DNA from: Mucilaginibacter sp. SJ
Lineage (GTDB): Bacteria > Bacteroidota > Bacteroidia > Sphingobacteriales > Sphingobacteriaceae
Direction: 5' to 3'
DNA length: 64,000 bases
Assembly (NCBI RefSeq): GCF_028993635.1
Contig: NZ_CP118631.1
Location: 5,394,001 to 5,458,000 of the forward strand
In this document: piece after piece, positions 1 through 64,000 of the stretch
Layout of the letters: each line of letters opens with the position of its first letter
Position numbering within the stretch: position 1 is the first letter of the stretch
Notes under the pieces: model-generated
Database searches by the model: none
The model's input: only the letters and a program-made list of their open reading frames with translations
What the model was told of the DNA's origin: nothing
Program-made: the position numbers and the translations under genes

Positions 1-55
1 ACCACCGCATGGTGTAAAGCTTATCCGGGCTATGTAGATAGATTGTTTAATATGA

Positions 56-90
56 AAAAAGGCCTTTGCTTATTTGGCAAAGGTCTTTTT
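56..90 (+). terminator. Hairpin terminator, first copy
   Basis: Arms 56-69 and 77-90 pair over 14 bases with one G-U, flanked by A5 on the left and T5 on the right, so it could work in both directions. The same module recurs at 865-898, so it is part of the direct repeat. Confidence 0.6.
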
Positions 91-864
91 AGTCTGTCGT
101 AGAGTTAAGTTAACCCATAAAATCAATAGTTAAATTGGATAACCTACATAAGTTGAACCCCTCTGGGGTTCGGGTAGGGGGGACGTCATGTCCCCTCAGG
201 GTCTCTCGCAGAGGACCCTGAGGTTCACCGCGTTTTGGGTATTTAGAACAGCTGATCTGGTGTATACATCATGTCCCTTCAGGGTCTCTCGCAGAGGACC
301 CTGAGGTTCATCGAGTTTCGGGTATTTAGAACAGCTGATCTGGCGTATATATCAATCTGCATAGCGTATACATCAAGGTCCTCTGCGAGTTTAAGTTTAC
401 CCATAAAATCAATGGTCAATTGGGTAATCCTGATAAGTTGAACCCCTCCGGGGTTCGGGTAAGGGGTGTGACGTTATTTCTACAAACCTGTTCCCCCTCC
501 GGGGGATTTTACAATTTAATAAAGATGTATTAGTTGCCCAAGGACAGATGCACCAGAGGTGCAAAAGGTTTGTAGCTCGTAAAGTTATAGAATACCCTTT
601 GCCCCAGAGGGGCAAAACACGACGACTTGCTGTTTAAACGACAAGCAATTTTGTGGGTAAGCTTAAATCTGCGAAAGACCCTGATGGGACCCTGAGGTTC
701 ATTGAGTTTCGGGTATTTAGAACAGCTGATCTGGCGTATATATCAATCTGCATGGCGTATACATCAGGGTCCTCTGCGAGAGACCCTGATGGGACGTTAA
801 TATACTTTAAAATCCCACCGCATGGCGTAAAGCTTATCCGGGTGATGTAAGCGATCCTTTATAA

Positions 865-898
865 AAAAGGCCTTTATCTTATTCGATAAAGGCCTTTT
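865..898 (-). terminator. Bidirectional hairpin terminator
   Basis: Arms 865-878 and 885-898 are perfectly complementary over 14 bases with A/T tracts on both sides. It lies just beyond the stop of the minus-strand gene at 920-1828 and probably ends that transcript. Confidence 0.7.
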
Positions 899-919
899 CT
901 ATGTGATGTAGTTTGAAAA

Positions 920-1828
920 TCAATTTGGCACATCGTAATGATATATCGGCGAAAAAACACCTTCACTTGTAGTGTAGTAGCCTTTGCCATCGGGCTGAAA
1001 GCCTATAGCCTCGCCCTGTTTTTCAACTTTATATACCAGCTCACGTGGTTTACGTACCATGGTTTCCCATATGGGTTCGTTATGCTGGCGGCGCCAGTAG
1101 TAAACCTTGTCGTAGCTTTTTAGCAGGATCTGCTGCCCGTCTTTAGAGATATCGCCGGCCGTTATCCATTTAAAAGGTTTAAAACCTGCGAAGAACAATT
1201 TGCAGCGTTTGGTTAATATAGTTGTTGTATTGGCCTGGTATTTTAATGGAGCGGTGTAAACCGCGACGGTGTCACTCCTTTTGCTTACAATGATCAATTG
1301 TTTGCCTATCGGGTCAATCATCAACGTTTCAGCATCTTTAGCGCCATCCGGATATTTAAAATTTGCCCGCACAGCTTTTGTGTTTGTAATTGCCTTATCA
1401 CCTGTAGCCCATGATTTTTTTTCGGCCATGCGGTAAACTGTAATATATGGCCTGTTTTGATTGTTATCGCCTATATCGCCAAGGTAAACGTAACTTTTAC
1501 CTTTTTCCGGTCCGGGGCCAACATCAATATCTTCACAATCCTGTACCCCCAGCTTTTGAGTGCTATCTCCCTTAAAATAAATGGTTGATTTGAGTTTGCC
1601 TTCGGCTGTTATAGCAAAAAAACGGCTGGTATCGCCGCTGTCGTTATGTACATAGTAGGTGTCGGGACTAATAGACGATGCTGCAATACCCGACGTTTCA
1701 TCCATCTCTTTATCATTCAGGGTGCCTGTAATGTCCTGCCTGTCGAGCAGCCTGTGCTTGGCAAAAGCCCCCATAAAAAGCAGGGATACAATGGGTAAGA
1801 GTATATTTAATTTTTTTGATCGACTCAT
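920..1828 (-). CDS. Secreted beta-propeller-like protein
   Basis: A 302-residue protein with an N-terminal hydrophobic segment (about residues 8-22), so probably exported or anchored in the envelope. The body has repeated beta-propeller-like motifs: ETSGIA (about 44), HNDSGD (about 61), CEDIDVGPG (about 98), LGDIGDNN (about 116), DAETLMID and GEAIGF. No catalytic motif is recognised. Related proteins in this phylum are annotated only as hypothetical. The frame can be extended upstream to a TTG at 1846; the ATG at 1828 was preferred because it gives a normal Lys-rich signal start. It stands alone on the minus strand with a terminator at 865-898. Function unknown. Confidence 0.75.
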   Translation of the reverse strand: MSRSKKLNILLPIVSLLFMGAFAKHRLLDRQDITGTLNDKEMDETSGIAASSISPDTYYVHNDSGDTSRFFAITAEGKLKSTIYFKGDSTQKLGVQDCEDIDVGPGPEKGKSYVYLGDIGDNNQNRPYITVYRMAEKKSWATGDKAITNTKAVRANFKYPDGAKDAETLMIDPIGKQLIIVSKRSDTVAVYTAPLKYQANTTTILTKRCKLFFAGFKPFKWITAGDISKDGQQILLKSYDKVYYWRRQHNEPIWETMVRKPRELVYKVEKQGEAIGFQPDGKGYYTTSEGVFSPIYHYDVPN

Positions 1829-1965
1829 TCTGTTTCTTGCAAACAATAACGCAAATAAAGCGCGTTAGTATGAAGTTGACATTAATTATTTGATTTTGTT
1901 ACGATTCTATGAAAATTATGTAACAAACAGGGCAGATGGTACACAATATTCGTACCATGAAACAT

Positions 1966-2409
1966 TTATGCCGATTCAAAAGCATGTAATAAAGCGTTTT
2001 GCCTGTATATTTCGGCAGGGGTACGGTAATCGGCCAGTTCCAGTTCCTGAACATATTTGCAATTACAGGGGTGCCCGGGTTCAATAAAAACAGGCATATC
2101 ATAGCCCAGTTGCTGGTAATATGGAGTGATGAACGCCTTTACGGGCAGGTCGTTTGCTGCGGAAACAATTTCGGTAGTAAGCTTTTTTAAAGGTTTCAAA
2201 AGCAGTTTGATTTCGCAAAGCCTGAAGTTATCATAAAGCGGAATCCAGCGTATGATATTATCAGTGCTAACAGCTATGGCATTGTGTTTTACCCCGTTAA
2301 GGATACCAAGGCTGACTTCATTGTTATTTAAAAGACTAATAATCATAACCTGCTGACCGATATAACGACTAAAGATTATAAGTTGATCGGCTACGCTTAT
2401 ATGTTTCAT
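1966..2409 (-). CDS. Hypothetical protein, 147 aa
   Basis: I do not recognise the family. It starts at an ATG, has no signal peptide or membrane segment and looks like a small cytoplasmic protein. The N-terminal half is rich in Ile, Leu and Asn with a predicted beta-rich pattern (about residues 8-60); the C-terminal half has a Cys pair (HPCNCKY, about residues 113-119) and a helical tail. Codon use matches the neighbours and the frame is intact, which favours a real gene. It is a single minus-strand gene between the propeller protein and the desaturase. Confidence 0.65.
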   Translation of the reverse strand: MKHISVADQLIIFSRYIGQQVMIISLLNNNEVSLGILNGVKHNAIAVSTDNIIRWIPLYDNFRLCEIKLLLKPLKKLTTEIVSAANDLPVKAFITPYYQQLGYDMPVFIEPGHPCNCKYVQELELADYRTPAEIYRQNALLHAFESA

Positions 2410-2682
2410 TTTACTAATATTTTTAGCAAAATACGGAAATTAGTTGGTGAAATGCAAGGGAGAATTTGACATGATGAAAGTTTGGTTATCATGGTTTTGG
2501 AGTTTTACATCGCTACCGCAAGGGTCCTTGCTTGTGGGTATCATGCTAAGCTATGCGAGAGGCTAATCAGGTTGTATACCTAAACGCGGGCCACAAGCGG
2601 GGACGCTTGCGGCAGCGGGGCAAAAAAGATGGAAAAATAATATTAATGATGATTCCTAAATAAGTCAACTATCGCCAACAAA
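2410..2682. other. Gene-free gap with degenerate repeats
   Basis: No coding signal seen. It holds GC-rich partly palindromic stretches (for example CAAGGGTCCTTG near 2520 and CAAGCGGGGACGCTTG near 2595), resembling degraded intergenic repeats. A desaturase terminator follows at 2683. Confidence 0.5.
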
Positions 2683-2706
2683 AAAGGGCCTTTTTCAAGG
2701 CCCTTT
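2683..2706 (-). terminator. Terminator of the desaturase gene
   Basis: A perfect 10-bp stem (AAAGGGCCTT, loop TTTC) followed on the minus strand by T6, ten bases beyond the stop codon of the desaturase gene. Confidence 0.85.
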
Positions 2707-2715
2707 CTCATTTTC

Positions 2716-3753
2716 TTATTTTTCAACGTCTATAAGCTCCGGCTTTGTGGCTTCGGATTTGGTGAGGTCAATATCTGGTTTTGAAATGTCTGTTAACGCT
2801 ACACGACCGCGGTCTTTACGCAGGATGCGGTTAAAAAGTGAGATCTCCCTGTCAAACAAAAACTGGAAGAATAGTTTGGTCCATGAGGTATGATAATGTA
2901 AGGTATCATAGTATTCAGGGGCAGTTTTCCTGATCTCGGGAAGTTTGTTCCATGGGATAGAAGGAAAATCATGGTGCTCATTGTGGAAGCCTACGTTAAA
3001 GGCTACGGCATTAAAATTACCATAATAGCTGTATGTTTCCTGCTCTTCGGTAACGGTAAGGTAATGCTCCTGGATCCATCGGGCGCCCAGCGGGTGCAGG
3101 CCAACCGAAAACGAGAAACTCAACAGCAGGAACGCCACTGCATGCCAGCCCATAAAATAAGCGATTGCGGTTGTAAATGCTGCCTGTAATAACCAGTTTG
3201 TCAGGATCCAGCCGTCAAAAGGATGGATTTCCCTTAAACGTGAAAGGCGGAACAATTGAAATACCGGGAAAAACAGCAGCCAGATTGCTTTACCAAAAAA
3301 TGAATTGCTGATCAGTTTTGCTTCCCAGCGGTTTGGCAAATCGGCATCAAGCTCATGAACGCCCTGAAATGAATGATGTTTGATGTGGTACTTTTCGAAT
3401 GAAATAGCGCTTGGTAATATTTGCGGTAAGTTGGCAAACATGGATGCCCAGCGGTTTGCGTTGCGGTTTTTAAACAGCAGCTGGTGTGTACATTCGTGGA
3501 TCATCACAAACAATGCGTGATCGGCAAAAGCGCCAAGCAAATAAGCAGCTCCGAAAACTATCCACCATGACTGGTCGCGTACAAACCAGGCTAAAACAAC
3601 CTGGAAAGCTACTAAACCAATAATGGCCCATATGGTTGCGGGGTTTTTACCAATAAGCTTTCGCAGTTGCGGAAACTCCTTCAAGATTTTTTTTGTGCGG
3701 ATACGATGAGGTTCAGACTCCTGGGAATAAACAAAATCAGTCTTTTTAATCAT
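2716..3753 (-). CDS. Sphingolipid delta-4 desaturase-like membrane protein
   Basis: A 345-residue integral membrane di-iron desaturase. The three histidine boxes are visible: HECTH (86-90), HIKHH (123-127) and HNEHH (257-261), with GLHP at 218-221. From memory, the protein matches the eukaryotic dihydroceramide desaturase family (DEGS/DES1) along its length: the N-terminal FVYS...PHRIR...ILKEFP block before the first membrane segment, SISFEKYHIKHH, and the ETYSYYG...FNVGFHNEHHDFP signature. That family inserts the 4,5 double bond in the sphingoid base of ceramide. Sphingobacteriaceae make sphingolipids, so a role on dihydroceramide is plausible; activity on another acyl lipid cannot be excluded. 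Residues 320-345 form a charged tail. Single gene with its own terminator. Confidence 0.85.
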   Translation of the reverse strand: MIKKTDFVYSQESEPHRIRTKKILKEFPQLRKLIGKNPATIWAIIGLVAFQVVLAWFVRDQSWWIVFGAAYLLGAFADHALFVMIHECTHQLLFKNRNANRWASMFANLPQILPSAISFEKYHIKHHSFQGVHELDADLPNRWEAKLISNSFFGKAIWLLFFPVFQLFRLSRLREIHPFDGWILTNWLLQAAFTTAIAYFMGWHAVAFLLLSFSFSVGLHPLGARWIQEHYLTVTEEQETYSYYGNFNAVAFNVGFHNEHHDFPSIPWNKLPEIRKTAPEYYDTLHYHTSWTKLFFQFLFDREISLFNRILRKDRGRVALTDISKPDIDLTKSEATKPELIDVEK

Positions 3754-3883
3754 ATAGTGTTAAAACGTTAAATATAACGATAACGTGCGCAAAAGTTCAT
3801 TTTTTTGTAAAAATTAATTAGTAATATTAGGAATAACCAAAATCTTCACGATCATTTCATATAAATTTTATATACAATTTACG

Positions 3884-4885
3884 TTAGTTTCGCTTAAAAA
3901 CAAGCACCTTAAAAGTATTGGGAATGGTTTTGCGTGTGCCGGGTTCAAACTGCGCAACGCTCAAATAAATTTTGTGGGTTTTGGCGTCAAGTGCCATGGT
4001 GCGCGCCCTTTCGGCGGTTTTTAGGGTTTGGATCACCTCATATTCATCAGCCGATTTTTGTTTGATGATGGTAGTGGTGCCATCGCCGCATGAGCAAAAT
4101 ATCAGTTTGGTTTCAGGGTCATAAACTACCGCGTCAACCCCGGCGCCGATTGGCAGGGTAGCAGTCACTTTGCCTGTTTTGATATCAACAACACTCACCC
4201 CCTTATTTTCGCGGCAAACGGTAAACAATTTCTGGTTAGCGGCATCAAGCGCTAAGCCGGTAGGGCCACCACAGGGGGCAAGGGGATAGTTTTTAACTAC
4301 TTTAAGGCTTTTGCTATCAATAACATTCAGGCTGCTTTTATCTTCAAGGTTATTGTAGATTTTACCTTTGCCGTCGGATACAGCAAACTCGGGGCCGCCG
4401 CCAAGTGCAACCGTGCCAACCTGCTTAAGCGTTGCCGGGTTAATTACCGATGAATTATCACTTTCGCCGTTGAAGGTAAACACCCGGTCGGAGTAGGGGT
4501 CATACATAATAGCGTCAGGGCCATTAGCATCGGTAAGGGCAATGGTAGTTATGGTTTTAAAAGTTTTCAGATCAAAAACTACTACGGCATTTGCCTTGCC
4601 ATCACTAATGAAACCACGATTAAGTTTATTTACAATGGCTATACCGTGAACGCCTTTCATGTTATCAATAACGCCAACCGGATTTTCGGTATCCAGGTTA
4701 ATGACATTTACAGCAGTACCATGCGATACATAAAGATTACGGTTGATCTTGTCGATAGCCAGGTAATCGTAACCACCATCACCCGGTAGCGCGATGGTTT
4801 TATCGGCCGCATAGGTTTGCGCATTCAGTTTAAAAGGAGCTATACCTGCTATGAGCAAGGCTACGGCCAAAATTTGCTTTTTCAT
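3884..4885 (-). CDS. YVTN-family beta-propeller protein
   Basis: A 333-residue exported protein (signal peptide about 1-22 ending LNAQ). It contains successive blades of the YVTN/surface-layer type: YDYLAIDKINRNLYVSHG (about 40-57), GIAIVNKLNRGFISDG, DAIMYDPYSDRVFTFNG, GLALDAANQKLFTVC, DAVVYDPETKLIFCSCGDG and TMALDAKTHKIYLSV. Such propellers are usually binding or scaffold proteins, not enzymes. It starts about 56 bases after the RND pump stop on the same strand and is the last gene of the pump operon, so it may be a periplasmic accessory to the pump. That role is inferred from position only. Confidence 0.85.
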   Translation of the reverse strand: MKKQILAVALLIAGIAPFKLNAQTYAADKTIALPGDGGYDYLAIDKINRNLYVSHGTAVNVINLDTENPVGVIDNMKGVHGIAIVNKLNRGFISDGKANAVVVFDLKTFKTITTIALTDANGPDAIMYDPYSDRVFTFNGESDNSSVINPATLKQVGTVALGGGPEFAVSDGKGKIYNNLEDKSSLNVIDSKSLKVVKNYPLAPCGGPTGLALDAANQKLFTVCRENKGVSVVDIKTGKVTATLPIGAGVDAVVYDPETKLIFCSCGDGTTTIIKQKSADEYEVIQTLKTAERARTMALDAKTHKIYLSVAQFEPGTRKTIPNTFKVLVFKRN

Positions 4886-4941
4886 TTTTCGGGAGTGTTT
4901 ATTGCCATGAAATTAAGTCCCGAATCTGTAAAAATGCTGTG

Positions 4942-7900
4942 TTAACCGTTGTGGCTTTCATTAATTTCATTTAAATGGGTGTTAAACCCTTTGCGGTACA
5001 ATATACGGAGCATTGCCGGTAAAACGATAAGCAGTAATGGCAACGCCGCTAAAAAACCCCCAATAACTGCAATTGCTAATGGCTGGTGTAATTGCGCGCC
5101 GGCACCTATGCCTAAAGCAAGCGGCAACAGGGCTATAATGGCCCCCAAAGCGGTCATTAGTTTTGGTCTTAAACGGGTACTGATGGCAAAGGTTATAGCG
5201 GCGTCAATGTTTTTATTTTCATTTTCGATAGCGCTTTCCTTAAACTGCAGGAAGGTGAAAATGGCGTTTTCGCCAATAATGCCTACAATCATAATCAACC
5301 CTGTATAGCTGCCCACATTGAGTGGCGTACCGGTAATAAATAAAGCCAGGAAGCTACCGGCGATACCTAAAATGCCAATCACCAAAATAAGCAGCGCTAT
5401 CCTGAACTGCCTGAACAGGAATAATATCACCCCAAAAACCAGTAAACAGGCAGTTATGAGGATGATAAGCAATTCTTTAAATGACTGCTGCTGCTGGGCG
5501 TAGGCTCCTCCATACTCCACGTGGTAACCCGTTGGCAGGTTTACGTTATCATGGATGGTTTTTTGAATGGATGTTATTACGGTACCCAGGTCGCTGTCTT
5601 CCAGACGGGCGCTCACTACATTCATGCTTTGCAGGTTTTCGCGATTGATCTCCGCATCGCCGGGCCTTAACTCTACCGAAGCAAGTTCGGTTATAGGGAT
5701 GAGTTTGCCGCTGGGTAAAAATATGTGCAGGTTATGGATGTCATTCACGTTAAGCGAGCGGTTACCCGGGTAAACCATGCGGATGGGTGAAAGCTGTTCT
5801 TTTTCCAGTAAGCTGCCTATTACATTACCTTCCAGCGCGGTTTGGATCTGCATCTGTAGATCGGCAGCGGTAATTCCATACTGTGCGATCTTGCTGTAAT
5901 GGGGTTGAATGCTTACCGAAGGACCGGCGATAACAATACCCGGCAGCACATCGGCAGTACCTTTTACTTTTTCAACCAGCCCGGCTATCTGCCTTGACAG
6001 GTTTTGCAGGGTTTGCTGATTATCACCGAATACTTTGATCTCGATAGGCTCGGCCGATGTGGTCAGGTCGCCAAGCATATCGGATATCACCTGGCCAAAT
6101 TCAACCTGCAGCGCGGGTTGGGTTTCCTCAACCATTTTACGCAAATCGCTGATCACCTCTTCGGTGCTTTTGGTGCGATCTTTTTTTAGCTGGATAAGAT
6201 AATCGCCGCTGTTAGGCTCTGTAATAAAAAAGCCCATTTGTGTACCCGTACGGCGCGAATAGGCAGTTACATCCGGATGCTTGATGATCTGTTTTTCTAT
6301 CTGGCGCAACATCCGGTCGGTTTCTTCCAGTGATGTTCCGGGAGGTGATTTGTAGTCGAGCACGATGGCTCCTTCGTCCATATCAGGCAGGAAGCCGGTC
6401 TCCAGCAATGGGGGGACAATCACAATTACGGCAGCCAGCGCGGCAACAATAACAAAGCTTACATAGGGGCGCAGGATAAAGAAACTAACCCACTTTTGTT
6501 GCTTAACCGTGTGTATTTCTTCTGTCTTAGCTTTTGCTGCATTTAACTTAGGCTTACGTGTTACGAGCAGGTAAATTACCGGCAAACCGATCCACGTTAC
6601 AAAGAATGAACTCAGCAAGGTAATGATCATGGTATCGGTAAGCACCTTGAAGTAGGCCCCGGCCACACCCGTCATCAAAACAAAAGGAATAAAAATTACG
6701 ATAGTACTGATAGATGAGCCTACCATGGCCGGGAAAAGGTAATCAATAGCCTTGCGCACCAAATGGCTGCTCAACTCGTCCGGGTGTTCTTCGTGTACCC
6801 TGTGGATCTGTTCAACCACCACAATGGCATCGTCAATAATTAACCCTATGGAGGCTGCGATAGCACCCAGCGTCATGATATTAAAAGTATAGCCAAGCCA
6901 GTACAATATGAGCAGTGTAAGCCCGAGTGTAACCGGGATGGTAATCAATATGGTGATACTTGCCTTGAACGATCTTAAGAAGATAACCGCCACAATAATA
7001 GCCAGGAGTAAGCCTACCCAAAGGCTGTCGCTTACGCTCCTAACCGAATCGTTCACAAAATCGGCCTGAACATAATATGGCCGGATACTTACACCCTGCG
7101 GGAGTAGTTTTTTCAGCGCGTCAATCTTATCGGCCATATCGTTACTAACCGAAATGAGGTTGGCATTGGGTTGCTTCACTACAGCTATCAGTACCCCATC
7201 ATGCCCGTTGGCGTTGATACGGGTATACTCAATCCCTTCGTTAACCTGGATGCTTGCAAAATCCTTGAGCCGTACTATCCTTTTGCGGTTGTTGCTGATC
7301 ACCAGGTCCTCCAGCTGATCTTTGGCATTGATGGTAGCATCAGTGACAGTGAGGTACATGCGCTTATAATCAGACAGATAGCCCTCTGATTTTACGAAAT
7401 TGGTAGTAGCAAGCGTATTACTGATAATATCAGGCGTAAGGCCCAACGAAGTCATTTTTTGCTGATCGAGCGTGAGCCAGTATTCTTTTAATTTACCGCC
7501 GATCACCCTGATCTCCGATACCCCGTCGACCTGCGACAGGAATGGTTTTACCGTGTATGTAGCTAATTGCCTTAATTCAATAGGGGACAGGTTATGGCTC
7601 TCCAAAGTGTAACCGCTTACCGGTAAAATGGAAGGGTTCATTTTAGCTACGCTGATATTTACATCGGCGGGAAGGTCGTTCTTGATCTGATCGATGCTCG
7701 ACTGGATACGCTGCTGGCTCAGGTCGATATCAGCATTCCAGTTGAGCAGCGCCGAAATTTCACAGCTTCCCCTGCTGGTAGTACTGCGTACCAGTTGCAG
7801 GTCGGGCACCTGCTTAATGGCATTTTCCAGCGGTTTGGTAACTGTAACCATCATTTTATTTACCGGCTGCAGGCCCTCGTCGGCAATGATTTTGATCTTT

Positions 7901-8031
7901 GGGAAAGTGATTTCAGGAAAAAGCGAAGTTTGCAGTTTTGAATAGGCAAACAAACCGCCCATAATAATCAGGGCAAGTACCAGGCCTAAAGGCTTGCGGT
8001 GGGTTATGAAGTAATTTTTTCGCTGGTTCAT
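4942..8031 (-). CDS. RND-family efflux pump, inner-membrane transporter
   Basis: A 1029-residue proton-driven RND transporter of the AcrB/CusA superfamily. It has the usual duplicated plan: TM1 (about 13-33), a large periplasmic loop, TM2-6 from about 340, a second loop from about 550 and TM8-12 near the C-terminus. TM4 carries GLIIDDAIVVVE, the double-Asp proton relay typical of hydrophobe and drug pumps. It forms a tripartite system with the adaptor and TolC protein encoded upstream. The frame extends to a TTG at 8049, but the ATG at 8031 gives the standard MNQRKNYF start; repeats at 8040-8145 lie immediately upstream. Substrate unknown. Confidence 0.92.
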   Translation of the reverse strand: MNQRKNYFITHRKPLGLVLALIIMGGLFAYSKLQTSLFPEITFPKIKIIADEGLQPVNKMMVTVTKPLENAIKQVPDLQLVRSTTSRGSCEISALLNWNADIDLSQQRIQSSIDQIKNDLPADVNISVAKMNPSILPVSGYTLESHNLSPIELRQLATYTVKPFLSQVDGVSEIRVIGGKLKEYWLTLDQQKMTSLGLTPDIISNTLATTNFVKSEGYLSDYKRMYLTVTDATINAKDQLEDLVISNNRKRIVRLKDFASIQVNEGIEYTRINANGHDGVLIAVVKQPNANLISVSNDMADKIDALKKLLPQGVSIRPYYVQADFVNDSVRSVSDSLWVGLLLAIIVAVIFLRSFKASITILITIPVTLGLTLLILYWLGYTFNIMTLGAIAASIGLIIDDAIVVVEQIHRVHEEHPDELSSHLVRKAIDYLFPAMVGSSISTIVIFIPFVLMTGVAGAYFKVLTDTMIITLLSSFFVTWIGLPVIYLLVTRKPKLNAAKAKTEEIHTVKQQKWVSFFILRPYVSFVIVAALAAVIVIVPPLLETGFLPDMDEGAIVLDYKSPPGTSLEETDRMLRQIEKQIIKHPDVTAYSRRTGTQMGFFITEPNSGDYLIQLKKDRTKSTEEVISDLRKMVEETQPALQVEFGQVISDMLGDLTTSAEPIEIKVFGDNQQTLQNLSRQIAGLVEKVKGTADVLPGIVIAGPSVSIQPHYSKIAQYGITAADLQMQIQTALEGNVIGSLLEKEQLSPIRMVYPGNRSLNVNDIHNLHIFLPSGKLIPITELASVELRPGDAEINRENLQSMNVVSARLEDSDLGTVITSIQKTIHDNVNLPTGYHVEYGGAYAQQQQSFKELLIILITACLLVFGVILFLFRQFRIALLILVIGILGIAGSFLALFITGTPLNVGSYTGLIMIVGIIGENAIFTFLQFKESAIENENKNIDAAITFAISTRLRPKLMTALGAIIALLPLALGIGAGAQLHQPLAIAVIGGFLAALPLLLIVLPAMLRILYRKGFNTHLNEINESHNG

Positions 8032-8039
8032 AGTATAAG

Positions 8040-8145
8040 CCCCACCCAAACCCTCCCCGGTAGGGAGGGCTTAATTATCTCTCTGATTGGTAGGATTTAT
8101 CAGAGAGGACTTGAATGCCCCACCCAAACCCTCCCCGGTAGGGAG
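8040..8145. repeat. Two copies of a 28-bp repeat within the pump operon
   Basis: The same 28 bases (CCCCACCCAAACCC then TCCCCGGTAGGGAG) occur at 8040-8067 and 8118-8145. A third diverged copy begins at about 26528 and a fourth near 40158. They sit between the adaptor and pump genes with no T-tract, so they are not terminators. Confidence 0.85.
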
Positions 8146-8148
8146 CGC

Positions 8149-8187
8149 TTTAAAGTCTCCCCCACCGGGGGAGATTTAGAGGGGGCT
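8149..8187. repeat. TCTCCCC/GGGGAGA palindromic repeat, copy 1
   Basis: A hairpin TCTCCCCC-ACC-GGGGGAGA followed by TTTAGAGGGGGCTT. Other copies lie at 26784-26820, 32165-32198 and 40288-40318. Here its right end forms the last three codons and stop codon of the adaptor gene. Confidence 0.85.
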
Positions 8188-9108
8188 TGTTATTTTCACT
8201 TTAGCGGTATCCGCCAGTCCGTAATTACCTGTAACCACTATTTTATCATTTGCCGAAAATTTGGGGGTTAAAATTTCCACCCTGCCGCCGGTTTCAATGC
8301 CTTTGGTTATGGCAGTTTTTACAGCAGTAGTAGGATTGATCAACTTCATTACCCAAAACTCCGTTTGTGTTTCATTGCTTAGTATGGCCGATTTTGGAAG
8401 TGATAGCGTATGCGGGCGTATCGACTTAATGATCCGCGCTTTGGCTACCAAATTTTCGGGAATGGGGTTGGTACTGTTCACTTTAAGCACAATACCCTGG
8501 GTTTGAGATAATGAATCAACAGCGGGCATTGATGAGCTTACCTGTGCCATCAGTTTTTCGCCGCCGGGCAGTACAAGCAGTACGTTCTGGTTGTTTTTTA
8601 CATAGCTACGCAGTTCATAGGGTAATTGCATCACAAATACAAAGCTTGAGCGATCGCTGATTACGGCAAGCTGTTCACCATCCTGTACATAATCGCCCTG
8701 CTGATGGTTGAGTTGGGTAACGTAGCCATTGCCGGCAGCTTTTATTTTATTAATTCCCGAAAACTTAAACGTAGTATCCAGCACATTGATGCTGTTGCCA
8801 ATACTCTGTGCTTCCTTGGTTTTTATGCTGAATAAAAACTCGCCTTTATTTACGTAATGCCCTGGCAGGATGTTCACCTTTTGGATGTAACCGTTAGCAT
8901 TGGCCTTCACAATATTTTTTTGCTGAAAAACAGATGTGGCGCTAAGGTCAATATAGTCAACCATAGCACTATCGGCGACTGAGGTTACGGTTACGGGCGT
9001 TTGAGCGGCTGTTTCTGCATCGCCGGCATCATCTGCAGGAGTGTTGCCTTTGCAACTATACAGCAAGGTTAAAAGGCCTGCAAACAGGTATATATGTTTA
9101 AATTTCAT
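8176..9108 (-). CDS. RND periplasmic adaptor lipoprotein (HlyD/MFP family)
   Basis: A 310-residue membrane-fusion protein linking the pump to the outer-membrane channel. The signal peptide ends in a lipobox-like LLYSC (Cys19), so it is probably lipid-anchored. It has a lipoyl/barrel-sandwich half around residues 66-90 (ANGYIQKVNILPGHYVNKGE), a second half around 122-150 (AAGNGYVTQLNHQQGDYVQDGE) and C-terminal beta-barrel and membrane-proximal parts. The hairpin between the lipoyl halves is very short. It begins one base after the TolC stop codon, showing tight coupling. The final codons (Ser-Pro-Leu-stop) come from an intergenic repeat. Confidence 0.9.
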   Translation of the reverse strand: MKFKHIYLFAGLLTLLYSCKGNTPADDAGDAETAAQTPVTVTSVADSAMVDYIDLSATSVFQQKNIVKANANGYIQKVNILPGHYVNKGEFLFSIKTKEAQSIGNSINVLDTTFKFSGINKIKAAGNGYVTQLNHQQGDYVQDGEQLAVISDRSSFVFVMQLPYELRSYVKNNQNVLLVLPGGEKLMAQVSSSMPAVDSLSQTQGIVLKVNSTNPIPENLVAKARIIKSIRPHTLSLPKSAILSNETQTEFWVMKLINPTTAVKTAITKGIETGGRVEILTPKFSANDKIVVTGNYGLADTAKVKITSPL

Positions 9109-9109
9109 A

Positions 9110-10357
9110 TTATTTGTTCCAGTAATTGAGCTGATTAATGAGCTGCAGCTTATTAATATTGGTTTGTGTTTTAAGATTTTTTATAGCAAGGTAATTGTTG
9201 ATAGCCAGCACCAGGTCGGCTACACGCACATCGCCGGTTTGCAGCAGTTGGGTGTCAACTTTTACCAGGCTTTCGGTGTATTTCATCTGGTCATCAATTT
9301 GATTGAGCAGTTTTTCGGAGCCATCTATCTGTTGATTTAGCTGAGCAATCTGCTGGCGGTATTGTGTATCAAAAAACGCTTTGTAGCTGCGCCGGGTATC
9401 TTCTTCTAACGAGAGCTTGCGGTACTGGATCTTACGCTGGCCTCCATCATATAATGGCAGGGTAAAACTAAAACCAATACTGGCGCCGAAATTTTTATAG
9501 GCCGGCCCACTCAGGAAATCGGAATTGTAACCGCCGTCTGCCAGTAAATTAATCTTGGGTTTGTAGGCAAAATCAACTAAGGCGCGACTGTTTACCAGCT
9601 TAAGGCTATCCGTTTTATACTGGCTGAAAAAGATGCTGTTACTAATATTGGCCCGGATAGTTTTTTGAATGCCGGGATCCTGTAGTTCGATGTAACTGGT
9701 ATCAGCAATGCCGGTTAAATAGTTAAGTGTAGTATAGTCATTTTTGTATTGCAGCTTTGCCTGCGACAAAGTTAGTTCCTGCTGTTTAAGGGTAACCAAA
9801 AAAGTAAGGTAATCGCTTTGGCGGTAAACATTGGTGCGGGTCAGTTTTTTAAGCAGCGCTTCCTCCCGGTTAAGCAGGCTGATCACTTCCTGGTTAAATT
9901 TTACCTGTTGCAGGCTGCCAAATGCCGCTATGTATTGTGCCGTGACTGCTTTTTTCAGGTCCTGCTCAGAGATTTTGGCGGTATTAAGCACCGATTGCGA
10001 TTGCAGCTTCACCGCATCTATCTGTGCAGCGATATTTTTTTTGCTATCCAGCGATTGATTGATGCCCAATAGCGCATTAAGCGTATGCTCGTTGGTGATG
10101 GCAGGGGCATAACCATAGCCGCCGGCAACCGGCGCGTAAAGACCGGCACTGTTAGCGCTTACCTGTGGCCTGTAACCTGCCCTGATCCGGAGGCTGTCCA
10201 ACTGGCCCGAAGCAACCTGATTTTGCAAATCCTTTAACAGCGGACTGTTACTTTTGGCAAGCTCCAAATAATGTTCAAGATTGTAGGTTTGTGCCTGTGT
10301 AGCAGCACTAAGCAGGCAAAATAAAAAGCCGAAAACCCAATTTATCCGGATGGTCAA
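9110..10357 (-). CDS. TolC-family outer-membrane efflux protein
   Basis: A 415-residue outer-membrane factor. The signal peptide (about 1-22) ends ATQAQ. The body shows the two TolC repeats of long amphipathic helices with Gln/Asn/Lys-rich coiled-coil character (about 95-210 and 300-410). It would form the trimeric exit duct for the RND pump. No in-frame ATG is available at the N-terminus; a TTG at 10357 gives a good signal peptide and was chosen. It lies 78 bases after the histidine kinase stop and 1 base before the adaptor start, in the same operon. Confidence 0.88.
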   Translation of the reverse strand: MTIRINWVFGFLFCLLSAATQAQTYNLEHYLELAKSNSPLLKDLQNQVASGQLDSLRIRAGYRPQVSANSAGLYAPVAGGYGYAPAITNEHTLNALLGINQSLDSKKNIAAQIDAVKLQSQSVLNTAKISEQDLKKAVTAQYIAAFGSLQQVKFNQEVISLLNREEALLKKLTRTNVYRQSDYLTFLVTLKQQELTLSQAKLQYKNDYTTLNYLTGIADTSYIELQDPGIQKTIRANISNSIFFSQYKTDSLKLVNSRALVDFAYKPKINLLADGGYNSDFLSGPAYKNFGASIGFSFTLPLYDGGQRKIQYRKLSLEEDTRRSYKAFFDTQYRQQIAQLNQQIDGSEKLLNQIDDQMKYTESLVKVDTQLLQTGDVRVADLVLAINNYLAIKNLKTQTNINKLQLINQLNYWNK

Positions 10358-10435
10358 AATAATACGTATTGTGTTAAATAATAGCTAAGCTACACGATAA
10401 TTCTGGAAAAAATTGGTAGGGGCAGTGTAACAAAT

Positions 10436-11683
10436 TTAAAAGTTGACCGTGAAGATATGGTATGGCGCTTCATAACTGTAAACCAGCTGATAACCCAAAC
10501 TTTCGCAGATTTGTTTGGATATGGTAAGCCCCAGGCCGCTGCCTTCAGATGTGGATGCTTTATGAAAGCGGGTAAAGATATTTTCAGGATTTAAGGCTAC
10601 CTGTTCGCCGGTGTTTTTGATGGTTAAATTTTCGGCTGTGAGGCTGATGATGATCTCGCCGCCTGTACGGTTATGACGTACCGCGTTGATGATGAGGTTA
10701 TTTAACAATATCTCAATAAGGTAATTGCTGGCTTCAATTTCCTTTTTGCTAATTGTTGAAATAACCGTTATTTCTTTGTCGTTGAAAATATCTTCCAATT
10801 GATACAGCAAATCATCTATAAGTTCCTGTAAATCCAGGTGCTGTCGATCGTTCAATAGTTTGTTCTCAATCTTGACCAGTAATAACAACGATTGGTTAAG
10901 CCTGCTCAGGCGCGATACCGCGCTGTAAAGGTCATTGAGTAACTTGCTTTGATGCTCACTAAAGTTTTCTGTCTGGATCAGGGTGTCCAATTTGGAGTTG
11001 ATCACCGCAATAGGGGTAAGCAGCTCATGCGAGGCGTTTTCGGTAAAGGTTTTAAGGTCTTTGTAGTCTTTTTTTACCCGTTCGGCCATGGCGGTAACTT
11101 CGGCCTGGAGTTCGTTAAACTCGTCGATAGTAGTATTGGGAGATGGCATTTCGCGGCTGTCGGTAACATTAAATAGTTTCAATTCACTCAGGATACTGTA
11201 AAATGGCTGCCAAAGCCGGCCCAATATCAGGCGGTTGGTAATTACCAACACCAGCAGCAGTAATAAGATAACGCCTATTGTAATGCCGAAGATGATCTGG
11301 ATGAGGTCTTCCGTTTCTACTTTCGATTCAACTATCAGGATTTTATAATACCTGTCGCCAACTGTCACCGAACTGACCAAACCGCGACCTGATTCCGGCT
11401 CGTCTTTTTCGCGGTAATAAGTAGTGTTAAAAAATTCGCGTTTAACCGAATTGGGTTCGGCCGAAATAAAGGTGATCTGCTGGTCTTTCGAGGCGAAAAC
11501 CTGGGGCAGGTGGTGATTGAGCTTTACGTAATCAAAAACTTCCTGCTCTTCAACCTTAAGTGAATTGTCTTTTTGATTAGTAAGGATCAGGCTGATGGCC
11601 TGGTAATAAATAACGCCGGTTATCAGCATGATAACAATAGTAGCAATTAAATTTACCCGGTTATACCTTTCCGAAAGCTTCAT
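10436..11683 (-). CDS. Sensor histidine kinase
   Basis: A 415-residue membrane sensor kinase. TM1 (about 12-33) and TM2 (about 127-150) bracket a periplasmic sensor of about 95 residues with no recognised fold. A linker follows, then the H-box ENASHELLTP with phospho-acceptor His219, the N-box NNLIINAVRHN (about 328) and the G-box GSGLGLTISKQI (about 382). Its ATG overlaps the response regulator stop by one base, so the two are co-translated. It probably senses the pump's substrate or envelope stress and controls the operon it sits in. Confidence 0.92.
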   Translation of the reverse strand: MKLSERYNRVNLIATIVIMLITGVIYYQAISLILTNQKDNSLKVEEQEVFDYVKLNHHLPQVFASKDQQITFISAEPNSVKREFFNTTYYREKDEPESGRGLVSSVTVGDRYYKILIVESKVETEDLIQIIFGITIGVILLLLLVLVITNRLILGRLWQPFYSILSELKLFNVTDSREMPSPNTTIDEFNELQAEVTAMAERVKKDYKDLKTFTENASHELLTPIAVINSKLDTLIQTENFSEHQSKLLNDLYSAVSRLSRLNQSLLLLVKIENKLLNDRQHLDLQELIDDLLYQLEDIFNDKEITVISTISKKEIEASNYLIEILLNNLIINAVRHNRTGGEIIISLTAENLTIKNTGEQVALNPENIFTRFHKASTSEGSGLGLTISKQICESLGYQLVYSYEAPYHIFTVNF

Positions 11684-12360
11684 TATTGATCGGCGAATTT
11701 GTAGCCCATACCATAGGCTGCATAAATATAATCCTTGCCGCCGGCTTCCATTATTTTTTTACGGATGTTTTTAATATGCGAGTAAATAAAGTCGAAATTA
11801 TTGGCCAGATCGATGCCATCGCCCCATAAATGTTCGGCAATGGCGTTTTTTGAAATTACTTTGCCTTTGTTGGAGATGAAATAGATGAGCAATGCAAACT
11901 CTTTACGGGTAAACTTTACCGGGATGCCGTTTACAGCTACCGTTTTAGCCATCAGGTCGATACTGAGCTCATTGAAGTTAAGTACATTGCTGCCATTGAA
12001 CATTTTACGCCTGATGATGGCCGATACCCTCGCCTTCAATTCCGAAAGGTGAAAGGGCTTTACCAAATAATCATCAGCACCGAGGTCAAGGCCCTGCAGG
12101 CGGTCATCGAGCGAGTTTTTGGCCGATATGATGAGCACCCCGTCGGTGTAGTTATTGGCTTTAAGCTTTTTTAATATATCAATACCATTACCGCCGGGCA
12201 GGGTGATATCCAGCAGGATGCAATCATAACGGTACAATTCAACCTTGGCGAGGGCTGCTGCATAGCTGGCCGCGGTTTCACAAATGTTGCCGGCTTCGGT
12301 AAAATATTCTTCAATACTTTCGCGCAGGCCCTCTTCGTCTTCGATGATGAGTATTTTCAA
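11683..12360 (-). CDS. OmpR-family response regulator
   Basis: A 225-residue regulator with a receiver domain (acidic pocket ED at 7-8, phospho-acceptor Asp51, conserved Lys in DYLVKPF) and a C-terminal winged-helix DNA-binding domain (about 130-222, ending in the YAAYGMGYKF type motif). The start used is TTG at 12360, which gives the canonical MKILIIEDEE; no ATG is better placed. It is the first gene of the six-gene pump operon and is likely to activate it. Confidence 0.93.
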   Translation of the reverse strand: MKILIIEDEEGLRESIEEYFTEAGNICETAASYAAALAKVELYRYDCILLDITLPGGNGIDILKKLKANNYTDGVLIISAKNSLDDRLQGLDLGADDYLVKPFHLSELKARVSAIIRRKMFNGSNVLNFNELSIDLMAKTVAVNGIPVKFTRKEFALLIYFISNKGKVISKNAIAEHLWGDGIDLANNFDFIYSHIKNIRKKIMEAGGKDYIYAAYGMGYKFADQ

Positions 12361-12506
12361 AACTTTTTTTTGTAAAGTTAAAATGCCAATTTGTACAGAT
12401 TCTGGATTTTGAGTAAAGGCTAACAGCTATCTCACAGATTTTGTACAGAATGCCTAAGCAAATTTGCATTTAGCTTGTTGCAAGTTAAAAACAAAATCTG
12501 ATCATT

Positions 12507-12920
12507 ATGTGGTGGATCTACGCATTACTTTCGGCACTGTTTGCAGCGCTTACAGCCATTTTTGCCAAAATAGGGATTAAAGGGGTTGATACCGACCTCG
12601 CTACGGCCATCCGTACCGTAATAATCCTGATCCTGGCCTGGGCCATAGCACTTTTTAAGGGGAGCCATGGTGGTATCAGCACGCTCACCAAAACCAACTG
12701 GGCCTTCCTCATCTTGTCTGGCTGTGCAACCGGCCTTTCGTGGATCTGTTATTTCCGCGCCCTGCAGTTGGGCAAGGTAAGCCAGGTTGCCCCGGTTGAT
12801 AAACTAAGCGTTGCTTTGGCCATCGCGCTTTCTGTTATTTTTCTGGGCGAACCGTTAACTTTAAAAAATGCCATAGGCGCGCTGCTTATTATCGGCGGTA
12901 CAATTGTATTGATTTTTTAA
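12507..12920 (+). CDS. Half-size EamA-family transporter
   Basis: A 137-residue protein with a single EamA domain: about five hydrophobic segments (3-22, 33-52, 66-84, 93-113, 117-136) and conserved motifs ALTAIFAKIGIKGVDTDLATAIR and VAPVDKLSVALAI. Typical EamA transporters have two such domains in about 300 residues; single-domain forms are thought to dimerise, as in the small multidrug resistance family. Substrate unknown. It is divergent from the response regulator (gap about 146 bases) and ends about 150 bases before the next plus-strand gene. Confidence 0.85.
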   Translation: MWWIYALLSALFAALTAIFAKIGIKGVDTDLATAIRTVIILILAWAIALFKGSHGGISTLTKTNWAFLILSGCATGLSWICYFRALQLGKVSQVAPVDKLSVALAIALSVIFLGEPLTLKNAIGALLIIGGTIVLIF

Positions 12921-13067
12921 CCTTTTTGTAACATGCTCATATACAATGTAACAAGCATATATACATAATAAAAACATATTGTAACAAATACACTTCAATA
13001 CCATTTAATTCAGATTTAATCCAATCTTTCTTATAAAATTTGCGGTTCCAAACACCCGTATTTTATA

Positions 13068-15554
13068 ATGAAGTCTGTTTTTTTGATATTATGTTCTTTT
13101 ATTTTTATAACCGCCTTACACGCCCAAACTGCCCCCGGAGCCAGGGGCAAAATCACCGGTAAAGTTACCGATGCCACCACAAAACAACCGGTTGACTATG
13201 CCACTATATCTGTATTTAAACAAGGCGCTGCTTCACCCTTCAATGGCATCAGCACCGATCCTAAAGGAAATTTTAGCATAAATAACATCCCCGCCGGGGA
13301 GTATAAAATAACCGCCGAATTTTTAGGTTATCAGAAAGCAACTATCGAACATGTAATTGTTAAAGATGGAGCCGTATCATTGGGCGAGATCAAATTGGCT
13401 CCGGTTGCCAATGAACTAAAAGGCGTAACCATAACCGCCAAAGTACCTACTGTTGAAAACCGGATTGACAAAATGGTTTACAACCCTCAAAACGATTTAA
13501 GCGCACAGGGCGGCGTAGCTATTGATGTATTGAAAAAAGTACCGCAGATCACGGTTGATATTGATGGTAATGTGGAGCTTCAGGGCAATGCCAATATCCG
13601 TTTTTTGATCAATGGTAAACCATCAAGCATTTTTGGGGCCAGCCTTGCCGATGCTTTGGCCAGCATCCCGGCCAGTCAGATCAAAAGTATTGAGGTGATT
13701 ACCAGCCCGGGCGCGAAATATGACGCGGCCGGTACGGGAGGTATCGTAAACATTATCTTAAAAGACAGCAAAGTGCAGGGCGTTAACGGCAGTGTTAACC
13801 TATCGGCAGGTACCCGCCGCGAAAACGGTTCATTTAACCTCAATGCCCGTAAGGGTAATTTTGGGGTGAATGCTTTTTTTAGCGGTAACGCCCAGATCAA
13901 CAGCAACGCACCCAATACCCGTAATCGCGTATCAACCGATTCGGCCGCTAACAGGACCACTCTTTTTCAGCAGGGCAGCAACAATTTTAAACGCAGCGGT
14001 TATGAATCGGGCATTAATTTTAACTGGGATATCAGCCCTAAAGATCAGCTGACCGCGGGTGTAGGCTTTAACCACTTCGGTAACCATGGCAATGGCATCA
14101 CCAACCAGGATCAAAGCGTTGTTGACGCGGCCGGCAACCCGGTATCTGATATCAGGAGCATCCGTAACTCAAGCAGTAAATTCAGTGGCTACTCAACCGA
14201 TGTAAGTTTGAATTACAAAAAAACTTTTGCCAAAGAAGGGCAGGAACTTGATGTATTGTACTCATCAAGTTTTGGCCGTAACTCGTTCAGCTCATTTCAG
14301 CGCCAGGATTATGATTCGGGCTTAACTTCATCCGGTATCTCCAACAACAATCCGGGTAAGGACAGGGAAACCGATATTTCTGTTGATTATACACAGCCTG
14401 TAAGTAAAAATTTCACGCTGGAAACAGGTGGTAAGCTTGTGTTTAACCACATCAACAATAATGTAGTAACAGATACCCTTTTTGGCGGTAATGCCTTTGT
14501 GCCTAACCCAAGCCAAACCTATGGTTTTACTTACGACCGTAAAGTGTATGCTTACTACCTGTCGGCCTCAACATCTATATTTGATAAATTTTTGGATGTG
14601 AAAGCCGGTTTAAGAGATGAGTATACTACCACCAAAGCCGATTTTCAGGGTGTGACCATCCCGTCTTATAATATCCTTGCGCCATCACTTGTGTTTTCGC
14701 ATAAGTTTGGCAATGGTGCCGAATCTATCAAATTAAGCTATACCCGCCGCATCCAGCGCCCTGATTATGGCGATCTGAACCCCTTCCTGAACATCAGCGA
14801 TCCACATAACATCAGTACAGGTAATCCTAACCTGAAACCCGAAAAAGGTGATCTTTTTGAGTTAGGTTATAACAAATCATATGATAAAGGCGCCAATATT
14901 AACATCGCAGCTTTCTATCGCCGTAATACCGATGATATTCAGCAGTTCACTACCTTTTATTCAACGTTTGATGTAAACGGCACTACCTATACCGATGTGT
15001 CATTGAACCAGCGTTATAACATAGGTTCGGAAGAGCGCATCGGTATCAATATTTATGCTTCGGTACCGGTAACCGGTAAACTAAGCCTGCGTACCAATAT
15101 GATTTTTAGCGACAGGCGCAGTACTAACCCCGGTTTTGCCAATGTAAGTGCCTTCGCATACCGCCTTAACCTCAACGCGCAATACAGCTTTGGTCATGAT
15201 TTGAGCGCGGAGTTTTTTGGTAATTACAACTCATCGCAAAAAGGCATCCAGGGTACCAATCCCAAATTTGTGTTCTACAATTTTGCCATGCGCAAAATGT
15301 TCATGAACAAAAAAGCCAGTATCGGGCTTACGGCTACCAATCCGTTTGCCAAATATGTGAGTCAAAGCTCATCAACCTTTGGCAGCAATTTTTATTCAAC
15401 TAACTTGAGACTGGTGCCGGTACAGTCGTTCGGGATAAGCCTGAGTTATAAGTTTGGCAAGCTTGAATTTAAGAAGGAGCGGGAAAAAGAGAGAAATAAT
15501 GATCAGGATAATAATGGAGGCGACAATGGGCCGCAAACTGATAAGGGGAAATAA
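13068..15554 (+). CDS. Outer-membrane beta-barrel receptor, TonB-linked type
   Basis: An 828-residue outer-membrane protein. It has a signal peptide (1-19), a carboxypeptidase-regulatory-like domain (about 27-110, GKITGKVTDATTKQPVDYATI), a plug-like domain (about 120-230, containing LSAQGGVAIDVLKKVPQ and SPGAKYDAAGTGGIVNI) and a large C-terminal barrel of alternating strands of the outer-membrane beta-barrel family type. The C-terminus ends in an unusual Glu/Lys/Asn-rich tail after the last strand. No SusD-like partner follows, so this is not a Sus-type pair. Substrate unknown. Confidence 0.9.
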   Translation: MKSVFLILCSFIFITALHAQTAPGARGKITGKVTDATTKQPVDYATISVFKQGAASPFNGISTDPKGNFSINNIPAGEYKITAEFLGYQKATIEHVIVKDGAVSLGEIKLAPVANELKGVTITAKVPTVENRIDKMVYNPQNDLSAQGGVAIDVLKKVPQITVDIDGNVELQGNANIRFLINGKPSSIFGASLADALASIPASQIKSIEVITSPGAKYDAAGTGGIVNIILKDSKVQGVNGSVNLSAGTRRENGSFNLNARKGNFGVNAFFSGNAQINSNAPNTRNRVSTDSAANRTTLFQQGSNNFKRSGYESGINFNWDISPKDQLTAGVGFNHFGNHGNGITNQDQSVVDAAGNPVSDIRSIRNSSSKFSGYSTDVSLNYKKTFAKEGQELDVLYSSSFGRNSFSSFQRQDYDSGLTSSGISNNNPGKDRETDISVDYTQPVSKNFTLETGGKLVFNHINNNVVTDTLFGGNAFVPNPSQTYGFTYDRKVYAYYLSASTSIFDKFLDVKAGLRDEYTTTKADFQGVTIPSYNILAPSLVFSHKFGNGAESIKLSYTRRIQRPDYGDLNPFLNISDPHNISTGNPNLKPEKGDLFELGYNKSYDKGANINIAAFYRRNTDDIQQFTTFYSTFDVNGTTYTDVSLNQRYNIGSEERIGINIYASVPVTGKLSLRTNMIFSDRRSTNPGFANVSAFAYRLNLNAQYSFGHDLSAEFFGNYNSSQKGIQGTNPKFVFYNFAMRKMFMNKKASIGLTATNPFAKYVSQSSSTFGSNFYSTNLRLVPVQSFGISLSYKFGKLEFKKEREKERNNDQDNNGGDNGPQTDKGK

Positions 15555-16221
15555 AATATGCTCATGAAGCCAGTTGGATGTTAGTCTGAATTTTGAAATC
15601 CGGCGGACTCTGAAGTTGAAATGACAAAAAATAAGGCCTGTCACCCTGAGCTTGTCGAAGGGTCGCGCGCAGAGGCCTGCCCGCCATGCTTCGACGGGCT
15701 ACCCATGACAAGATAAAAAATGTGGTTTTTTCGCAGCAGATTAGCTTCGGGTGAAAACGAACAGAACGATGCTGGGCGGTGCGGCTGCAGGGGCATAGCA
15801 AGTTTTTGCAGAAGCGGAGGCATTGTGTGCGAACCGGGGCAAAATAATTGCAGCCCGTGGTTCTGTTCGTTTTGCAGGGTGAAGGCTGCGCCGATGGCTA
15901 TGGGGCCAGGTTGCGCGCAAAGAAGCCTCTCTGCTGCAAGCCTTTTTGGTTACTTTTGTGGCGACAAAAGTAACTGGCCCCGCGCGGCCAATAGCGCGAC
16001 GATGTAAGTCAAATACTAATGAAGCCCGTTACCAGCCTGTCGGTGATTGCTTCATTCCTTACAGCGATGACGTGACGCAGATGTCATTTTACCTTCAGAG
16101 GCCAGGGATTTAAATCACTCAGCATGACACCCATTTTTAATCATGTTATGGCCAAACAGTAAATAAGCCCGGCATGACGAAAGAAAAACAAAAAGCCTTT
16201 GGAGAGGATTGGGTGAGACTC
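15555..16221. repeat. Repeat-rich intergenic region
   Basis: Contains several palindromic elements: one with arms CACCCTGAGCTTGTCGAAGG and GCTTCGACGGGC at about 15640-15710, a perfect hairpin GTTACTTTTGT/ACAAAAGTAAC at 15949-15974, and degenerate copies of a TGTCAT...ATGACA element at about 16040-16180. The 95-codon frame at 15720-16007 is Cys-rich with atypical composition and runs through the repeats, so I do not call it a gene. Confidence 0.7.
15949..15974. repeat. TTACTTTTGT hairpin element, copy 1
   Basis: A perfect 11-bp stem with a 4-base loop. The same motif (TACTTTTGT...ACAAAAGTA) is found at 32211-32235, each time followed within 40 bases by a GC-rich block and GATGTA/AATGTA. Confidence 0.7.
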
Positions 16222-16869
16222 TTACCCGTTCTTGATCAAAATACTTTCAATGATCAGCGTTGTATCTTCACAGCTGTCGGTCGCAGTTTCCATGGCTGCA
16301 AAAACATCGGTGTATTTAATTAATTCAATCGGATCTTTTTCATTATTGAGCAGATCGGCAAAGGCTTTATTGTGAACCGCATCGGCCTGGGCTTCCAGTT
16401 TTTTGATGTTACTGCAAAGCTCAAAAATTTCGGGCGATTTGTTCAGGTTGTTCATCGCGTTTACCGCTTTTTCAAGCTCGGTACTGGTTTTAAGGATCAG
16501 GGCAGCCAAATCTATCATTGGCTGGGTAATAGCAGGTACGTTGTAAAGGTTTATCCTGCGGGCGGCCATGGTAATCCTGTCGGCTACATCATCAATGGCT
16601 GATGCCAGATCACACATATCCTTGCGGTTAAACGGCGAGATCAGCATCCGGCCCGATTCAGAGAATACCCTGTGTGTTATCTCGTAACTTTTAAATTTCA
16701 GCTTATCAATATGCGCAAAATTAAACTTCTGCTCATATGATGTTGGGGCGTTAACGGCTTCGTCAAGCAGCCTGGCCATTTCGGTAACATTGGCTACAGC
16801 AGTGTTGAACAAATCGTAAAAAACCTGGTTTGAGTTTGGAAATATCGATTTTGAGTTAGTGCTCTTCAT
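16222..16869 (-). CDS. DUF47/PhoU-like protein
   Basis: A 215-residue all-helical protein of the DUF47 family (PhoU-related), with conserved elements such as HRVFSESGRMLISPFNRKDMCDLASAIDDVADRI (split at about residues 68-101) and the C-terminal ATDSCEDTTLIIESILIKNG. DUF47 proteins usually sit next to a Pit-type phosphate permease and are thought to regulate phosphate uptake; no permease is present here, so its partner is either elsewhere or lost. It starts at an ATG and stands alone on the minus strand. Confidence 0.88.
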   Translation of the reverse strand: MKSTNSKSIFPNSNQVFYDLFNTAVANVTEMARLLDEAVNAPTSYEQKFNFAHIDKLKFKSYEITHRVFSESGRMLISPFNRKDMCDLASAIDDVADRITMAARRINLYNVPAITQPMIDLAALILKTSTELEKAVNAMNNLNKSPEIFELCSNIKKLEAQADAVHNKAFADLLNNEKDPIELIKYTDVFAAMETATDSCEDTTLIIESILIKNG

Positions 16870-17160
16870 TGATCTGTCTTATCAGTCGTGAATTTACAGT
16901 AGTTATATTAAGCGGATTTTAAAATATGTCACTATAAATTATTCAGCGGATAAAAGTAACCATTAATATAATGCCAAATGTTAAGTTAATGTTAAGAATG
17001 GTTAAGCTAATGTAATAAAACGAAATTAATGAGGTTGTAAGTTGCTGATTTAAAGTAAAAAGAAACCTGCCAATTGAATAAGGAAAATTGTGTAACATTT
17101 GAGTTTAATTAAAACAATACGCGGCATTGATGCATTGTATTTGTATTAGTCAATCCAATT

Positions 17161-17367
17161 ATGAAAGCCGGGGAAAAGCATTATAAATGCGTAAACAGCA
17201 AAACAGGTTACGCCATTTATTACCATTCGCTGGGTAGGGAGCTCAGCAATGAAGAAGTGAAAGCCGAATTAGAAAAAATACGTGCGCGTGTAGCTATTCA
17301 AAACGGTATTTACCTTGAAACACTTTACTGGGAAGAAATGAAGCAGGACGCCGAACTGACGCAATAG
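17161..17367 (+). CDS. Small hypothetical protein, 68 aa
   Basis: A 68-residue soluble protein with a Tyr-rich N-terminal half (HYKCVNSKTGYAIYYHS, about 7-23) and a charged helix (SNEEVKAELEKIRARVA, about 29-45). No family recognised. Codon usage looks like the neighbours and the frame is not shadowed by a larger one, which supports a real gene. Upstream sequence is AT-rich and repeat-free. Confidence 0.6.
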   Translation: MKAGEKHYKCVNSKTGYAIYYHSLGRELSNEEVKAELEKIRARVAIQNGIYLETLYWEEMKQDAELTQ

Positions 17368-17482
17368 CAGGGACAGTTTTATAGGGTGTATATAACTAAT
17401 TTAAAATGAGTGCTTTTGCAAATAAATACTTATATTTAATTGCCATTATATAACCAGTTTTAACCTGCTGTTATTCCCGCTT

Positions 17483-17629
17483 ATGAAAAAGATAGTTTTA
17501 TCGCTGTTAGCGGCATGGTGTTGCTCTGCGCCTGTTTTTTCACAAAATGACAAGCCGGTTTCACCTTCCGTTTCTTTAGATGCTATAGTATCGCGCCTGC
17601 AAGCTATATCGGCCAATAAAGCAGGTTAA
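17483..17629 (+). CDS. Very small secreted peptide, 48 aa
   Basis: Translation gives a clear signal peptide (MKKIVLSLLAAWCC...APVFSQ, residues 1-21) followed by only 27 residues ending in a predicted helix (LDAIVSRLQAISANKAG). After the TAA the same frame stays open for 11 more codons ending YRIGINLNL, resembling an outer-membrane beta strand. This may be a decayed remnant of a larger exported protein with an internal deletion and a stop, or a real secreted micropeptide. Confidence 0.45.
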   Translation: MKKIVLSLLAAWCCSAPVFSQNDKPVSPSVSLDAIVSRLQAISANKAG

Positions 17630-17684
17630 AAAGTGTACCGCATTGGGATAAACCTTAACTTATAAGGTACAATGATGCCGGCGC

Positions 17685-17712
17685 ATAAAAAACCCTGCCA
17701 TGGTAGGCAGGG
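17685..17712 (-). terminator. Minus-strand terminator without an obvious gene
   Basis: Stem CCCTGCC/GGCAGGG (17693-17699 and 17706-17712), loop of 6 bases, T6 on the minus strand. Confidence 0.55.
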
Positions 17713-17890
17713 TAAAAAAACCACAACAATTGTTTAACCTTTGGGCTATGAATCCCTCCGGTCGATTCCTAATTGCAATATGATCTTTCAATTATTAAAC
17801 AATATAAATTCAAAATAGTTTAATCATCAGGTGTTTATTTTCAGTGTTTTATGTGTTAAAATCACCTCTTGAAGGTATTTAAACGAATAG
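17685..17890 (-). ncRNA. Candidate minus-strand small RNA ending in a terminator
   Basis: The gap before the DUF2911 gene has no plus-strand gene. At 17693-17712 there is a GC-rich 7-bp stem (CCCTGCC/GGCAGGG) followed on the minus strand by T6, but with no T-tract on the plus strand. A terminator in this direction with no minus-strand gene upstream of it suggests a short transcript starting somewhere below 17890. The 5' end and promoter are not identified. Confidence 0.3.
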
Positions 17891-17935
17891 TTGTTTTTAA
17901 ACCAAATTTCAATCTATCTTTATATTAAACAAATT

Positions 17936-18466
17936 ATGAGAAATCTTATGAAAAAATCATTTCAGCTTAAGGCGGCATTCCTGTTTGCTTTCGCCTTATT
18001 GGTATCAGCGGTAACCTTTGCCCAGGACAAACCAGCAAGCCCGCGCGATAGCGTTAGCGGTACAGCTGCCGGTTCAACTATTACTATTAACTATGGCAGC
18101 CCATCGGTTAAAGGCCGTAAAATTTGGGGCGGTCTTGAAGCTTACGGTAAAGTATGGCGTGCAGGTGCTAACGAGGCCACAACTTTTACAACAACAAAAG
18201 ATATCAAAGTTGAGGGTAAACCACTGGCAGCGGGTACTTATAGCTTCTTCCTGGTCCCTGCCGAAAACGGTACCTGGACAGTTATTTTTAACAAAGTGGC
18301 CAAACAATGGGGTGCGTTTAAATACGATGAGTCAAAAGACGCCCTGCGTGTAAACGTAAAAACCAAAGCCGCGCCAATGCACGAAAGATTAGTTTATACA
18401 GTTGATGCAAAAAGTTTTTGCATGTTCTGGGACAAGATCGTAGTGCCGGTGTCTGTAAGTAAATGA
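17936..18466 (+). CDS. DUF2911 exported protein
   Basis: A 176-residue protein with an N-terminal signal peptide (ending VTFAQ, about residue 30) and a DUF2911 domain: SPRDSVSG, ITINYGSPSVKGRKIWGGL, GKVWRAGANEATTFTTTKD and AGTYSFFLVP. The family is widespread in Bacteroidota, probably periplasmic and of unknown function. The frame extends upstream to 17891 but that part looks non-coding; 17936 (or the ATG at 17948, MKKSFQ) is the likely start. A strong terminator follows at 18498. Confidence 0.88.
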   Translation: MRNLMKKSFQLKAAFLFAFALLVSAVTFAQDKPASPRDSVSGTAAGSTITINYGSPSVKGRKIWGGLEAYGKVWRAGANEATTFTTTKDIKVEGKPLAAGTYSFFLVPAENGTWTVIFNKVAKQWGAFKYDESKDALRVNVKTKAAPMHERLVYTVDAKSFCMFWDKIVVPVSVSK

Positions 18467-18497
18467 TATTCAGTAACCTTATTTTTCACAATTTTGA

Positions 18498-18522
18498 AAG
18501 CCTCCTGCCAAGGGGGCTTTTT
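18498..18522 (+). terminator. Terminator of the DUF2911 gene
   Basis: An 8-bp stem AAGCCTCC/GGGGGCTT with a 6-base loop and a following T5 run, about 30 bases after the stop codon. Confidence 0.85.
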
Positions 18523-18599
18523 CTATTACCCGGGTTTTTAGCGCGCAAAAGCATTCTTTTTTAAACCTGAACCCTAAAGCGCTATATTTACCTTAGATA

Positions 18600-19691
18600 A
18601 TGCGCTACCCAACCAACAAAAAACCTGTACTAAAAAGAATCATCGCAATAACATTATTGGCATTGGCTATTTTTTTGCTAATGCTGTTTGCTGATCATCC
18701 GGCCGCTGTTGAACGCTATTATGCCAATGGTTTTTACATTATCATTTGCCGGGTTTTTCATTCCGTTTTAAACATATTTCCGTTTAGTGTTGGCGATATC
18801 GTATATATAGCCGTGGTTATTTATTTGATCTATGCGGTGATCAGGTTAATTGCCCTGCTGTTTAAAAAAAGATTTCAAATGGCGGGGAAGCTTTTTTTAG
18901 GATTGGTTATAGGTATCCAGGCAGGCGTTGTGGCTTTTTATATGTTGTGGGGAATGAACTATTTCAGGCTGCCGGCCTCCGAGCGGCTTGGGCTGAGGGA
19001 TACGGCTTTTACAACCGCCGATCTTAAAGCGGTAACCCGCATCCTGATTGACAGCGCCAACGTTACCCGTGCACGGCTTACACCGGCCGACTGGGCCCAA
19101 AGTAATACCCATATTTATAATACAGCACGGCATGCCATCGGCGTGCTCAGTAAAGATTCTGTTAATTTCAGGGCTTATAATCCCGATATAAAACCATCTA
19201 TATTGACGCCATTATTAAATTATATTGGCACGTCGGGCTATTATAACCCTTTCACCTCTGAAGCCCAGGTAAATTACCGGATGCCCATTTTTAACCGGCC
19301 CTTTGTGGTATGTCATGAGATGTCGCACCAGATGGGATATGGGGCAGAGGATGAAGCTGATTTTGCCGGCTTTGTCATCGCCGTAAAATCGCATGACAGG
19401 TTATTGCGTTATTCGGCATATCATCTCGCTGTGCAGGAATTCATGCATTCGCTTGGCGCCCGTGATACCCTTGCTCATAAAGAACTCAAAGCATTGATCA
19501 GCAAAGATGTATGCGGCGATTATATCACCGAGCGGAATTACTGGCTGGCTTACGAAAACAAGCTGGGCGCCATAAGCAGTATTTTTTATGATAACTTCCT
19601 GAAAGCCAACAACCAGCCCCAGGGCCTCGAAACCTATAACCGCATGGTGTTATTAGCTATGGCGTGGTACAGGGATAAGTGGGTTCATTAG
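18600..19691 (+). CDS. DUF3810 membrane protein with HExxH motif
   Basis: A 363-residue protein with three N-terminal membrane segments (about 13-31, 64-85, 99-117) and a large extracytoplasmic domain of the DUF3810 family. The domain contains HEMSHQMGYGAEDEADF with His239, Glu240 and His243 and acidic residues at 250-254, the pattern of a gluzincin-type zinc metallopeptidase. This makes a membrane-anchored peptidase likely, although I know of no established substrate. Single gene. Confidence 0.85.
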   Translation: MRYPTNKKPVLKRIIAITLLALAIFLLMLFADHPAAVERYYANGFYIIICRVFHSVLNIFPFSVGDIVYIAVVIYLIYAVIRLIALLFKKRFQMAGKLFLGLVIGIQAGVVAFYMLWGMNYFRLPASERLGLRDTAFTTADLKAVTRILIDSANVTRARLTPADWAQSNTHIYNTARHAIGVLSKDSVNFRAYNPDIKPSILTPLLNYIGTSGYYNPFTSEAQVNYRMPIFNRPFVVCHEMSHQMGYGAEDEADFAGFVIAVKSHDRLLRYSAYHLAVQEFMHSLGARDTLAHKELKALISKDVCGDYITERNYWLAYENKLGAISSIFYDNFLKANNQPQGLETYNRMVLLAMAWYRDKWVH

Positions 19692-19799
19692 TAGTTCATT
19701 AGTTGATGGTTCATGGATCATGGCCGAATTTGAATCTCGTTAGTGATTACCTCTAATTGCCATGAACCATTAACTATGAACCATGATCTCCTTCATAAA
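19692..19799. repeat. CATGAACCAT inverted repeat region
   Basis: Contains TGGTTCATGGATCATGG at about 19704 facing CCATGAACCATTAACTATG at about 19759, a hairpin-forming intergenic repeat. No gene seen. Confidence 0.6.
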
Positions 19800-19834
19800 C
19801 AAAAAATGCGTTCCGTATCTCACCCCGGAACGCA
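19800..19834 (-). terminator. Minus-strand terminator after a small ORF
   Basis: A perfect 9-bp stem TGCGTTCCG/CGGAACGCA (19807-19815 and 19826-19834) followed on the minus strand by T6. Confidence 0.7.
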
Positions 19835-19867
19835 CACAATATCACGTCTCAAATGATATTGAATCAA

Positions 19868-19984
19868 CTAAATCTCAGATATCATCTTAAATGTGTACCC
19901 AAGCTCTTTATATTCGGATACCGGAATAGAAACCGGTACAGAAAATTTATCAAATGTTAACTGTACAGTTTTAAAGTACAGCAA
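19868..19984 (-). CDS. Candidate small protein, 38 aa
   Basis: On the minus strand a 38-codon frame from TTG reads MLYFKTVQLTFDKF..SV then PVSIPVSEYKELGYTFK..MISEI. GAGG lies seven bases before the TTG, acting as a plausible Shine-Dalgarno, and a well-formed terminator (19800-19834) begins about 33 bases after the stop. The regular alternation PVSIPVSEYKELGYTF looks like a real beta hairpin, not random sequence. No ATG is available. It is absent from conventional gene-length cut-offs; reality depends on conservation. Confidence 0.4.
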   Translation of the reverse strand: MLYFKTVQLTFDKFSVPVSIPVSEYKELGYTFKMISEI

Positions 19985-20109
19985 ATAATTACCTCAAAAA
20001 AGCCGATTGTAAATATTTGAATAAAAACGGCGGTGCTATGTAATTATTATGAATTAATCTTCAAATTTACCTCAAAATCTTTAAAAAGCCTCGTTTACTT
20101 CACATTTAT

Positions 20110-22347
20110 ATGGATAAATTGTTTGGTAAAATTGCTGTTACCGTGAAAGCTAATTTTATTATTGTTTCAATGTTTCTTCCTGCTTTGGTTTTTGCTCAAA
20201 AAATTAATCAAAAGGAAATAAAACGGGAGAAAACATTAGCAAAGTCAGTAACCATTATCAGGGATAATTGGGGAGTTCCTCACATTTATGGAAAAACAGA
20301 TGCTGCTGTTGTTTTCGGATTGATGTATACCCAGTGCGAAGATAACTTTAAAGGCATTGAACGCAATTACCTTTACCAGTTAGGTAAACAGGCCCAGGTT
20401 GATGGCGAAACTAATTTATATACCGATGTGCAGCTGCAACTGATTGCCGATAGTGCCGACGCCATTAAAGATTACAAAACAAGCGCCCCCTGGTTTCGGA
20501 AACTGTTGGATGCTTTTGCCGATGGCATTAATTATTACCTGTACAAACATCCCGAAGTAAAGCCCAAAGTATTTAAACATTTTGAACCCTGGTATGCCTT
20601 GATGTTTACCGATGGCAGCGTTGCCGCTACCGAAACAGGTGGCATTAAACTAAGCGAAACCAAAGACTTTTACAGTACCGCCCCCGAAAAGCTTGGCGCG
20701 GTGATCAGCCAGCCTGCAAAAAATATTTATGATATGGTGAACGAGCGCGAAACCGGTTCAAATGGCTTTGCTATAGCACCATCCAAATCGGCATCGGGCC
20801 ATGCTTTGCTGTATATTAATCCGCATGTGCCGTTCTATTTCCGCAGCGAAGTTGAGCTGGTAAGCGATGAAGGCCTTAACGCGTACGGGGCTGTTACCTG
20901 GGGCCAGTTTTTTATTTACCAGGGTTTCAACCAGCACTGCGGATGGATGCATACCAGTGCCTATGCCGACGTAGCCGACCTTTACGCCGAAAAAGTGAGT
21001 AAAAAAGAGGGTAAATGGTATTACGAATATGATGGTAAGCTGAGGCCCGTTATCACCCGTAAACTATCTTTCAAAATAAAGCATAGCGATGAGACTGAGC
21101 AGCGCTCTATAACAGGATATTATACCCATCACGGCCCGGTGCTGGGCGCCAGGGATGGTAAGTGGATGGCACTTAAAGCTAACAACCGCTCATACAATGC
21201 CCTGGTTGAGTCATGGCTGATAACCAAAGCCAATAACCTGGCCGAATATAAAAAGGCCATGAACATGTTATCGAACGCTACAAACAGTACTGTTTACGCC
21301 GACGATAAGGGGAATACTATTTTTTGGTACGGCAACTACATTCCTAAACGCAATCCCAAATATGACTGGAGCCTGCCTGTTGATGGCAGTACATCGGCCA
21401 CCGAATGGCAGGGTGTCCACAAACTGAGCGAGATCATCACTAATACCAACCCCGCCACCGGCTGGATCCAGAACTGTAATTCAACGCCGTATACGGCTTC
21501 GGGCACGTCAAGTCCTGATAAAAGTAAATACCCCGTATACATGGCCCCTGATGGTGAAAACTACCGGGCGGTAACTGCTATCAGGATTTTAAAAGATGCG
21601 AAAAACCTTACGCTTGATGACCTGGTAGCCAAAGGGTATGACCACTACCTGGCCGCTTTTGACGATCTGTTACCCTCACTTTTCAAGGCATATGATGATG
21701 CACCCGATTCTGTAAAGCAATCACTTGCAGAGCCAATAAAGATCCTGCAGCAGTGGGACAGGAATACTGCCATCCATTCTGTAGCCAGTTCGCTTGCCAT
21801 TGAATGGGGTACATTGATGATGAAAGCGCTGCCGCCGCCTCAAACCGATCAGGAAAGCACTTTCATTACCCGGCGCTTTCAAACACTGGTTAAAACCATA
21901 ACCCCGGCGCAGCAGTTGGCCTGGTTAAAAGACGTACTTAAAAATTTGCAAAGCCGTTTTGGCACCTGGAAAGTGGAGTGGGGGGAGATGAACCGCTACC
22001 AGCGCCCGGATGATGGCATCACCTTTGATGATAACAAACCCAGTATCCCGGTTGGATTAACAGGATCAGGCTTTGGACAACTGCCATCGTTCCAGAGCCG
22101 CACCATGAACACCAACAAGCGGTATGGATATTCGGGCAATAGTTTTATCGCTGTTGTGGAATTTGGTACACGGTTAAGAGCTAAAAGCATCGTAAACGGT
22201 GGCAGTTCCTTTGATCCTGCATCAAAAAACTTCACCGATCAGGAGCAGGGCATTATTGACGGTAAATTTAAGGACGTGCTGTTTTACAAAAAAGATGTTT
22301 TAAAGCATGCGCAGCGCAGCTATCATCCCGGCGACGGTTTTAAATAG
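20110..22347 (+). CDS. Penicillin-acylase-family hydrolase
   Basis: A 745-residue Ntn hydrolase of the penicillin G acylase / aculeacin acylase / acyl-homoserine-lactone acylase superfamily. It has a signal peptide (about 1-29) and an alpha-chain start VTIIRDNWGVPHIYGKT (47-63). The autocatalytic site is ETGSNGFAIAPSKS, with Ser217 after Gly216 as the likely N-terminal nucleophile of the mature beta chain. Beta-chain landmarks are INPHVPF (about 238), HTSAYADVADLYAE (about 281), YYTHHGPV and NATNSTVYADDKGNTIFWYGN. It would cleave an amide bond in the periplasm; the substrate (lactam, lactone or lipopeptide) cannot be predicted. Confidence 0.92.
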   Translation: MDKLFGKIAVTVKANFIIVSMFLPALVFAQKINQKEIKREKTLAKSVTIIRDNWGVPHIYGKTDAAVVFGLMYTQCEDNFKGIERNYLYQLGKQAQVDGETNLYTDVQLQLIADSADAIKDYKTSAPWFRKLLDAFADGINYYLYKHPEVKPKVFKHFEPWYALMFTDGSVAATETGGIKLSETKDFYSTAPEKLGAVISQPAKNIYDMVNERETGSNGFAIAPSKSASGHALLYINPHVPFYFRSEVELVSDEGLNAYGAVTWGQFFIYQGFNQHCGWMHTSAYADVADLYAEKVSKKEGKWYYEYDGKLRPVITRKLSFKIKHSDETEQRSITGYYTHHGPVLGARDGKWMALKANNRSYNALVESWLITKANNLAEYKKAMNMLSNATNSTVYADDKGNTIFWYGNYIPKRNPKYDWSLPVDGSTSATEWQGVHKLSEIITNTNPATGWIQNCNSTPYTASGTSSPDKSKYPVYMAPDGENYRAVTAIRILKDAKNLTLDDLVAKGYDHYLAAFDDLLPSLFKAYDDAPDSVKQSLAEPIKILQQWDRNTAIHSVASSLAIEWGTLMMKALPPPQTDQESTFITRRFQTLVKTITPAQQLAWLKDVLKNLQSRFGTWKVEWGEMNRYQRPDDGITFDDNKPSIPVGLTGSGFGQLPSFQSRTMNTNKRYGYSGNSFIAVVEFGTRLRAKSIVNGGSSFDPASKNFTDQEQGIIDGKFKDVLFYKKDVLKHAQRSYHPGDGFK

Positions 22348-22354
22348 TAAAAAG

Positions 22355-22362
22355 TATATTTG
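22355..22362 (+). promoter_or_regulatory. -7 box TATATTTG
   Basis: A perfect TAnnTTTG Bacteroidota -7 motif just after the acylase stop codon and 12 bases before the next ATG, suggesting that the following gene has its own promoter. No well-spaced -33 TTG is seen. Confidence 0.4.
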
Positions 22363-22374
22363 GTTAGTTAAAAA

Positions 22375-22863
22375 ATGAAGAGAACCCTGTTAATTGCCTT
22401 ATTGTTGTTTTGCAGCGCAACGTTGTTTGCCCAAAGCATAACCATTAATGATCTGGCAAATATCTCCAATCTTTCAAACGCCGAAGCACACAACTATCTC
22501 ACTCTCGGAAAAAAATTCAAGCGCCAGTATCTCCAGGATGTCAATGGCAACAGCATTGAGCACCTGAACAGGATAGGGCCGGATAATAAGGAAGAAACTA
22601 TTGTAATAGGCGTTAGCAGCAAGCTTAGCAGCGGGGCTATATTGCGTACCGTTACCTATGCCACTTCTACACAGCAACACATCATTAATTTAATAGGCCA
22701 GGCAAAACACATGGGCCTGATCATGAAACTCCACGGTTCTGATGCTAAAAACGATATCTATCTGTTTGACAATGATTTTTTCCATATCGTGATATTCCTT
22801 AACCACGATAATATCTCCGGCTCGGTAGAAGTACACCAGAAGGAATACTTAGGGTTTGATTGA
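22375..22863 (+). CDS. Secreted hypothetical protein, 162 aa
   Basis: The signal peptide (MKRTLLIALLLFCSATLFAQ) is followed by a 142-residue domain with alternating beta segments, including HIINLIGQAKHMGLIMKLHG (about 103-122) and a final IVIFLNHDNISGSVEVHQ. I do not recognise the family. The intact frame, signal peptide and adjacent promoter box support a real gene. Confidence 0.75.
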   Translation: MKRTLLIALLLFCSATLFAQSITINDLANISNLSNAEAHNYLTLGKKFKRQYLQDVNGNSIEHLNRIGPDNKEETIVIGVSSKLSSGAILRTVTYATSTQQHIINLIGQAKHMGLIMKLHGSDAKNDIYLFDNDFFHIVIFLNHDNISGSVEVHQKEYLGFD

Positions 22864-22864
22864 T

Positions 22865-22975
22865 TCTGAACCGTGATTTTTAGGATTTAAGGATTGCCGG
22901 GATGATAGTCGAAATATCCCAGGCTATTTAACATCCTGTCCATCTTATAAATCCCCTAAAAATCCCGGTTCGGAC
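22865..22975. repeat. Inverted repeat CTGAACCG/CGGTTCGG
   Basis: Arms TGAACCGTGATTTTTAGGAT and CCTAAAAATCCCGGTTCGG fold over about 24 bases around a variable centre. A one-armed copy (CTGAACCGTGATTTTTAAG) lies at 32050-32070. Confidence 0.65.
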
Positions 22976-23117
22976 AAATCAACGCTATCAGCGTAATCAA
23001 AACACATCAACGGTCTATGCCAAAATAGTTGAACATTTTGTTTAATTCCCGATAACTATTTACCTGCAAACCTTATTTCTTTGTGTTACCGATATAAACT
23101 TTTTTGAGAGCTATTCT

Positions 23118-23450
23118 ATGAGCCAGCGATACTGTTTAACCCTCGATCTGAAAGATGACGCGGCACTCATTGCCGAATACGAAAAATATCACCAGGCTAT
23201 TTGGCCCGAAATTCATGACAGCATTATCGCCAAAGGAATCACCAAGATGGAGATCTACCGTTTTGATACCCGCATGTTCATGATCATGGAGGTTGATGAT
23301 ACTTTCAGTTTCGAAAAATCGGCAGCTTTAGATGCGACGAACCCTAAAGTAAAGGAATGGGAAGATTTGATGTGGGGTTATCAATCGCCGGTAAAAAATG
23401 CGCTCCCAGGTGCAAAATGGGTTTTAATGGACAAAGTTTTCTCCTTATAA
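23118..23450 (+). CDS. L-fucose/L-rhamnose mutarotase
   Basis: A 110-residue protein of the RhaM-type mutarotase family (COG3254) with the family motif EKYHQAIWPEIHDSI (about 22-36) and KMEIYRFDTRMFMIMEVDD (about 43-61). It interconverts sugar anomers and so feeds the downstream enzyme. The family acts on L-rhamnose or L-fucose. It heads a fucose gene cluster, so fucose is more likely, but the rhamnose cluster 14 kb away lacks its own mutarotase and could share it. The fucosidase gene starts 11 bases after its stop. Confidence 0.88.
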   Translation: MSQRYCLTLDLKDDAALIAEYEKYHQAIWPEIHDSIIAKGITKMEIYRFDTRMFMIMEVDDTFSFEKSAALDATNPKVKEWEDLMWGYQSPVKNALPGAKWVLMDKVFSL

Positions 23451-23461
23451 ATAGAATAGTT

Positions 23462-24814
23462 ATGCTAAAGAAACTACAATTACTGTTGATGTTTGTATTG
23501 CTGATGGCCCCATCTGTATTTGCCCAAAAAATGATAGGCACCGAAACCGATGCCCAGAAAGAGAAACGCATGGAATGGTGGAAAGACGACCGTTTTGGTA
23601 TGTTCATTCACTGGGGTCTGTACTCGCAGGCTGCCCGCCACGAATGGGTAAAGCATAACGAAAAAATTGATAACGCCGGTTATCAGAAATATTTCGACCA
23701 GTTTAACCCCGATCTTTTTGACCCGCAAAAATGGGCGAAGCAGGCCAAAGCGGCAGGGATGAAATATGCTGTACTGACCACCAAGCACCACGAAGGATTT
23801 TGCCTGTTCGATTCAAAGTTTACTGATTATAAAGCTCCCAATACCAAAGCCAAACGCGACCTGGTACGCGAATATGTGAACGCTTTCAGGGCACAAGGTT
23901 TAAAGGTGGGCTTTTATTATTCGCTGTTAGACTGGCATCACCCCCAATATACTATTGATGACCATCATCCGCAGTCGCCTGCCGATAAAAGTGATGCCTC
24001 ATATGCTAAACTGAACAAGGGCAGAGATATGGCCAAATACCGCCAGTACATGCGCGATCAGATCACCGAACTGCTAACCAAATACGGCAAAATCGATATC
24101 CTTTGGCTTGATTTTTCATTTCCGCGTAAGGATGGGCACGGTAAAGGCAAAGACGATTGGGGATCAGTTGAATTGCTTAAGCTGATCAGGAAGTTACAGC
24201 CGGGCATTATTGTAGATAACCGCCTTAACCTGGAAGAATATAAAGACGGCGCCGATTTTGAAACCCCTGAGCAGGTAAGCACCGCCGAGTTAGCTAAATA
24301 CCGCGGCAAAACCTGGGAAACCTGCCAAACCTTTTCGGGTTCGTGGGGGTACTACCGTGATGAAAATACCTGGAAAACCCATCGTCAACTGCTTGATCTG
24401 TTAATTACTTCGGTAAGTAATGGCGGTAACCTGATCCTGAATGTAGGGCCAACCGCCCGCGGTGAGTTTGACTATCGTGCTACCCGCGCGCTGGATAGCC
24501 TGGCTTACTGGATGCACGCCAACAGCAAATCGGTATACAATTGTACGTTTGCTTCTGATACTTATAAAATACCAGAGGGAACCAAGCTTACTTATAACAA
24601 AGCGGCCGGTAAACTGTATATACATTTGTTCAGCTATCCGCAAGGCAAGCTGGTATTGCCCGGCTACAAAGGCAAGATTAAATACGCGCAGTTTTTAAAT
24701 GACAGCTCGGAGCTTTTATATAAGGATGGCAGCGGTGACGACCTGGAGTTAACCCTCCCCGCACAAAAACCGCCGTATGAAATTCCGGTAATTGAACTTA
24801 CGCTTCAGCAATAA
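23462..24814 (+). CDS. Alpha-L-fucosidase, GH29
   Basis: A 450-residue secreted glycosidase. The signal peptide ends VFAQ (about residue 22). The GH29 barrel is visible: RFGMFIHWGLYS (44-55), YAVLTTKHHEGFCLFDS (102-118), YYSLLDWHH, and KIDILWLDFSF with Asp217 as the likely catalytic nucleophile. A C-terminal beta domain follows (about 350-450). It releases L-fucose from glycans in the periplasm. An upstream extension to 23357 overlaps the mutarotase gene and is not the start. This is the first of two GH29 genes in the cluster. Confidence 0.93.
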   Translation: MLKKLQLLLMFVLLMAPSVFAQKMIGTETDAQKEKRMEWWKDDRFGMFIHWGLYSQAARHEWVKHNEKIDNAGYQKYFDQFNPDLFDPQKWAKQAKAAGMKYAVLTTKHHEGFCLFDSKFTDYKAPNTKAKRDLVREYVNAFRAQGLKVGFYYSLLDWHHPQYTIDDHHPQSPADKSDASYAKLNKGRDMAKYRQYMRDQITELLTKYGKIDILWLDFSFPRKDGHGKGKDDWGSVELLKLIRKLQPGIIVDNRLNLEEYKDGADFETPEQVSTAELAKYRGKTWETCQTFSGSWGYYRDENTWKTHRQLLDLLITSVSNGGNLILNVGPTARGEFDYRATRALDSLAYWMHANSKSVYNCTFASDTYKIPEGTKLTYNKAAGKLYIHLFSYPQGKLVLPGYKGKIKYAQFLNDSSELLYKDGSGDDLELTLPAQKPPYEIPVIELTLQQ

Positions 24815-24863
24815 GCAAAAAAATATTGTCCTTACTAAAAAAAGGACCGATCATATACAAATA

Positions 24864-26525
24864 ATGTCAACACAAAAGGAAACATATTTAAGGATCCATC
24901 CGCATGATAACGTACTGGTAGCCTTACAGGACCTGCCGCAGGGAACTGTTATTACGTTTGATGGACAGACTTTTACACTGGTAGATAAAGTAGCAGCTAA
25001 ACATAAATTCGCCATTAACGAACTGCCGGTAGACAAGGAAATTTACATGTACGGCGTGCTGGTAGGCAAAGCCTCGGCCGTCATACCGCAAGGTGGTTTG
25101 TTAACCACCGAAAATGTGCATCATGCAGCCGAAGGCTTCCATTTGGGCGAACGCAAGCTACAATGGCACCAGCCTGATACGACTAATTTTGAAGGTAAAA
25201 CCTTTATGGGCTACCCTCGTGCCGATGGCTCGGTTGGTACAGGTAACTACTGGATTGTGGTACCGATGGTTTTCTGTGAGAACAGGAATATCAACGTATT
25301 AAAGGAAGCGCTGGTTGATAAGCTGGGCTATAAAAAGGCCAAAAGCTACGAGGGCGATGTGGAGCAGCTTATGGAACTTTACCAGGCCGGTAAATCTGTT
25401 GAGGAGATATTGAACGCCGATATCCAGGCATCCGAAGATAAGCCAAACTCTAAACGCCTGTTCAAAAATATCGACGGCATTAAATTTTTGAGCCACAGCA
25501 TGGGTTGCGGCGGCACCCGCGAAGATTCAGATACCCTTTGCGGATTGATAGCAGGATATATCACACACCCCAACGTGGCCGGAGCAACCATATTAAGCTT
25601 AGGCTGCCAGCATGCGCAGGTAAGCATTTTGCAAAATGAAATTGCCAAACGTGATGCTAATTTCAATAAGCCGCTGGTTGTACTGGAACAGCAAAAAGTA
25701 GGTACCGAAAGCGAATTATTAAAACAAGCTTTGAAGCAAACCTTCGCCGGTTTGGTAAAAGCCAATGAAACTACCCGTCAACCTGCACCGTTGTCAAAAT
25801 TGTGCGTTGGTTTGGAATGCGGCGGCTCGGATGGTTTTTCGGGCATTTCGGCTAACCCGGCATTGGGTTATTTATCCGATCTGCTGGTTACCATGGGCGG
25901 TTCGGTGATCCTTTCAGAGTTTCCGGAGCTTTGCGGCGTAGAGCAGGAACTAAGCGACCGTTGTATCGATGTAGAAACCGCTAACCGCTTTATGCACCTC
26001 ATGACTACTTATAATGCGCGTGCAGAAGCCGACGGCTCAGGCTTTTACGCTAACCCATCGCCGGGTAATATCCGTGATGGATTGATCACTGATGCTATTA
26101 AATCGGCAGGTGCGGCTAAAAAAGGCGGGACCTCACCGGTAACAGCGGTATTGGATTATCCTGAAAAAGTAACCAAACCGGGTTTGAATTTACTATGTAC
26201 CCCCGGCAGCGATGTGGAAAGTACTACGGCTGAAGTGGGTGCAGGCGCCAATATCGTACTATTCACCACAGGTTTGGGGACGCCTACAGGCAACCCGGTT
26301 ACCCCAGTCATCAAACTATCAACCAATACGGCTATGTTTGAGCGTATGCCCGATATTATAGATATTAACTGCGGTACCATCATTGAAGGCTCCGAAACCA
26401 TTCACCAGGCCGGTGAGCGGATCCTGGATTACGTGATAAAAGTAGCCAGCGGCGAAGCCGAACCGAAATCGGTAAAACTTGGCCAGGATGATTTTATTCC
26501 GTGGAAGAGAGGGGTGTCGTTGTAG
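24864..26525 (+). CDS. UxaA-family sugar-acid dehydratase (probable L-fuconate dehydratase)
   Basis: A 553-residue protein of the altronate/galactarate dehydratase (UxaA/GarD) family. An N-terminal SAF domain (about 10-95, IHPHDNVLVALQDLPQGTVI) precedes the catalytic domain with GYPRADGSVGTGNYW (117-130), SHSMGCGG (210-217, the Cys-containing metal motif), SLGCQHAQ and GLECGGSDGFSG. UxaA normally dehydrates altronate. Here the neighbours point to L-fuconate as substrate, giving 2-keto-3-deoxy-L-fuconate. This is inference from context; the best-studied bacterial fuconate dehydratase belongs to the enolase superfamily instead. The ATG at 24864 was chosen over an extension that overlaps the fucosidase. 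Confidence 0.88.
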   Translation: MSTQKETYLRIHPHDNVLVALQDLPQGTVITFDGQTFTLVDKVAAKHKFAINELPVDKEIYMYGVLVGKASAVIPQGGLLTTENVHHAAEGFHLGERKLQWHQPDTTNFEGKTFMGYPRADGSVGTGNYWIVVPMVFCENRNINVLKEALVDKLGYKKAKSYEGDVEQLMELYQAGKSVEEILNADIQASEDKPNSKRLFKNIDGIKFLSHSMGCGGTREDSDTLCGLIAGYITHPNVAGATILSLGCQHAQVSILQNEIAKRDANFNKPLVVLEQQKVGTESELLKQALKQTFAGLVKANETTRQPAPLSKLCVGLECGGSDGFSGISANPALGYLSDLLVTMGGSVILSEFPELCGVEQELSDRCIDVETANRFMHLMTTYNARAEADGSGFYANPSPGNIRDGLITDAIKSAGAAKKGGTSPVTAVLDYPEKVTKPGLNLLCTPGSDVESTTAEVGAGANIVLFTTGLGTPTGNPVTPVIKLSTNTAMFERMPDIIDINCGTIIEGSETIHQAGERILDYVIKVASGEAEPKSVKLGQDDFIPWKRGVSL

Positions 26526-26527
26526 GC

Positions 26528-26783
26528 AGCCCCACCCAACCCTCCCCGGAAGGGAGGGCTTTTGATTAGCGTGAAAGTATAAAGTTGTTTGCGGAAACAC
26601 CAACAACGGCGAAAGATAAAAAGTTCCCCTCTTGAGAGGGGGCGCGGAGGGAAAGAGTGGTAGCAGGGGTGTGTCTCTGCAAGCAGAATATAAAAGCAGA
26701 AACACACCCCTACACCCCTCTCAAGAGGGGAATCGCACTTACCCACTGTTTTGAAAGAAAAAATATTTAATAAACCATTAAAA
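26528..26783. repeat. Repeat cluster inside the fucose cluster
   Basis: A 295-base gap between the dehydratase and SDR genes, made almost wholly of repeats: a CCCCACCCAACCC...GGGAGGGCTTTT copy at 26528-26563, the long palindromic element at 26625-26731 and a TCTCCCC repeat from 26784. No gene and no clear T-tract terminator seen. Confidence 0.8.
26625..26731. repeat. TCCCCTCTTGAGAGGGG palindromic element, copy A
   Basis: A 107-base element with arms TCCCCTCTTGAGAGGGG...AGCAGGGGTGTGT and ACACACCCCTAC...CTCTCAAGAGGGGA. An inverted copy lies at 35014-35123 with closely matching arms and an unrelated centre. Confidence 0.85.
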
Positions 26784-26820
26784 AAGTCTCCCCCTTTAGG
26801 GGGAGATTTAGAGGGGGCTT
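26784..26820. repeat. TCTCCCC/GGGGAGA palindromic repeat, copy 2
   Basis: Ends GATTTAGAGGGGGCTT, immediately followed by the ATG of the SDR gene, so the GAGGGGG of the repeat lies where a ribosome-binding site would be. Confidence 0.85.
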
Positions 26821-27585
26821 ATGTTCAAACTAACCAATAAATCAGTAATAGTAACAGGCGGAGGCAGCGGCATAGGCAAAGCTATGGCCGTGTTATTTGC
26901 ACAGCAGGGTGCCGAAGTTCATATCATCGAATTAAATGACCAGGCGGCAGCCGATACCGTAACTGAAATAACTTCGGCAGGTGGCAAAGCAACCGGCTAT
27001 GCGTGTGATGTTAGCAACCAGCAACAAGTGGTTGATACTTTTACCAAAATAGGTAAGATAGATATCCTGATCAATAACGCGGGTATAGCGCACATTGGTC
27101 GCGCAGATAATACCAGTACCGAAGATTTTGAGCGCGTGTTTAACGTGAATGTTAAAGGCGCTTACAACTGCCTTTACGCGGCCCTCCCGGCAATGAAAGC
27201 CAATGGTGGCGGTGTGATCCTGAATACGGCTTCCATAGCGGCCAGCGTTGGTATTACCGACAGGTTTGCTTACTCTATGAGTAAAGGCGCCATCCATGCC
27301 ATGACTTTATCAGTAGCGCGCGACTTTCTGCATGACAACATCCGTTGTAACTGCATTTCGCCGGCAAGGGTGCACACACCTTTTGTAGATGGCTTTATTG
27401 CTAAAAATTATGCCGGTAAAGAGGATGAGATCTTTGAAAAACTCTCAAAAAGCCAGCCGATAGGCAGGATGGGCAAACCGGAGGAAGTGGCTGCTTTGGC
27501 ACTTTACCTCTGCTCGGACGAGGCCGGTTTCATTACCGGTACCGATTACCCTATCGATGGTGGCTTTATCACCCTGAACAATTAA
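26821..27585 (+). CDS. SDR-family dehydrogenase (probable 2-keto-3-deoxy-L-fuconate dehydrogenase)
   Basis: A 254-residue short-chain dehydrogenase. It has the Rossmann motif TGGGSGIG (12-19), NNAG (85-88), Ser138 and the Tyr151-x3-Lys155 catalytic pair (YSMSK). Glu37 at the end of the second beta strand suggests NAD+ in preference to NADP+. In the non-phosphorylating L-fucose route this family oxidises 2-keto-3-deoxy-L-fuconate to the 2,4-diketo acid, which fits the downstream FAH-family hydrolase; oxidation of L-fucose itself is an alternative. It ends 15 bases before the next gene. Confidence 0.87.
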   Translation: MFKLTNKSVIVTGGGSGIGKAMAVLFAQQGAEVHIIELNDQAAADTVTEITSAGGKATGYACDVSNQQQVVDTFTKIGKIDILINNAGIAHIGRADNTSTEDFERVFNVNVKGAYNCLYAALPAMKANGGGVILNTASIAASVGITDRFAYSMSKGAIHAMTLSVARDFLHDNIRCNCISPARVHTPFVDGFIAKNYAGKEDEIFEKLSKSQPIGRMGKPEEVAALALYLCSDEAGFITGTDYPIDGGFITLNN

Positions 27586-27600
27586 AAAACCTGATTTAAT

Positions 27601-28890
27601 ATGATCAAAAAGCTATTATTAATGGGGATGCTGCTTGGTGTTGTAAGCGCGGGCGCTCAAACCTACACGCCAACAGCCGAGAATCTTGCTGCAAGGCAAA
27701 ACTTCCAGGATATGAAGTTTGGCCTGTTTATTCACTGGGGTATTTACAGTGAGCTTGGCGCGGGCGAGTGGGTGATGAACGAAAAACACATCCCTTATGA
27801 TAGCTATAAACGCCTCGCCGATTTCTTTAATCCGCAGGCTTTTAATGCCCACGACTGGGTGGTGTTTGCCAAAAAAGCGGGCATGAAGTACATCACCGTT
27901 ACGTCACGCCATCATGATGGGTTCAGCATGTTTGGTACTAAAGCATCGCCGTACAATATTGTTGATGCTACTCCTTACCATAAAGATCCCTTGATGGAAC
28001 TGGCACAGGAATGCGTTAAGGAAGGCATCGAACTGCATTTTTACTATTCGCTATTGGATTGGGGCCGTAAAGATTACGCCTACGGCAGTCCGATAGTTGA
28101 CGGCAAGCCCGCAAATAGCGACTGGGACAGCTACATCAGTTTCATGAAAGCGCAGCTTACGGAACTCATTACCAAATACCCCGGCGTTAAAGGCATCTGG
28201 TTTGATGGCCACTGGGAGCGTGATGTTAACTGGCATTATGACGAGATCTATGGGTTGATCCACAAACTGAACCCTGCTATACTGGTAGGCAACAATCACC
28301 ACCTTGCGCCAAAAGAGGGCGAAGATTTCCAGATGTTCGAAAAGGATTTGCCGGGCGCTAATACTACCGGTTTCAGCGGGAAATCAAAAATAGGTGCCCT
28401 GCCCCTGGAAACCTGCGAAACCATCAACAATAGCTGGGGCTTTAACATTACCGACAGGAGTTTTAAGTCATCTAAACGCATTATCCATTACCTGGTTAAC
28501 GCTGCTGGTCTGAACGCCAACTTTTTATTGAACATAGGCCCGATGCCAAACGGTAAAATTCAGCCTGAATTTACCGATACGCTGGCTGTTGTAGGCGCCT
28601 GGGTACAAAAAAATGGCGAAGCGATTTACGGCACCCGCGGCAGTGGTATTCCGGCACAGCCATGGGGAGTAATCACCCGGAAAGACAAAAACCTGTATGT
28701 GCATGTGATGACAGCACCGCAACAACCATACGTTTTCATTCCGCAATTAAAAGGCAAAGTGACCAAGGCCGCTTTACTGGCCGATGGCAGCGCGGTAAAA
28801 TTTAAACAACAAACTGAGGGGCTGTTTGTATATCTTAACGGTGTAGCAACCGACCCTAATGATACTATTATTAAACTGACAACTAACTAA
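27601..28890 (+). CDS. Alpha-L-fucosidase, GH29 (second)
   Basis: A 429-residue exported fucosidase with a signal peptide ending AGAQ (about residue 20). GH29 landmarks: KFGLFIHWGIYSELGAGEWV (39-58), YITVTSRHHDGFSMF (97-111), YYSLLDWG and VKGIWFDGHW with Asp202 as the probable nucleophile. It diverges from the first fucosidase and contains the EMxD-like insert around GNNHHLAPKEGEDFQ. Two GH29 enzymes in one cluster suggest different linkages or host glycans. It lies ten bases before the FAH-family gene. Confidence 0.92.
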   Translation: MIKKLLLMGMLLGVVSAGAQTYTPTAENLAARQNFQDMKFGLFIHWGIYSELGAGEWVMNEKHIPYDSYKRLADFFNPQAFNAHDWVVFAKKAGMKYITVTSRHHDGFSMFGTKASPYNIVDATPYHKDPLMELAQECVKEGIELHFYYSLLDWGRKDYAYGSPIVDGKPANSDWDSYISFMKAQLTELITKYPGVKGIWFDGHWERDVNWHYDEIYGLIHKLNPAILVGNNHHLAPKEGEDFQMFEKDLPGANTTGFSGKSKIGALPLETCETINNSWGFNITDRSFKSSKRIIHYLVNAAGLNANFLLNIGPMPNGKIQPEFTDTLAVVGAWVQKNGEAIYGTRGSGIPAQPWGVITRKDKNLYVHVMTAPQQPYVFIPQLKGKVTKAALLADGSAVKFKQQTEGLFVYLNGVATDPNDTIIKLTTN

Positions 28891-28900
28891 AAACATACAA

Positions 28901-29752
28901 ATGAAGCTTATACGATTTGGCGAAAGCGGAAAAGAGAAACCGGGAGTTATCCTGAATGATAAAAAATACGATGTATCGGCCTTTGGCGAAGACTACACCG
29001 AACAGTTTTTTGAAACCGATGGTGTTAACCGCCTTACCGCTTTTATAAAAGACAAACAACTGCCCGAAGTGGCGGATGGTGTACGTTTAGGAAGCCCTAT
29101 CGTGCGCCCTTCAAAACTGGTTTGTATTGGCCTTAACTATGCCGACCATGCCAAGGAAACCAACGCACCGCTGCCACCCGAGCCGGTGATCTTTATGAAA
29201 GCTACCACCGCTATTGTTGGTCCGTTTGATGATATCATGATCCCTAAAAACTCCGTAAAAACCGATTGGGAAGTGGAACTGGCTGTGGTTATCGGCAAAA
29301 AAGCATCGTATGTGGAAGAAGCCGAGGCTATGGACTACGTTGCCGGTTACGTGCTGCACAATGACGTAAGCGAGCGTGAGTTCCAACTGGAGCGTAATGG
29401 TACCTGGGATAAGGGTAAAGGTTGTGATACTTTTGCGCCGCTTGGTCCGTTTTTGGCTACCCCTGATGAAATTGCCGATCCGCATAACCTGCGCCTGTGG
29501 TTAAAAGTAAACGGCGAAACCATGCAGGATGGCACTACATCAAACTTTATATTTAACCTGCCGCACCTTATTTCGTACACCAGCCAGTTCATGACTTTGC
29601 TGCCGGGCGATATTATTTCGACAGGCACACCTGCAGGTGTAGGCTTAGGCATGAAGCCACCTATTTATTTAAAAGCAGGCGATGTGGTTGAATTAGGAAT
29701 AGAAGGCCTGGGCGAATCGAAACAAAACCTAATAGCTTATGCTAAAAATTGA
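28901..29752 (+). CDS. Fumarylacetoacetate-hydrolase-family protein (probable 2,4-diketo-3-deoxy-L-fuconate hydrolase)
   Basis: A 283-residue FAH-family hydrolase. Motifs include KLVCIGLNYADHAKE (71-85), the metal-binding DWEVELAVVIGK (about 122-133), HNDVSEREFQ, GKGCDTFAPLGP and STGTPAGVG. In the L-fucose route this family cleaves the 2,4-diketo-3-deoxy acid to pyruvate and L-lactate. Its last 14 bases overlap the next gene, indicating translational coupling. Confidence 0.9.
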   Translation: MKLIRFGESGKEKPGVILNDKKYDVSAFGEDYTEQFFETDGVNRLTAFIKDKQLPEVADGVRLGSPIVRPSKLVCIGLNYADHAKETNAPLPPEPVIFMKATTAIVGPFDDIMIPKNSVKTDWEVELAVVIGKKASYVEEAEAMDYVAGYVLHNDVSEREFQLERNGTWDKGKGCDTFAPLGPFLATPDEIADPHNLRLWLKVNGETMQDGTTSNFIFNLPHLISYTSQFMTLLPGDIISTGTPAGVGLGMKPPIYLKAGDVVELGIEGLGESKQNLIAYAKN

Positions 29753-30572
29753 TGCACATCAGCATTTCTGGCAATACAACCCGGTAAGGGACAGCTGGAT
29801 CACTGAAGACATGCAGGTAATAGGCCGGGATTTTTATCCCGAAGACTTGTTACCTGTACTGCAAAAACACGGTATGGATGGCTGTGTCGCCGTTCAGGCC
29901 GATCAGTCGGAAAAGGAAACAGAATTTCTGTTAGATCTGGCATCCGTTAACCCCTTCATCAAAGGGGTAGTAGGCTGGATAGATTTGAAAGCCGATGACC
30001 TGGAAGACCGCCTGGATCATTTTAAGAAATACGAAAAGCTTAAAGGCTTCCGGCATATCCTGCAGTCGGAGCCCGATGAGCAATACATGCTTGATCCGGC
30101 ATTTAAAAAAGGTATAGCCGCTTTGGGTAAACACGGATATACTTATGATATCCTCATCTTCCCCAACCACTTGCCGTATGCCGCGCAACTGACAGCTGAG
30201 TTTCCGGATCAAAAGTTTGTGCTCGACCACATGGCCAAACCCTACATCAAAGCCGGGAAAATAGATGGCTGGAAACAGGATATCGAAAAGCTGGCAAGCT
30301 ATCCCAATGTGTTCTGCAAGGTATCGGCCCTGCTCACCGAGGCAGACTGGGACAACACTCCCGCAGCTGATTTTATCCCTTATATCGATATTGTATTCAA
30401 CGCTTTCGGTATCAACCGGGTAATGTTTGGCTCCGACTGGCCCGTTTGCCTCCTGGCCGGAGGCTATGAAAAAACAATGGAGGTAATGGACCTGTATGCT
30501 GAAAGACTTTCCGCTACAGAAAAGGAATTGTTTTTTGGTGGGAACGCGGCTGCTTTTTACGGGTTAGGGTAA
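29739..30572 (+). CDS. Amidohydrolase, probable L-fucono-lactonase
   Basis: A 277-residue TIM-barrel metal hydrolase of the COG3618 family. Metal and catalytic residues are visible: DAHQHFW (5-11), GFRHILQ (about 103), LDHMAKP (about 162) and MFGSDWP (about 229). Relatives hydrolyse lactones of L-fuconate or 4-sulfomuconate; the context makes L-fucono-1,5-lactone the likely substrate. It starts within the FAH gene (14-base overlap) and ends the fucose cluster. No terminator is obvious before the palindromic element at 30601. Confidence 0.88.
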   Translation: MLKIDAHQHFWQYNPVRDSWITEDMQVIGRDFYPEDLLPVLQKHGMDGCVAVQADQSEKETEFLLDLASVNPFIKGVVGWIDLKADDLEDRLDHFKKYEKLKGFRHILQSEPDEQYMLDPAFKKGIAALGKHGYTYDILIFPNHLPYAAQLTAEFPDQKFVLDHMAKPYIKAGKIDGWKQDIEKLASYPNVFCKVSALLTEADWDNTPAADFIPYIDIVFNAFGINRVMFGSDWPVCLLAGGYEKTMEVMDLYAERLSATEKELFFGGNAAAFYGLG

Positions 30573-31088
30573 ATTCCAGATACTTAAAAAGCACCTAAAA
30601 TGTCATTTCGATAGAGCATTGGGGTGCTGAGCGCCGGGGGCGAAAGAGAAATCTTATACGACTAACAAGAACGCACGCATGTTCGGGACAGGGCGCATAA
30701 GATTTCTCCTCACGCCATCACTATCTCCCTGCCCGCGTTCGTCGAAATGACAATTCTTTTTATTCATTCCACGTTCCATAATCCCACCAGATTTTCGCCT
30801 GTTAACGATACTTCGCCACTGTACTAAAATCACTAAACTGTGCTGTATATTATTTATTTCAAAACGATAGGCTCTATTATCAATATGATAGTGCAGTGTT
30901 TGGTGCATTTAATTATAAATCAATTAAATATCAGCATAAATGTAATATTAAGGTAACACAGAGCGTCAGATATAAGTATGGCACACATTTAGCTATATGT
31001 ACACATGATGGGTATAAAATAACATTAAAAAGGCGAACCATTTCTCTCCCGATAACGTTATATGGATACCAATCAGACTTAAATTTTT
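30573..31088. other. Gene-free gap with palindromic element
   Basis: The first third is the element at 30601-30752. The remainder is AT-rich with no coding pattern and no recognisable RNA. Confidence 0.5.
30601..30752. repeat. TGTCATTTCGA palindromic element, copy 1
   Basis: A 152-base element bounded by TGTCATTTCGA and TCGAAATGACA with inner arms GAGAAATCTTATACG and GCATAAGATTTCTCCTC. A full copy lies at 33673-33814 and a half copy at about 48040-48096. Confidence 0.85.
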
Positions 31089-31307
31089 ATGTTAGACGTT
31101 ATGTACACAACCCTGTTACAAGTTGTAGTCCTGCTTGCGGTTTTCATTTTGCCGATGTTCATATTTGGCAAAAAGATCAGGAACAAAAAAGTAAAGACCG
31201 TTAATTACAAAATAGATACCGATACCTCTGAGGCCCGATATGCTATTAACGAAAATGGCTTCCTGGAAGAAATTAATACAGGCAAGTTATCAAAGCACCG
31301 TAGTTGA
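31089..31307 (+). CDS. Small membrane protein, 72 aa
   Basis: One N-terminal membrane helix (about 7-27, LLQVVVLLAVFILPMFIFG), a basic stop-transfer cluster (KKIRNKKVK) and a soluble tail of about 35 residues, so a single-pass anchored protein. No family recognised. An internal ATG at 31101 is an alternative start. A terminator follows at 31322. Confidence 0.6.
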   Translation: MLDVMYTTLLQVVVLLAVFILPMFIFGKKIRNKKVKTVNYKIDTDTSEARYAINENGFLEEINTGKLSKHRS

Positions 31308-31321
31308 GTGCAAAAGAAATT

Positions 31322-31359
31322 ACAAAAGCAAAGCACGCTTTTGCCCGCTTTGCTTTTGT
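31322..31359. terminator. Bidirectional terminator between convergent genes
   Basis: A perfect 13-bp stem ACAAAAGCAAAGC/GCTTTGCTTTTGT with a 12-base loop, between the stops of the plus-strand 31089 gene and the minus-strand 31392 gene. Confidence 0.75.
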
Positions 31360-31391
31360 ATTTAAAAACTGATCTTATTACTCCCGCTTTT

Positions 31392-31889
31392 TCAGAAACC
31401 CTGCTCATCCGCGCTTGGGCCGTAGCTGCCCGGTATCGGGATATCCAGTAAACGTAAATAAACCCCCAGCTGTGCCCTGTGGTGTACAATCTGGCAGTAA
31501 GTCATCCTGATCACTTCTGCTTTTGTACGTTGATTAAGGATTTGTTCGCCATTACGGAGCGTCCAGATTTTATCAAACGTACTACCATCAGCTTTTTGCA
31601 GGCTCGAATAGCCGTCAGCCAGTGAGTCTTCAAATAATTTCAGCAAATCGGCAGTGCCGCTTACCTTTTTAGGCTCGTAAGGTACAGTGGCAAAATCCAG
31701 TTCGTCGGTATTTAAGGTAATAGTAACCCAGGTAGGCAGTTCGGCAATATGTGTCGAGAGCTGTTCAATGGTCATGCTTTTAGGGTGCGGTTTCCACTGG
31801 TATTTATCGTCGGGGATGCGGCTCAGCATTTTTTCGGTGGTTTGAGCTTCCTGCTCCATCTCTTGCAATAACGATTTCAAAGTGTCCAT
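31392..31889 (-). CDS. DinB-family protein
   Basis: A 165-residue four-helix-bundle protein of the DinB/YfiT type. The metal ligands are probably His49 of HIAELPTW (about 49-55) and the paired His of QIVHHRAQLG (about 135-144). Family members include metal-dependent thiol transferases (bacillithiol or mycothiol S-transferases), and this genome makes bacillithiol (bshB1 at 55646), so such a role is possible. That link is inference. Single minus-strand gene. Confidence 0.85.
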   Translation of the reverse strand: MDTLKSLLQEMEQEAQTTEKMLSRIPDDKYQWKPHPKSMTIEQLSTHIAELPTWVTITLNTDELDFATVPYEPKKVSGTADLLKLFEDSLADGYSSLQKADGSTFDKIWTLRNGEQILNQRTKAEVIRMTYCQIVHHRAQLGVYLRLLDIPIPGSYGPSADEQGF

Positions 31890-32164
31890 AAGTGTTGTTG
31901 TTTGTTTTATGATGTAAAGTAACGGAGGGGTAATGACAGCCCTATGTCAGCAGGGACCGTTGATTTTTTTGATTTCGCTGATTTCGTTGATTTTATTTGG
32001 AGGGATTACACCGATTGATTGTTGATTTCACCGATTACACTGATTTTTTCTGAACCGTGATTTTTAAGATTCAAGGATTAATGGATGTGGTTAGTAGTAA
32101 TAGTTTTTTTACCCCTTCCCTTCAGGGGAGGGGTGGAGGACTTTGAAAGCATGCAGGTAAAAAA

Positions 32165-32198
32165 ATCTCCCCTTCCGAGGGAGATTTAGAGGGGGCTT
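32165..32198. repeat. TCTCCCC/GGGAGA palindromic repeat, copy 3
   Basis: Same family as 8149-8187, with ATCTCCCC...GAGATTTAGAGGGGGCTT. Confidence 0.8.
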
Positions 32199-32210
32199 TC
32201 TTTTTTTCTT

Positions 32211-32235
32211 TACTTTTGTATCAAGACAAAAGTAA
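32211..32235. repeat. TACTTTTGT hairpin element, copy 2
   Basis: TACTTTTGT and ACAAAAGTA arms around a 6-base loop, followed by an ACCGCGGCAATTGAGCGGCG block matching the layout of 15949-16005. Confidence 0.65.
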
Positions 32236-32411
32236 CAGCCACCGCGGCAATTGAGCGGCGAATGTATGTTGGTTAAAACCTAAGCCCAATTAAAGAATAA
32301 TTTGGGCGTTTCCACGAAGAGTGGCCGGGCTTTCCGCTCATACTGCACAGGCATTGGCCACGGGCCGGTATCCGCTGCAATCCCTAACGCTGGCTTTTGC
32401 TAATTTAAACT

Positions 32412-33209
32412 ATGAACTACACACCACCACAGCTCCGCACCGTTAACGTGATCCGTTACGTAACGCCTTTGCGCGAGGGCGGGTCATTACCGGCCATTGC
32501 CGAAGCTGATGACGAATTTTTATATGTACTGAAGTTCCGCGGAGCAGGCCAGGGGGTAAAAGCCCTCATTGCCGAACTTATTGGCGGCGAAATAGCACGC
32601 CTGTTGGGGTTTAAAGTACCTGAGCTGGTATTTGCCAATCTTGACGAAGCATTTGGCCGTTCAGAGGCTGATGAAGAGATCCAGGACCTGCTGAAGTTTA
32701 GTGTGGGGCTTAACCTGGCGCTACATTATTTGTCGGGCGCTATTACTTTTGATCCGGCGGTCACTGTGGTTGATTCCAAGCTGGCTTCGCAAATAGTTTG
32801 GTTCGATTGTTTGCTTACCAATGTAGACCGTACCGCCCGTAACACCAATATGCTGATATGGCATAAGGAACTATGGATGATTGATAACGGTGCCGCGCTG
32901 TATTTTCATCACTCATGGAACAACTGGCAGGAAATGGCTACCCGCCCGTTTTTACAGGTGAAAGACCACGTGCTGCTGCCCCGCGCCAACCAACTGGACA
33001 CGGTTGATGCTGAATTTAAAGCAATCTTAACACCCGAAAAGATCCGTGATGTAGTAGCGTTGATCCCTGACGAATGGATCACCTACCGCGATTTTGAAGA
33101 AACGCCTGATGAGGTACGAAATATATACGCCCGGTTTTTAATAACACGGCTGGCCGCTTCAGAAGTATTTGTTAACGCCGCAAAACAAGCGCTATATGCA
33201 GGTATTTGA
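32412..33209 (+). CDS. HipA-like kinase-fold protein
   Basis: A 265-residue protein of the HipA-like kinase type (HipA_2-like). It has a likely ATP-binding Lys41 (LYVLKFRGAGQG), a helix with AELIGGEIARLLG, a catalytic-loop match NVDRTARNTN (Asp139-Arg-x-x-Arg-Asn144) and a metal-binding Asp158 in MIDNGAAL. Classical HipA is about 440 residues with an added N-terminal subdomain and a HipB antitoxin; both are absent. The downstream DUF3037 gene overlaps its end by 14 bases. Whether it phosphorylates a protein, tRNA synthetase or small molecule is unknown. Confidence 0.85.
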   Translation: MNYTPPQLRTVNVIRYVTPLREGGSLPAIAEADDEFLYVLKFRGAGQGVKALIAELIGGEIARLLGFKVPELVFANLDEAFGRSEADEEIQDLLKFSVGLNLALHYLSGAITFDPAVTVVDSKLASQIVWFDCLLTNVDRTARNTNMLIWHKELWMIDNGAALYFHHSWNNWQEMATRPFLQVKDHVLLPRANQLDTVDAEFKAILTPEKIRDVVALIPDEWITYRDFEETPDEVRNIYARFLITRLAASEVFVNAAKQALYAGI

Positions 33210-33570
33210 GTACGCCATAATCCGCGTTGTACCAAGGGTGGAGCGCGAAGAGTTTATCAATATAGGGGTGATCCTGTTTTGTCCCAAACAAAAGTTTCTA
33301 AAGGTGCTGTTCAAACCAGATGACGAGCGCCTGGCTGCTTTTTGTGGTGATCTGGATTTGGATTGTCTGAAAGAAAATATTAATTCGCTTGAACGCATCT
33401 GTAATGGCGAAAAAGATGCAGGGCCAATTGCGCAGTTAGATCAGCCCTCGCGCTTCCGCTGGCTTACCGCTACGCGCAGTACGGTAGTACAGGCATCAAA
33501 GGTGCATCCGGGCATGACTGCTGATGCGGAGGCTACGTTGAACAGGTTGTTTGAGCAGATGGTGTTGTGA
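33196..33570 (+). CDS. DUF3037 protein
   Basis: A 124-residue protein of the DUF3037 family: the conserved FEYAIIRVVPRVEREEFINIGVILFCPKQKFL start (residues 3-34), a charged helix and a C-terminal RFRWLTATRSTVVQAS motif. Function unknown. The ATG at 33196 is within the HipA-like gene; the upstream TTG at 33169 is not needed. The 14-base overlap shows that the two are expressed together. This pairing recurs in other bacteria as far as I recall. Confidence 0.88.
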   Translation: MQVFEYAIIRVVPRVEREEFINIGVILFCPKQKFLKVLFKPDDERLAAFCGDLDLDCLKENINSLERICNGEKDAGPIAQLDQPSRFRWLTATRSTVVQASKVHPGMTADAEATLNRLFEQMVL

Positions 33571-34060
33571 TAATATGCGAATTGCCCGTGAGGACACGGG
33601 CAAAGGGAGAAGACAAAAAACTCGCGCTCGTTTTTAACCTACCGTGTACCCATATCTTTTTATTAAATAAAATGTCATTTCGAACGAGCCAGCGCAGGGA
33701 AAAGCTGGGGGCGAGGAGAAATCTTATACGCCATACATAGCGAGTTTACTGCTTGTAGAAGATTTCTCCTCACCTCCAGCGCACAATCCCGCCCAGGGTT
33801 CGTTCGAAATGACAAATACTTTTGTTTAATCAGAAGGTTTGATAAGATATGGGTACACGGTAGGTTTTTAACGAGTGCGTAGCCTGGGTTTGCGTTTATA
33901 ACGCAATGGCGATACAATCGCCAAACCATATTAAGCACTCGTTGCAAACGAGCGCAAGAACACCAATCTCCCCTACATCACCTCTCATCCCCTACTTTTA
34001 CTAACACCGTCCCTCTAAATCCCTTAGTTTTATATCACAATTATAATCACAGGGATTTTT
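33571..34060. repeat. Nested palindromic element region
   Basis: Contains an outer inverted repeat (33627-33657 and 33845-33875, ACCTACCGTGTACCCATATC and its complement) enclosing a complete TGTCATTTCGA element (33673-33814), then further small hairpins (GCGTTTATAACGC, GGCGATACAATCGCC, CTCGTTGCAAACGAG) up to about 33960. The frame at 33675-33947 lies in the repeat and is not a gene. Confidence 0.85.
33673..33814. repeat. TGTCATTTCGA palindromic element, copy 2
   Basis: A 142-base element with the same outer and inner arms as 30601-30752 but a different centre. Confidence 0.85.
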
Positions 34061-34906
34061 ATGATCTATCAAACCAATATCAGGAAAGCAATACTGTTTG
34101 CCATCGTGCTTTGTATGGCATTTTTTAGTGTAAGCAGCGTTAACGCCCAAAGCCATAAAAAATTCAAAGTAATAGCCTTTTACACCGGCCGGAGCGATCT
34201 GGCACATATCAGCTTTATGCACGAGGCTAATCGCTGGTTTCCTAAAATGGCTGAAAAGTACAATTTTACTTACGATAGTACCAATAACTGGGCAAATATG
34301 AACCCGGAGTTTTTGGCCAAATACCAGGTAGTGATATTTTTAGATACCCGCACTGATAACCCCGGGCAGCGTTCTGCTTTTGAACAGTATATGAAAAAGG
34401 GTGGCTCCTGGATGGGTTTCCATTTTTCGGCCTTCGCGCTTACGCCTTCCGATTTTCCGCAAAACTGGGACTGGTACCATAACGAGTTTTTAGGTTCGGG
34501 ACAATATGTGAGCAATACCTGGCACCCAACTTCGGCCATATTGAAGGTGGAAGATCCTGATCACCCGGTAACCAAAGGCCTGCCGACCACTTTTAAAACC
34601 AACCCTAATGAGTGGTATCGCTGGGAGCACGATCTCCGAAAAAATCCGGATATTGATATCCTGCTGGCGGTTGATTCAACAAGTTTTCCCTTGGGTACAG
34701 GTCCAAAGCAACACGAGATTTGGCATAGCGGTTACTACCCCGTAGCCTGGACTAATAAAAATTACCGCATGGTTTATTTCAATATAGGCCATAATGATAT
34801 GGACTATGACGGCGGCACCAACAAGGAGCTTTCTCAAACTTTTGAAAATGCCGATGTTGACAAACTGATCATCAACTCGCTGCTTTGGTTAGGCAAAGGA
34901 AAGTAG
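34061..34906 (+). CDS. ThuA-domain secreted protein
   Basis: A 281-residue exported protein (signal peptide about 1-29, ending VNAQS) with a ThuA domain, a class-I-glutamine-amidotransferase-like fold found in proteins of sugar (trehalose) use. Landmarks: KVIAFYTGRSDLAHISF (36-52), VVIFLDTRTDNPG (about 90-102), GGSWMGFHFSAF and PVAWTNKNYRMVYFNIGHN. The catalytic role of the family is unsettled. No sugar genes are adjacent, so the substrate is open. Single gene, no terminator hairpin found directly after. Confidence 0.85.
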   Translation: MIYQTNIRKAILFAIVLCMAFFSVSSVNAQSHKKFKVIAFYTGRSDLAHISFMHEANRWFPKMAEKYNFTYDSTNNWANMNPEFLAKYQVVIFLDTRTDNPGQRSAFEQYMKKGGSWMGFHFSAFALTPSDFPQNWDWYHNEFLGSGQYVSNTWHPTSAILKVEDPDHPVTKGLPTTFKTNPNEWYRWEHDLRKNPDIDILLAVDSTSFPLGTGPKQHEIWHSGYYPVAWTNKNYRMVYFNIGHNDMDYDGGTNKELSQTFENADVDKLIINSLLWLGKGK

Positions 34907-35727
34907 TGTCACCAGTCCCCTGAAAAGGACGTTTTATTTTTACGCGGATTTAGGCGTCCGGGCCTGAACCGTAACCTAAGAAAAAACTCTTCAAAAGTGG
35001 GGGAATGTGCGGTTCCCCTCTTGAGAGGGGCGGAGGGGTGTGTTATTCTACGTGTAGCTTATCGCTTGTATAACACACCCCCTGCTCCCGCTCTTTCCCA
35101 CCGCGCCCCCTCTCAAGAGGGGATTTTAAAGCGCTTACGCTAAATTAATCCCTTAGGTTAATGGTTATGGCATCCACGCCTGAACATGGTCATGGATGGA
35201 GCGTCCATCGCTCCCGGCCACAGGCAAGAAATTCTTGCGTATCCGGGCGCAAAAACTATCGGAAAAACAGGGCATAAAAATGGTGTCGCTACTTTGTCAG
35301 TATGCCAGACTGATAAAGCCACCATTTGGTTTTTTTCTCAAAAAACGCTAAAAAATCAGCAAAAATTACATTGGTAAATGCTGCCGTTTTTAATCTTTCG
35401 AAAAAAAGTATTTTAAACTCATTATAGTTTTAAGCGTTGATTATCAGTATTTTAATAATGTTTCAGGTAAATGATTAAAATATTGAATATCAACATGTTT
35501 CATAAAAAAGGTGTACCGCGTTTTTACATTCAGAATTTGGAACACTCCAGTTTTCCCGAAAAAAACGCCGGCAGGATTTTTAATTTTTTATGGGGAATCA
35601 AAAAATTGGGACACCCGTTTTGTTACAATTGGAATGCAGGACTTCGTCGGGACAATGTAAATAAAATACCTATTGGTATATTTTAAAGGCCTTTTGCTTA
35701 TTTTACAGGCGAAATCCTGCCTCGCTT
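34907..35727. repeat. Long gene-free region with palindromic elements
   Basis: Includes the element at 35014-35123, a GC-rich inverted repeat around GCTCCCGGCCACAGG and GCGTATCCGGGCG (35210-35250) and AT-rich sequence up to the hydrolase gene. Two short frames (35186-35377 and 35471-35686) have no signal or family and run through repeat sequence; neither is called. Confidence 0.65.
35014..35123. repeat. TCCCCTCTTGAGAGGGG palindromic element, copy B
   Basis: Inverted relative to copy A at 26625-26731; arms match nearly base for base and the loop differs entirely. Confidence 0.85.
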
Positions 35728-36588
35728 ATGAAAAAGTTAAAAACGGTATTTAACCAGGTAAAATCTCTTAATGGCGCCGAAGCGCCTGGTATGGTTAACT
35801 TGCTATGGCAATTGATCTGTTATTCGCCTAAAATGCCGGTCCGCCTGCAGCAGCAACTTTTGCTTGATGAAGCCAAAGCATTTACGCTTGAAGTAGACGA
35901 TCCTCATTTTGCCAAATCTACTTTAAAGTTCAATGGGTTTACCTGGGGAAAGGGGAAACGCAAAATACTTATCACCCACGGCTGGGGCTCAAAAGCCGCC
36001 GACTTTGCCGAGCTTATCACGGCTTTAAAAAACATTAATGATGTGCAGGTAATAGCTTTTGATGCACCGGGTAATGGCAGCTCGGAGGGGGAGCTGTCAA
36101 ACCTCCTGCTCTTTGCTAAAGCTGCAACAGCGGTAATCAAAACCTTTGGCACACCCGATGTGCTCATTGGTCACTCGTTAGGTGCAATGGCCAATGCCAT
36201 CGCTATTAAGGAAACGGCTATTCAGCCTGCCTTGCTCATCAGCATTGCCCCGTTGATTAATCTGAAAGAGAATTTTATAGCCAGCCTGAACGCGGCCGAA
36301 GTAGCCCCGGGTTTACAGGATCAATTCTTTACTGATTTTGAGGCACTGTTTGATATGGAGGCTTCGGATTTTACACTTCATAATTTATATCCTGCCGGCC
36401 TGGTCGGGAGGCATTGGTTAGCTTATGACCCTGAAGATAAGGTTGCACCCTTCGCATTTCTGGAAAACTTCCTTGTCACTCATCCCGAAGTTGAAACTAA
36501 AGTATATCAGGGCCTTGGTCATGAGCGAATCATTAAAGATGAACTTGTGATATCAGATCTCGTTAGCCTGATAGCTTATTTTACATAA
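35728..36588 (+). CDS. Alpha/beta hydrolase
   Basis: A 286-residue cytoplasmic alpha/beta hydrolase. It shows ILITHGWGSKAADF (oxyanion region, about 75-88), VIAFDAPGNGSSEG (about 109-122), the nucleophile elbow IGHSLGAMA (about 146-154) and GLGHERIIKD with the catalytic His near the end. Substrate cannot be predicted. Single gene, convergent with the deacetylase. Confidence 0.88.
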   Translation: MKKLKTVFNQVKSLNGAEAPGMVNLLWQLICYSPKMPVRLQQQLLLDEAKAFTLEVDDPHFAKSTLKFNGFTWGKGKRKILITHGWGSKAADFAELITALKNINDVQVIAFDAPGNGSSEGELSNLLLFAKAATAVIKTFGTPDVLIGHSLGAMANAIAIKETAIQPALLISIAPLINLKENFIASLNAAEVAPGLQDQFFTDFEALFDMEASDFTLHNLYPAGLVGRHWLAYDPEDKVAPFAFLENFLVTHPEVETKVYQGLGHERIIKDELVISDLVSLIAYFT

Positions 36589-36624
36589 AATGCTTTAAGC
36601 CTTCTGCTTTTAGCTTTTATAAAA

Positions 36625-37404
36625 CTATTTGGCTGCCATCACCTCATCCATGGCTTTCATAAAAGTTGTCACTTCAATTTCGTTTCGGTGTGCCTTTAAA
36701 TATGCTAACAGCTTCCTGTGCGCATCTGCGGGCGTAACCAAATAATCGCCGCCTACACCGTGAAACATGAAGATGCCCAGTCCGCCACTTTGTTGTACTT
36801 TCTTTACAAAATCTATCAGGGCATCGCCGGTTACCGGGTTGCCTGTTACGCCCCATGAGGGCACTTTTAACGGGTCGAGGTTTTTAAAATCAGTGATCAC
36901 AGCATCCGGTCCGCCGCCTATACGGGCGTATTTTGCGAGGCCTGCTTTACGCAGGGTATCAACATAGTTCACGCCGCCAACTTCAAGTTCAGTGCAGGGG
37001 TAGGCATAAGTGCGGCCCCCTGTTTTAGCATCAAGGGCAAAAAGCAGGGTGTTCATTTCCTTTATTTCGCGCACCATGATATATGGGGTATAGTTGGCCG
37101 AATTGTCGGCAGGATTAGTTTTTACATTTAGCAGGCAGGGATGGTATAAAGTATGGTTAGCCAGTTCGTAACCTTTTTTACCCGCCTCGCGCCAGCGGGG
37201 TAACGAAGCTTCGGTCATGTTTCCGGTTAAAAAAAAGGTGGCGGTAAGATGTGCCGAATCGAGCTGAGGAATAGCTGTGTTTAGCTGCGAAGTTAGCCCG
37301 TCATCATATGTAAGCACAATGATGGCTTTTTTGCGTTTGGTTTGCTGCGCGTTGGCAACAAATAAAAAGTTGAGCAATAACAGAAACAGTGCTAATTTTT
37401 TCAT
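36625..37404 (-). CDS. Polysaccharide deacetylase-family protein
   Basis: A 259-residue exported NodB-domain protein (signal peptide about 1-19, ANAQ). Motifs: IVLTYDDGLTSQL (29-41, metal-binding Asp pair), TATFFLTGN and GYELANHTLYHPC with metal-binding His. A later FMFHGVGGDY supplies the second catalytic region. It would deacetylate an N-acetylglycan or related carbohydrate in the envelope. It sits on the minus strand after the rhamnose operon terminator, so it is a separate unit. Confidence 0.88.
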   Translation of the reverse strand: MKKLALFLLLLNFLFVANAQQTKRKKAIIVLTYDDGLTSQLNTAIPQLDSAHLTATFFLTGNMTEASLPRWREAGKKGYELANHTLYHPCLLNVKTNPADNSANYTPYIMVREIKEMNTLLFALDAKTGGRTYAYPCTELEVGGVNYVDTLRKAGLAKYARIGGGPDAVITDFKNLDPLKVPSWGVTGNPVTGDALIDFVKKVQQSGGLGIFMFHGVGGDYLVTPADAHRKLLAYLKAHRNEIEVTTFMKAMDEVMAAK

Positions 37405-37441
37405 GACGAGGGCCTTGGATTAATTGGCCTAAAATAAAAAA

Positions 37442-37461
37442 ATCCGGTTGGATAACCGGAT
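37442..37461 (-). terminator. Terminator of the rhamnose operon
   Basis: An 8-bp perfect stem ATCCGGTT/AACCGGAT with a 4-base loop and T7 on the minus strand, just after the stop of the kinase gene. Confidence 0.85.
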
Positions 37462-37473
37462 CTCTTCATAATT

Positions 37474-38862
37474 TTAATATACTTCGCTCTGCACCCCCGA
37501 ATAATATTTCAGTTCAATCAGGTCATGCGGCAGTGTTTTGGTATTCCAGGCATGATGGATAGCTAATGCCGTACCTACGGCAGTTGCCTGTGCCATCGAC
37601 GCGGCGTATACTTCCAAATGAGGGAAGGCCAGCGCCAGCAGGTGCATGAAAACGCTGTTTTTACTAAAGCCGCCATCTACAAAAACGCGCTTTACTGTAC
37701 AGCCGTTTAAAACATAATTGGTTGATATGGTTTGCTGGGCAACAATATCAATCATAAGTTGGTGGTAAGCTTCAACATCATCAGCAAAACTGTTTAAGTC
37801 GCGTTGCTCAAATGCCGATTTCTGTAACTGGCCTTCATTTTCATTTGCCTGTAATGACGGCTGATTATTTAACCGGGCTGCAATTGCAGGATCATAATTT
37901 ATGGTACGATACCTGATCTCGTCCTGGTTAAAGTGAGCGGCTATTCTTTTTACCTGCTGCTCATATTCATAACCCGTAAACAAGCGTGAGGCTTTCACCG
38001 GGCTGCCTTTATATTGCAGGTAGTTAAGACAATCATGCTTCAGCTCATCAGCTGTAAGCGGTGTTTGGTTAAAAGGGTTCAGGCTGATTGACCAGGTACC
38101 CGTAGAGATCAGCACAAAGGGCATATTAAAGCTCACGAGGTAAGGGATCAGCGCTGCCGAACTATCGTGCAACCCAATACCAACCTTATAAGTGCTGCCC
38201 GGAAACTCGGCGGGAAGCACACTATCCGCGGGATGCAGCGGAGCCATTTTGGATAGAATCTCTTCAGCATTAAGCCAGTTGTGATAGGTGTTCTTGGCAA
38301 AATCCCAAAGGGCGGTATGGCAGCCGATACTGGTTAAGTCGCTCACCATTTGCCCGCTGATAAGATAGCTCATATACTGGGGTAGGTGTAAGGCATACTT
38401 TATCCGCTTAAACACTTCGGGCTGTTGATATTTAAGCCTGTATAACTGCAATCCCGAATTAAGGTTGCCCAAAACCGGCGAGGCGGTCTCTAAAGCAAAC
38501 CTGGCTTCGTCGCCATAGTTTTCATAAAACTGCCTGCCCAGTTCAGGCGGATATGGCTTAAGGTAATTATACAGTGGGGTAAGCGGCTTGCCGTGTTCAT
38601 CAACATAAACAAAGCTGGCGCCATAAGTTGAAAAGTTGACCGCTTTAAGATCAAACTCCTTATGCTTAAAAATTTCGCGCAATGAATCAAACACCGATAA
38701 CCTAAGGCTGTCGAGGTTTTCACATGCGTCGCCATCTTCATCGTGGGTTTCCAGGAAGCGGGCTGTCCGTTCAAAAACTATCTTGTAGTTCTCATCGAAC
38801 AGGAACAGCTTCTTGTTGGTTTTACCCACATCAAAAACGGCTATAACAGGTATCGGCTCCAT
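37474..38862 (-). CDS. rhaB: L-rhamnulokinase-type FGGY sugar kinase
   Basis: A 462-residue FGGY-family kinase with the N-terminal phosphate-binding strand AVFDVGKTNKKLFLFD (about 9-24), GIGLHDSSAALIP (about 239), STGTWSISLNPF (about 264) and VFVDGGFSKNSVF near the C-terminus. Between rhaI and the operon end it would phosphorylate L-rhamnulose. An upstream extension overlaps the isomerase gene; the ATG at 38862 lies four bases after the isomerase stop. It is the last gene of the rhamnose operon. Confidence 0.88.
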   Translation of the reverse strand: MEPIPVIAVFDVGKTNKKLFLFDENYKIVFERTARFLETHDEDGDACENLDSLRLSVFDSLREIFKHKEFDLKAVNFSTYGASFVYVDEHGKPLTPLYNYLKPYPPELGRQFYENYGDEARFALETASPVLGNLNSGLQLYRLKYQQPEVFKRIKYALHLPQYMSYLISGQMVSDLTSIGCHTALWDFAKNTYHNWLNAEEILSKMAPLHPADSVLPAEFPGSTYKVGIGLHDSSAALIPYLVSFNMPFVLISTGTWSISLNPFNQTPLTADELKHDCLNYLQYKGSPVKASRLFTGYEYEQQVKRIAAHFNQDEIRYRTINYDPAIAARLNNQPSLQANENEGQLQKSAFEQRDLNSFADDVEAYHQLMIDIVAQQTISTNYVLNGCTVKRVFVDGGFSKNSVFMHLLALAFPHLEVYAASMAQATAVGTALAIHHAWNTKTLPHDLIELKYYSGVQSEVY

Positions 38863-38866
38863 AGGC

Positions 38867-40141
38867 TTACAATCCGGTTGATACTGCTTTTGCCCCTCGT
38901 TCGCCAATAAGTTGCTGCCTGATGCTTTGCTGCCTGTAAACTGCCAGCGGGTTCAGCGCGCCGCCTGCTCTCAAGCGTGCTTCGGCCAATAACGAACGAA
39001 CGTCGGTGCGGTAAGCCTGCTGCAATATTTCCTGGGCAAGTACTACATCGTTATCCTGTTGTGCCTGTACCAGTGCAGGGGTATCTACTAAAAGAGCTTG
39101 CGCATATGCTATTTTAATGGCTTCTACTGATTGTAACAGGTCCTCAATCGGATCTTTTACATTGTGCGAAGCATCGATCATCCAGCCAATGGATGTAGCG
39201 TGTGTCATGCCGCGGGCGTCCATACCTTCAACCAGTTCGTTAAAGATCAGGAACAACTGGTATGGGTTGATGCTGCCTACGGTAAGGTCGTCATCACCAT
39301 ATTTTGAATCGTTAAAGTGAAAACCGGCCAGCTTGCCTTCCATCAGCAGTAATGAAACTATCTGCTCAATGTTTACCCCCTGTAAGTGATGACCAAGGTC
39401 AACTAATGTCTGCGCTTTTTGGCCCAGTTTTGATGATAGCAGGTAAGATTGACCCCAATCGCCAATAGTAGTTGAGTAGAAGTTAGGCTCATAAGGCTTA
39501 TACTCAACCCAAACTTTCCAGTCATCGGGCAGGGCCTCATAAATTTCCTGTAAGCTTTCTAAAGTGCGTTCAAACGCGCCGCGCATGTTCAATTGACCGG
39601 GGAAGTTTGATCCGTCCGATAGCCAAACTGACAATGCTTTTGAATCAAGCTCAATGCCGTATTTGATCACCTCGATATTGTGGGCAATAGCTTGTTTGCG
39701 TACCGCTTTATCTACATGGTGCAATGAGCCAAATTTGTAGCTCAATTCCTGATTAGGCTGATCCTGGAAGGTATTGGAGTTAACCGCGTCAAAATGCAAA
39801 CCCAATTGTGCCGCATGGGCTTTGATAGCAGAGGCATTGGATGGGATATCCCAGGGAATGTGCAGCGAAATAGAGTTGCTGCTACGGTTAAGTGCATGGA
39901 TCAAGCCCACGTCTTCAATTTTTTCTTCCAGGCTGCGCGGCTCACCACCGCCCGAAAACCTGCCGAAACGGGTGCCGCCCGTACCTAAAGCCCAGCTTGG
40001 AATAGCAATATTAAAATCAATCAGTTTTTGCAGGATGGTATCCAGATTTTTCACATCACCGGCAACAAAATCAAACTTGCGCTGATGATCTTTCAGTTGT
40101 TGATGATTGGCTTCATCAATTTTATATTTTTCTAACTGCAT
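38867..40141 (-). CDS. rhaI: L-rhamnose isomerase (RhaI type)
   Basis: A 424-residue TIM-barrel sugar isomerase of the RhaI type found in Pseudomonas, rhizobia and Bacteroidota (distinct from E. coli RhaA). It starts IPSWALGTGGTRFGRF (47-62); the metal site is in EYKPYEPNFYST (about 217-228), TLVDLGHHLQG (about 251-261) and AGFHFNDSKYGDDDL (about 277-291). It converts L-rhamnose to L-rhamnulose. A gap of 179 bases with repeats and a perfect palindrome separates it from the upstream aldolase gene. Confidence 0.9.
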   Translation of the reverse strand: MQLEKYKIDEANHQQLKDHQRKFDFVAGDVKNLDTILQKLIDFNIAIPSWALGTGGTRFGRFSGGGEPRSLEEKIEDVGLIHALNRSSNSISLHIPWDIPSNASAIKAHAAQLGLHFDAVNSNTFQDQPNQELSYKFGSLHHVDKAVRKQAIAHNIEVIKYGIELDSKALSVWLSDGSNFPGQLNMRGAFERTLESLQEIYEALPDDWKVWVEYKPYEPNFYSTTIGDWGQSYLLSSKLGQKAQTLVDLGHHLQGVNIEQIVSLLLMEGKLAGFHFNDSKYGDDDLTVGSINPYQLFLIFNELVEGMDARGMTHATSIGWMIDASHNVKDPIEDLLQSVEAIKIAYAQALLVDTPALVQAQQDNDVVLAQEILQQAYRTDVRSLLAEARLRAGGALNPLAVYRQQSIRQQLIGERGAKAVSTGL

Positions 40142-40155
40142 AATTGGTATTGGTT

Positions 40156-40318
40156 AACCCCTCCCAACCCTCCCCAAAGGGAGGGCTTTTAATTTTGAAA
40201 GTCGTCTTCGGGGAGGGTTTTAGAGCGACTTTATTCTTTTTTCGTTACAAGTTCAAGCGCTTGCGCTTGAACTTGTATTAATCTTAAAAGTCTCCCCTTG
40301 GGGGAGATTTAGAGGGGT
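40156..40318. repeat. Repeats within the rhamnose operon
   Basis: An ACCCCTCCCAACCC...GGGAGGGCTTTT repeat (40156-40190) and a TCTCCCC/GGGGAGA repeat (40288-40318) flank a separate perfect palindrome at 40247-40276. Confidence 0.75.
40247..40276. promoter_or_regulatory. Perfect 30-bp palindrome between rhaI and the aldolase gene
   Basis: Arms ACAAGTTCAAGCGC and GCGCTTGAACTTGT are perfect over 14 bases with a TT centre. No T-tract follows on either strand, so it is not a standard terminator. It could be an mRNA-processing or stabilising hairpin that sets expression of rhaI and rhaB, an operator, or a lone palindromic repeat. Confidence 0.5.
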
Positions 40319-40320
40319 GA

Positions 40321-42441
40321 CTACCGCACAAACGCCATAGCCACGCCGCCATCAACATTCAACACGTTACCGGTTGATTTGTTGAGCAAGCCGCCGGTAA
40401 AGGCGAAGCAGGCATTAGCAATATCGGCAGGTAGTATTACCTCGTTCAATAATGTGCGTTTTGCATAGTAAGCAGGCAGTTCATCCACGGTAACGCCGTA
40501 AGCTTTAGCACGGCCTTCGGCCCATCCGCCGGCCCAAATGTTGCTGTCGCTGATTACGGCATCAGGGTTAACCACGTTCACGCGGATTTTATCGGTGCCA
40601 AGCTCGGCCGCGTTTAACCTGCTCAGGTGTAACTGGGCAGATTTTGCCGAGCCGTAACCGGCGTTGTTCGGTCCGCTCACTAAGGCGTTTTTGCTTACAA
40701 TGTTGATAATGTCGCCGCCAATGTCTTGTTTTTTCATCACAGCAACTGCCGCCTGTGTAATGAAGAACTGGCCTTTAACCAATACGTCATACAATAAATC
40801 CCAGTCTTTTTCGGTATGATCGGCAATTGATTTAGAGATGGATAAGCCGGCATTGTTGACCACGATATCCAAGCCGCCAAAGGCTAAAGCAGCAATTTCA
40901 AGTGCTTCGTTGATCTGATCGGCTTTGGTTACGTCAAGTACGGCTGTGGTGTATGAATCTTTACCGTATTGTTTTTTGAACTCTTCACCTGCACCTTCCA
41001 AACGCTCGGCGTTCATGTCATTTAAAATAACTACAGCACCCTCGTCGACAAATTTTTTAGCGATAGCTTTACCTATGCCGCCTGCGCTGCCGGTGATCAG
41101 GGCAATTTTACCTGATAAGGCTTTTGGCTTAGGCATACGCTGTAGTTTGGCTTCTTCCAATAACCAGTACTCAATATCAAACGCTTCCTGGCGTGGGAGG
41201 GAAGTATATTCTGAGATAGCCTCAGCACCTTTCATTACATTGATAGCATTGGTATAAAACTCGGCAGCTACGCGGGCTGTTTGTTTATCTTTCGAGAAAG
41301 AGAACAAGCCTACGCCCGGATACAGGATGATAACCGGGTTGGTATCCCTGATAGCCGGGCTGTTATCATGTTTGCAGGTGTTGTAATAGTCGGTATACAT
41401 TTGGCGGTAAGCCTCAAAGGCAGGAGCCAAACGTGCTTTTAACGCGGTAACATCGCTCAGGTCTTCGCCCGGTGCAAGGTCAAGCACCAGCGGACTGATC
41501 TTAGTGCGAAGGAAATGATCCGGGCAACTGGTACCCAAAGGAGCCAAACGGTCAAGATCATTGGAGTTAATAAATTCCAGTACGCGGGCATCATCTGTAA
41601 AATGGCCAACCATGTGCCTGTAGCTTGAGCAAAAGCCACGCAATACAGGTGCAAGAGCAGCCGCCTGTTTTTTACGGCCGGTTTCGTCCAGGCTTTCCAC
41701 TTTTTGGCCGCCGAAAACAGGGCCTTTTTTTCCGTAGTTTTCTTCCAGGTATTTAGCACAGCGCTCAATAACCTCAAGCGTGTTCATGTAGCTTTCGTAA
41801 GCTGTATCACCCCAGGTAAATAAACCGTGCGAGCCCAGCATAATACCGCGGATGCCAGGATTTTCATCCAAACATTGTTTTAATTGCAGGCCGAGCTCAA
41901 AGCCTGGTTTTTTCCATTCAACCCAGCCGATGGTACCGTTAAAAAGCTCCTGTGTTATTTTTTTACCATCTTTTGCTGCCGCGATGGCGATGGCAGCATC
42001 CGGGTGCAGGTGATCAATGTGTTTAAAGGGCAGGAAGCCGTGAAGCGGTGTATCAATAGATGGTGCTTTCGAGTTAAGATCGTAGATGCAGTGGTTAAAT
42101 AACTCAACCATTTCATCTTCAAACTCAACCCCACGATAGATGTTTTTGAGGCTGCGAAGTCGATCAACATACAGGGCAGCCAAGCCGCTCTTTTTCAGCG
42201 TACCAATGTCACCGCCCGAGCCTTTGATCCACATTACCTCAACATCATTGCCGGTAAGCGGATCTTTACTCATCAACTTGCATGATGTGTTGCCGCCCCC
42301 ATAGTTGGTAAGGCGCAGATCGGCACCCAACAGGTTGGAGCGGTATATGAGCAGGGCTACTTCATCGCCCGCCAGTTCGGCGGCTTTTGCTTCATCCCAC
42401 AAATAGCTTACGTGTTTAAATTCAGTTGTTTTCGACGACAT
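40321..42441 (-). CDS. rhaEW: Bifunctional rhamnulose-1-phosphate aldolase/lactaldehyde dehydrogenase
   Basis: A 706-residue fusion. Residues about 20-260 form a class II aldolase domain with the zinc-type HIDHLHP (141-147) and MLGSHGLFTW (201-210). Residues about 440-706 form an SDR domain with TGSAGGIG (450-457), NNAG and YGSAKS. It splits L-rhamnulose-1-phosphate to dihydroxyacetone phosphate and L-lactaldehyde, then oxidises the lactaldehyde to L-lactate. The TTG at 42450 is in frame, but the ATG at 42441 is the natural start. It lies 52 bases after rhaT in the same operon. Confidence 0.92.
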   Translation of the reverse strand: MSSKTTEFKHVSYLWDEAKAAELAGDEVALLIYRSNLLGADLRLTNYGGGNTSCKLMSKDPLTGNDVEVMWIKGSGGDIGTLKKSGLAALYVDRLRSLKNIYRGVEFEDEMVELFNHCIYDLNSKAPSIDTPLHGFLPFKHIDHLHPDAAIAIAAAKDGKKITQELFNGTIGWVEWKKPGFELGLQLKQCLDENPGIRGIMLGSHGLFTWGDTAYESYMNTLEVIERCAKYLEENYGKKGPVFGGQKVESLDETGRKKQAAALAPVLRGFCSSYRHMVGHFTDDARVLEFINSNDLDRLAPLGTSCPDHFLRTKISPLVLDLAPGEDLSDVTALKARLAPAFEAYRQMYTDYYNTCKHDNSPAIRDTNPVIILYPGVGLFSFSKDKQTARVAAEFYTNAINVMKGAEAISEYTSLPRQEAFDIEYWLLEEAKLQRMPKPKALSGKIALITGSAGGIGKAIAKKFVDEGAVVILNDMNAERLEGAGEEFKKQYGKDSYTTAVLDVTKADQINEALEIAALAFGGLDIVVNNAGLSISKSIADHTEKDWDLLYDVLVKGQFFITQAAVAVMKKQDIGGDIINIVSKNALVSGPNNAGYGSAKSAQLHLSRLNAAELGTDKIRVNVVNPDAVISDSNIWAGGWAEGRAKAYGVTVDELPAYYAKRTLLNEVILPADIANACFAFTGGLLNKSTGNVLNVDGGVAMAFVR

Positions 42442-42493
42442 ATATTTCAATTAGTGAATTAGCGAATTATTGATTTAGTGAATTATGTTTTTG

Positions 42494-43573
42494 TTATTTA
42501 ATTGAATTTCCGTAGCCTACAACCAGCACCGATATTACAATTACTGCTATACCGGTTATTACCGTTGCGAATGCTTTTTTACTTACGCCTTTCCACTCTT
42601 TAAGTACCAGGCCCCACGTATTAGCTATCAGGATAATGAATGCCATGTGCAGGATCCAGGAGCTGGCGCCATTACCCATTTTGCTTTCGCCCATACCGTA
42701 AAAAAAGAACTGTAAAAACCAGGTTGTACCGGCCAGTGCCGCAAACAGGTAGTTTTTAAGCAGGGGTGTTTTTTTATCGGTATAATTATCAAACGTTTTA
42801 TTGCGTGCGTTTAGCACCATACACCATATAAAGTTAGTGGTTAAGCCGCCCCATAGTATAATAATGTAGGTTACATTGTTTGAAAACAGGAAGTTACCTT
42901 GGCCCGGATGTGCCGCCTGCCAGATCTGGTTAGCGGTATCGGCCATTGGTTTCCCGGCTTCAATACCGAAGTTGAAACAAGCGCTCAGGATCCCCGAAAC
43001 TACCGCCACCAGTATACCTAAACCAAAGCGGTAATCCTTATTCTCCTGGGCTATGGTTTTATCGGCCGAGAGTTCTTTCTCTTTCATCATACCTGCTTTA
43101 CCGCATATAATAATGCCCACTACACAAAGCACAATGCCCAATAAAACCATCTGCCCCCATTCGCTGTGCAGCATCAGCGTAAAAGTATCTTTCCCTTCTT
43201 TCGGGAAAAGGTCATAATACACCGATGGAATTATCGATCCAAAAACCGAGCATAAGCCCAGTATAATGGTGCTACCCAGCGATACTCCTAAGTAGCGTAC
43301 CCCTAATCCGTATGTTAAACCGCCAATGCCCCACAGCAGTCCCATAAGGTACGTCCAGCCAAGGGTAGCGGTATCTGTATGACTTATAATATCGGCAAAG
43401 CCGGGGATAGTAAGCCATGCTGCCAGCGGTGGTACAATGAGCCATGAAAAAATACCGCCTACTATCCAGTAGCTTTCCCAGGCCCAGCCTTTTATTTTTT
43501 TGTAGGGGATGTAAAAGCTCCCCGAAGCAAAGCCACCGATAAAATGGAAGATGACGCCTAAAATTACTTGCAT
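42494..43573 (-). CDS. rhaT: L-rhamnose/proton symporter RhaT
   Basis: A 359-residue transporter with ten membrane segments and motifs of E. coli RhaT: FHFIGGFASGSFYIPYKKIKGWAWESYW near the N-terminus (split at about residues 9-36), GLLWGIGGLTYGLGVRYLGVSLG (about 88-110), FLQFFFYGMG and SWILHMAFIILIANTWGLVLKEW. It imports L-rhamnose with a proton. The ATG at 43573 matches the RhaT start; the upstream extension is not coding. It is the first gene of the rhamnose operon, so the promoter should lie between 43574 and 43660. Confidence 0.93.
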   Translation of the reverse strand: MQVILGVIFHFIGGFASGSFYIPYKKIKGWAWESYWIVGGIFSWLIVPPLAAWLTIPGFADIISHTDTATLGWTYLMGLLWGIGGLTYGLGVRYLGVSLGSTIILGLCSVFGSIIPSVYYDLFPKEGKDTFTLMLHSEWGQMVLLGIVLCVVGIIICGKAGMMKEKELSADKTIAQENKDYRFGLGILVAVVSGILSACFNFGIEAGKPMADTANQIWQAAHPGQGNFLFSNNVTYIIILWGGLTTNFIWCMVLNARNKTFDNYTDKKTPLLKNYLFAALAGTTWFLQFFFYGMGESKMGNGASSWILHMAFIILIANTWGLVLKEWKGVSKKAFATVITGIAVIVISVLVVGYGNSIK

Positions 43574-43662
43574 ATTCTCTGATTGGTTTATATTGGTAAG
43601 GCTAATGTAGATAATATATATTCTTGAACTGTCCTTTGCTGTCATGGATATGACTGTTTGAG

Positions 43663-43764
43663 TTGTCTGAATCAGAATTTACAGAATTCTTGAATTAACA
43701 GAATACTCTATAGAGGTTTCCTATTCTGAAAATCTTTTAATTCTGTAAATTCTGATTCAGACAA
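43663..43764. repeat. 26-bp perfect inverted repeat
   Basis: Arms at 43663-43688 and 43739-43764 (TTGTCTGAATCAG...CAGAATT) are perfectly complementary across a 50-base centre. It lies in the divergent intergenic region between rhaT and gntK. Confidence 0.85.
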
Positions 43765-43805
43765 TCCCGGTTCTGTTTATTATTTTGGCAATCAAATACA
43801 TCTCC

Positions 43806-45299
43806 ATGCAGGCATATATTTTAGGCATTGATATTGGCACCGGCAGTACAAAGGCCGTAGCGGTAAGTTTAACGGGCGAACCATTAGGTACAGTATCCAA
43901 TCATTATCTCATTAATAGCCCCGAGCCCGGTTACAGCGAACAGGACCCGCAGTTGATTTGGGATGCTTTTGTAAAATGCGTTGCGGGTATTACTGCCAAA
44001 TTGGGCGTCGCCCCGCAGGCCGTGAGCCTGAGCAGCGCTATGCATAGTATTATTCCGGTTGATGAGCATGGCGAAGCGCTGCTGCCTATGATGACCTGGG
44101 CAGATGCGCGGAGCGAGAGCATCGCGCAGGCATTGCGTGCAACGGAAAAAGGTGAACGCCTTTATCATAACTGCGGCACAGCGATCCATGCCATGTCGCC
44201 CTTAAATAAGTTGCTGTGGCTGCGTGATAATCAAAGTAAGATCTTTGAAGCCGCCCATAAATTCATTTCGATAAAGGAGTTTATCTGGTTCAGGCTTTTT
44301 GGTGTTTTTGAGGTTGATTATTCCATTGCGTCGGCTGCAGGATTGTTTAATATTGTAACCAAAGAATGGAATGATGAGGCTCTTACACTCACCGGTATTA
44401 CTGCTTCAAAATTATCAACCCCAGTTAATACCACTTATTACCGTAACAATATCAGGCCTGAAGTAGCTGCATTAACCGGGATAAATGCCGATACCCCGTT
44501 TGTTATAGGGGCAAGTGATGGGGCATGTGCTAATTTAGGCAGCCACACTACCGGCCCGGATGTAGCGGCGCTTACTATAGGCACCAGCGGCGCGGTGCGC
44601 ATTACCAGCCCGAAGCCGGTTTACAATTACGAAGCCATGGTTTTTAATTACCTGCTTGATGAGCAAACTTATGTATGCGGCGGAGCGGTGAATAACGGAG
44701 GTATAGCGGTAAACTGGCTGCTCAAGAACTTTTTGCAAAAGGATAACCTTACCATTGCTGATTATGACGCTTTGTTTAATGAGATAGCAACCATACCTGC
44801 CGGCAGCAACGGACTTATATTTTTACCCTACCTGTACGGCGAACGCGCTCCGCTTTGGGATACCAAAGCCAGCGGTACTTTTTTTAATATCAAGCCGGCC
44901 CATACGCGGTCGCACTTTTTACGTGCGGGGCTTGAAGGTATTTGCTTTGCACTGAATGATGTGCTTAAAACATTGGAAGATGCATCGGGCGGGATTACAC
45001 AAGTTAATATTAGTGGTGGTTTTACCAGCTCGGCAGTATGGACACAGGTACTGGCAGATATCACCGGGAAAAGGCTCGCAGTGCTTCAGTCTGAAGATTC
45101 ATCAGCGCTCGGCGCTATTTATCTCGCTGCACGGGTATTATATCCTGAAAGTTATGGCATGCTTACCCGTGTTGAACAGCAGGATTTTATCGAACCAAAT
45201 ACTAAAAATCATGAGGTTTATAGCGGGATGTTCCCTGTGTTTAAAAAACTGTACGGTGATTTAAAGGACAGCATGCATTTGGTGGATGGATGGGAGTAA
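43806..45299 (+). CDS. gntK: Gluconokinase-type FGGY kinase
   Basis: A 497-residue FGGY kinase with the GntK-like start ILGIDIGTGSTKAVAVSLTG, SSAMHSIIPVDEHG, MTWADARS, the GIGA-type motif FVIGASDGACANLGSH, TIGTSGAVRI and the C-terminal FGGY-like region NISGGFTSSAVWTQVLADITGKRL. It would phosphorylate D-gluconate or a related acid. The ATG at 43806 follows GIDIG spacing; the TTG extension at 43785 was rejected. It is divergent from rhaT and ends 19 bases from the convergent membrane gene. Confidence 0.85.
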   Translation: MQAYILGIDIGTGSTKAVAVSLTGEPLGTVSNHYLINSPEPGYSEQDPQLIWDAFVKCVAGITAKLGVAPQAVSLSSAMHSIIPVDEHGEALLPMMTWADARSESIAQALRATEKGERLYHNCGTAIHAMSPLNKLLWLRDNQSKIFEAAHKFISIKEFIWFRLFGVFEVDYSIASAAGLFNIVTKEWNDEALTLTGITASKLSTPVNTTYYRNNIRPEVAALTGINADTPFVIGASDGACANLGSHTTGPDVAALTIGTSGAVRITSPKPVYNYEAMVFNYLLDEQTYVCGGAVNNGGIAVNWLLKNFLQKDNLTIADYDALFNEIATIPAGSNGLIFLPYLYGERAPLWDTKASGTFFNIKPAHTRSHFLRAGLEGICFALNDVLKTLEDASGGITQVNISGGFTSSAVWTQVLADITGKRLAVLQSEDSSALGAIYLAARVLYPESYGMLTRVEQQDFIEPNTKNHEVYSGMFPVFKKLYGDLKDSMHLVDGWE

Positions 45300-45318
45300 A
45301 GATGGATTAAAAAAGTTA

Positions 45319-45957
45319 TCATTCCAGCCCCAGCCATTTAACTAATCTCCAGCAACCATATACAAAAAACGGCGCGGCCACTACATCAATAGTGTAATGA
45401 ATATGCTGTATCAGCAGCAATACCACCAATACAATTGCACAGGCCAGAGCGATCAGCTTGTCTGTTCGCTTTTGCAGGTGGAGGTACACAAGTACCATGG
45501 TTGCCGTGTGGCCCGAAAAAAACAGGTCTTTGGTGATAAACGTATGCCCGTAAAACACGCTTGTGCTTGGGTCAATAAGCGGGACAAGGCCCACTGGCGG
45601 ATTGAGCCTGACCAGGCCGATGGTAATAAACCGGGCAATACATACAAAATTCAGTGTCCAGATATAAGTGATACATATCCTCGGGTTATAAAGCGCCCGC
45701 CACATCATCAGCACACCCATGCTCCAGATGAGTATAAAAATCGGGACTGAAAGATCGTAAGAGGGTAAATGGGCCAATACCCAATCATTAAGTACAACGC
45801 CGTCCTGCCTTTTTTCGATGTACTTGAAAAAAGACGGTAACAGGTTAATGATGATGACTATGACCAAAGTGGCACCCAGTAACTTGAGCCTGCTGGCCCG
45901 GGTATTGTAGGCGCTCTGCCAAAGCTGTTTTATATGATAAATGGAGGCTAAATTCAA
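45319..45957 (-). CDS. Sphingomyelin-synthase-like membrane phosphatase/transferase
   Basis: A 212-residue polytopic protein with about six membrane segments and the catalytic pattern of the sphingomyelin synthase / PAP2_C group: LFFSGHTATMVLVYLHLQ with His150, then IHYTIDVVAAPFF with His187 and Asp191. In sphingomyelin synthases these three residues transfer a phospho-headgroup to ceramide. The bacterial protein may transfer an ethanolamine- or inositol-phosphate headgroup to dihydroceramide, or act as a lipid phosphatase. No ATG is well placed; TTG at 45957 is used. It is unlinked to the desaturase at 2716. Confidence 0.8.
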   Translation of the reverse strand: MNLASIYHIKQLWQSAYNTRASRLKLLGATLVIVIIINLLPSFFKYIEKRQDGVVLNDWVLAHLPSYDLSVPIFILIWSMGVLMMWRALYNPRICITYIWTLNFVCIARFITIGLVRLNPPVGLVPLIDPSTSVFYGHTFITKDLFFSGHTATMVLVYLHLQKRTDKLIALACAIVLVVLLLIQHIHYTIDVVAAPFFVYGCWRLVKWLGLE

Positions 45958-46063
45958 TCTGTGTTTTTTTATAAAGCCTGCAAAAATACAGTTTGCCGGT
46001 TAATATTAAGTAATTGTCAGGTATTTGTTAATTTAATAAACGCAAATACGGATAGTGAAAACA

Positions 46064-46082
46064 AATGCAATTGTGTTGCATT
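46064..46082 (+). promoter_or_regulatory. Fur-family operator-like palindrome
   Basis: AATGCAATTGTGTTGCATT: two perfect 7-base arms around a 5-base centre, directly overlapping the predicted -33 TTG (46071-46073) of the merC promoter. Fur-family regulators bind such palindromes, and a Fur-family gene lies 650 bases downstream. Confidence 0.5.
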
Positions 46083-46090
46083 AACTTGTT

Positions 46091-46098
46091 TATATTTG
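46091..46098 (+). promoter_or_regulatory. -7 box TATATTTG of the merC operon
   Basis: A perfect TAnnTTTG, 17 bases after TTG 46071-46073 and only 4 bases before the ATG at 46103, so the mRNA would start at or next to the start codon. Confidence 0.5.
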
Positions 46099-46102
46099 CG
46101 GC

Positions 46103-46522
46103 ATGGATTTTCAAAAGCTTTCACCCCGGCTGGATAATATTGGTATCACCGCTTCAACGCTTTGTGCTATCCATTGTGCGGTAGTGCCTTTGCTGTTTAC
46201 GAGTTTGCCCCTGGTGGGCCTTGGTTTTTTGGCTAACGCCTGGGTAGAGTGGGGAATGATCATTTTCGCCCTGGTGATAGGAGTGTATTCTATAGGCTTA
46301 TCCTACTGGCGTACGCATCGCCGTTCAGTTCCACTATTTATGCTTGTATCAGGTTTTGTTATCATCATGGGAGGGCACGCGTTTACAACAACAGGAAAAT
46401 CCGAGGCTATGATAGTTCCTGTTGGAGGCTTGCTGATAGCCGCCGCGCATTATGTAAATTATAGGTATACCGGTGCCTGCAATCATAATCATAAAATATA
46501 TAACCTTAAAAAGGTTGAGTAA
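46103..46522 (+). CDS. MerC-domain membrane protein
   Basis: A 139-residue protein with four membrane segments (about 17-36, 42-60, 72-90, 97-115) and the MerC-type metal motif TLCAIHCAVVPLL (residues about 19-31, two Cys). A CNHNHK tail follows. MerC proteins were first described as mercury importers; here the gene is with a Fur-family regulator and no mercury-resistance genes, so zinc or other metal handling is more likely. Its stop overlaps the start of the small lipoprotein gene (TAATG). Confidence 0.85.
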   Translation: MDFQKLSPRLDNIGITASTLCAIHCAVVPLLFTSLPLVGLGFLANAWVEWGMIIFALVIGVYSIGLSYWRTHRRSVPLFMLVSGFVIIMGGHAFTTTGKSEAMIVPVGGLLIAAAHYVNYRYTGACNHNHKIYNLKKVE

Positions 46523-46674
46523 TGGATAAGCGCCAAAGGAAATTCTTTTACGCGTTTTTGCTGTTCAACTGCTTTTTGAGTCCGGCTTGTAATCATGAAA
46601 AGCATGGTGCCCCGGCTGTATCAAACCGTCATACTAAGCCGATAAAAAATACCGTTATAAAAGCCGGCAACTAA
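46522..46674 (+). CDS. Small His-rich putative lipoprotein, 50 aa
   Basis: The ATG overlaps the merC stop. The 50 residues are MDKRQRKFFYAFLLFNC then FLSPACNHEKHGAPAVS...NRHTKPIKN, with a short signal peptide ending near Cys23 as a possible (non-ideal) lipid anchor, and His at 25, 28 and 37. A small exported metal-binding lipoprotein fits the operon. The gene is too short for standard gene finding, so treat as probable. Confidence 0.5.
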   Translation: MDKRQRKFFYAFLLFNCFLSPACNHEKHGAPAVSNRHTKPIKNTVIKAGN

Positions 46675-46736
46675 TGGCGTATATTATACGTACCATTATT
46701 AAATTAGCGGCCTTATAATTATTACCCAATTAATAC

Positions 46737-47183
46737 ATGACACAAACCCGCGATACACATCATTTTGAGCACCTGCTTGATAAGCATCACCTGAAAAAAA
46801 CCGCGCCCAGGCTGCGGGTTTTATCTATGATGTCGTCAAGGCATTCGGCTACCTCGCAGCCCGACCTGGAGAACCTGATGCATGATATCGACAGGGTTAC
46901 CCTTTACCGGATCCTCAATGCTTTTGAAGAAAAAGGGATCATCCATAAAGTATTTGATTTAAACGGTACGGCAAATTATGCCCTTTGCTCATCAAGTTGT
47001 AATGAGCATGACCACCATGATGAACATCTGCATTTTAATTGCACCCAGTGCAAAAATGTATATTGCCTTAATGATATGAACCTGCCCGCTATAGATCTTC
47101 CAGCGGGTTTTGAGTCGCATGGCTTTACCCTGTATGCTCATGGCTTGTGCCCCAGGTGCAGTAAAAAGGCGGTGAAAAAATGA
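46737..47183 (+). CDS. Fur-family metal regulator (Zur-like)
   Basis: A 148-residue Fur-family repressor: an N-terminal winged helix with DRVTLYRILNAFEEKGIIH (52-70) and a C-terminal metal domain with HDHHDEHLHF (91-100), Cys102-x2-Cys105 and Cys138-x2-Cys141. The two CxxC pairs form a structural zinc site. The neighbouring MerC gene and His-rich lipoprotein suggest zinc sensing, but iron or another metal is possible. Its last four bases (ATGA) are the start of the amidase gene. Confidence 0.88.
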   Translation: MTQTRDTHHFEHLLDKHHLKKTAPRLRVLSMMSSRHSATSQPDLENLMHDIDRVTLYRILNAFEEKGIIHKVFDLNGTANYALCSSSCNEHDHHDEHLHFNCTQCKNVYCLNDMNLPAIDLPAGFESHGFTLYAHGLCPRCSKKAVKK

Positions 47184-47989
47184 AATATATCACTTTGCCC
47201 GGGACGATCATCCTGTTGTTCCTGTTTCAAAACTCATTCGCGCAGCAAAAAGATACTATACCCGCTGTTACAACCTTTAAGTTTAAAACGGTTATTATTG
47301 ATGCCGGGCATGGCGGTAAAGATGCCGGGGCGCGTGGTTCACATTCGTTCGAGAAAAATGTAACCCTGTCAATAGCCCTGAAGCTCAAGGCAGCGCTTGA
47401 TACGGCCATTACTGATGTTAACGCTATCCTTACCCGTACGGATGATACCTTTATCCCGCTAAACCAACGCTCGGCTATTGCCAATCAAAACCATGGAAAC
47501 CTGTTTATTTCTATTCACTGCAATTCATCGCCCGAAGGCACTGCCGCACGTGCACACAAGCAAAAAGGTGTGCTGATGCTGGTATACGGTTTCCATCGCC
47601 TTAAGGAGCAGGAAGAGGCCGTACGCGAAAATGCTTCCATTTTCCAGGAAAAGGATTACAAGCAGAACTACGAAAGCTATGATGAAAGCGATCCTTCAAA
47701 CCTGATCGTACTGAATGCTTATATTCAGAAATACCGTAAGCAAAGTATCCGTTTTGGTGACCTGCTTGACGATGAGTTTACCGGCGTAGATGGCCGCGAA
47801 AGTAATGGTGTGAAAGAACAGGGAGTATTGGTGCTGGCCCATAGCGCTATGCCTGCTGTATTGATAGAAACCGGTTTCATTAATAACCCCGAAGAGGAGG
47901 AGTACCTTAACTCGGACGAAGGGCAGCACGAAATTGTAATGACGATCATCAGGGCACTCCGGAATTACCGTAAAGCGATAGGATCATAA
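47180..47989 (+). CDS. N-acetylmuramoyl-L-alanine amidase
   Basis: A 269-residue exported amidase_3 enzyme (signal peptide about 1-22). The zinc site is visible in VIIDAGHGGKDAGARG (His44), the following FEKN (Glu58), SIHCNSSP (His about 113) and VLIETGFINN (Glu about 235). It cuts the amide between MurNAc and the stem peptide and so takes part in septal or growing peptidoglycan turnover. The overlap with the Fur gene may reflect chance operon structure; it is not obviously a metal gene. Confidence 0.9.
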   Translation: MKYITLPGTIILLFLFQNSFAQQKDTIPAVTTFKFKTVIIDAGHGGKDAGARGSHSFEKNVTLSIALKLKAALDTAITDVNAILTRTDDTFIPLNQRSAIANQNHGNLFISIHCNSSPEGTAARAHKQKGVLMLVYGFHRLKEQEEAVRENASIFQEKDYKQNYESYDESDPSNLIVLNAYIQKYRKQSIRFGDLLDDEFTGVDGRESNGVKEQGVLVLAHSAMPAVLIETGFINNPEEEEYLNSDEGQHEIVMTIIRALRNYRKAIGS

Positions 47990-48039
47990 AAAAGCTTAAA
48001 GCCTAAAGCTGAAAGCTCAACCTTCTTTTACATGGGCTA

Positions 48040-48096
48040 TAGGATTTTCTCCTCAATCTGGCGCTTTGCCCCTCGCTGGTCCGTCGAAATGGCTTT
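48040..48096. repeat. TGTCATTTCGA element, half copy
   Basis: Only the right half (TTTTCTCCTC ... GTCCGTCGAAATGGC) is recognisable; it matches the right arms of 30601-30752 and 33673-33814. Confidence 0.6.
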
Positions 48097-48117
48097 TCTT
48101 ATTAAAATATGTTTAGC

Positions 48118-48954
48118 TTATAGTTTATTCAACTCATCCATCAATACCTTGCTGTACTGATTAAAATAGCGCCTTACCCCAAAACCCATAACGGTTTGGA
48201 TACCGCGGGTGGCGTTGGTTAAAAATACTTCATCGGCCTCGTATAAAATATCAGGATTGATCTGGGCTTCGGTGATATCAATATTGTTTTCTTTTGCCAA
48301 TTTGATCACTACCTGGCGCATTACACCTTCAACGCAGCCCTCGCTTAGCGCCGGGGTATATAAGTGGTTTTGGTAATTGATGAAAATATTGGAACTGCTG
48401 GCTTCGCACAGGTTACCGCTTTGGTTCAACAGAAAAACGTCATCCAGCTTGTTTTGAGTTTTGTACAAACCCGCCATTACATAAATAAGCGAGTTGCATG
48501 TTTTAATGTTCGACAGATAGTTGGACGGTTTAGGCAGTTCCGTAAACACATCCATGATCAGGCCCTTCTCATTCAAAAAATACCGGGGCTCTTCAGATGG
48601 GGTTAGCTCCAGGCAATAACCCATTTTATTTTGAGTAGGGGTATAAAAGCCTTCGGCATCGCGGTAAACTGTCAGGCGCAACCTGCCGTGTTTAACTTTA
48701 TTTCTGCGTGCAAGCTCATTAACTATTTCGTTCAGGAACCAGGTATCCATTTGCGAATAACCATCAATTTTAAGGGCTTTCATGCCCCGCTGAAGGCGGT
48801 CGGCATGCAGTTCGGCAAATTTTAGTTTCCCTTTCATTAGTCGCATGCTTTCAAACAGGCCATCGCCATATTTAAAGCCCCTGTTACCAATGGTAAGCAA
48901 TGGAGTGTTTTGAGGGAGATATTCGCCGTTAAAATTGATGAATACGGGCATCAT
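48118..48954 (-). CDS. pabC: 4-amino-4-deoxychorismate lyase, class IV aminotransferase
   Basis: A 278-residue fold-type IV PLP enzyme. PLP Lys151 is in YLSNIKTCNSLIYVMAG and the start GNRGFKYGDGLFESMRLM (23-40) matches the PabC/IlvE family. PabC makes 4-aminobenzoate for folate from aminodeoxychorismate, and a PabB homologue occurs at 61994. A branched-chain or D-amino-acid aminotransferase role is the alternative. The first two codons are both ATG (48954 and 48951). Confidence 0.78.
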   Translation of the reverse strand: MMPVFINFNGEYLPQNTPLLTIGNRGFKYGDGLFESMRLMKGKLKFAELHADRLQRGMKALKIDGYSQMDTWFLNEIVNELARRNKVKHGRLRLTVYRDAEGFYTPTQNKMGYCLELTPSEEPRYFLNEKGLIMDVFTELPKPSNYLSNIKTCNSLIYVMAGLYKTQNKLDDVFLLNQSGNLCEASSSNIFINYQNHLYTPALSEGCVEGVMRQVVIKLAKENNIDITEAQINPDILYEADEVFLTNATRGIQTVMGFGVRRYFNQYSKVLMDELNKL

Positions 48955-49029
48955 AGGACGGATAGATATTATAATTTGATCGTGTTGTTAATAATTACCG
49001 GGTATTGTTGCTCTTCTATCTAACGTCTG

Positions 49030-50064
49030 TTATTTCGTATCTGTATCGCTGTACTTTCGCCATTTTGCAAGTACGGCCTCAAAATCAGCCGGCAGCGGCG
49101 ATTCAAAATGCACCTGCTTTTTTAATGTAGGATGTAAAAAGCCCAGTGTTTGTGCATGCAGGGCTTGCCGTGGCATCAGCTCAAAACAATTTTCAACAAA
49201 CTGCTTGTACTTGCTGAACATGGTGCCCTTTAAAATTTTATCACCGCCGTAAGTGGCGTCGCTAAACAAGGGGTGACCGATATGCTTCATATGCGCCCTG
49301 ATTTGATGGGTACGGCCGGTTTCCAGCTGGCATTCAATCAGGGTAACGTAACCCATTCGCTCTAAAACTTTATAATGCGTTACAGACCATTTTCCTTTTT
49401 CAGGATCATCATATATCGACATTACCCGCCTGTCGGCTACACTGCGGCCAATATAGCCGGTAACGGTGCCATCTTCCGGTAAATCGCCCCAGGCAAGCGC
49501 TATATATTTACGGGTGATGGTATGCTCAAAAAACTGCTTAGCCAGCCAGTTCATGGCACGTTCGTTTTTGCTGATAAGCAGCAGCCCTGAAGTATCTTTG
49601 TCAATGCGGTGCACCAGCCCCGGCCTGCCGTCGTTGCCCGGCAGGGTTGGCAATTGCTGGAAGTGATATACCAGGGCATTCACCAACGTGCCCGTGTAAT
49701 TGTTATAGCCGGGATGAACCACCATACCGGCTTCCTTATCAACCACCAATACATCATCATCTTCATAAATAATATTGATGGGAATGTTTTCGGGATATAC
49801 TTCGGTATCACGGGGCGGGTGGGGCAGCACTACCGAGATCACATCAAGCGGTTTTACTTTATAGCTCGATTTGATGGTTTTATCGTTCACCAGCACATTG
49901 CCCAACTCAATAGCATTTTGAATGCGGTTGCGCGAGGCATTCTCCACGCGGTGCATCAAAAATTTATCAATCCGCAAAAGCGACTGGCCCTTGTCAACCA
50001 CTACGCGTAAGTGCTCGTACAAGTCCTGTTCTTCCTGCTCAATAAGTTCGGGTTCGTGTGCCAT
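49030..50064 (-). CDS. rluD: RluD-family 23S rRNA pseudouridine synthase
   Basis: A 344-residue protein with an N-terminal S4 RNA-binding domain (about 28-90, LLRIDKFLMHRVENASRNRI) and a catalytic RluA-type domain. The active-site sequence is LVHRIDKDTSGLLL with catalytic Asp155. It would make pseudouridines in helix 69 of 23S rRNA. The gene is divergent from the deaminase gene (gap 75 bases) with a TACTTTTG box just upstream of the ATG. Confidence 0.9.
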   Translation of the reverse strand: MAHEPELIEQEEQDLYEHLRVVVDKGQSLLRIDKFLMHRVENASRNRIQNAIELGNVLVNDKTIKSSYKVKPLDVISVVLPHPPRDTEVYPENIPINIIYEDDDVLVVDKEAGMVVHPGYNNYTGTLVNALVYHFQQLPTLPGNDGRPGLVHRIDKDTSGLLLISKNERAMNWLAKQFFEHTITRKYIALAWGDLPEDGTVTGYIGRSVADRRVMSIYDDPEKGKWSVTHYKVLERMGYVTLIECQLETGRTHQIRAHMKHIGHPLFSDATYGGDKILKGTMFSKYKQFVENCFELMPRQALHAQTLGFLHPTLKKQVHFESPLPADFEAVLAKWRKYSDTDTK

Positions 50065-50072
50065 TTGAGGCG

Positions 50073-50080
50073 CAAAAGTA
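50073..50080 (-). promoter_or_regulatory. -7 box TACTTTTG of rluD
   Basis: A perfect TAnnTTTG on the minus strand, eight bases before the rluD ATG. No -33 TTG at normal distance. Confidence 0.4.
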
Positions 50081-50139
50081 ATCGTTTTTTGTGGTAGGTT
50101 AAACGTAATATTGCAATAGCATTAACGTCGTATTATTTT

Positions 50140-51030
50140 ATGAACATTGATCTTGAAATTTTTAGCCCGGTACAGCAAATTAACAGCTCATTGTTTGATA
50201 GCCACGGCGTAAAAGTTTTTATTAAGCGCGATGATCTCATCCATCCCATGATATCGGGCAATAAATGGCGCAAGCTTAAATATGTGCTTAAACAGGCTCA
50301 AGCCGAAGGCAAAACACACCTCGTTACTTTTGGCGGCGCTTACTCCAACCACCTGATGGCTGTCGCCGCCGCGGCGGCAAAGTTTGGTTTTAAATCGACA
50401 GGCATTGTACGTGGTGAGGAGGTTGATAACGACACCCTGTTTTTATGCCGCCTGCATGGTATGAACCTCCAATTTACTGACCGCGACAGCTATCGTGATA
50501 AACCGGCCCTGTTCAACAAGTATTTTGGCAATGATGAACAGGCTTTTTTTATTGATGAGGGCGGTGCATCAGCCGAAGGGGCAAAAGGCTGCAGCGAACT
50601 GGTTAATGAACTAACCGAAACCTACGACCACATTTTTTGTGCCTGCGGTACCGGTACGACAGCGGCGGGTATCATTAACGGATTAAATGGTCATCTGCTA
50701 AAAACAAAATTCAACGCGGTGCCGGTATTTAAAAACGGTGGTTTTATTAAAGAGGAGATACGCCGGTTTTTAACTGCCCCGGCAGATTATAACATACATA
50801 CCGATTACCACTTTGGCGGTTATGGCAAAGCAAATGACGAGCTCATCAGTTTCATTAAGCAATTTGTTGCTGCAACAGGGATATTGATAGAGCCTGTATA
50901 CACTGGTAAAATGATGTATGCCCTATATGATTTAATAAGCAAAGGACACTTTAAACCCGGCAGTAAAATCCTGGCTATTCATAGCGGGGGGATTTGGGGA
51001 TTATTGGGGATGAAAGAAAAGTTTAAATAG
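50140..51030 (+). CDS. ACC deaminase/D-cysteine desulfhydrase-like enzyme
   Basis: A 296-residue fold-type II PLP enzyme of the 1-aminocyclopropane-1-carboxylate deaminase / D-cysteine desulfhydrase family. It has SGNKWRKLKYVL with PLP Lys42, TFGGAYSNHLMAVAAAAAKFG and the phosphate-binding CGTGTTAAGI. Activity on D-cysteine is more common than ACC deamination for short bacterial members; the specificity residues cannot be settled by eye. Single plus-strand gene. Confidence 0.87.
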   Translation: MNIDLEIFSPVQQINSSLFDSHGVKVFIKRDDLIHPMISGNKWRKLKYVLKQAQAEGKTHLVTFGGAYSNHLMAVAAAAAKFGFKSTGIVRGEEVDNDTLFLCRLHGMNLQFTDRDSYRDKPALFNKYFGNDEQAFFIDEGGASAEGAKGCSELVNELTETYDHIFCACGTGTTAAGIINGLNGHLLKTKFNAVPVFKNGGFIKEEIRRFLTAPADYNIHTDYHFGGYGKANDELISFIKQFVAATGILIEPVYTGKMMYALYDLISKGHFKPGSKILAIHSGGIWGLLGMKEKFK

Positions 51031-51180
51031 CACTAATTAATCAACACTAATTACACGAATGAGGTCGAATTTTCGCGAATTGGAATTAAATAGCACTAAT
51101 TTCACAAATGCGTCCGAATTTACACGAACCAACTAATTCGTGTAATTCGTTCTAATTGCTCAATAATACGCTAAGCATTC
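51031..51180. repeat. AATTCGTGTAATTCG repeat block
   Basis: Short variable repeats of ACACGAAT/ATTCGTGT type fold into imperfect hairpins between the deaminase gene and the histidine kinase gene. No gene seen. Confidence 0.5.
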
Positions 51181-51191
51181 GTGCATAAATT

Positions 51192-53216
51192 TCAATTCGT
51201 GTTTATTGGGATCTCAAAATGGAAAGTTGACCCTTCGCCGTAAGTGCTTTCGACCCAAAGCCTGCCCTGGTGGCGGTTAACAATTTCCTGGCAAATGTAC
51301 AGGCCAATTCCTAACCCCGACATGTGAGAGGCAAGGTTCTCAACGCGGTAAAAGCGCGAAAACACCCGTTCCAGTTGATCGGGCTGGATGCCGATACCAA
51401 AATCCTGTACCGATACCCTGAATTTGTTGTTGATAACAAGGGCTTCGATGATCACTTTATCTGCCTTTGGCGAATATTTAACGGCATTGGTTACCAGGTT
51501 AATGACAACCTGCTCAATACGCTGGCTATCAGCATGGATAATTAATTCTTCGGCTGGTAAATTTAAAAGGAGCTGATGGGAGGGACCGGTTTGTTGCAGT
51601 ATCTCCCTCAATTCGGTAAGTAGTTTGATCACATCAAAATCGGCATAAGTAAAAGGCAGTTTACCGGTCTGGATTTTGGTAACATCAAGCAAATCTGATA
51701 TCAGGGTGGTTAATTTGCCCACCTGTTCCAATGCCCTGTTGGCCAGTACTTTGCTTTTATCATCCGGGGGGAGGTTACGGGCAATGATTTGCAGGTAACC
51801 CTTTAAACTGGTGACCGGTGTTTTTAGCTCATGGCTTGCAAGCCCTATAAACTCATCCTTTTTTTCATTAAGCTCTTTAATATTTTCATAAAGTTTGGCA
51901 TTATCAAGCGCTACCGCGGCCTGGGCGGCAACAGCCAAAACAAGTTGCTCGTGCTCCCTGGTAAACCTGGCCGGTTGTTCGTGCCCGAAAAATAACCCGC
52001 CAATCACCTCGCCCGATTTGCCCCTTACCGGAACCGCCAGATAGCTTATTACCGGGAGGTGCCCTTTAGGCTGACCAAAATGTGGTGCATTTTTTCCGTA
52101 ACGCGGGTCTTTGGTAATATCATCAACCCTTACCGTTCCCTCACCGCTGAAAGTAGGGTGAAAGACTGCCGTATTACGCGGCATGCCAAATTTTTCAAAT
52201 GCCTCACGCGGCGCGCCCGAAAGCGTGAACAGCATATATGATTCGCCCTGCTCGTTAACCTGGTTGTGGAAAAAAGCGCCAAACTGCGCACCGCAAAGCT
52301 GGGTAGTTGCATCGGTGACTTTTTGCAGGATGCTTTGAATATCCAACTCGGCCGAAATAACCTGCCCTATGGAGTTTAAGATCTCCAGGCGTTCGGCATA
52401 CTGTTGTAACCTTTCTTCTGATTTTTTTTGCCTGCCTATATCGCGTATTATTTTTGAAGCCCCTATTACCTTATTGGCCTTGTTCCTTATTGGAGATATA
52501 GTAAGCGAAATTTGTATTTCCTCGCCGCTTTTTGTTTTACGTATGGTTTCAAAATGTTCTATCCGTTTGTTGGCCCGTATTTTATTAATGATCATTTCTT
52601 CTTCATCATAACGGTCTTCCGGTATCAAAACGGTAATATGTTTGCCTATGATCTCGTCTTCGGTATAACCAAATAAACGTTGGGCCGCGCCGTTCCAGCT
52701 GGTAATTACACCATCAAGGTTTTTACTTACAATAGCATCTTCTGATGATTCAATGATAGAGGCCAGCATCCCTTGTTTTGATTCGGCAATTTTTTGTTCG
52801 GTAATATCTATCAGGGTATTGGCGGCGCCTGCCAGTTCGCCATTTTCATTAAAACGGGGCTTGGGGTTGGATAATATATAGCTTACACTTCCATTGGGAC
52901 GTTTAATAAGTATTTCCTCCTGCTCTATAGCCTTGCCGTATTTTAATACTTTACCCGTTGGTGTTTCATCGGGAGCTAATAGTATACCGTCGGAGGTAAA
53001 TATCTCCCAGTTTACATACCACTTGTCTTTATTGGTTTCAGGCGTTTTTCCCCAAAGCTTTATTGCCGCCTTGTTAAAAGAGGTTATATAGCCCTCTTTA
53101 TCGCAGGTATAAACTGCAACGGGCAGGTCTTCAAGTAAATCCCAGTCGGTACTATCGTTAAATGTTACTTTTGGGACCGGTTTTGAGTGGCCGGCAGATA
53201 ATGGCTCTTCTCCCAT
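51192..53216 (-). CDS. Soluble PAS/GAF sensor histidine kinase
   Basis: A 674-residue kinase without membrane segments. Order: PAS (about 25-140), PAS (about 145-265, DAIVSKNLDGVITSWNGAAQRLFGY), GAF (about 280-440) and kinase core with H-box FIGLASHELKTPVTSL (His462), N-box NLVTNAVKYSP and G-box GLGIGLYICQEIV. It is likely to respond to a cytoplasmic small molecule, light or redox signal. No response regulator is next to it, so its partner is elsewhere. It starts at an ATG 3 bases before a TATAAAT-rich region. Confidence 0.9.
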   Translation of the reverse strand: MGEEPLSAGHSKPVPKVTFNDSTDWDLLEDLPVAVYTCDKEGYITSFNKAAIKLWGKTPETNKDKWYVNWEIFTSDGILLAPDETPTGKVLKYGKAIEQEEILIKRPNGSVSYILSNPKPRFNENGELAGAANTLIDITEQKIAESKQGMLASIIESSEDAIVSKNLDGVITSWNGAAQRLFGYTEDEIIGKHITVLIPEDRYDEEEMIINKIRANKRIEHFETIRKTKSGEEIQISLTISPIRNKANKVIGASKIIRDIGRQKKSEERLQQYAERLEILNSIGQVISAELDIQSILQKVTDATTQLCGAQFGAFFHNQVNEQGESYMLFTLSGAPREAFEKFGMPRNTAVFHPTFSGEGTVRVDDITKDPRYGKNAPHFGQPKGHLPVISYLAVPVRGKSGEVIGGLFFGHEQPARFTREHEQLVLAVAAQAAVALDNAKLYENIKELNEKKDEFIGLASHELKTPVTSLKGYLQIIARNLPPDDKSKVLANRALEQVGKLTTLISDLLDVTKIQTGKLPFTYADFDVIKLLTELREILQQTGPSHQLLLNLPAEELIIHADSQRIEQVVINLVTNAVKYSPKADKVIIEALVINNKFRVSVQDFGIGIQPDQLERVFSRFYRVENLASHMSGLGIGLYICQEIVNRHQGRLWVESTYGEGSTFHFEIPINTN

Positions 53217-53318
53217 GGTTATAAATATCCCCTTTGGTTGTATCTGCCACTAATTTAATATTAAAATAATCAATCTATGTTAAATTAATTAAAAAGAAAA
53301 TTTTATTAAACTATCCCG

Positions 53319-53350
53319 TTGCAATTCAGGTTCGCAGGAGGAGAAATTTG
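53319..53350 (+). promoter_or_regulatory. Candidate promoter of a short upstream transcript
   Basis: TTG at 53319-53321, a 21-base gap and GAAATTTG at 53343-53350, one base from the -7 consensus. Two hairpins (53440-53474 and 53487-53517) follow, so a short leader or small RNA is possible. Confidence 0.3.
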
Positions 53351-53439
53351 ATGTTAACCGGGCGGAAAATGCAAATTTCGGCTGCGTTTTTTTATGAATA
53401 CGGTGGTTGAAGCAGGTGTACCGGTTTTGAGTTTGGTAC

Positions 53440-53474
53440 AAAAAGTAACTTTAAACAATTTAAAGTTACTTTTT
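53440..53474 (+). terminator. Strong hairpin upstream of lat
   Basis: A perfect 16-bp stem (AAAAAGTAACTTTAAA/TTTAAAGTTACTTTTT) with a CAA loop and T-run. It could end a transcript from 53350 or act as a leader hairpin for lat. Confidence 0.65.
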
Positions 53475-53486
53475 TGTCAATCGGTT

Positions 53487-53517
53487 CAAAAACCGCTTAA
53501 ATTTTGATTTTAGGCGG
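53487..53517 (+). terminator. Second hairpin, overlapping the lat promoter
   Basis: Stem AAAACCGCTTAAA/TTTAGGCGGTTTT with an 8-base loop, followed by TTTTT. It contains the -33 TTG of the lat promoter, so pairing would compete with its use. Confidence 0.5.
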
Positions 53518-53532
53518 TTTTTACTAAATTTG
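53504..53532 (+). promoter_or_regulatory. Predicted lat promoter
   Basis: TTG at 53504-53506, an 18-base spacer and a perfect -7 box TAAATTTG at 53525-53532, 17 bases before the ATG at 53550. Confidence 0.6.
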
Positions 53533-53549
53533 TAATAAACCAAATTAAT

Positions 53550-54881
53550 ATGTACAACCTACTTGTTTCTCCGCAGGATGTCCAGGCATCGCTTCAAAAG
53601 CATGTACTGGCCGATGGATTCGACCTCACTTTTGATATGGAAAAAAGTAAGGGTGTTTATATTTATGATGCAAAATATAATCGTACGCTGCTTGACTTTT
53701 TTACCTGCTTTGCTTCGGTGCCTTTGGGCTATAACCATCCCAAAATGCTGAACGACGAGGAGTTTAAGAAAAACCTTATGCTTGCGGCTTTAACCAACCC
53801 GTCAAATTCAGATATCTACACTACGCAATACGCCCAGTTTGTTGAAACATTTGACAGGATAGGGATCCCGGAATACCTGCCGCATGCTTTTTTCATTTCC
53901 GGTGGTGCGCTGGCTATCGAAAATGCGCTGAAAGTAGCTATGGACTGGAAAGTGCAGAAAAACTTTGCCAGGGGGTATACTAAGGAAAAAGGTTTTAAAG
54001 TATTGCACTTTGAGCATGCTTTTCACGGCCGATCGGGTTATACCCTGAGCCTTACCAATACCTTGCCAAATAAAACCAAGTGGTTTGCCAAGTTTGACTG
54101 GCCGCGGGTGTCTGTACCTTATATGAATTTCCCTTATAGCGACGCCAATCATGAAGATCTGTTAAAGAGGGAGCAATTATCGGTAGCACAGATCAGGAAA
54201 GCATTTGAAGATAATAAGGATGATATATGCGCCATAATAATTGAACCTGTGCAATCAGAAGGAGGCGATAACCATGTACGCAAAGAGTTTTTAGAGAAGC
54301 TGCGTGAGCTTGCCGATGAGTACGAGGCATTGCTGGTATATGATGAGGTGCAAACAGGTGTTGGTTTAACCGGAAAATTCTGGTGTCATCAACACTTTGG
54401 AGAAAAGGCGCGCCCGGATATCATTGCCTTTGGTAAAAAAATGCAGGTTTGCGGCATATTGGCTGGCAGGCGCATTGATGAGGTTGAAGATAATGTATTT
54501 AAAGTATCATCGCGTATCAACTCAACCTGGGGCGGTAGTTTGGTTGATATGGTGCGCTCGTCAAAAATAATGGAAATCATTGAGGAGGATAACCTTTGTG
54601 ATAATGCGACGGTAATGGGTGAGTACCTGCAAAACGGCTTGAGTGAAATTGCCGAACGGCACCCGGTTATAAGTAATGTGCGGGGGAAAGGACTGCTTAC
54701 TGCCTTTGATTTTCCGGACAAAGCAATAAGAGACAGCTTTATTAAAAAAGGTTTTGATAATAATATTATGTACCTTGGCTGCGGCGAAAGGAGTGTGCGT
54801 TTCCGCCCCGCGCTGATCATCGAAAAAAGCCACATTGATACAGGCCTTGACATGCTTGAACAGCTTTCGGTCACTTTATAA
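53550..54881 (+). CDS. lat: L-lysine 6-transaminase
   Basis: A 443-residue class III PLP aminotransferase of the L-lysine 6-aminotransferase family. It has the N-terminal LADGFDLTFDMEKSKGVYIYDAKYNRTLLDFF, FISGGALAIENALK (PLP phosphate site), HAFHGRSGYTLS and PDIIAFGKKMQV with PLP Lys296 or Lys297. It transfers the epsilon-amino group of lysine to 2-oxoglutarate, giving aminoadipate semialdehyde, for lysine catabolism. The partner semialdehyde dehydrogenase is not in the window. A good promoter precedes it. Confidence 0.92.
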   Translation: MYNLLVSPQDVQASLQKHVLADGFDLTFDMEKSKGVYIYDAKYNRTLLDFFTCFASVPLGYNHPKMLNDEEFKKNLMLAALTNPSNSDIYTTQYAQFVETFDRIGIPEYLPHAFFISGGALAIENALKVAMDWKVQKNFARGYTKEKGFKVLHFEHAFHGRSGYTLSLTNTLPNKTKWFAKFDWPRVSVPYMNFPYSDANHEDLLKREQLSVAQIRKAFEDNKDDICAIIIEPVQSEGGDNHVRKEFLEKLRELADEYEALLVYDEVQTGVGLTGKFWCHQHFGEKARPDIIAFGKKMQVCGILAGRRIDEVEDNVFKVSSRINSTWGGSLVDMVRSSKIMEIIEEDNLCDNATVMGEYLQNGLSEIAERHPVISNVRGKGLLTAFDFPDKAIRDSFIKKGFDNNIMYLGCGERSVRFRPALIIEKSHIDTGLDMLEQLSVTL

Positions 54882-55056
54882 TACAGTAAATAAAGAAAAT
54901 TAATCCCGGCTACAGCTAAATCCGCTCATGAAACGGATGAAATTAACTAATATTTAATAAGGTAAAATCGGCATCTATTATTTGCAAAAATAGAAAGATA
55001 TTAATATACGCTACTTTTTTTCCAAAATCCGCTATATTTTTTGTTATTATTCCGAT

Positions 55057-55064
55057 TAGATTTG
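55057..55064 (+). promoter_or_regulatory. -7 box TAGATTTG
   Basis: A perfect TAnnTTTG about 42 bases before the ATG of the following gene; the nearest TTG (55041-55043) is only 13 bases upstream, so the -33 element is not convincing. Confidence 0.35.
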
Positions 55065-55105
55065 TTGCAACCCTATTAAAGTAACGTAGTTCTATTTCAA
55101 GCACC

Positions 55106-55543
55106 ATGAGCAAACACATAGAGAAATTAAAGAAACAACTGGTTGAAGTTGCCGAGGTTGTAAACTCATTCAAATCTGAAGCCGTGCAGGTTCGTATAAT
55201 TGACCGTTTACTGGAGGTTATGATCGAATCGGAGAAAGTAGATGCCGAGGGTGTTGAAATGTTTGGTAAAAAAGTAAGGAAATTACGCATTGAAGATGAA
55301 GGCGGAGGTGTTTCCGGGCGTAAAAAGCCTGGTGCTACCAAAATACTTAATCAATTGCTAAATACAGATTTCTTTGATAGTCAGCGTTCTATTTCATCAA
55401 TTGCCAATTACTGTAAAGAACAGTATGACTCTGACTTTAAAACATCTGAACTTTCAGGGATCCTCTTAAAATTAGCTAATGAAAATAAGCTCAGAAGGGA
55501 GAGGAGCAATGAAAATAATCGCTTTGAATATATTAAAGCATAA
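55106..55543 (+). CDS. Hypothetical protein with helix-rich DNA-binding-like tail, 145 aa
   Basis: A soluble 145-residue protein. Residues 1-30 form a likely coiled coil (SKHIEKLKKQLVEVAEVV). A basic linker GRKKPGATK (about 71-79) precedes a C-terminal part (about 85-145, ISSIANYCKEQYDSDFKTSELSGILLKLANENKLRRERSN with a final beta wing) resembling a winged-helix fold. No family recognised, so a nucleic-acid-binding role is only a suggestion. A strong terminator follows. Confidence 0.65.
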   Translation: MSKHIEKLKKQLVEVAEVVNSFKSEAVQVRIIDRLLEVMIESEKVDAEGVEMFGKKVRKLRIEDEGGGVSGRKKPGATKILNQLLNTDFFDSQRSISSIANYCKEQYDSDFKTSELSGILLKLANENKLRRERSNENNRFEYIKA

Positions 55544-55565
55544 GTATCATCATACTTGCTAAAAT

Positions 55566-55598
55566 AAACAGGGAGCCTGAAAATCAGGCTCCCTGTTT
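55566..55598. terminator. Bidirectional terminator
   Basis: A perfect 15-bp stem (AAACAGGGAGCCTGA/TCAGGCTCCCTGTTT) with an AAA loop between the convergent 55106 and bshB1 genes. Confidence 0.9.
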
Positions 55599-55645
55599 AT
55601 TTAGGGTGAAATTTATTATATATAACTTATAGTTAAATATAAATA

Positions 55646-56371
55646 TTATTTAAGGTTAAATAAATTATCTACCCCTAAAATTTTTCTGCTGGTAAAGCCC
55701 TCGGCATATTTTACCTGGATACTTTTGCCAAACTCGCGTGCCCGGCCGGTTACTATCTCAATAAAATTAGATGTCGAAATATAGGTTTGAGGTTCACCTT
55801 CCCAGCTTGGGTTATAAAACTGCGATCCATAGGCATTAATACTCTCTATCTTTTTATCCCAATGTTCGGTTACATCAATTAATATATCAGGGGTAATATA
55901 ATTATCCTGTATAAAATGCAGCACCATGTCTGGCCGCCAGGCCTCTTGTGGTGAGCCATCAATATCAAAAGTTTCTATTTTGCGAAGGCCCGCTAAAAAT
56001 GCCGAGGCTTCAACAAGTTCATTTGCCCGGCCATGATCGGGATGGCGGTCATGGTAAGCATTGGTTATTACGATGGAAGGACGAAATTTGCGGATGGCTT
56101 CAATAACCTTTACCTGGTGTTCGCGGGTATTTTCAAAAAAGGCATCGGGCAGGCCAAGGTTTTCACGTACGGCTAAACCTAATATTTCGGCGGCGGCGGC
56201 AGCTTCCTGTTTACGGATCTCGGCCGAGCCGCGGGTGCCCAGTTCGCCACGGGTAAGGTCAACAATACCAACTTTATAGCCAAGGGCAATATGTTTTAAA
56301 ATTGTACCTGAACAACCCAATTCAGCATCATCAGGATGTACCGATAAAACTAATATATCTAATTTAAGCAT
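55646..56371 (-). CDS. bshB1: Bacillithiol biosynthesis deacetylase BshB1
   Basis: A 241-residue LmbE-like zinc deacetylase with VHPDDAELGCSG (metal His and Asp), the central catalytic Asp and HDRHPDHGRANELV (metal His). It removes the acetyl group of GlcNAc-malate in bacillithiol synthesis. The ATG at 56371 was preferred to a TTG at 56377; a TACTTTTG box ends three bases before the ATG. It follows the glutathione peroxidase gene in the same direction (13-base gap), a fitting thiol-redox pair. Confidence 0.9.
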   Translation of the reverse strand: MLKLDILVLSVHPDDAELGCSGTILKHIALGYKVGIVDLTRGELGTRGSAEIRKQEAAAAAEILGLAVRENLGLPDAFFENTREHQVKVIEAIRKFRPSIVITNAYHDRHPDHGRANELVEASAFLAGLRKIETFDIDGSPQEAWRPDMVLHFIQDNYITPDILIDVTEHWDKKIESINAYGSQFYNPSWEGEPQTYISTSNFIEIVTGRAREFGKSIQVKYAEGFTSRKILGVDNLFNLK

Positions 56372-56374
56372 GCG

Positions 56375-56382
56375 CAAAAGTA
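56375..56382 (-). promoter_or_regulatory. -7 box TACTTTTG before bshB1
   Basis: A perfect TAnnTTTG ending four bases before the bshB1 ATG, inside the gap after the glutathione peroxidase gene. A transcript from here would have almost no leader. Confidence 0.4.
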
Positions 56383-56384
56383 AT

Positions 56385-56891
56385 TCATTGGTTAAATGCC
56401 GCTGTCAGCAGGCGGTCAATCTTTCGCCTGATTTTTGAGGAGTTTGGTTTGGTGAAAGGGTAGTAAAAATCAACTACATGCCCATTCTTATCAATCAAAA
56501 ATTTATGAAAATTCCAGCGCGGAACCGACCGTACATTTCCATTCTCCTTTTTATCGGCAAAAAATTGATACAAAGGGTCGGCATATGGGCCGCGTACCCT
56601 TGTTTTTTCAAATATGGGATAGTTGGCTCCATTGGCTTCACAAAAAACGGCAATAGCTTCCCCATCTAAAGGTTCCTGTCCGCCAAAATCATTTGAAGGG
56701 AATGCGAGGATTTCAAAGTCCTTGCCGGCAAGCTGAGTTTTTAAAGCTGCCAATTCTTTTAGCTGAGGTGTAAAGCCGCATTGCGATGCCGTGTTTACAA
56801 TTAAAAGAACCTTGTTTTTATATTCGGAAAGACTGATCTCTTCACCGTTTAACTTTTTAACGTTAAACCGGTAAATGCTTTTGTTATCCAT
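56385..56891 (-). CDS. Glutathione peroxidase-family thiol peroxidase
   Basis: A 168-residue thioredoxin-fold peroxidase. Motifs: IVNTASQCGFTPQ with peroxidatic Cys38, FPSNDFGGQEP and the WNFHKFLIDK region. It is a cysteine (not selenocysteine) form and probably reduced by thioredoxin. No second Cys at the usual resolving position was obvious in the helix, so the mechanism may be single-Cys or use an alternate resolver. It lies between DUF4294 and bshB1. Confidence 0.92.
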   Translation of the reverse strand: MDNKSIYRFNVKKLNGEEISLSEYKNKVLLIVNTASQCGFTPQLKELAALKTQLAGKDFEILAFPSNDFGGQEPLDGEAIAVFCEANGANYPIFEKTRVRGPYADPLYQFFADKKENGNVRSVPRWNFHKFLIDKNGHVVDFYYPFTKPNSSKIRRKIDRLLTAAFNQ

Positions 56892-56895
56892 TAAA

Positions 56896-57510
56896 CTAAT
56901 TGCTGTATGAATTATATCCGGCCTGATTTAATATGGCCTCGATATCCTTCTGTTCTTCAGGGTCGTAGGTTTCTTTGAGGTTATGACCAAATATGCTGGC
57001 TACCGACTGGAACATGAAAGCCTTAAAGCCGCCTTTTAATTCTTTAACCATAGCGAAGCTGGTTTGCCCGGTTTCGCGGTCAATAAGCTTAATTAAAACC
57101 TCTCCCTGACTAATTGTCAGGTTCTTGATCTCTTTATTGAACAGGTTTTTTATTTCACCCTCGCAGGTGCTAACCAGTTCTTTTTGTTTTTTCCTGTCGG
57201 CGGTAACGGCAAGGTCGCGTTGTAACTGGCGGTACCTTTGCCCCGCAAAACGTGCGTAAGGCAGTACTTTCATTACATTATAACGCAAACGGCGGTAGTT
57301 TAGCCTATCGGCCTCGCTCGCAAAAATACGGGTATCTACAATTCTAACCTCCGGCTCAACTATCCATGGTACAAGCTCACCGTCAAGGTTGGTCATGGCT
57401 GTTCTGATGGTATCATTTTTGCCAAGAGTTACGGGTGCAGGCGTAGCTGTTTGGGCCTTTGCAGCACCCATTAAGCAACATAACAGCAGCGTAAAACCAA
57501 TAAATTTCAT
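56896..57510 (-). CDS. DUF4294 exported protein
   Basis: A 204-residue protein with a signal peptide (MKFIGFTLLLCCLMGAAKAQ) and the DUF4294 signature RYNVMKVLPYARFAGQRYRQLQRDL (about 78-102) and TSFAMVKELKGGFKAFMFQSVASIFGHNLKETYDP. The family is common in Bacteroidota and of unknown function, probably periplasmic. It is first of the minus-strand trio with gpx and bshB1. Confidence 0.9.
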   Translation of the reverse strand: MKFIGFTLLLCCLMGAAKAQTATPAPVTLGKNDTIRTAMTNLDGELVPWIVEPEVRIVDTRIFASEADRLNYRRLRYNVMKVLPYARFAGQRYRQLQRDLAVTADRKKQKELVSTCEGEIKNLFNKEIKNLTISQGEVLIKLIDRETGQTSFAMVKELKGGFKAFMFQSVASIFGHNLKETYDPEEQKDIEAILNQAGYNSYSN

Positions 57511-57524
57511 ATTTTTACTTAATA

Positions 57525-57532
57525 CAAAAATA
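57525..57532 (-). promoter_or_regulatory. -7 box TATTTTTG of the DUF4294 gene
   Basis: A perfect TAnnTTTG on the minus strand, 14 bases before the ATG. Confidence 0.45.
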
Positions 57533-57619
57533 ATGTAATTTTTTTTGGTATTTTACTAATACCTGCAATAATATTTATTTGCTGCATGTTTATGATTGAA
57601 TACCGCTAATACCCCGTAC

Positions 57620-59842
57620 ATGAAAGACTTAGTGATAGACCTGGAAGCCGAGAAGAACGAGATACTAAAAAGATACCGTGCTTTGTTGCGTGCCTGTAAA
57701 TCAACCCTGCAAAAGGGCGATAAACGCATGATACGCAAGGCATTTGATATGGCCCTGGAAAGCCATAAGGATATGCGCCGTAAAAGCGGCGAACCTTATA
57801 TATATCACCCTATTGCCGTTGCCCAGATAGCCGCCGAAGAAATTGGCCTGGGTACCACATCAATAGTGTGCGCCCTGCTGCATGATGTGGTTGAAGATAC
57901 CAACATGACGCTTGATGAAATTGAGATGGAATTTGGTAAAAAGGTAGCCAAAATTATTGACGGCCTTACCAAAATATCAGGCGTATTTGATACCAACAGC
58001 TCATTGCAGGCCGAAAACTTCCGTAAAATGCTGCTTACCCTTGCCGATGATGTGAGGGTGATATTGATCAAGCTGGCCGACAGGCTGCATAATATGCGTA
58101 CCATGGAGTTTATGCCCAGGGACAAGCAGCTTAAGCTATCGTCAGAAACGGTTTACCTGTATGCGCCCCTGGCACACCGCCTGGGCTTGTATGCCATAAA
58201 ATCTGAGTTGGAAGACCTCTCCATGAAATACATGGAGCGTGAAACTTACCAGTTCATTAAAAATAAGCTGAACGAGAAAAAGGCCGAGCGCGAGCGTTTT
58301 ATCCGCGATTTTATCGAGCCAATCAATAAATCGCTGCAAAACCAGGGACTTGAGGCTGATACTTTTGGCCGGCCGAAATCAATCCATTCTATCTGGAATA
58401 AGATGAAAAAGAAGTCGATACCCTTTGAAGAGGTATATGATCTTTTCGCCATCCGGATTATATTGGACAGCGCCCCCGAACATGAAAAGGCTGATTGCTG
58501 GAAAGCCTACTCTATAGTAACCGATCAATATCGCCCAAATCCTGATAGGCTGCGCGACTGGATTTCATCGCCCAAAGCTAATGGTTATGAATCATTGCAT
58601 ACCACGGTAATGGGCCCGCGGGGGCAGTGGGTTGAAGTACAGATCCGCACCAAGCGCATGAACGAGATTGCCGAAAAAGGTTTTGCCGCGCACTGGAAAT
58701 ACAAGGAAGCCAGCACCGACAGCGGCCTTGACCAATGGGTACACAAAGTGCGCGAAATGCTCAAAAACCCGGATACCAACGCGCTCGATTTCATCGATGA
58801 TTTTAAGATGAACCTCTTCAGCGATGAGATCTTCATTTTTACGCCAAAAGGAGCGCTGATCCAGTTGCCATTGAATGCTACGGCGCTCGACTTTGCCTTC
58901 GAGATCCATACCGATGTAGGCGCAAGCTGTATCGGTGCTAAAGTAAATCATAAACTGGTGCCGCTAAGCTACAAGCTCCAAAACGGCGACCAGGTAGAGA
59001 TCATTACCTCGGGCAAGCAAACCCCTAAAGAAGACTGGCTTAATTTTGTAGTTACCGCAAAGGCCAAGGCTAAGATCAAGTCGGCTTTAAAAGAAGAAAA
59101 ACGCAAGATTGCCGAGGATGGCAAAGAGATACTGGAGCGTAAAATGAAATCGCTCAAGATCACTTATAACTCCGAAAACCTGCAAAAAATCAGCTATTTC
59201 TTTAAGCTGCAGGCCACTCAGGACCTTTTTTACAATGTTGCCAAAGGCATTATTGATATGAAGGACCTAAAAGAATACCAGGCATCCGAAAAAGTAATAG
59301 ACAATAAGCCGCAGGATAAAATTGACCAGGAGCAGGTTCAAAACCTCATCAAAAATATCAAGGCCAAAGACAGTGATATCCTGCTCATTGGCGAGGATAT
59401 GCAAAAGATAGATTATAAGCTGGCCAATTGTTGTAACCCTATCCCCGGCGATGATGTGTTTGGTTTTGTTACCGTGAGCGATGGTATCAAAATTCACCGT
59501 ACCAATTGCCCTAATGCGGCTAAACTTATGGCCAACTATGGCTACAGGATAGTAAAAGCCCGCTGGACAAATCAGCAGGAGCTTGCTTTTCTTACCGGTT
59601 TACGCATTACCGGTATTGACGAGGTGGGATTAATCAACAAGCTTACCACCGTAATATCAAATGATTTTAAAATAAACATCAGGTCTATAACAGTTGACAG
59701 CGATAATGGTATATTTGAAGGCTCGCTGATGTTGTATGTGAATGACACCAGTCACCTTGATACCCTGATTAAAAACCTAAAACAAGTAAAAGGCGTAACC
59801 GCGGTTAACCGTTTTGATTCGGCGATTGAAAAAGCTTCTTGA
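57620..59842 (+). CDS. spoT: Bifunctional (p)ppGpp synthetase/hydrolase
   Basis: A 740-residue RelA/SpoT enzyme. The HD hydrolase half has YIYHPIAVAQIA (His63) and LLHDVVEDT (His88-Asp89...Glu92). The synthetase half has DRLRDWISSPKANGYESLHTTV and VEVQIRTKRMNEIAEKGFAAHW. A TGS domain (about 395-460) and a C-terminal ACT domain (about 660-735) follow. All catalytic motifs for both activities are present, so it should balance ppGpp synthesis and breakdown. The ATG at 57620 was chosen over a TTG extension. Confidence 0.93.
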   Translation: MKDLVIDLEAEKNEILKRYRALLRACKSTLQKGDKRMIRKAFDMALESHKDMRRKSGEPYIYHPIAVAQIAAEEIGLGTTSIVCALLHDVVEDTNMTLDEIEMEFGKKVAKIIDGLTKISGVFDTNSSLQAENFRKMLLTLADDVRVILIKLADRLHNMRTMEFMPRDKQLKLSSETVYLYAPLAHRLGLYAIKSELEDLSMKYMERETYQFIKNKLNEKKAERERFIRDFIEPINKSLQNQGLEADTFGRPKSIHSIWNKMKKKSIPFEEVYDLFAIRIILDSAPEHEKADCWKAYSIVTDQYRPNPDRLRDWISSPKANGYESLHTTVMGPRGQWVEVQIRTKRMNEIAEKGFAAHWKYKEASTDSGLDQWVHKVREMLKNPDTNALDFIDDFKMNLFSDEIFIFTPKGALIQLPLNATALDFAFEIHTDVGASCIGAKVNHKLVPLSYKLQNGDQVEIITSGKQTPKEDWLNFVVTAKAKAKIKSALKEEKRKIAEDGKEILERKMKSLKITYNSENLQKISYFFKLQATQDLFYNVAKGIIDMKDLKEYQASEKVIDNKPQDKIDQEQVQNLIKNIKAKDSDILLIGEDMQKIDYKLANCCNPIPGDDVFGFVTVSDGIKIHRTNCPNAAKLMANYGYRIVKARWTNQQELAFLTGLRITGIDEVGLINKLTTVISNDFKINIRSITVDSDNGIFEGSLMLYVNDTSHLDTLIKNLKQVKGVTAVNRFDSAIEKAS

Positions 59843-60000
59843 GGATGGTGAGTAGTGAATGGTTGATTAGGTGAATAGTTAACCAGCAGGAGAATGGTGA
59901 ATGGTTGATTAGGTGAATAGTTAAAATCCTAACAATTATTCACCCGATAAACCTAATCAACCACTCACTCAATCAACTTAATCAACTAATAACCCAAATT
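59843..60000. repeat. GTGAATGGTTGATTAGG direct and inverted repeats
   Basis: The phrase GTGAATGGTTGATTAGG occurs twice (about 59855 and 59897) and is followed by ATTCACCCGATAAACC and several AATCAAC phrases that pair with it. No gene. Confidence 0.7.
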
Positions 60001-60005
60001 ATTAA

Positions 60006-60013
60006 TAACTTTG
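60006..60013 (+). promoter_or_regulatory. -7 box TAACTTTG of the second Fur gene
   Basis: A perfect TAnnTTTG 18 bases before the ATG; the surrounding 12 bases TAACTTTGCCCC recur in the purA promoter. Confidence 0.5.
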
Positions 60014-60031
60014 CCCCGTTAATACATCATT

Positions 60032-60499
60032 ATGTCACAGCAGGATACCATACCAATGGTTAAAAAAATTTTTGAGGCCTACCTCGAAAATAAAAACCTC
60101 AGGAAAACCCCTGAACGTTTTGCTATACTCGAAGAGATATATTCCCGTACAGATCACTTTGATGTGGAGTCGTTGTACATCCACATGAAAAATAAAAAAT
60201 ACCGTGTAAGCCGTGCTACGGTTTACAATACGCTTGAGCTATTAGTTTCGTGCGATCTGGTTACTAAACACCAGTTTGGCAAAAATATGGCCCAGTTCGA
60301 AAAATCATACGGCTACAAACAGCATGATCACATCATCTGCATCGACTGTGGTAAAGTGGTTGAGTTTTGTGATCCGCGCATCCAGCAGATCCAGAGTATG
60401 ATGGGCGACATATTAAAATTTGACATCAAACACCACTCTTTAAATCTTTATGGTAATTGTACCAAATTAAGAGAGGGTTTTTGTGACAGAAAAATTTAA
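60032..60499 (+). CDS. Fur-family regulator (second)
   Basis: A 155-residue Fur/PerR-type regulator. The winged helix includes [12 protein letters not shown] (60-71). The C-terminal part has His97-x-His100 in KQHDHIIC, Cys103-x2-Cys106 and only two later isolated Cys (about 142 and 150) in place of a second CxxC, so the structural zinc site differs from that of the gene at 46737. Its stop codon forms part of the purA -7 box. It may sense iron or peroxide. Confidence 0.88.
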
Positions 60500-60504
60500 C
60501 TTTG
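60497..60504 (+). promoter_or_regulatory. purA -7 box overlapping the fur stop codon
   Basis: TAACTTTG: its first three bases are the TAA of the Fur gene. The same 12 bases TAACTTTGCCCC occur at 60006-60017. A -33 TTG at 60481-60483 is closer than usual (13 bases). Confidence 0.5.
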
Positions 60505-60530
60505 CCCCCTTTCATAACACATATTCTTGA

Positions 60531-61823
<1,293 letters not shown>

Positions 61824-61835
61824 GAATAAAAAAGC

Positions 61836-61925
61836 GTCATGCCGAATTTATTTCGGCACCCCATCAGCAGAGTGTACTTCATGTATAACCTTCTTGTGGG
61901 ATTCTGAAACGAGTTCAGGATGACA
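61836..61925. repeat. CGTCATGCC...GGATGACA palindromic element
   Basis: A roughly 90-base element with CGTCATGCCGAATTTATTTC at the left, an inner TTCTTGTGGGATTCTGAAAC and GTTCAGGATGACA at the right. Confidence 0.6.
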
Positions 61926-61942
61926 TAGCTATAAATAAGAAT

Positions 61943-61969
61943 AAAAAGGCCGGACGTTCCGGCCTTTTT
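61943..61969 (+). terminator. Terminator after purA
   Basis: A perfect 12-bp stem AAAAAGGCCGGA/TCCGGCCTTTTT with a CGT loop. Confidence 0.85.
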
Positions 61970-61981
61970 CATTTACTTGGT

Positions 61982-61989
61982 TATTTTTG
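61982..61989 (+). promoter_or_regulatory. -7 box TATTTTTG of pabB
   Basis: A perfect TAnnTTTG ending four bases before the GTG start of pabB. Confidence 0.4.
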
Positions 61990-61993
61990 CGGG

Positions 61994-63265
61994 GTGATAG
62001 TACAGGTTAATGATCTGCCGGGATTCAGAAAGAAGGCGTTGCGATGGGCCACAACTTTTGATACGCTGTGTTACCTTGATTCGAACGGATTTAATGATCC
62101 CTACTCCAAATTTGATACGCTGATAGCGGTTGGCGCCCGTGCCGAACTTACTGCAGATGCAGGTAACGCTTTTGATCAGCTTGATGAGTTCAGGAAAAAT
62201 AATCCCGGCTGGATGACAGGTTTCCTGGGATATGACCTTAAAAATGAAATTGAAGCGCTTACATCAACTAATCACGACGGCTTAAAGTTTCCTGATCTGT
62301 ATTTCTTTGTTCCTCAACATCTTATTTTGATAAAGGGAAACGAAGCTGAGATTATTTCAGATACGCCGGAATTCGTCCTTACAGCAATAAACGAACAGGA
62401 TCTACGCCCGTCCGCTCGGCAAACAGCCATCAATTTAAAGTCCCGCTTTAGCAGGCAGGAATACATCGACACGGTAAATAAAATAAAAGAGCATATTTCC
62501 CGCGGCGATATTTATGTCACTAACTTTTGCCAGGAATTTTTTGCAGAGGATGTAAGTCTCGATCCGCTGGGTGTTTTTACAAAGCTTAATGAGGTTTCGC
62601 CCAACCCGTTCTCTACTTTTTTTAAATGGAATGGGAATTATATTCTCGGCGCCTCGCCCGAGCGATTTTTGGCTAAGAGAGGAAGTAAACTGATATCGCA
62701 ACCTATAAAAGGAACAGCAAAAAGGTTAGATGATATTGAAGCCGACAAGCAAGCAAAACAAACCCTGCGCAGCCACCCCAAAGAGTTACAGGAAAACGTA
62801 ATGGTGGTTGACCTTGTGCGCAATGACCTTACCCGCTCGGCCAAACCAGGCACCGTAAAAACCAAAGAGCTTTTCGGTATTTACAGCTTTACGCAGGTGC
62901 ACCAAATGATCTCTACGGTGGTTTGCGAAATGCAGGACGGCCTTTCAAACGTACAGGCCATCAAAAATACTTTCCCGATGGGCAGTATGACTGGTGCGCC
63001 CAAGCTTAGCAGCATGCAACTGATGGAACAATACGAACGCAGTAAGCGCGGCGTATACTCAGGCGCTATAGGCTATTTCAGCCCCGATGATGATTTTGAT
63101 TTTAACGTAGTGATCCGTTCATTGCTTTATAATTCCTCCAATAAATACCTTTCGTTCCATGCTGGTGGGGCAATTACTTACCACGCCATCGCCGAAAATG
63201 AATACGAAGAATGTTTGTTAAAAGCTGCTGCGGTGATGGAGGTTTTGGGTCGGGAATTGACTTGA
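61994..63265 (+). CDS. pabB: Aminodeoxychorismate synthase component I
   Basis: A 423-residue chorismate-binding enzyme of the PabB/TrpE family. Catalytic landmarks: SRQEYIDTVNKIKEHISRGDIYVTNFCQEF (about 150-180), ILGASPERFL, PIKGTAKR, ELQENVMVVDLVRNDL and GSMTGAPKLSSMQLMEQYE. The short N-terminus and the presence of PabC elsewhere favour PabB (4-aminobenzoate, folate). The start must be GTG at 61994, as no in-frame ATG exists before residue 70. Confidence 0.88.
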   Translation: MIVQVNDLPGFRKKALRWATTFDTLCYLDSNGFNDPYSKFDTLIAVGARAELTADAGNAFDQLDEFRKNNPGWMTGFLGYDLKNEIEALTSTNHDGLKFPDLYFFVPQHLILIKGNEAEIISDTPEFVLTAINEQDLRPSARQTAINLKSRFSRQEYIDTVNKIKEHISRGDIYVTNFCQEFFAEDVSLDPLGVFTKLNEVSPNPFSTFFKWNGNYILGASPERFLAKRGSKLISQPIKGTAKRLDDIEADKQAKQTLRSHPKELQENVMVVDLVRNDLTRSAKPGTVKTKELFGIYSFTQVHQMISTVVCEMQDGLSNVQAIKNTFPMGSMTGAPKLSSMQLMEQYERSKRGVYSGAIGYFSPDDDFDFNVVIRSLLYNSSNKYLSFHAGGAITYHAIAENEYEECLLKAAAVMEVLGRELT

Positions 63266-63282
63266 CGTATTTTGCAGAATCC

Positions 63283-63315
63283 AGACTTGCGAAGTTTTTA
63301 AAACTTCGTAAGTCT
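63283..63315. repeat. AGACTTGCGAAG/CTTCGTAAGTCT palindrome
   Basis: A 16-base imperfect palindrome (one mismatch) just after pabB. No T-tract; looks like an intergenic repeat, not a terminator. Confidence 0.5.
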
Positions 63316-63491
63316 TCACGTTATTAGCGCAAGTGTTGTGCGGTTGTCTGTGGGCATGCTCACTTGTGACTCTATAAACTTACAACAGGATTTAACCCTC
63401 GTAGCACAAGACAGACTCTGTTATAGCAAATCATCAATTTTTTATTATATTGGCTGTAAAAGTCTATCACTATTCGCTTCTAATTGTCAAT

Positions 63492-64000
63492 ATGTTAATA
63501 CCCCTACAAAAAATAAAGCTAATTATCGTTTCCCTGTGTTTATTAGCAACCGATATCTCTTCAGCCCAAACTAAGTATCGTCCTTCAGATTTATTCCCGG
63601 CACAACCCTTATTACCTCCGGGTAACTCATATCGCACAGCCACCGGCGAACCGGGCCCTGCTTATTGGCAAAACAAGGCCGATTATGTAATTGATGTAGC
63701 GCTTGATGATAAAACAAAAGTCATAACAGGCACAGCCACTATTACTTATACCAATAATAGCCCCAAAGCCCTTTCGGAGTTGTGGCTGCAGTTGGAGCAG
63801 AATGTTTTCAAGAAAGATTCGAGAGGTATCCAATCCAAATTATTTCTTTACCAGGATCCGGAAAAAACTACTCCCGACGGCGGATACCGGGTAGAAGGTG
63901 TGCAGCTTGCCGGAAATAAAGCTGGAAATATTAAATACCATATTTACGATACACGCATGCAACTGGAGCTGGCACAGCCGCTGTTAAGCGGGCAGTCCAT
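63492..64000 (+). CDS. M1-family metallopeptidase, N-terminal fragment
   Basis: The first 169 codons of a larger gene cut by the window edge. A signal peptide (MLIPLQKIKLIIVSLCLLATDISSAQ) is followed by GPAYWQNKADYVIDVALDDKTKVITGTATITYTNNSPKALSELWLQLEQN (about 54-104), the N-terminal beta domain of M1-type aminopeptidases. The HExxH zinc site would lie beyond the window. It is probably a secreted or periplasmic peptidase. Confidence 0.8.
   Translation, partial: MLIPLQKIKLIIVSLCLLATDISSAQTKYRPSDLFPAQPLLPPGNSYRTATGEPGPAYWQNKADYVIDVALDDKTKVITGTATITYTNNSPKALSELWLQLEQNVFKKDSRGIQSKLFLYQDPEKTTPDGGYRVEGVQLAGNKAGNIKYHIYDTRMQLELAQPLLSGQS

Follow-up and report, generated by a model that had tools for sequence, protein, structure and literature searches.

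A DEGS-family membrane desaturase gene in Mucilaginibacter and its possible sulfonolipid and sphingolipid substrates

The desaturase locus

The window analysed here, a 64,000-nucleotide stretch of the genome of Mucilaginibacter sp. SJ, carries near its start a gene for a membrane desaturase with the following features.

2716–3753, minus strand: DEGS-family membrane desaturase gene, 345 aa (open reading frame; Pfam Lipid_DES and FA_desaturase; 38% identity to a provisional human DEGS1 sequence)
3640–3744, minus strand: Lipid_DES N-terminal domain (residues ~4–38), containing FVYS and PHRIR (PF08557, 45–49 bits, cut-off 23)
2893–3570, minus strand: FA_desaturase domain, residues 62–287 (PF00487, 94.8–96.3 bits)
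3484–3498, minus strand: first histidine box HECTH, residues 86–90 (H86 and H90 invariant in 15 aligned bacterial homologues)
3373–3390, minus strand: second histidine box YHIKHH, residues 122–127 (H123, H126 and H127 invariant in 15 aligned homologues)
3019–3039, minus strand: ETYSYYG signature, residues 239–245 (common to the window protein and the provisional DEGS1)
2962–2985, minus strand: third histidine box HNEHHDFP, residues 257–264 (also in the provisional DEGS1; HNEHHDF invariant in 15 homologues)
2683–2706, strand not assigned: G+C hairpin, terminator-like, directly past the desaturase stop codon (consensus match only)

The open reading frame starts with ATG and contains no internal stop codon. 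In the Pfam search its product scores 45.4 bits against Lipid_DES (PF08557; E = 5.5e-12, cut-off 23, residues 4–38) and 94.8 bits against FA_desaturase (PF00487; cut-off 29.7, residues 62–287). All of the motifs named in the initial annotation are present in the 345-residue frame, namely the FVYS/PHRIR block (starting at residues 7 and 15), the three histidine boxes (HECTH at 86, YHIKHH at 122 and HNEHHDFP at 257) and ETYSYYG (239). No NCBIfam model, and hence no curated model of an acyl-lipid or carotenoid enzyme, exceeds its cut-off for this protein, with CrtW, DesA and GntB reaching 25.5, 25.5 and 25.9 bits against cut-offs of 350, 500 and 380, respectively. The Lipid_DES family model matches the 6.82-Mb genome at one place only, the window gene, and FA_desaturase matches it at five further places.

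The desaturase is a stand-alone gene. The terminator-like hairpin at 2683–2706, which is listed for the plus strand and which by eye is ended by a run of T on the minus strand too, suggests that the desaturase gene ends its own transcript; five terminator-like sites occur in 2400–4000, versus a mean of 1.7 (sd 1.4) in shuffled sequences. An operon reading was rejected: relatives of the genome's own serine palmitoyltransferase (SPT), cysteate C-fatty acyltransferase (CFAT), KBL and GNAT372 were absent from beside the desaturase genes of this family (DES) at 80 named loci, where flanks of up to 8 kb, and often less, were examined, and in 20 other stretches.

Adjoining the desaturase upstream, at 3884–4885, lies a gene for a YncE-like beta-propeller (73 bits, below the cut-off of 400), relatives of which occur in the DES flanks of 25 of the 80 named loci; we know of no link between this protein and lipids. 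A small open reading frame at 7999–8271, between an RND pump and the next gene, contains a repeated PTQTLPGRE unit and is probably an intergenic repeat element. Rfam returned nothing in window positions 1–12500.

Relationship to DEGS1 and distribution of the family

DEGS1, the eukaryotic dihydroceramide delta-4 desaturase, shares with the window protein the Lipid_DES and FA_desaturase domains, three histidine boxes and the ETYSYYG and HNEHHDFP motifs. Compared by BLAST with a provisional human DEGS1 sequence, which did not come from a database and whose sole check was its own Pfam scores (74.3 and 91 bits), the window protein exhibits 38.2% identity over 322 aligned positions (E = 3e-80). Searched against the sequences of the PDB, the window protein matched nothing at E ≤ 1, so that the provisional sequence could not be exchanged for that of a solved DEGS structure. 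The window protein differs from DEGS1 in being bacterial, in having a C-terminal tail that is longer by about 25 residues and in belonging to an organism that also has a capnoid synthase. The other FA_desaturase proteins of the same genome share the FA_desaturase family, but have no Lipid_DES match; the three compared with the provisional DEGS1 (L134, L136 and L137, with L135 left out) have no real similarity to it, two giving chance-level fragments and one giving no match. Three proteins from another class of Bacteroidota (L021, L022 and L023, from genomes G247, G145 and G317) belong to the same family and are 41–43% identical to the window protein, but are nearer to the provisional DEGS1 (43–49% identity). 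The nearest, L021, is 48.7% identical to it, and both Pfam domains are found in its gene.

Two trees place the window protein among other Lipid_DES proteins, together with proteins of Mucilaginibacter and Chitinophagaceae. The initial annotation had claimed a DEGS-family match along the whole length of the protein, and this claim holds: both domains score above their cut-offs, the similarity extends over the 322 positions and the protein groups with its Lipid_DES relatives. By these sequence tests the window protein looks like DEGS1 and is a member of the Lipid_DES family, and the gene product is a DEGS-family protein along its length. The name dihydroceramide desaturase, however, is premature and should not be given to it until its product has been seen.

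The provisional DEGS1 does not join the window's clade in either tree; it groups with L021, L022 and L023 (support 100/99), a bacterial clade relevant to the question of where the eukaryotic enzyme arose. No direction of transfer is readable, because DEGS1 is a long branch and a single, provisional row. The first tree held this one eukaryotic row and one distant outgroup row, an Anabaena plasmid desaturase (a single distant hit among plasmids, 24.5% identity), and the second had no outgroup. The Anabaena row was rejected as a root for its too long branch, and three scans of viral contigs as a source of a eukaryotic-type outgroup gave no confirmed relative. Of the 80 named loci, 13 entered the trees. 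The first tree was built without seven DES rows, which were near-copies apart from one truncated sequence, and the second without these seven, thirteen more and the Anabaena row. The second tree includes several f94-family rows that span the whole interval between two stop codons and therefore start upstream of the probable initiation codon. L083, whose frame is interrupted by a stop, is not part of alignment A4.

Two further sequence variants were noted within the family. A second DES clade (L003, L004, L005, L008, L012 and L028), five of whose six members come from the window's genus, has ETKSYYG instead of ETYSYYG, which possibly reflects a different substrate or reaction. The proteins L221–L227 of genus g209 (family f94) have DIHFxRPIEIIKEHP, or a block near it, instead of the N-terminal EPHRxRT, together with ETHSYYG, and their Lipid_DES scores are low (26–39 bits).

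The DEGS family is not rare in Bacteroidota. The Lipid_DES model matches 40 of 395 sampled genomes of the phylum, in 25 of 170 genera, 19 of 247 genomes of the window's own class and none of 14 control genomes. Besides the window's genome, 36 genomes of Mucilaginibacter were scanned and 30 match; half of the six that do not are less than 75% complete, and second copies are found in G020 and G022. Mucilaginibacter gossypii (99%) and M. gossypiicola (98%) are the nearest named relatives, in a list that may omit records very near the window's genome.

Base synthases in genomes that carry the desaturase

A close relative of the ceramide-forming enzyme of animals thus occurs in a soil bacterium in which the backbones of both sphingolipids and sulfonolipids are encoded. 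The SPT of the window's genome (L210:6422-7630) scores 618 bits against PDB 3a2b, a solved enzyme of the Sphingobacterium type, and 748 bits against the NCBIfam equivalog NF047600 (cut-off 640), so that dihydroceramide could plausibly be made in this genome. Its neighbours on that strand encode a myo-inositol-1-phosphate synthase, an NAD-epimerase and a member of the GNAT family, an arrangement that resembles an operon for inositol sphingolipids. The enzyme that forms the sulfonolipid base, CFAT, is encoded at L211:6442-7686 (615 bits to PDB 28eh). A lysine is conserved in SulA according to the available text of PMC9304779; by our own count of alignment positions it corresponds to residue 280 of the genome's CFAT, a position that holds lysine in 8/8 CFAT-type rows, alanine in 14/14 SPT and SPT-like rows, and N and T in KBL and BioF. 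The CFAT gene is next downstream of genes read by eye as ftsQ-ftsA-ftsZ (L211:2064-7686), which would put sulfonolipid synthesis next to genes of cell division.

As described in the available portions of PMC10191378 and PMC9304779, the sulfonolipid pathway (CFAT/SulA, CapC) builds an N-acylated 2-amino-3-hydroxy base; these portions name no base desaturase. The sulfonolipid base shares with the substrate of DEGS the N-acylated 2-amino-3-hydroxy core, but its C1 carries a sulfonate. With SPT and CFAT in the same genome, a C4 desaturase could meet two kinds of N-acylated base. Both synthases are present in 11 of 98 and 12 of 247 own-class genomes in two samples, amounting to 16 distinct genomes with the window's included, although the review PMC10191378 suggests, in the part available, that sphingolipids and sulfonolipids may be mutually exclusive in Bacteroidota.

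The two own-class samples overlap, and the smaller is the class part of the phylum sample, counted by hand. DES in the 98-genome sample is found in 9/11 genomes with both synthases, 0/7 with SPT alone and 6/80 with CFAT alone. The corresponding counts for the 247-genome sample are 8/12, 0/8 and 9/203, with DES in 2/24 genomes that have neither; one of the nine CFAT-alone carriers, G058, was later shown to have an SPT-like protein of 47% identity. Together the samples contain 27 distinct DES carriers, 25 of them with CFAT and 12 with SPT (G058 counted). Co-occurrence of DES and CFAT was rejected as evidence by itself, CFAT being near-universal (215 of 247 genomes; Fisher p = 1.0 for the association). 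DES is enriched with SPT, which favours sphingolipids: it is present in 8/20 SPT genomes versus 11/227 others (p = 2e-5) in the 247-genome sample and in 9/18 versus 6/80 (p = 9e-5) in the 98-genome sample, where the window's genus supplies 6 of the 15 DES genomes. All six DES carriers that were tested within the genus, among them the window's genome, have SPT. At the thresholds used, DES is found in 0/9 distinct SPT-only genomes versus 11/16 with both synthases (Fisher p = 0.001), and by genus in 0/6 versus 6/10 (p = 0.034). These Fisher tests are weak because they ignore descent.

A synthase inventory was made of 11 DES genomes chosen for having no SPT at ≥ 55% identity; it read all but one of its 31 matches, the exception being a weak one in G544, and did not include G467, G528, G554, G604 and G628 (68% complete). 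CFAT was found in ten of the 11, including G058 with its SPT-like protein, and G595 (99% complete) had neither synthase. Ten of the 11 thus have no SPT-like protein, and nine of these ten have CFAT without a recognisable SPT. SPT had initially been scored as absent by a limit of 55% identity or E ≤ 1e-135, which misses a divergent protein such as that of G058, so that the SPT counts are lower bounds. Retention of DES where no SPT is recognisable makes it unlikely that dihydroceramide from canonical SPT is the sole substrate across the class.

Two of the nine genomes, G445 and G206, have their DES within the window's clade, which in the second tree comprises 26 rows: nine with both synthases, these two with CFAT only and 15 of unknown status. 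G206 also encodes one further synthase-like protein, 24–32% identical to the four references. The branching of the DES tree does not correspond to SPT status, and the CFAT-only rows are scattered among rows with both synthases; with 12 and 8 labelled rows of 60, six changes are needed, against a shuffled mean of 6.6. In the other classes of the phylum sample, 25/25 DES carriers have an SPT-like protein (46–52% identity), eight of them, all from one family, have CFAT and the remaining 17 have no CFAT at E 1e-125. This pattern is weak because SPT-like proteins are near-universal in those classes (284/297 genomes) and because the CFAT search was confined to that single strict threshold.

Candidate substrates and reactions

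The 4,5-double bond is the difference between ceramide and dihydroceramide. The window gene encodes a bacterial membrane desaturase of the DEGS family, predicted to be a di-iron enzyme. By analogy with DEGS1 it would use O2 and electrons to remove hydrogens at C4–C5 of the long-chain base in lipids of the N-acylated 2-amino-3-hydroxy-alkane type; the di-iron chemistry, the activity and the position of the double bond are all predicted. In the window's own class the substrate would include N-acyl-capnine, a sulfonolipid whose backbone is expected in the 25 of 27 carriers with CFAT. This species has SPT too, and in it dihydroceramide may come second or even be the principal substrate; the product would be a 4-unsaturated capnoid base, a 4-unsaturated sphingoid base or both, in the envelope. 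We give a probability of about 0.5 to this reading, that the protein desaturates N-acylated long-chain bases at C4 and that sulfonolipids are a likely substrate in its own class. The double bond could be placed in the capnoid base as well as, or instead of, the sphingoid base. Counted against this explanation are the near-universality of CFAT, the enrichment of DES with SPT, the 17 of 25 other-class genomes with no CFAT, G595 with neither synthase and the lack of an operon link. The overall balance points to a family that acts on N-acylated long-chain bases, be they capnoid or sphingoid; with moderate confidence, we rank sulfonolipids first for the window's own class and regard dihydroceramide as a real rival for this species.

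That rival takes the protein to be a plain dihydroceramide delta-4 desaturase, as the initial annotation had proposed; dihydroceramide would be converted to 4E-unsaturated ceramide, and sulfonolipids would be left untouched. The proposal gained from the discovery of a genuine SPT (748 bits against a cut-off of 640) in a cluster resembling an inositol-sphingolipid operon, and it is further favoured by the DEGS-family identity of the protein, the enrichment of DES with SPT, the presence of SPT in 6/6 congeneric carriers and the SPT-like proteins of the 25/25 other-class carriers, a figure to be read against the background of 284/297. Its restriction to dihydroceramide fared less well: CFAT is also present in the window's genome, nine inventoried DES genomes have CFAT without a recognisable SPT, G445 and G206 among them lie in the window's 26-row clade and none of the nine SPT-only genomes, which lack CFAT, carries DES. 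In this strict form we consider the proposal rather unlikely.

The desaturase could instead act, by desaturation or hydroxylation, on another lipid such as phospholipid acyl chains or N-acyl amino acid lipids, its Lipid_DES similarity being ancestral only. The nearly complete carrier G595, with neither base synthase by this search, and the missing genomic link of DES to base synthesis at the 80 named loci and 20 stretches are consistent with such a role, which is nevertheless improbable given that the N-terminal Lipid_DES block is kept and that a base synthase or SPT-like protein accompanies DES in 25/25 other-class and 25/27 own-class carriers, although the background is itself high.

A C4-hydroxylase of long-chain bases, giving phyto-type bases and not a double bond, is a very unlikely reading. 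In its favour, the histidine boxes and fold of membrane di-iron enzymes are common to desaturases and hydroxylases, two AlkB hydroxylase entries are among the four best structural matches of a weak model, and residue 241 of ET(Y)SYYG varies in the family: among 148 locus rows, in which some genes are represented twice, seven have K, five have F and one has N. The window protein has the same Y as the provisional DEGS1 at this residue, which may count against a hydroxylase. This AlphaFold model of the window protein has a mean pLDDT of 63 and, being weak, carries no argument. Its top four VIA-align matches (Z 11.5–12.5) are the two AlkB entries (11.5 and 12.1) and two chloroplast motor-complex chains, followed by a next row at 4.0 and by stearoyl-CoA desaturase 4ymk at 3.8; Foldseek gave no match at E ≤ 0.001 with the same model, and nothing in a viral structure library matched at that threshold either. 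In the available text of PMC11765627, DEGS2 appears under the formation of phytoceramide.

Returning to the C4 desaturase of N-acylated bases, we propose more tentatively that, where a bacterium has both pathways, a DEGS-family enzyme introduces a delta-4 double bond of the sphingosine type into capnoid bases, with ceramides perhaps as additional substrates. In that case the ceramide desaturase of eukaryotes would represent a single branch of a family distributed across Bacteroidota. A stand-alone DES gene in a soil bacterium with both base synthases makes the question of its substrate testable. The sulfonolipid of Salinibacter is said to contain an unsaturated base. In the open-licence literature, titles and the beginnings of abstracts revealed no bacterial DEGS homologue and no 4-unsaturated bases of Mucilaginibacter, which is not proof of novelty, and the available portions of four papers that deal with sphingolipids and sulfonolipids of bacteria (PMC10191378, PMC10626005, PMC11211663 and PMC9304779) name no bacterial base desaturase. 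According to the text available, the sphingolipids of Black Sea bacteria vary in unsaturation (PMC11334938) and the sulfonolipids of Salinibacter vary in saturation (PMC2596770), and both observations count against unsaturation being rare in general.
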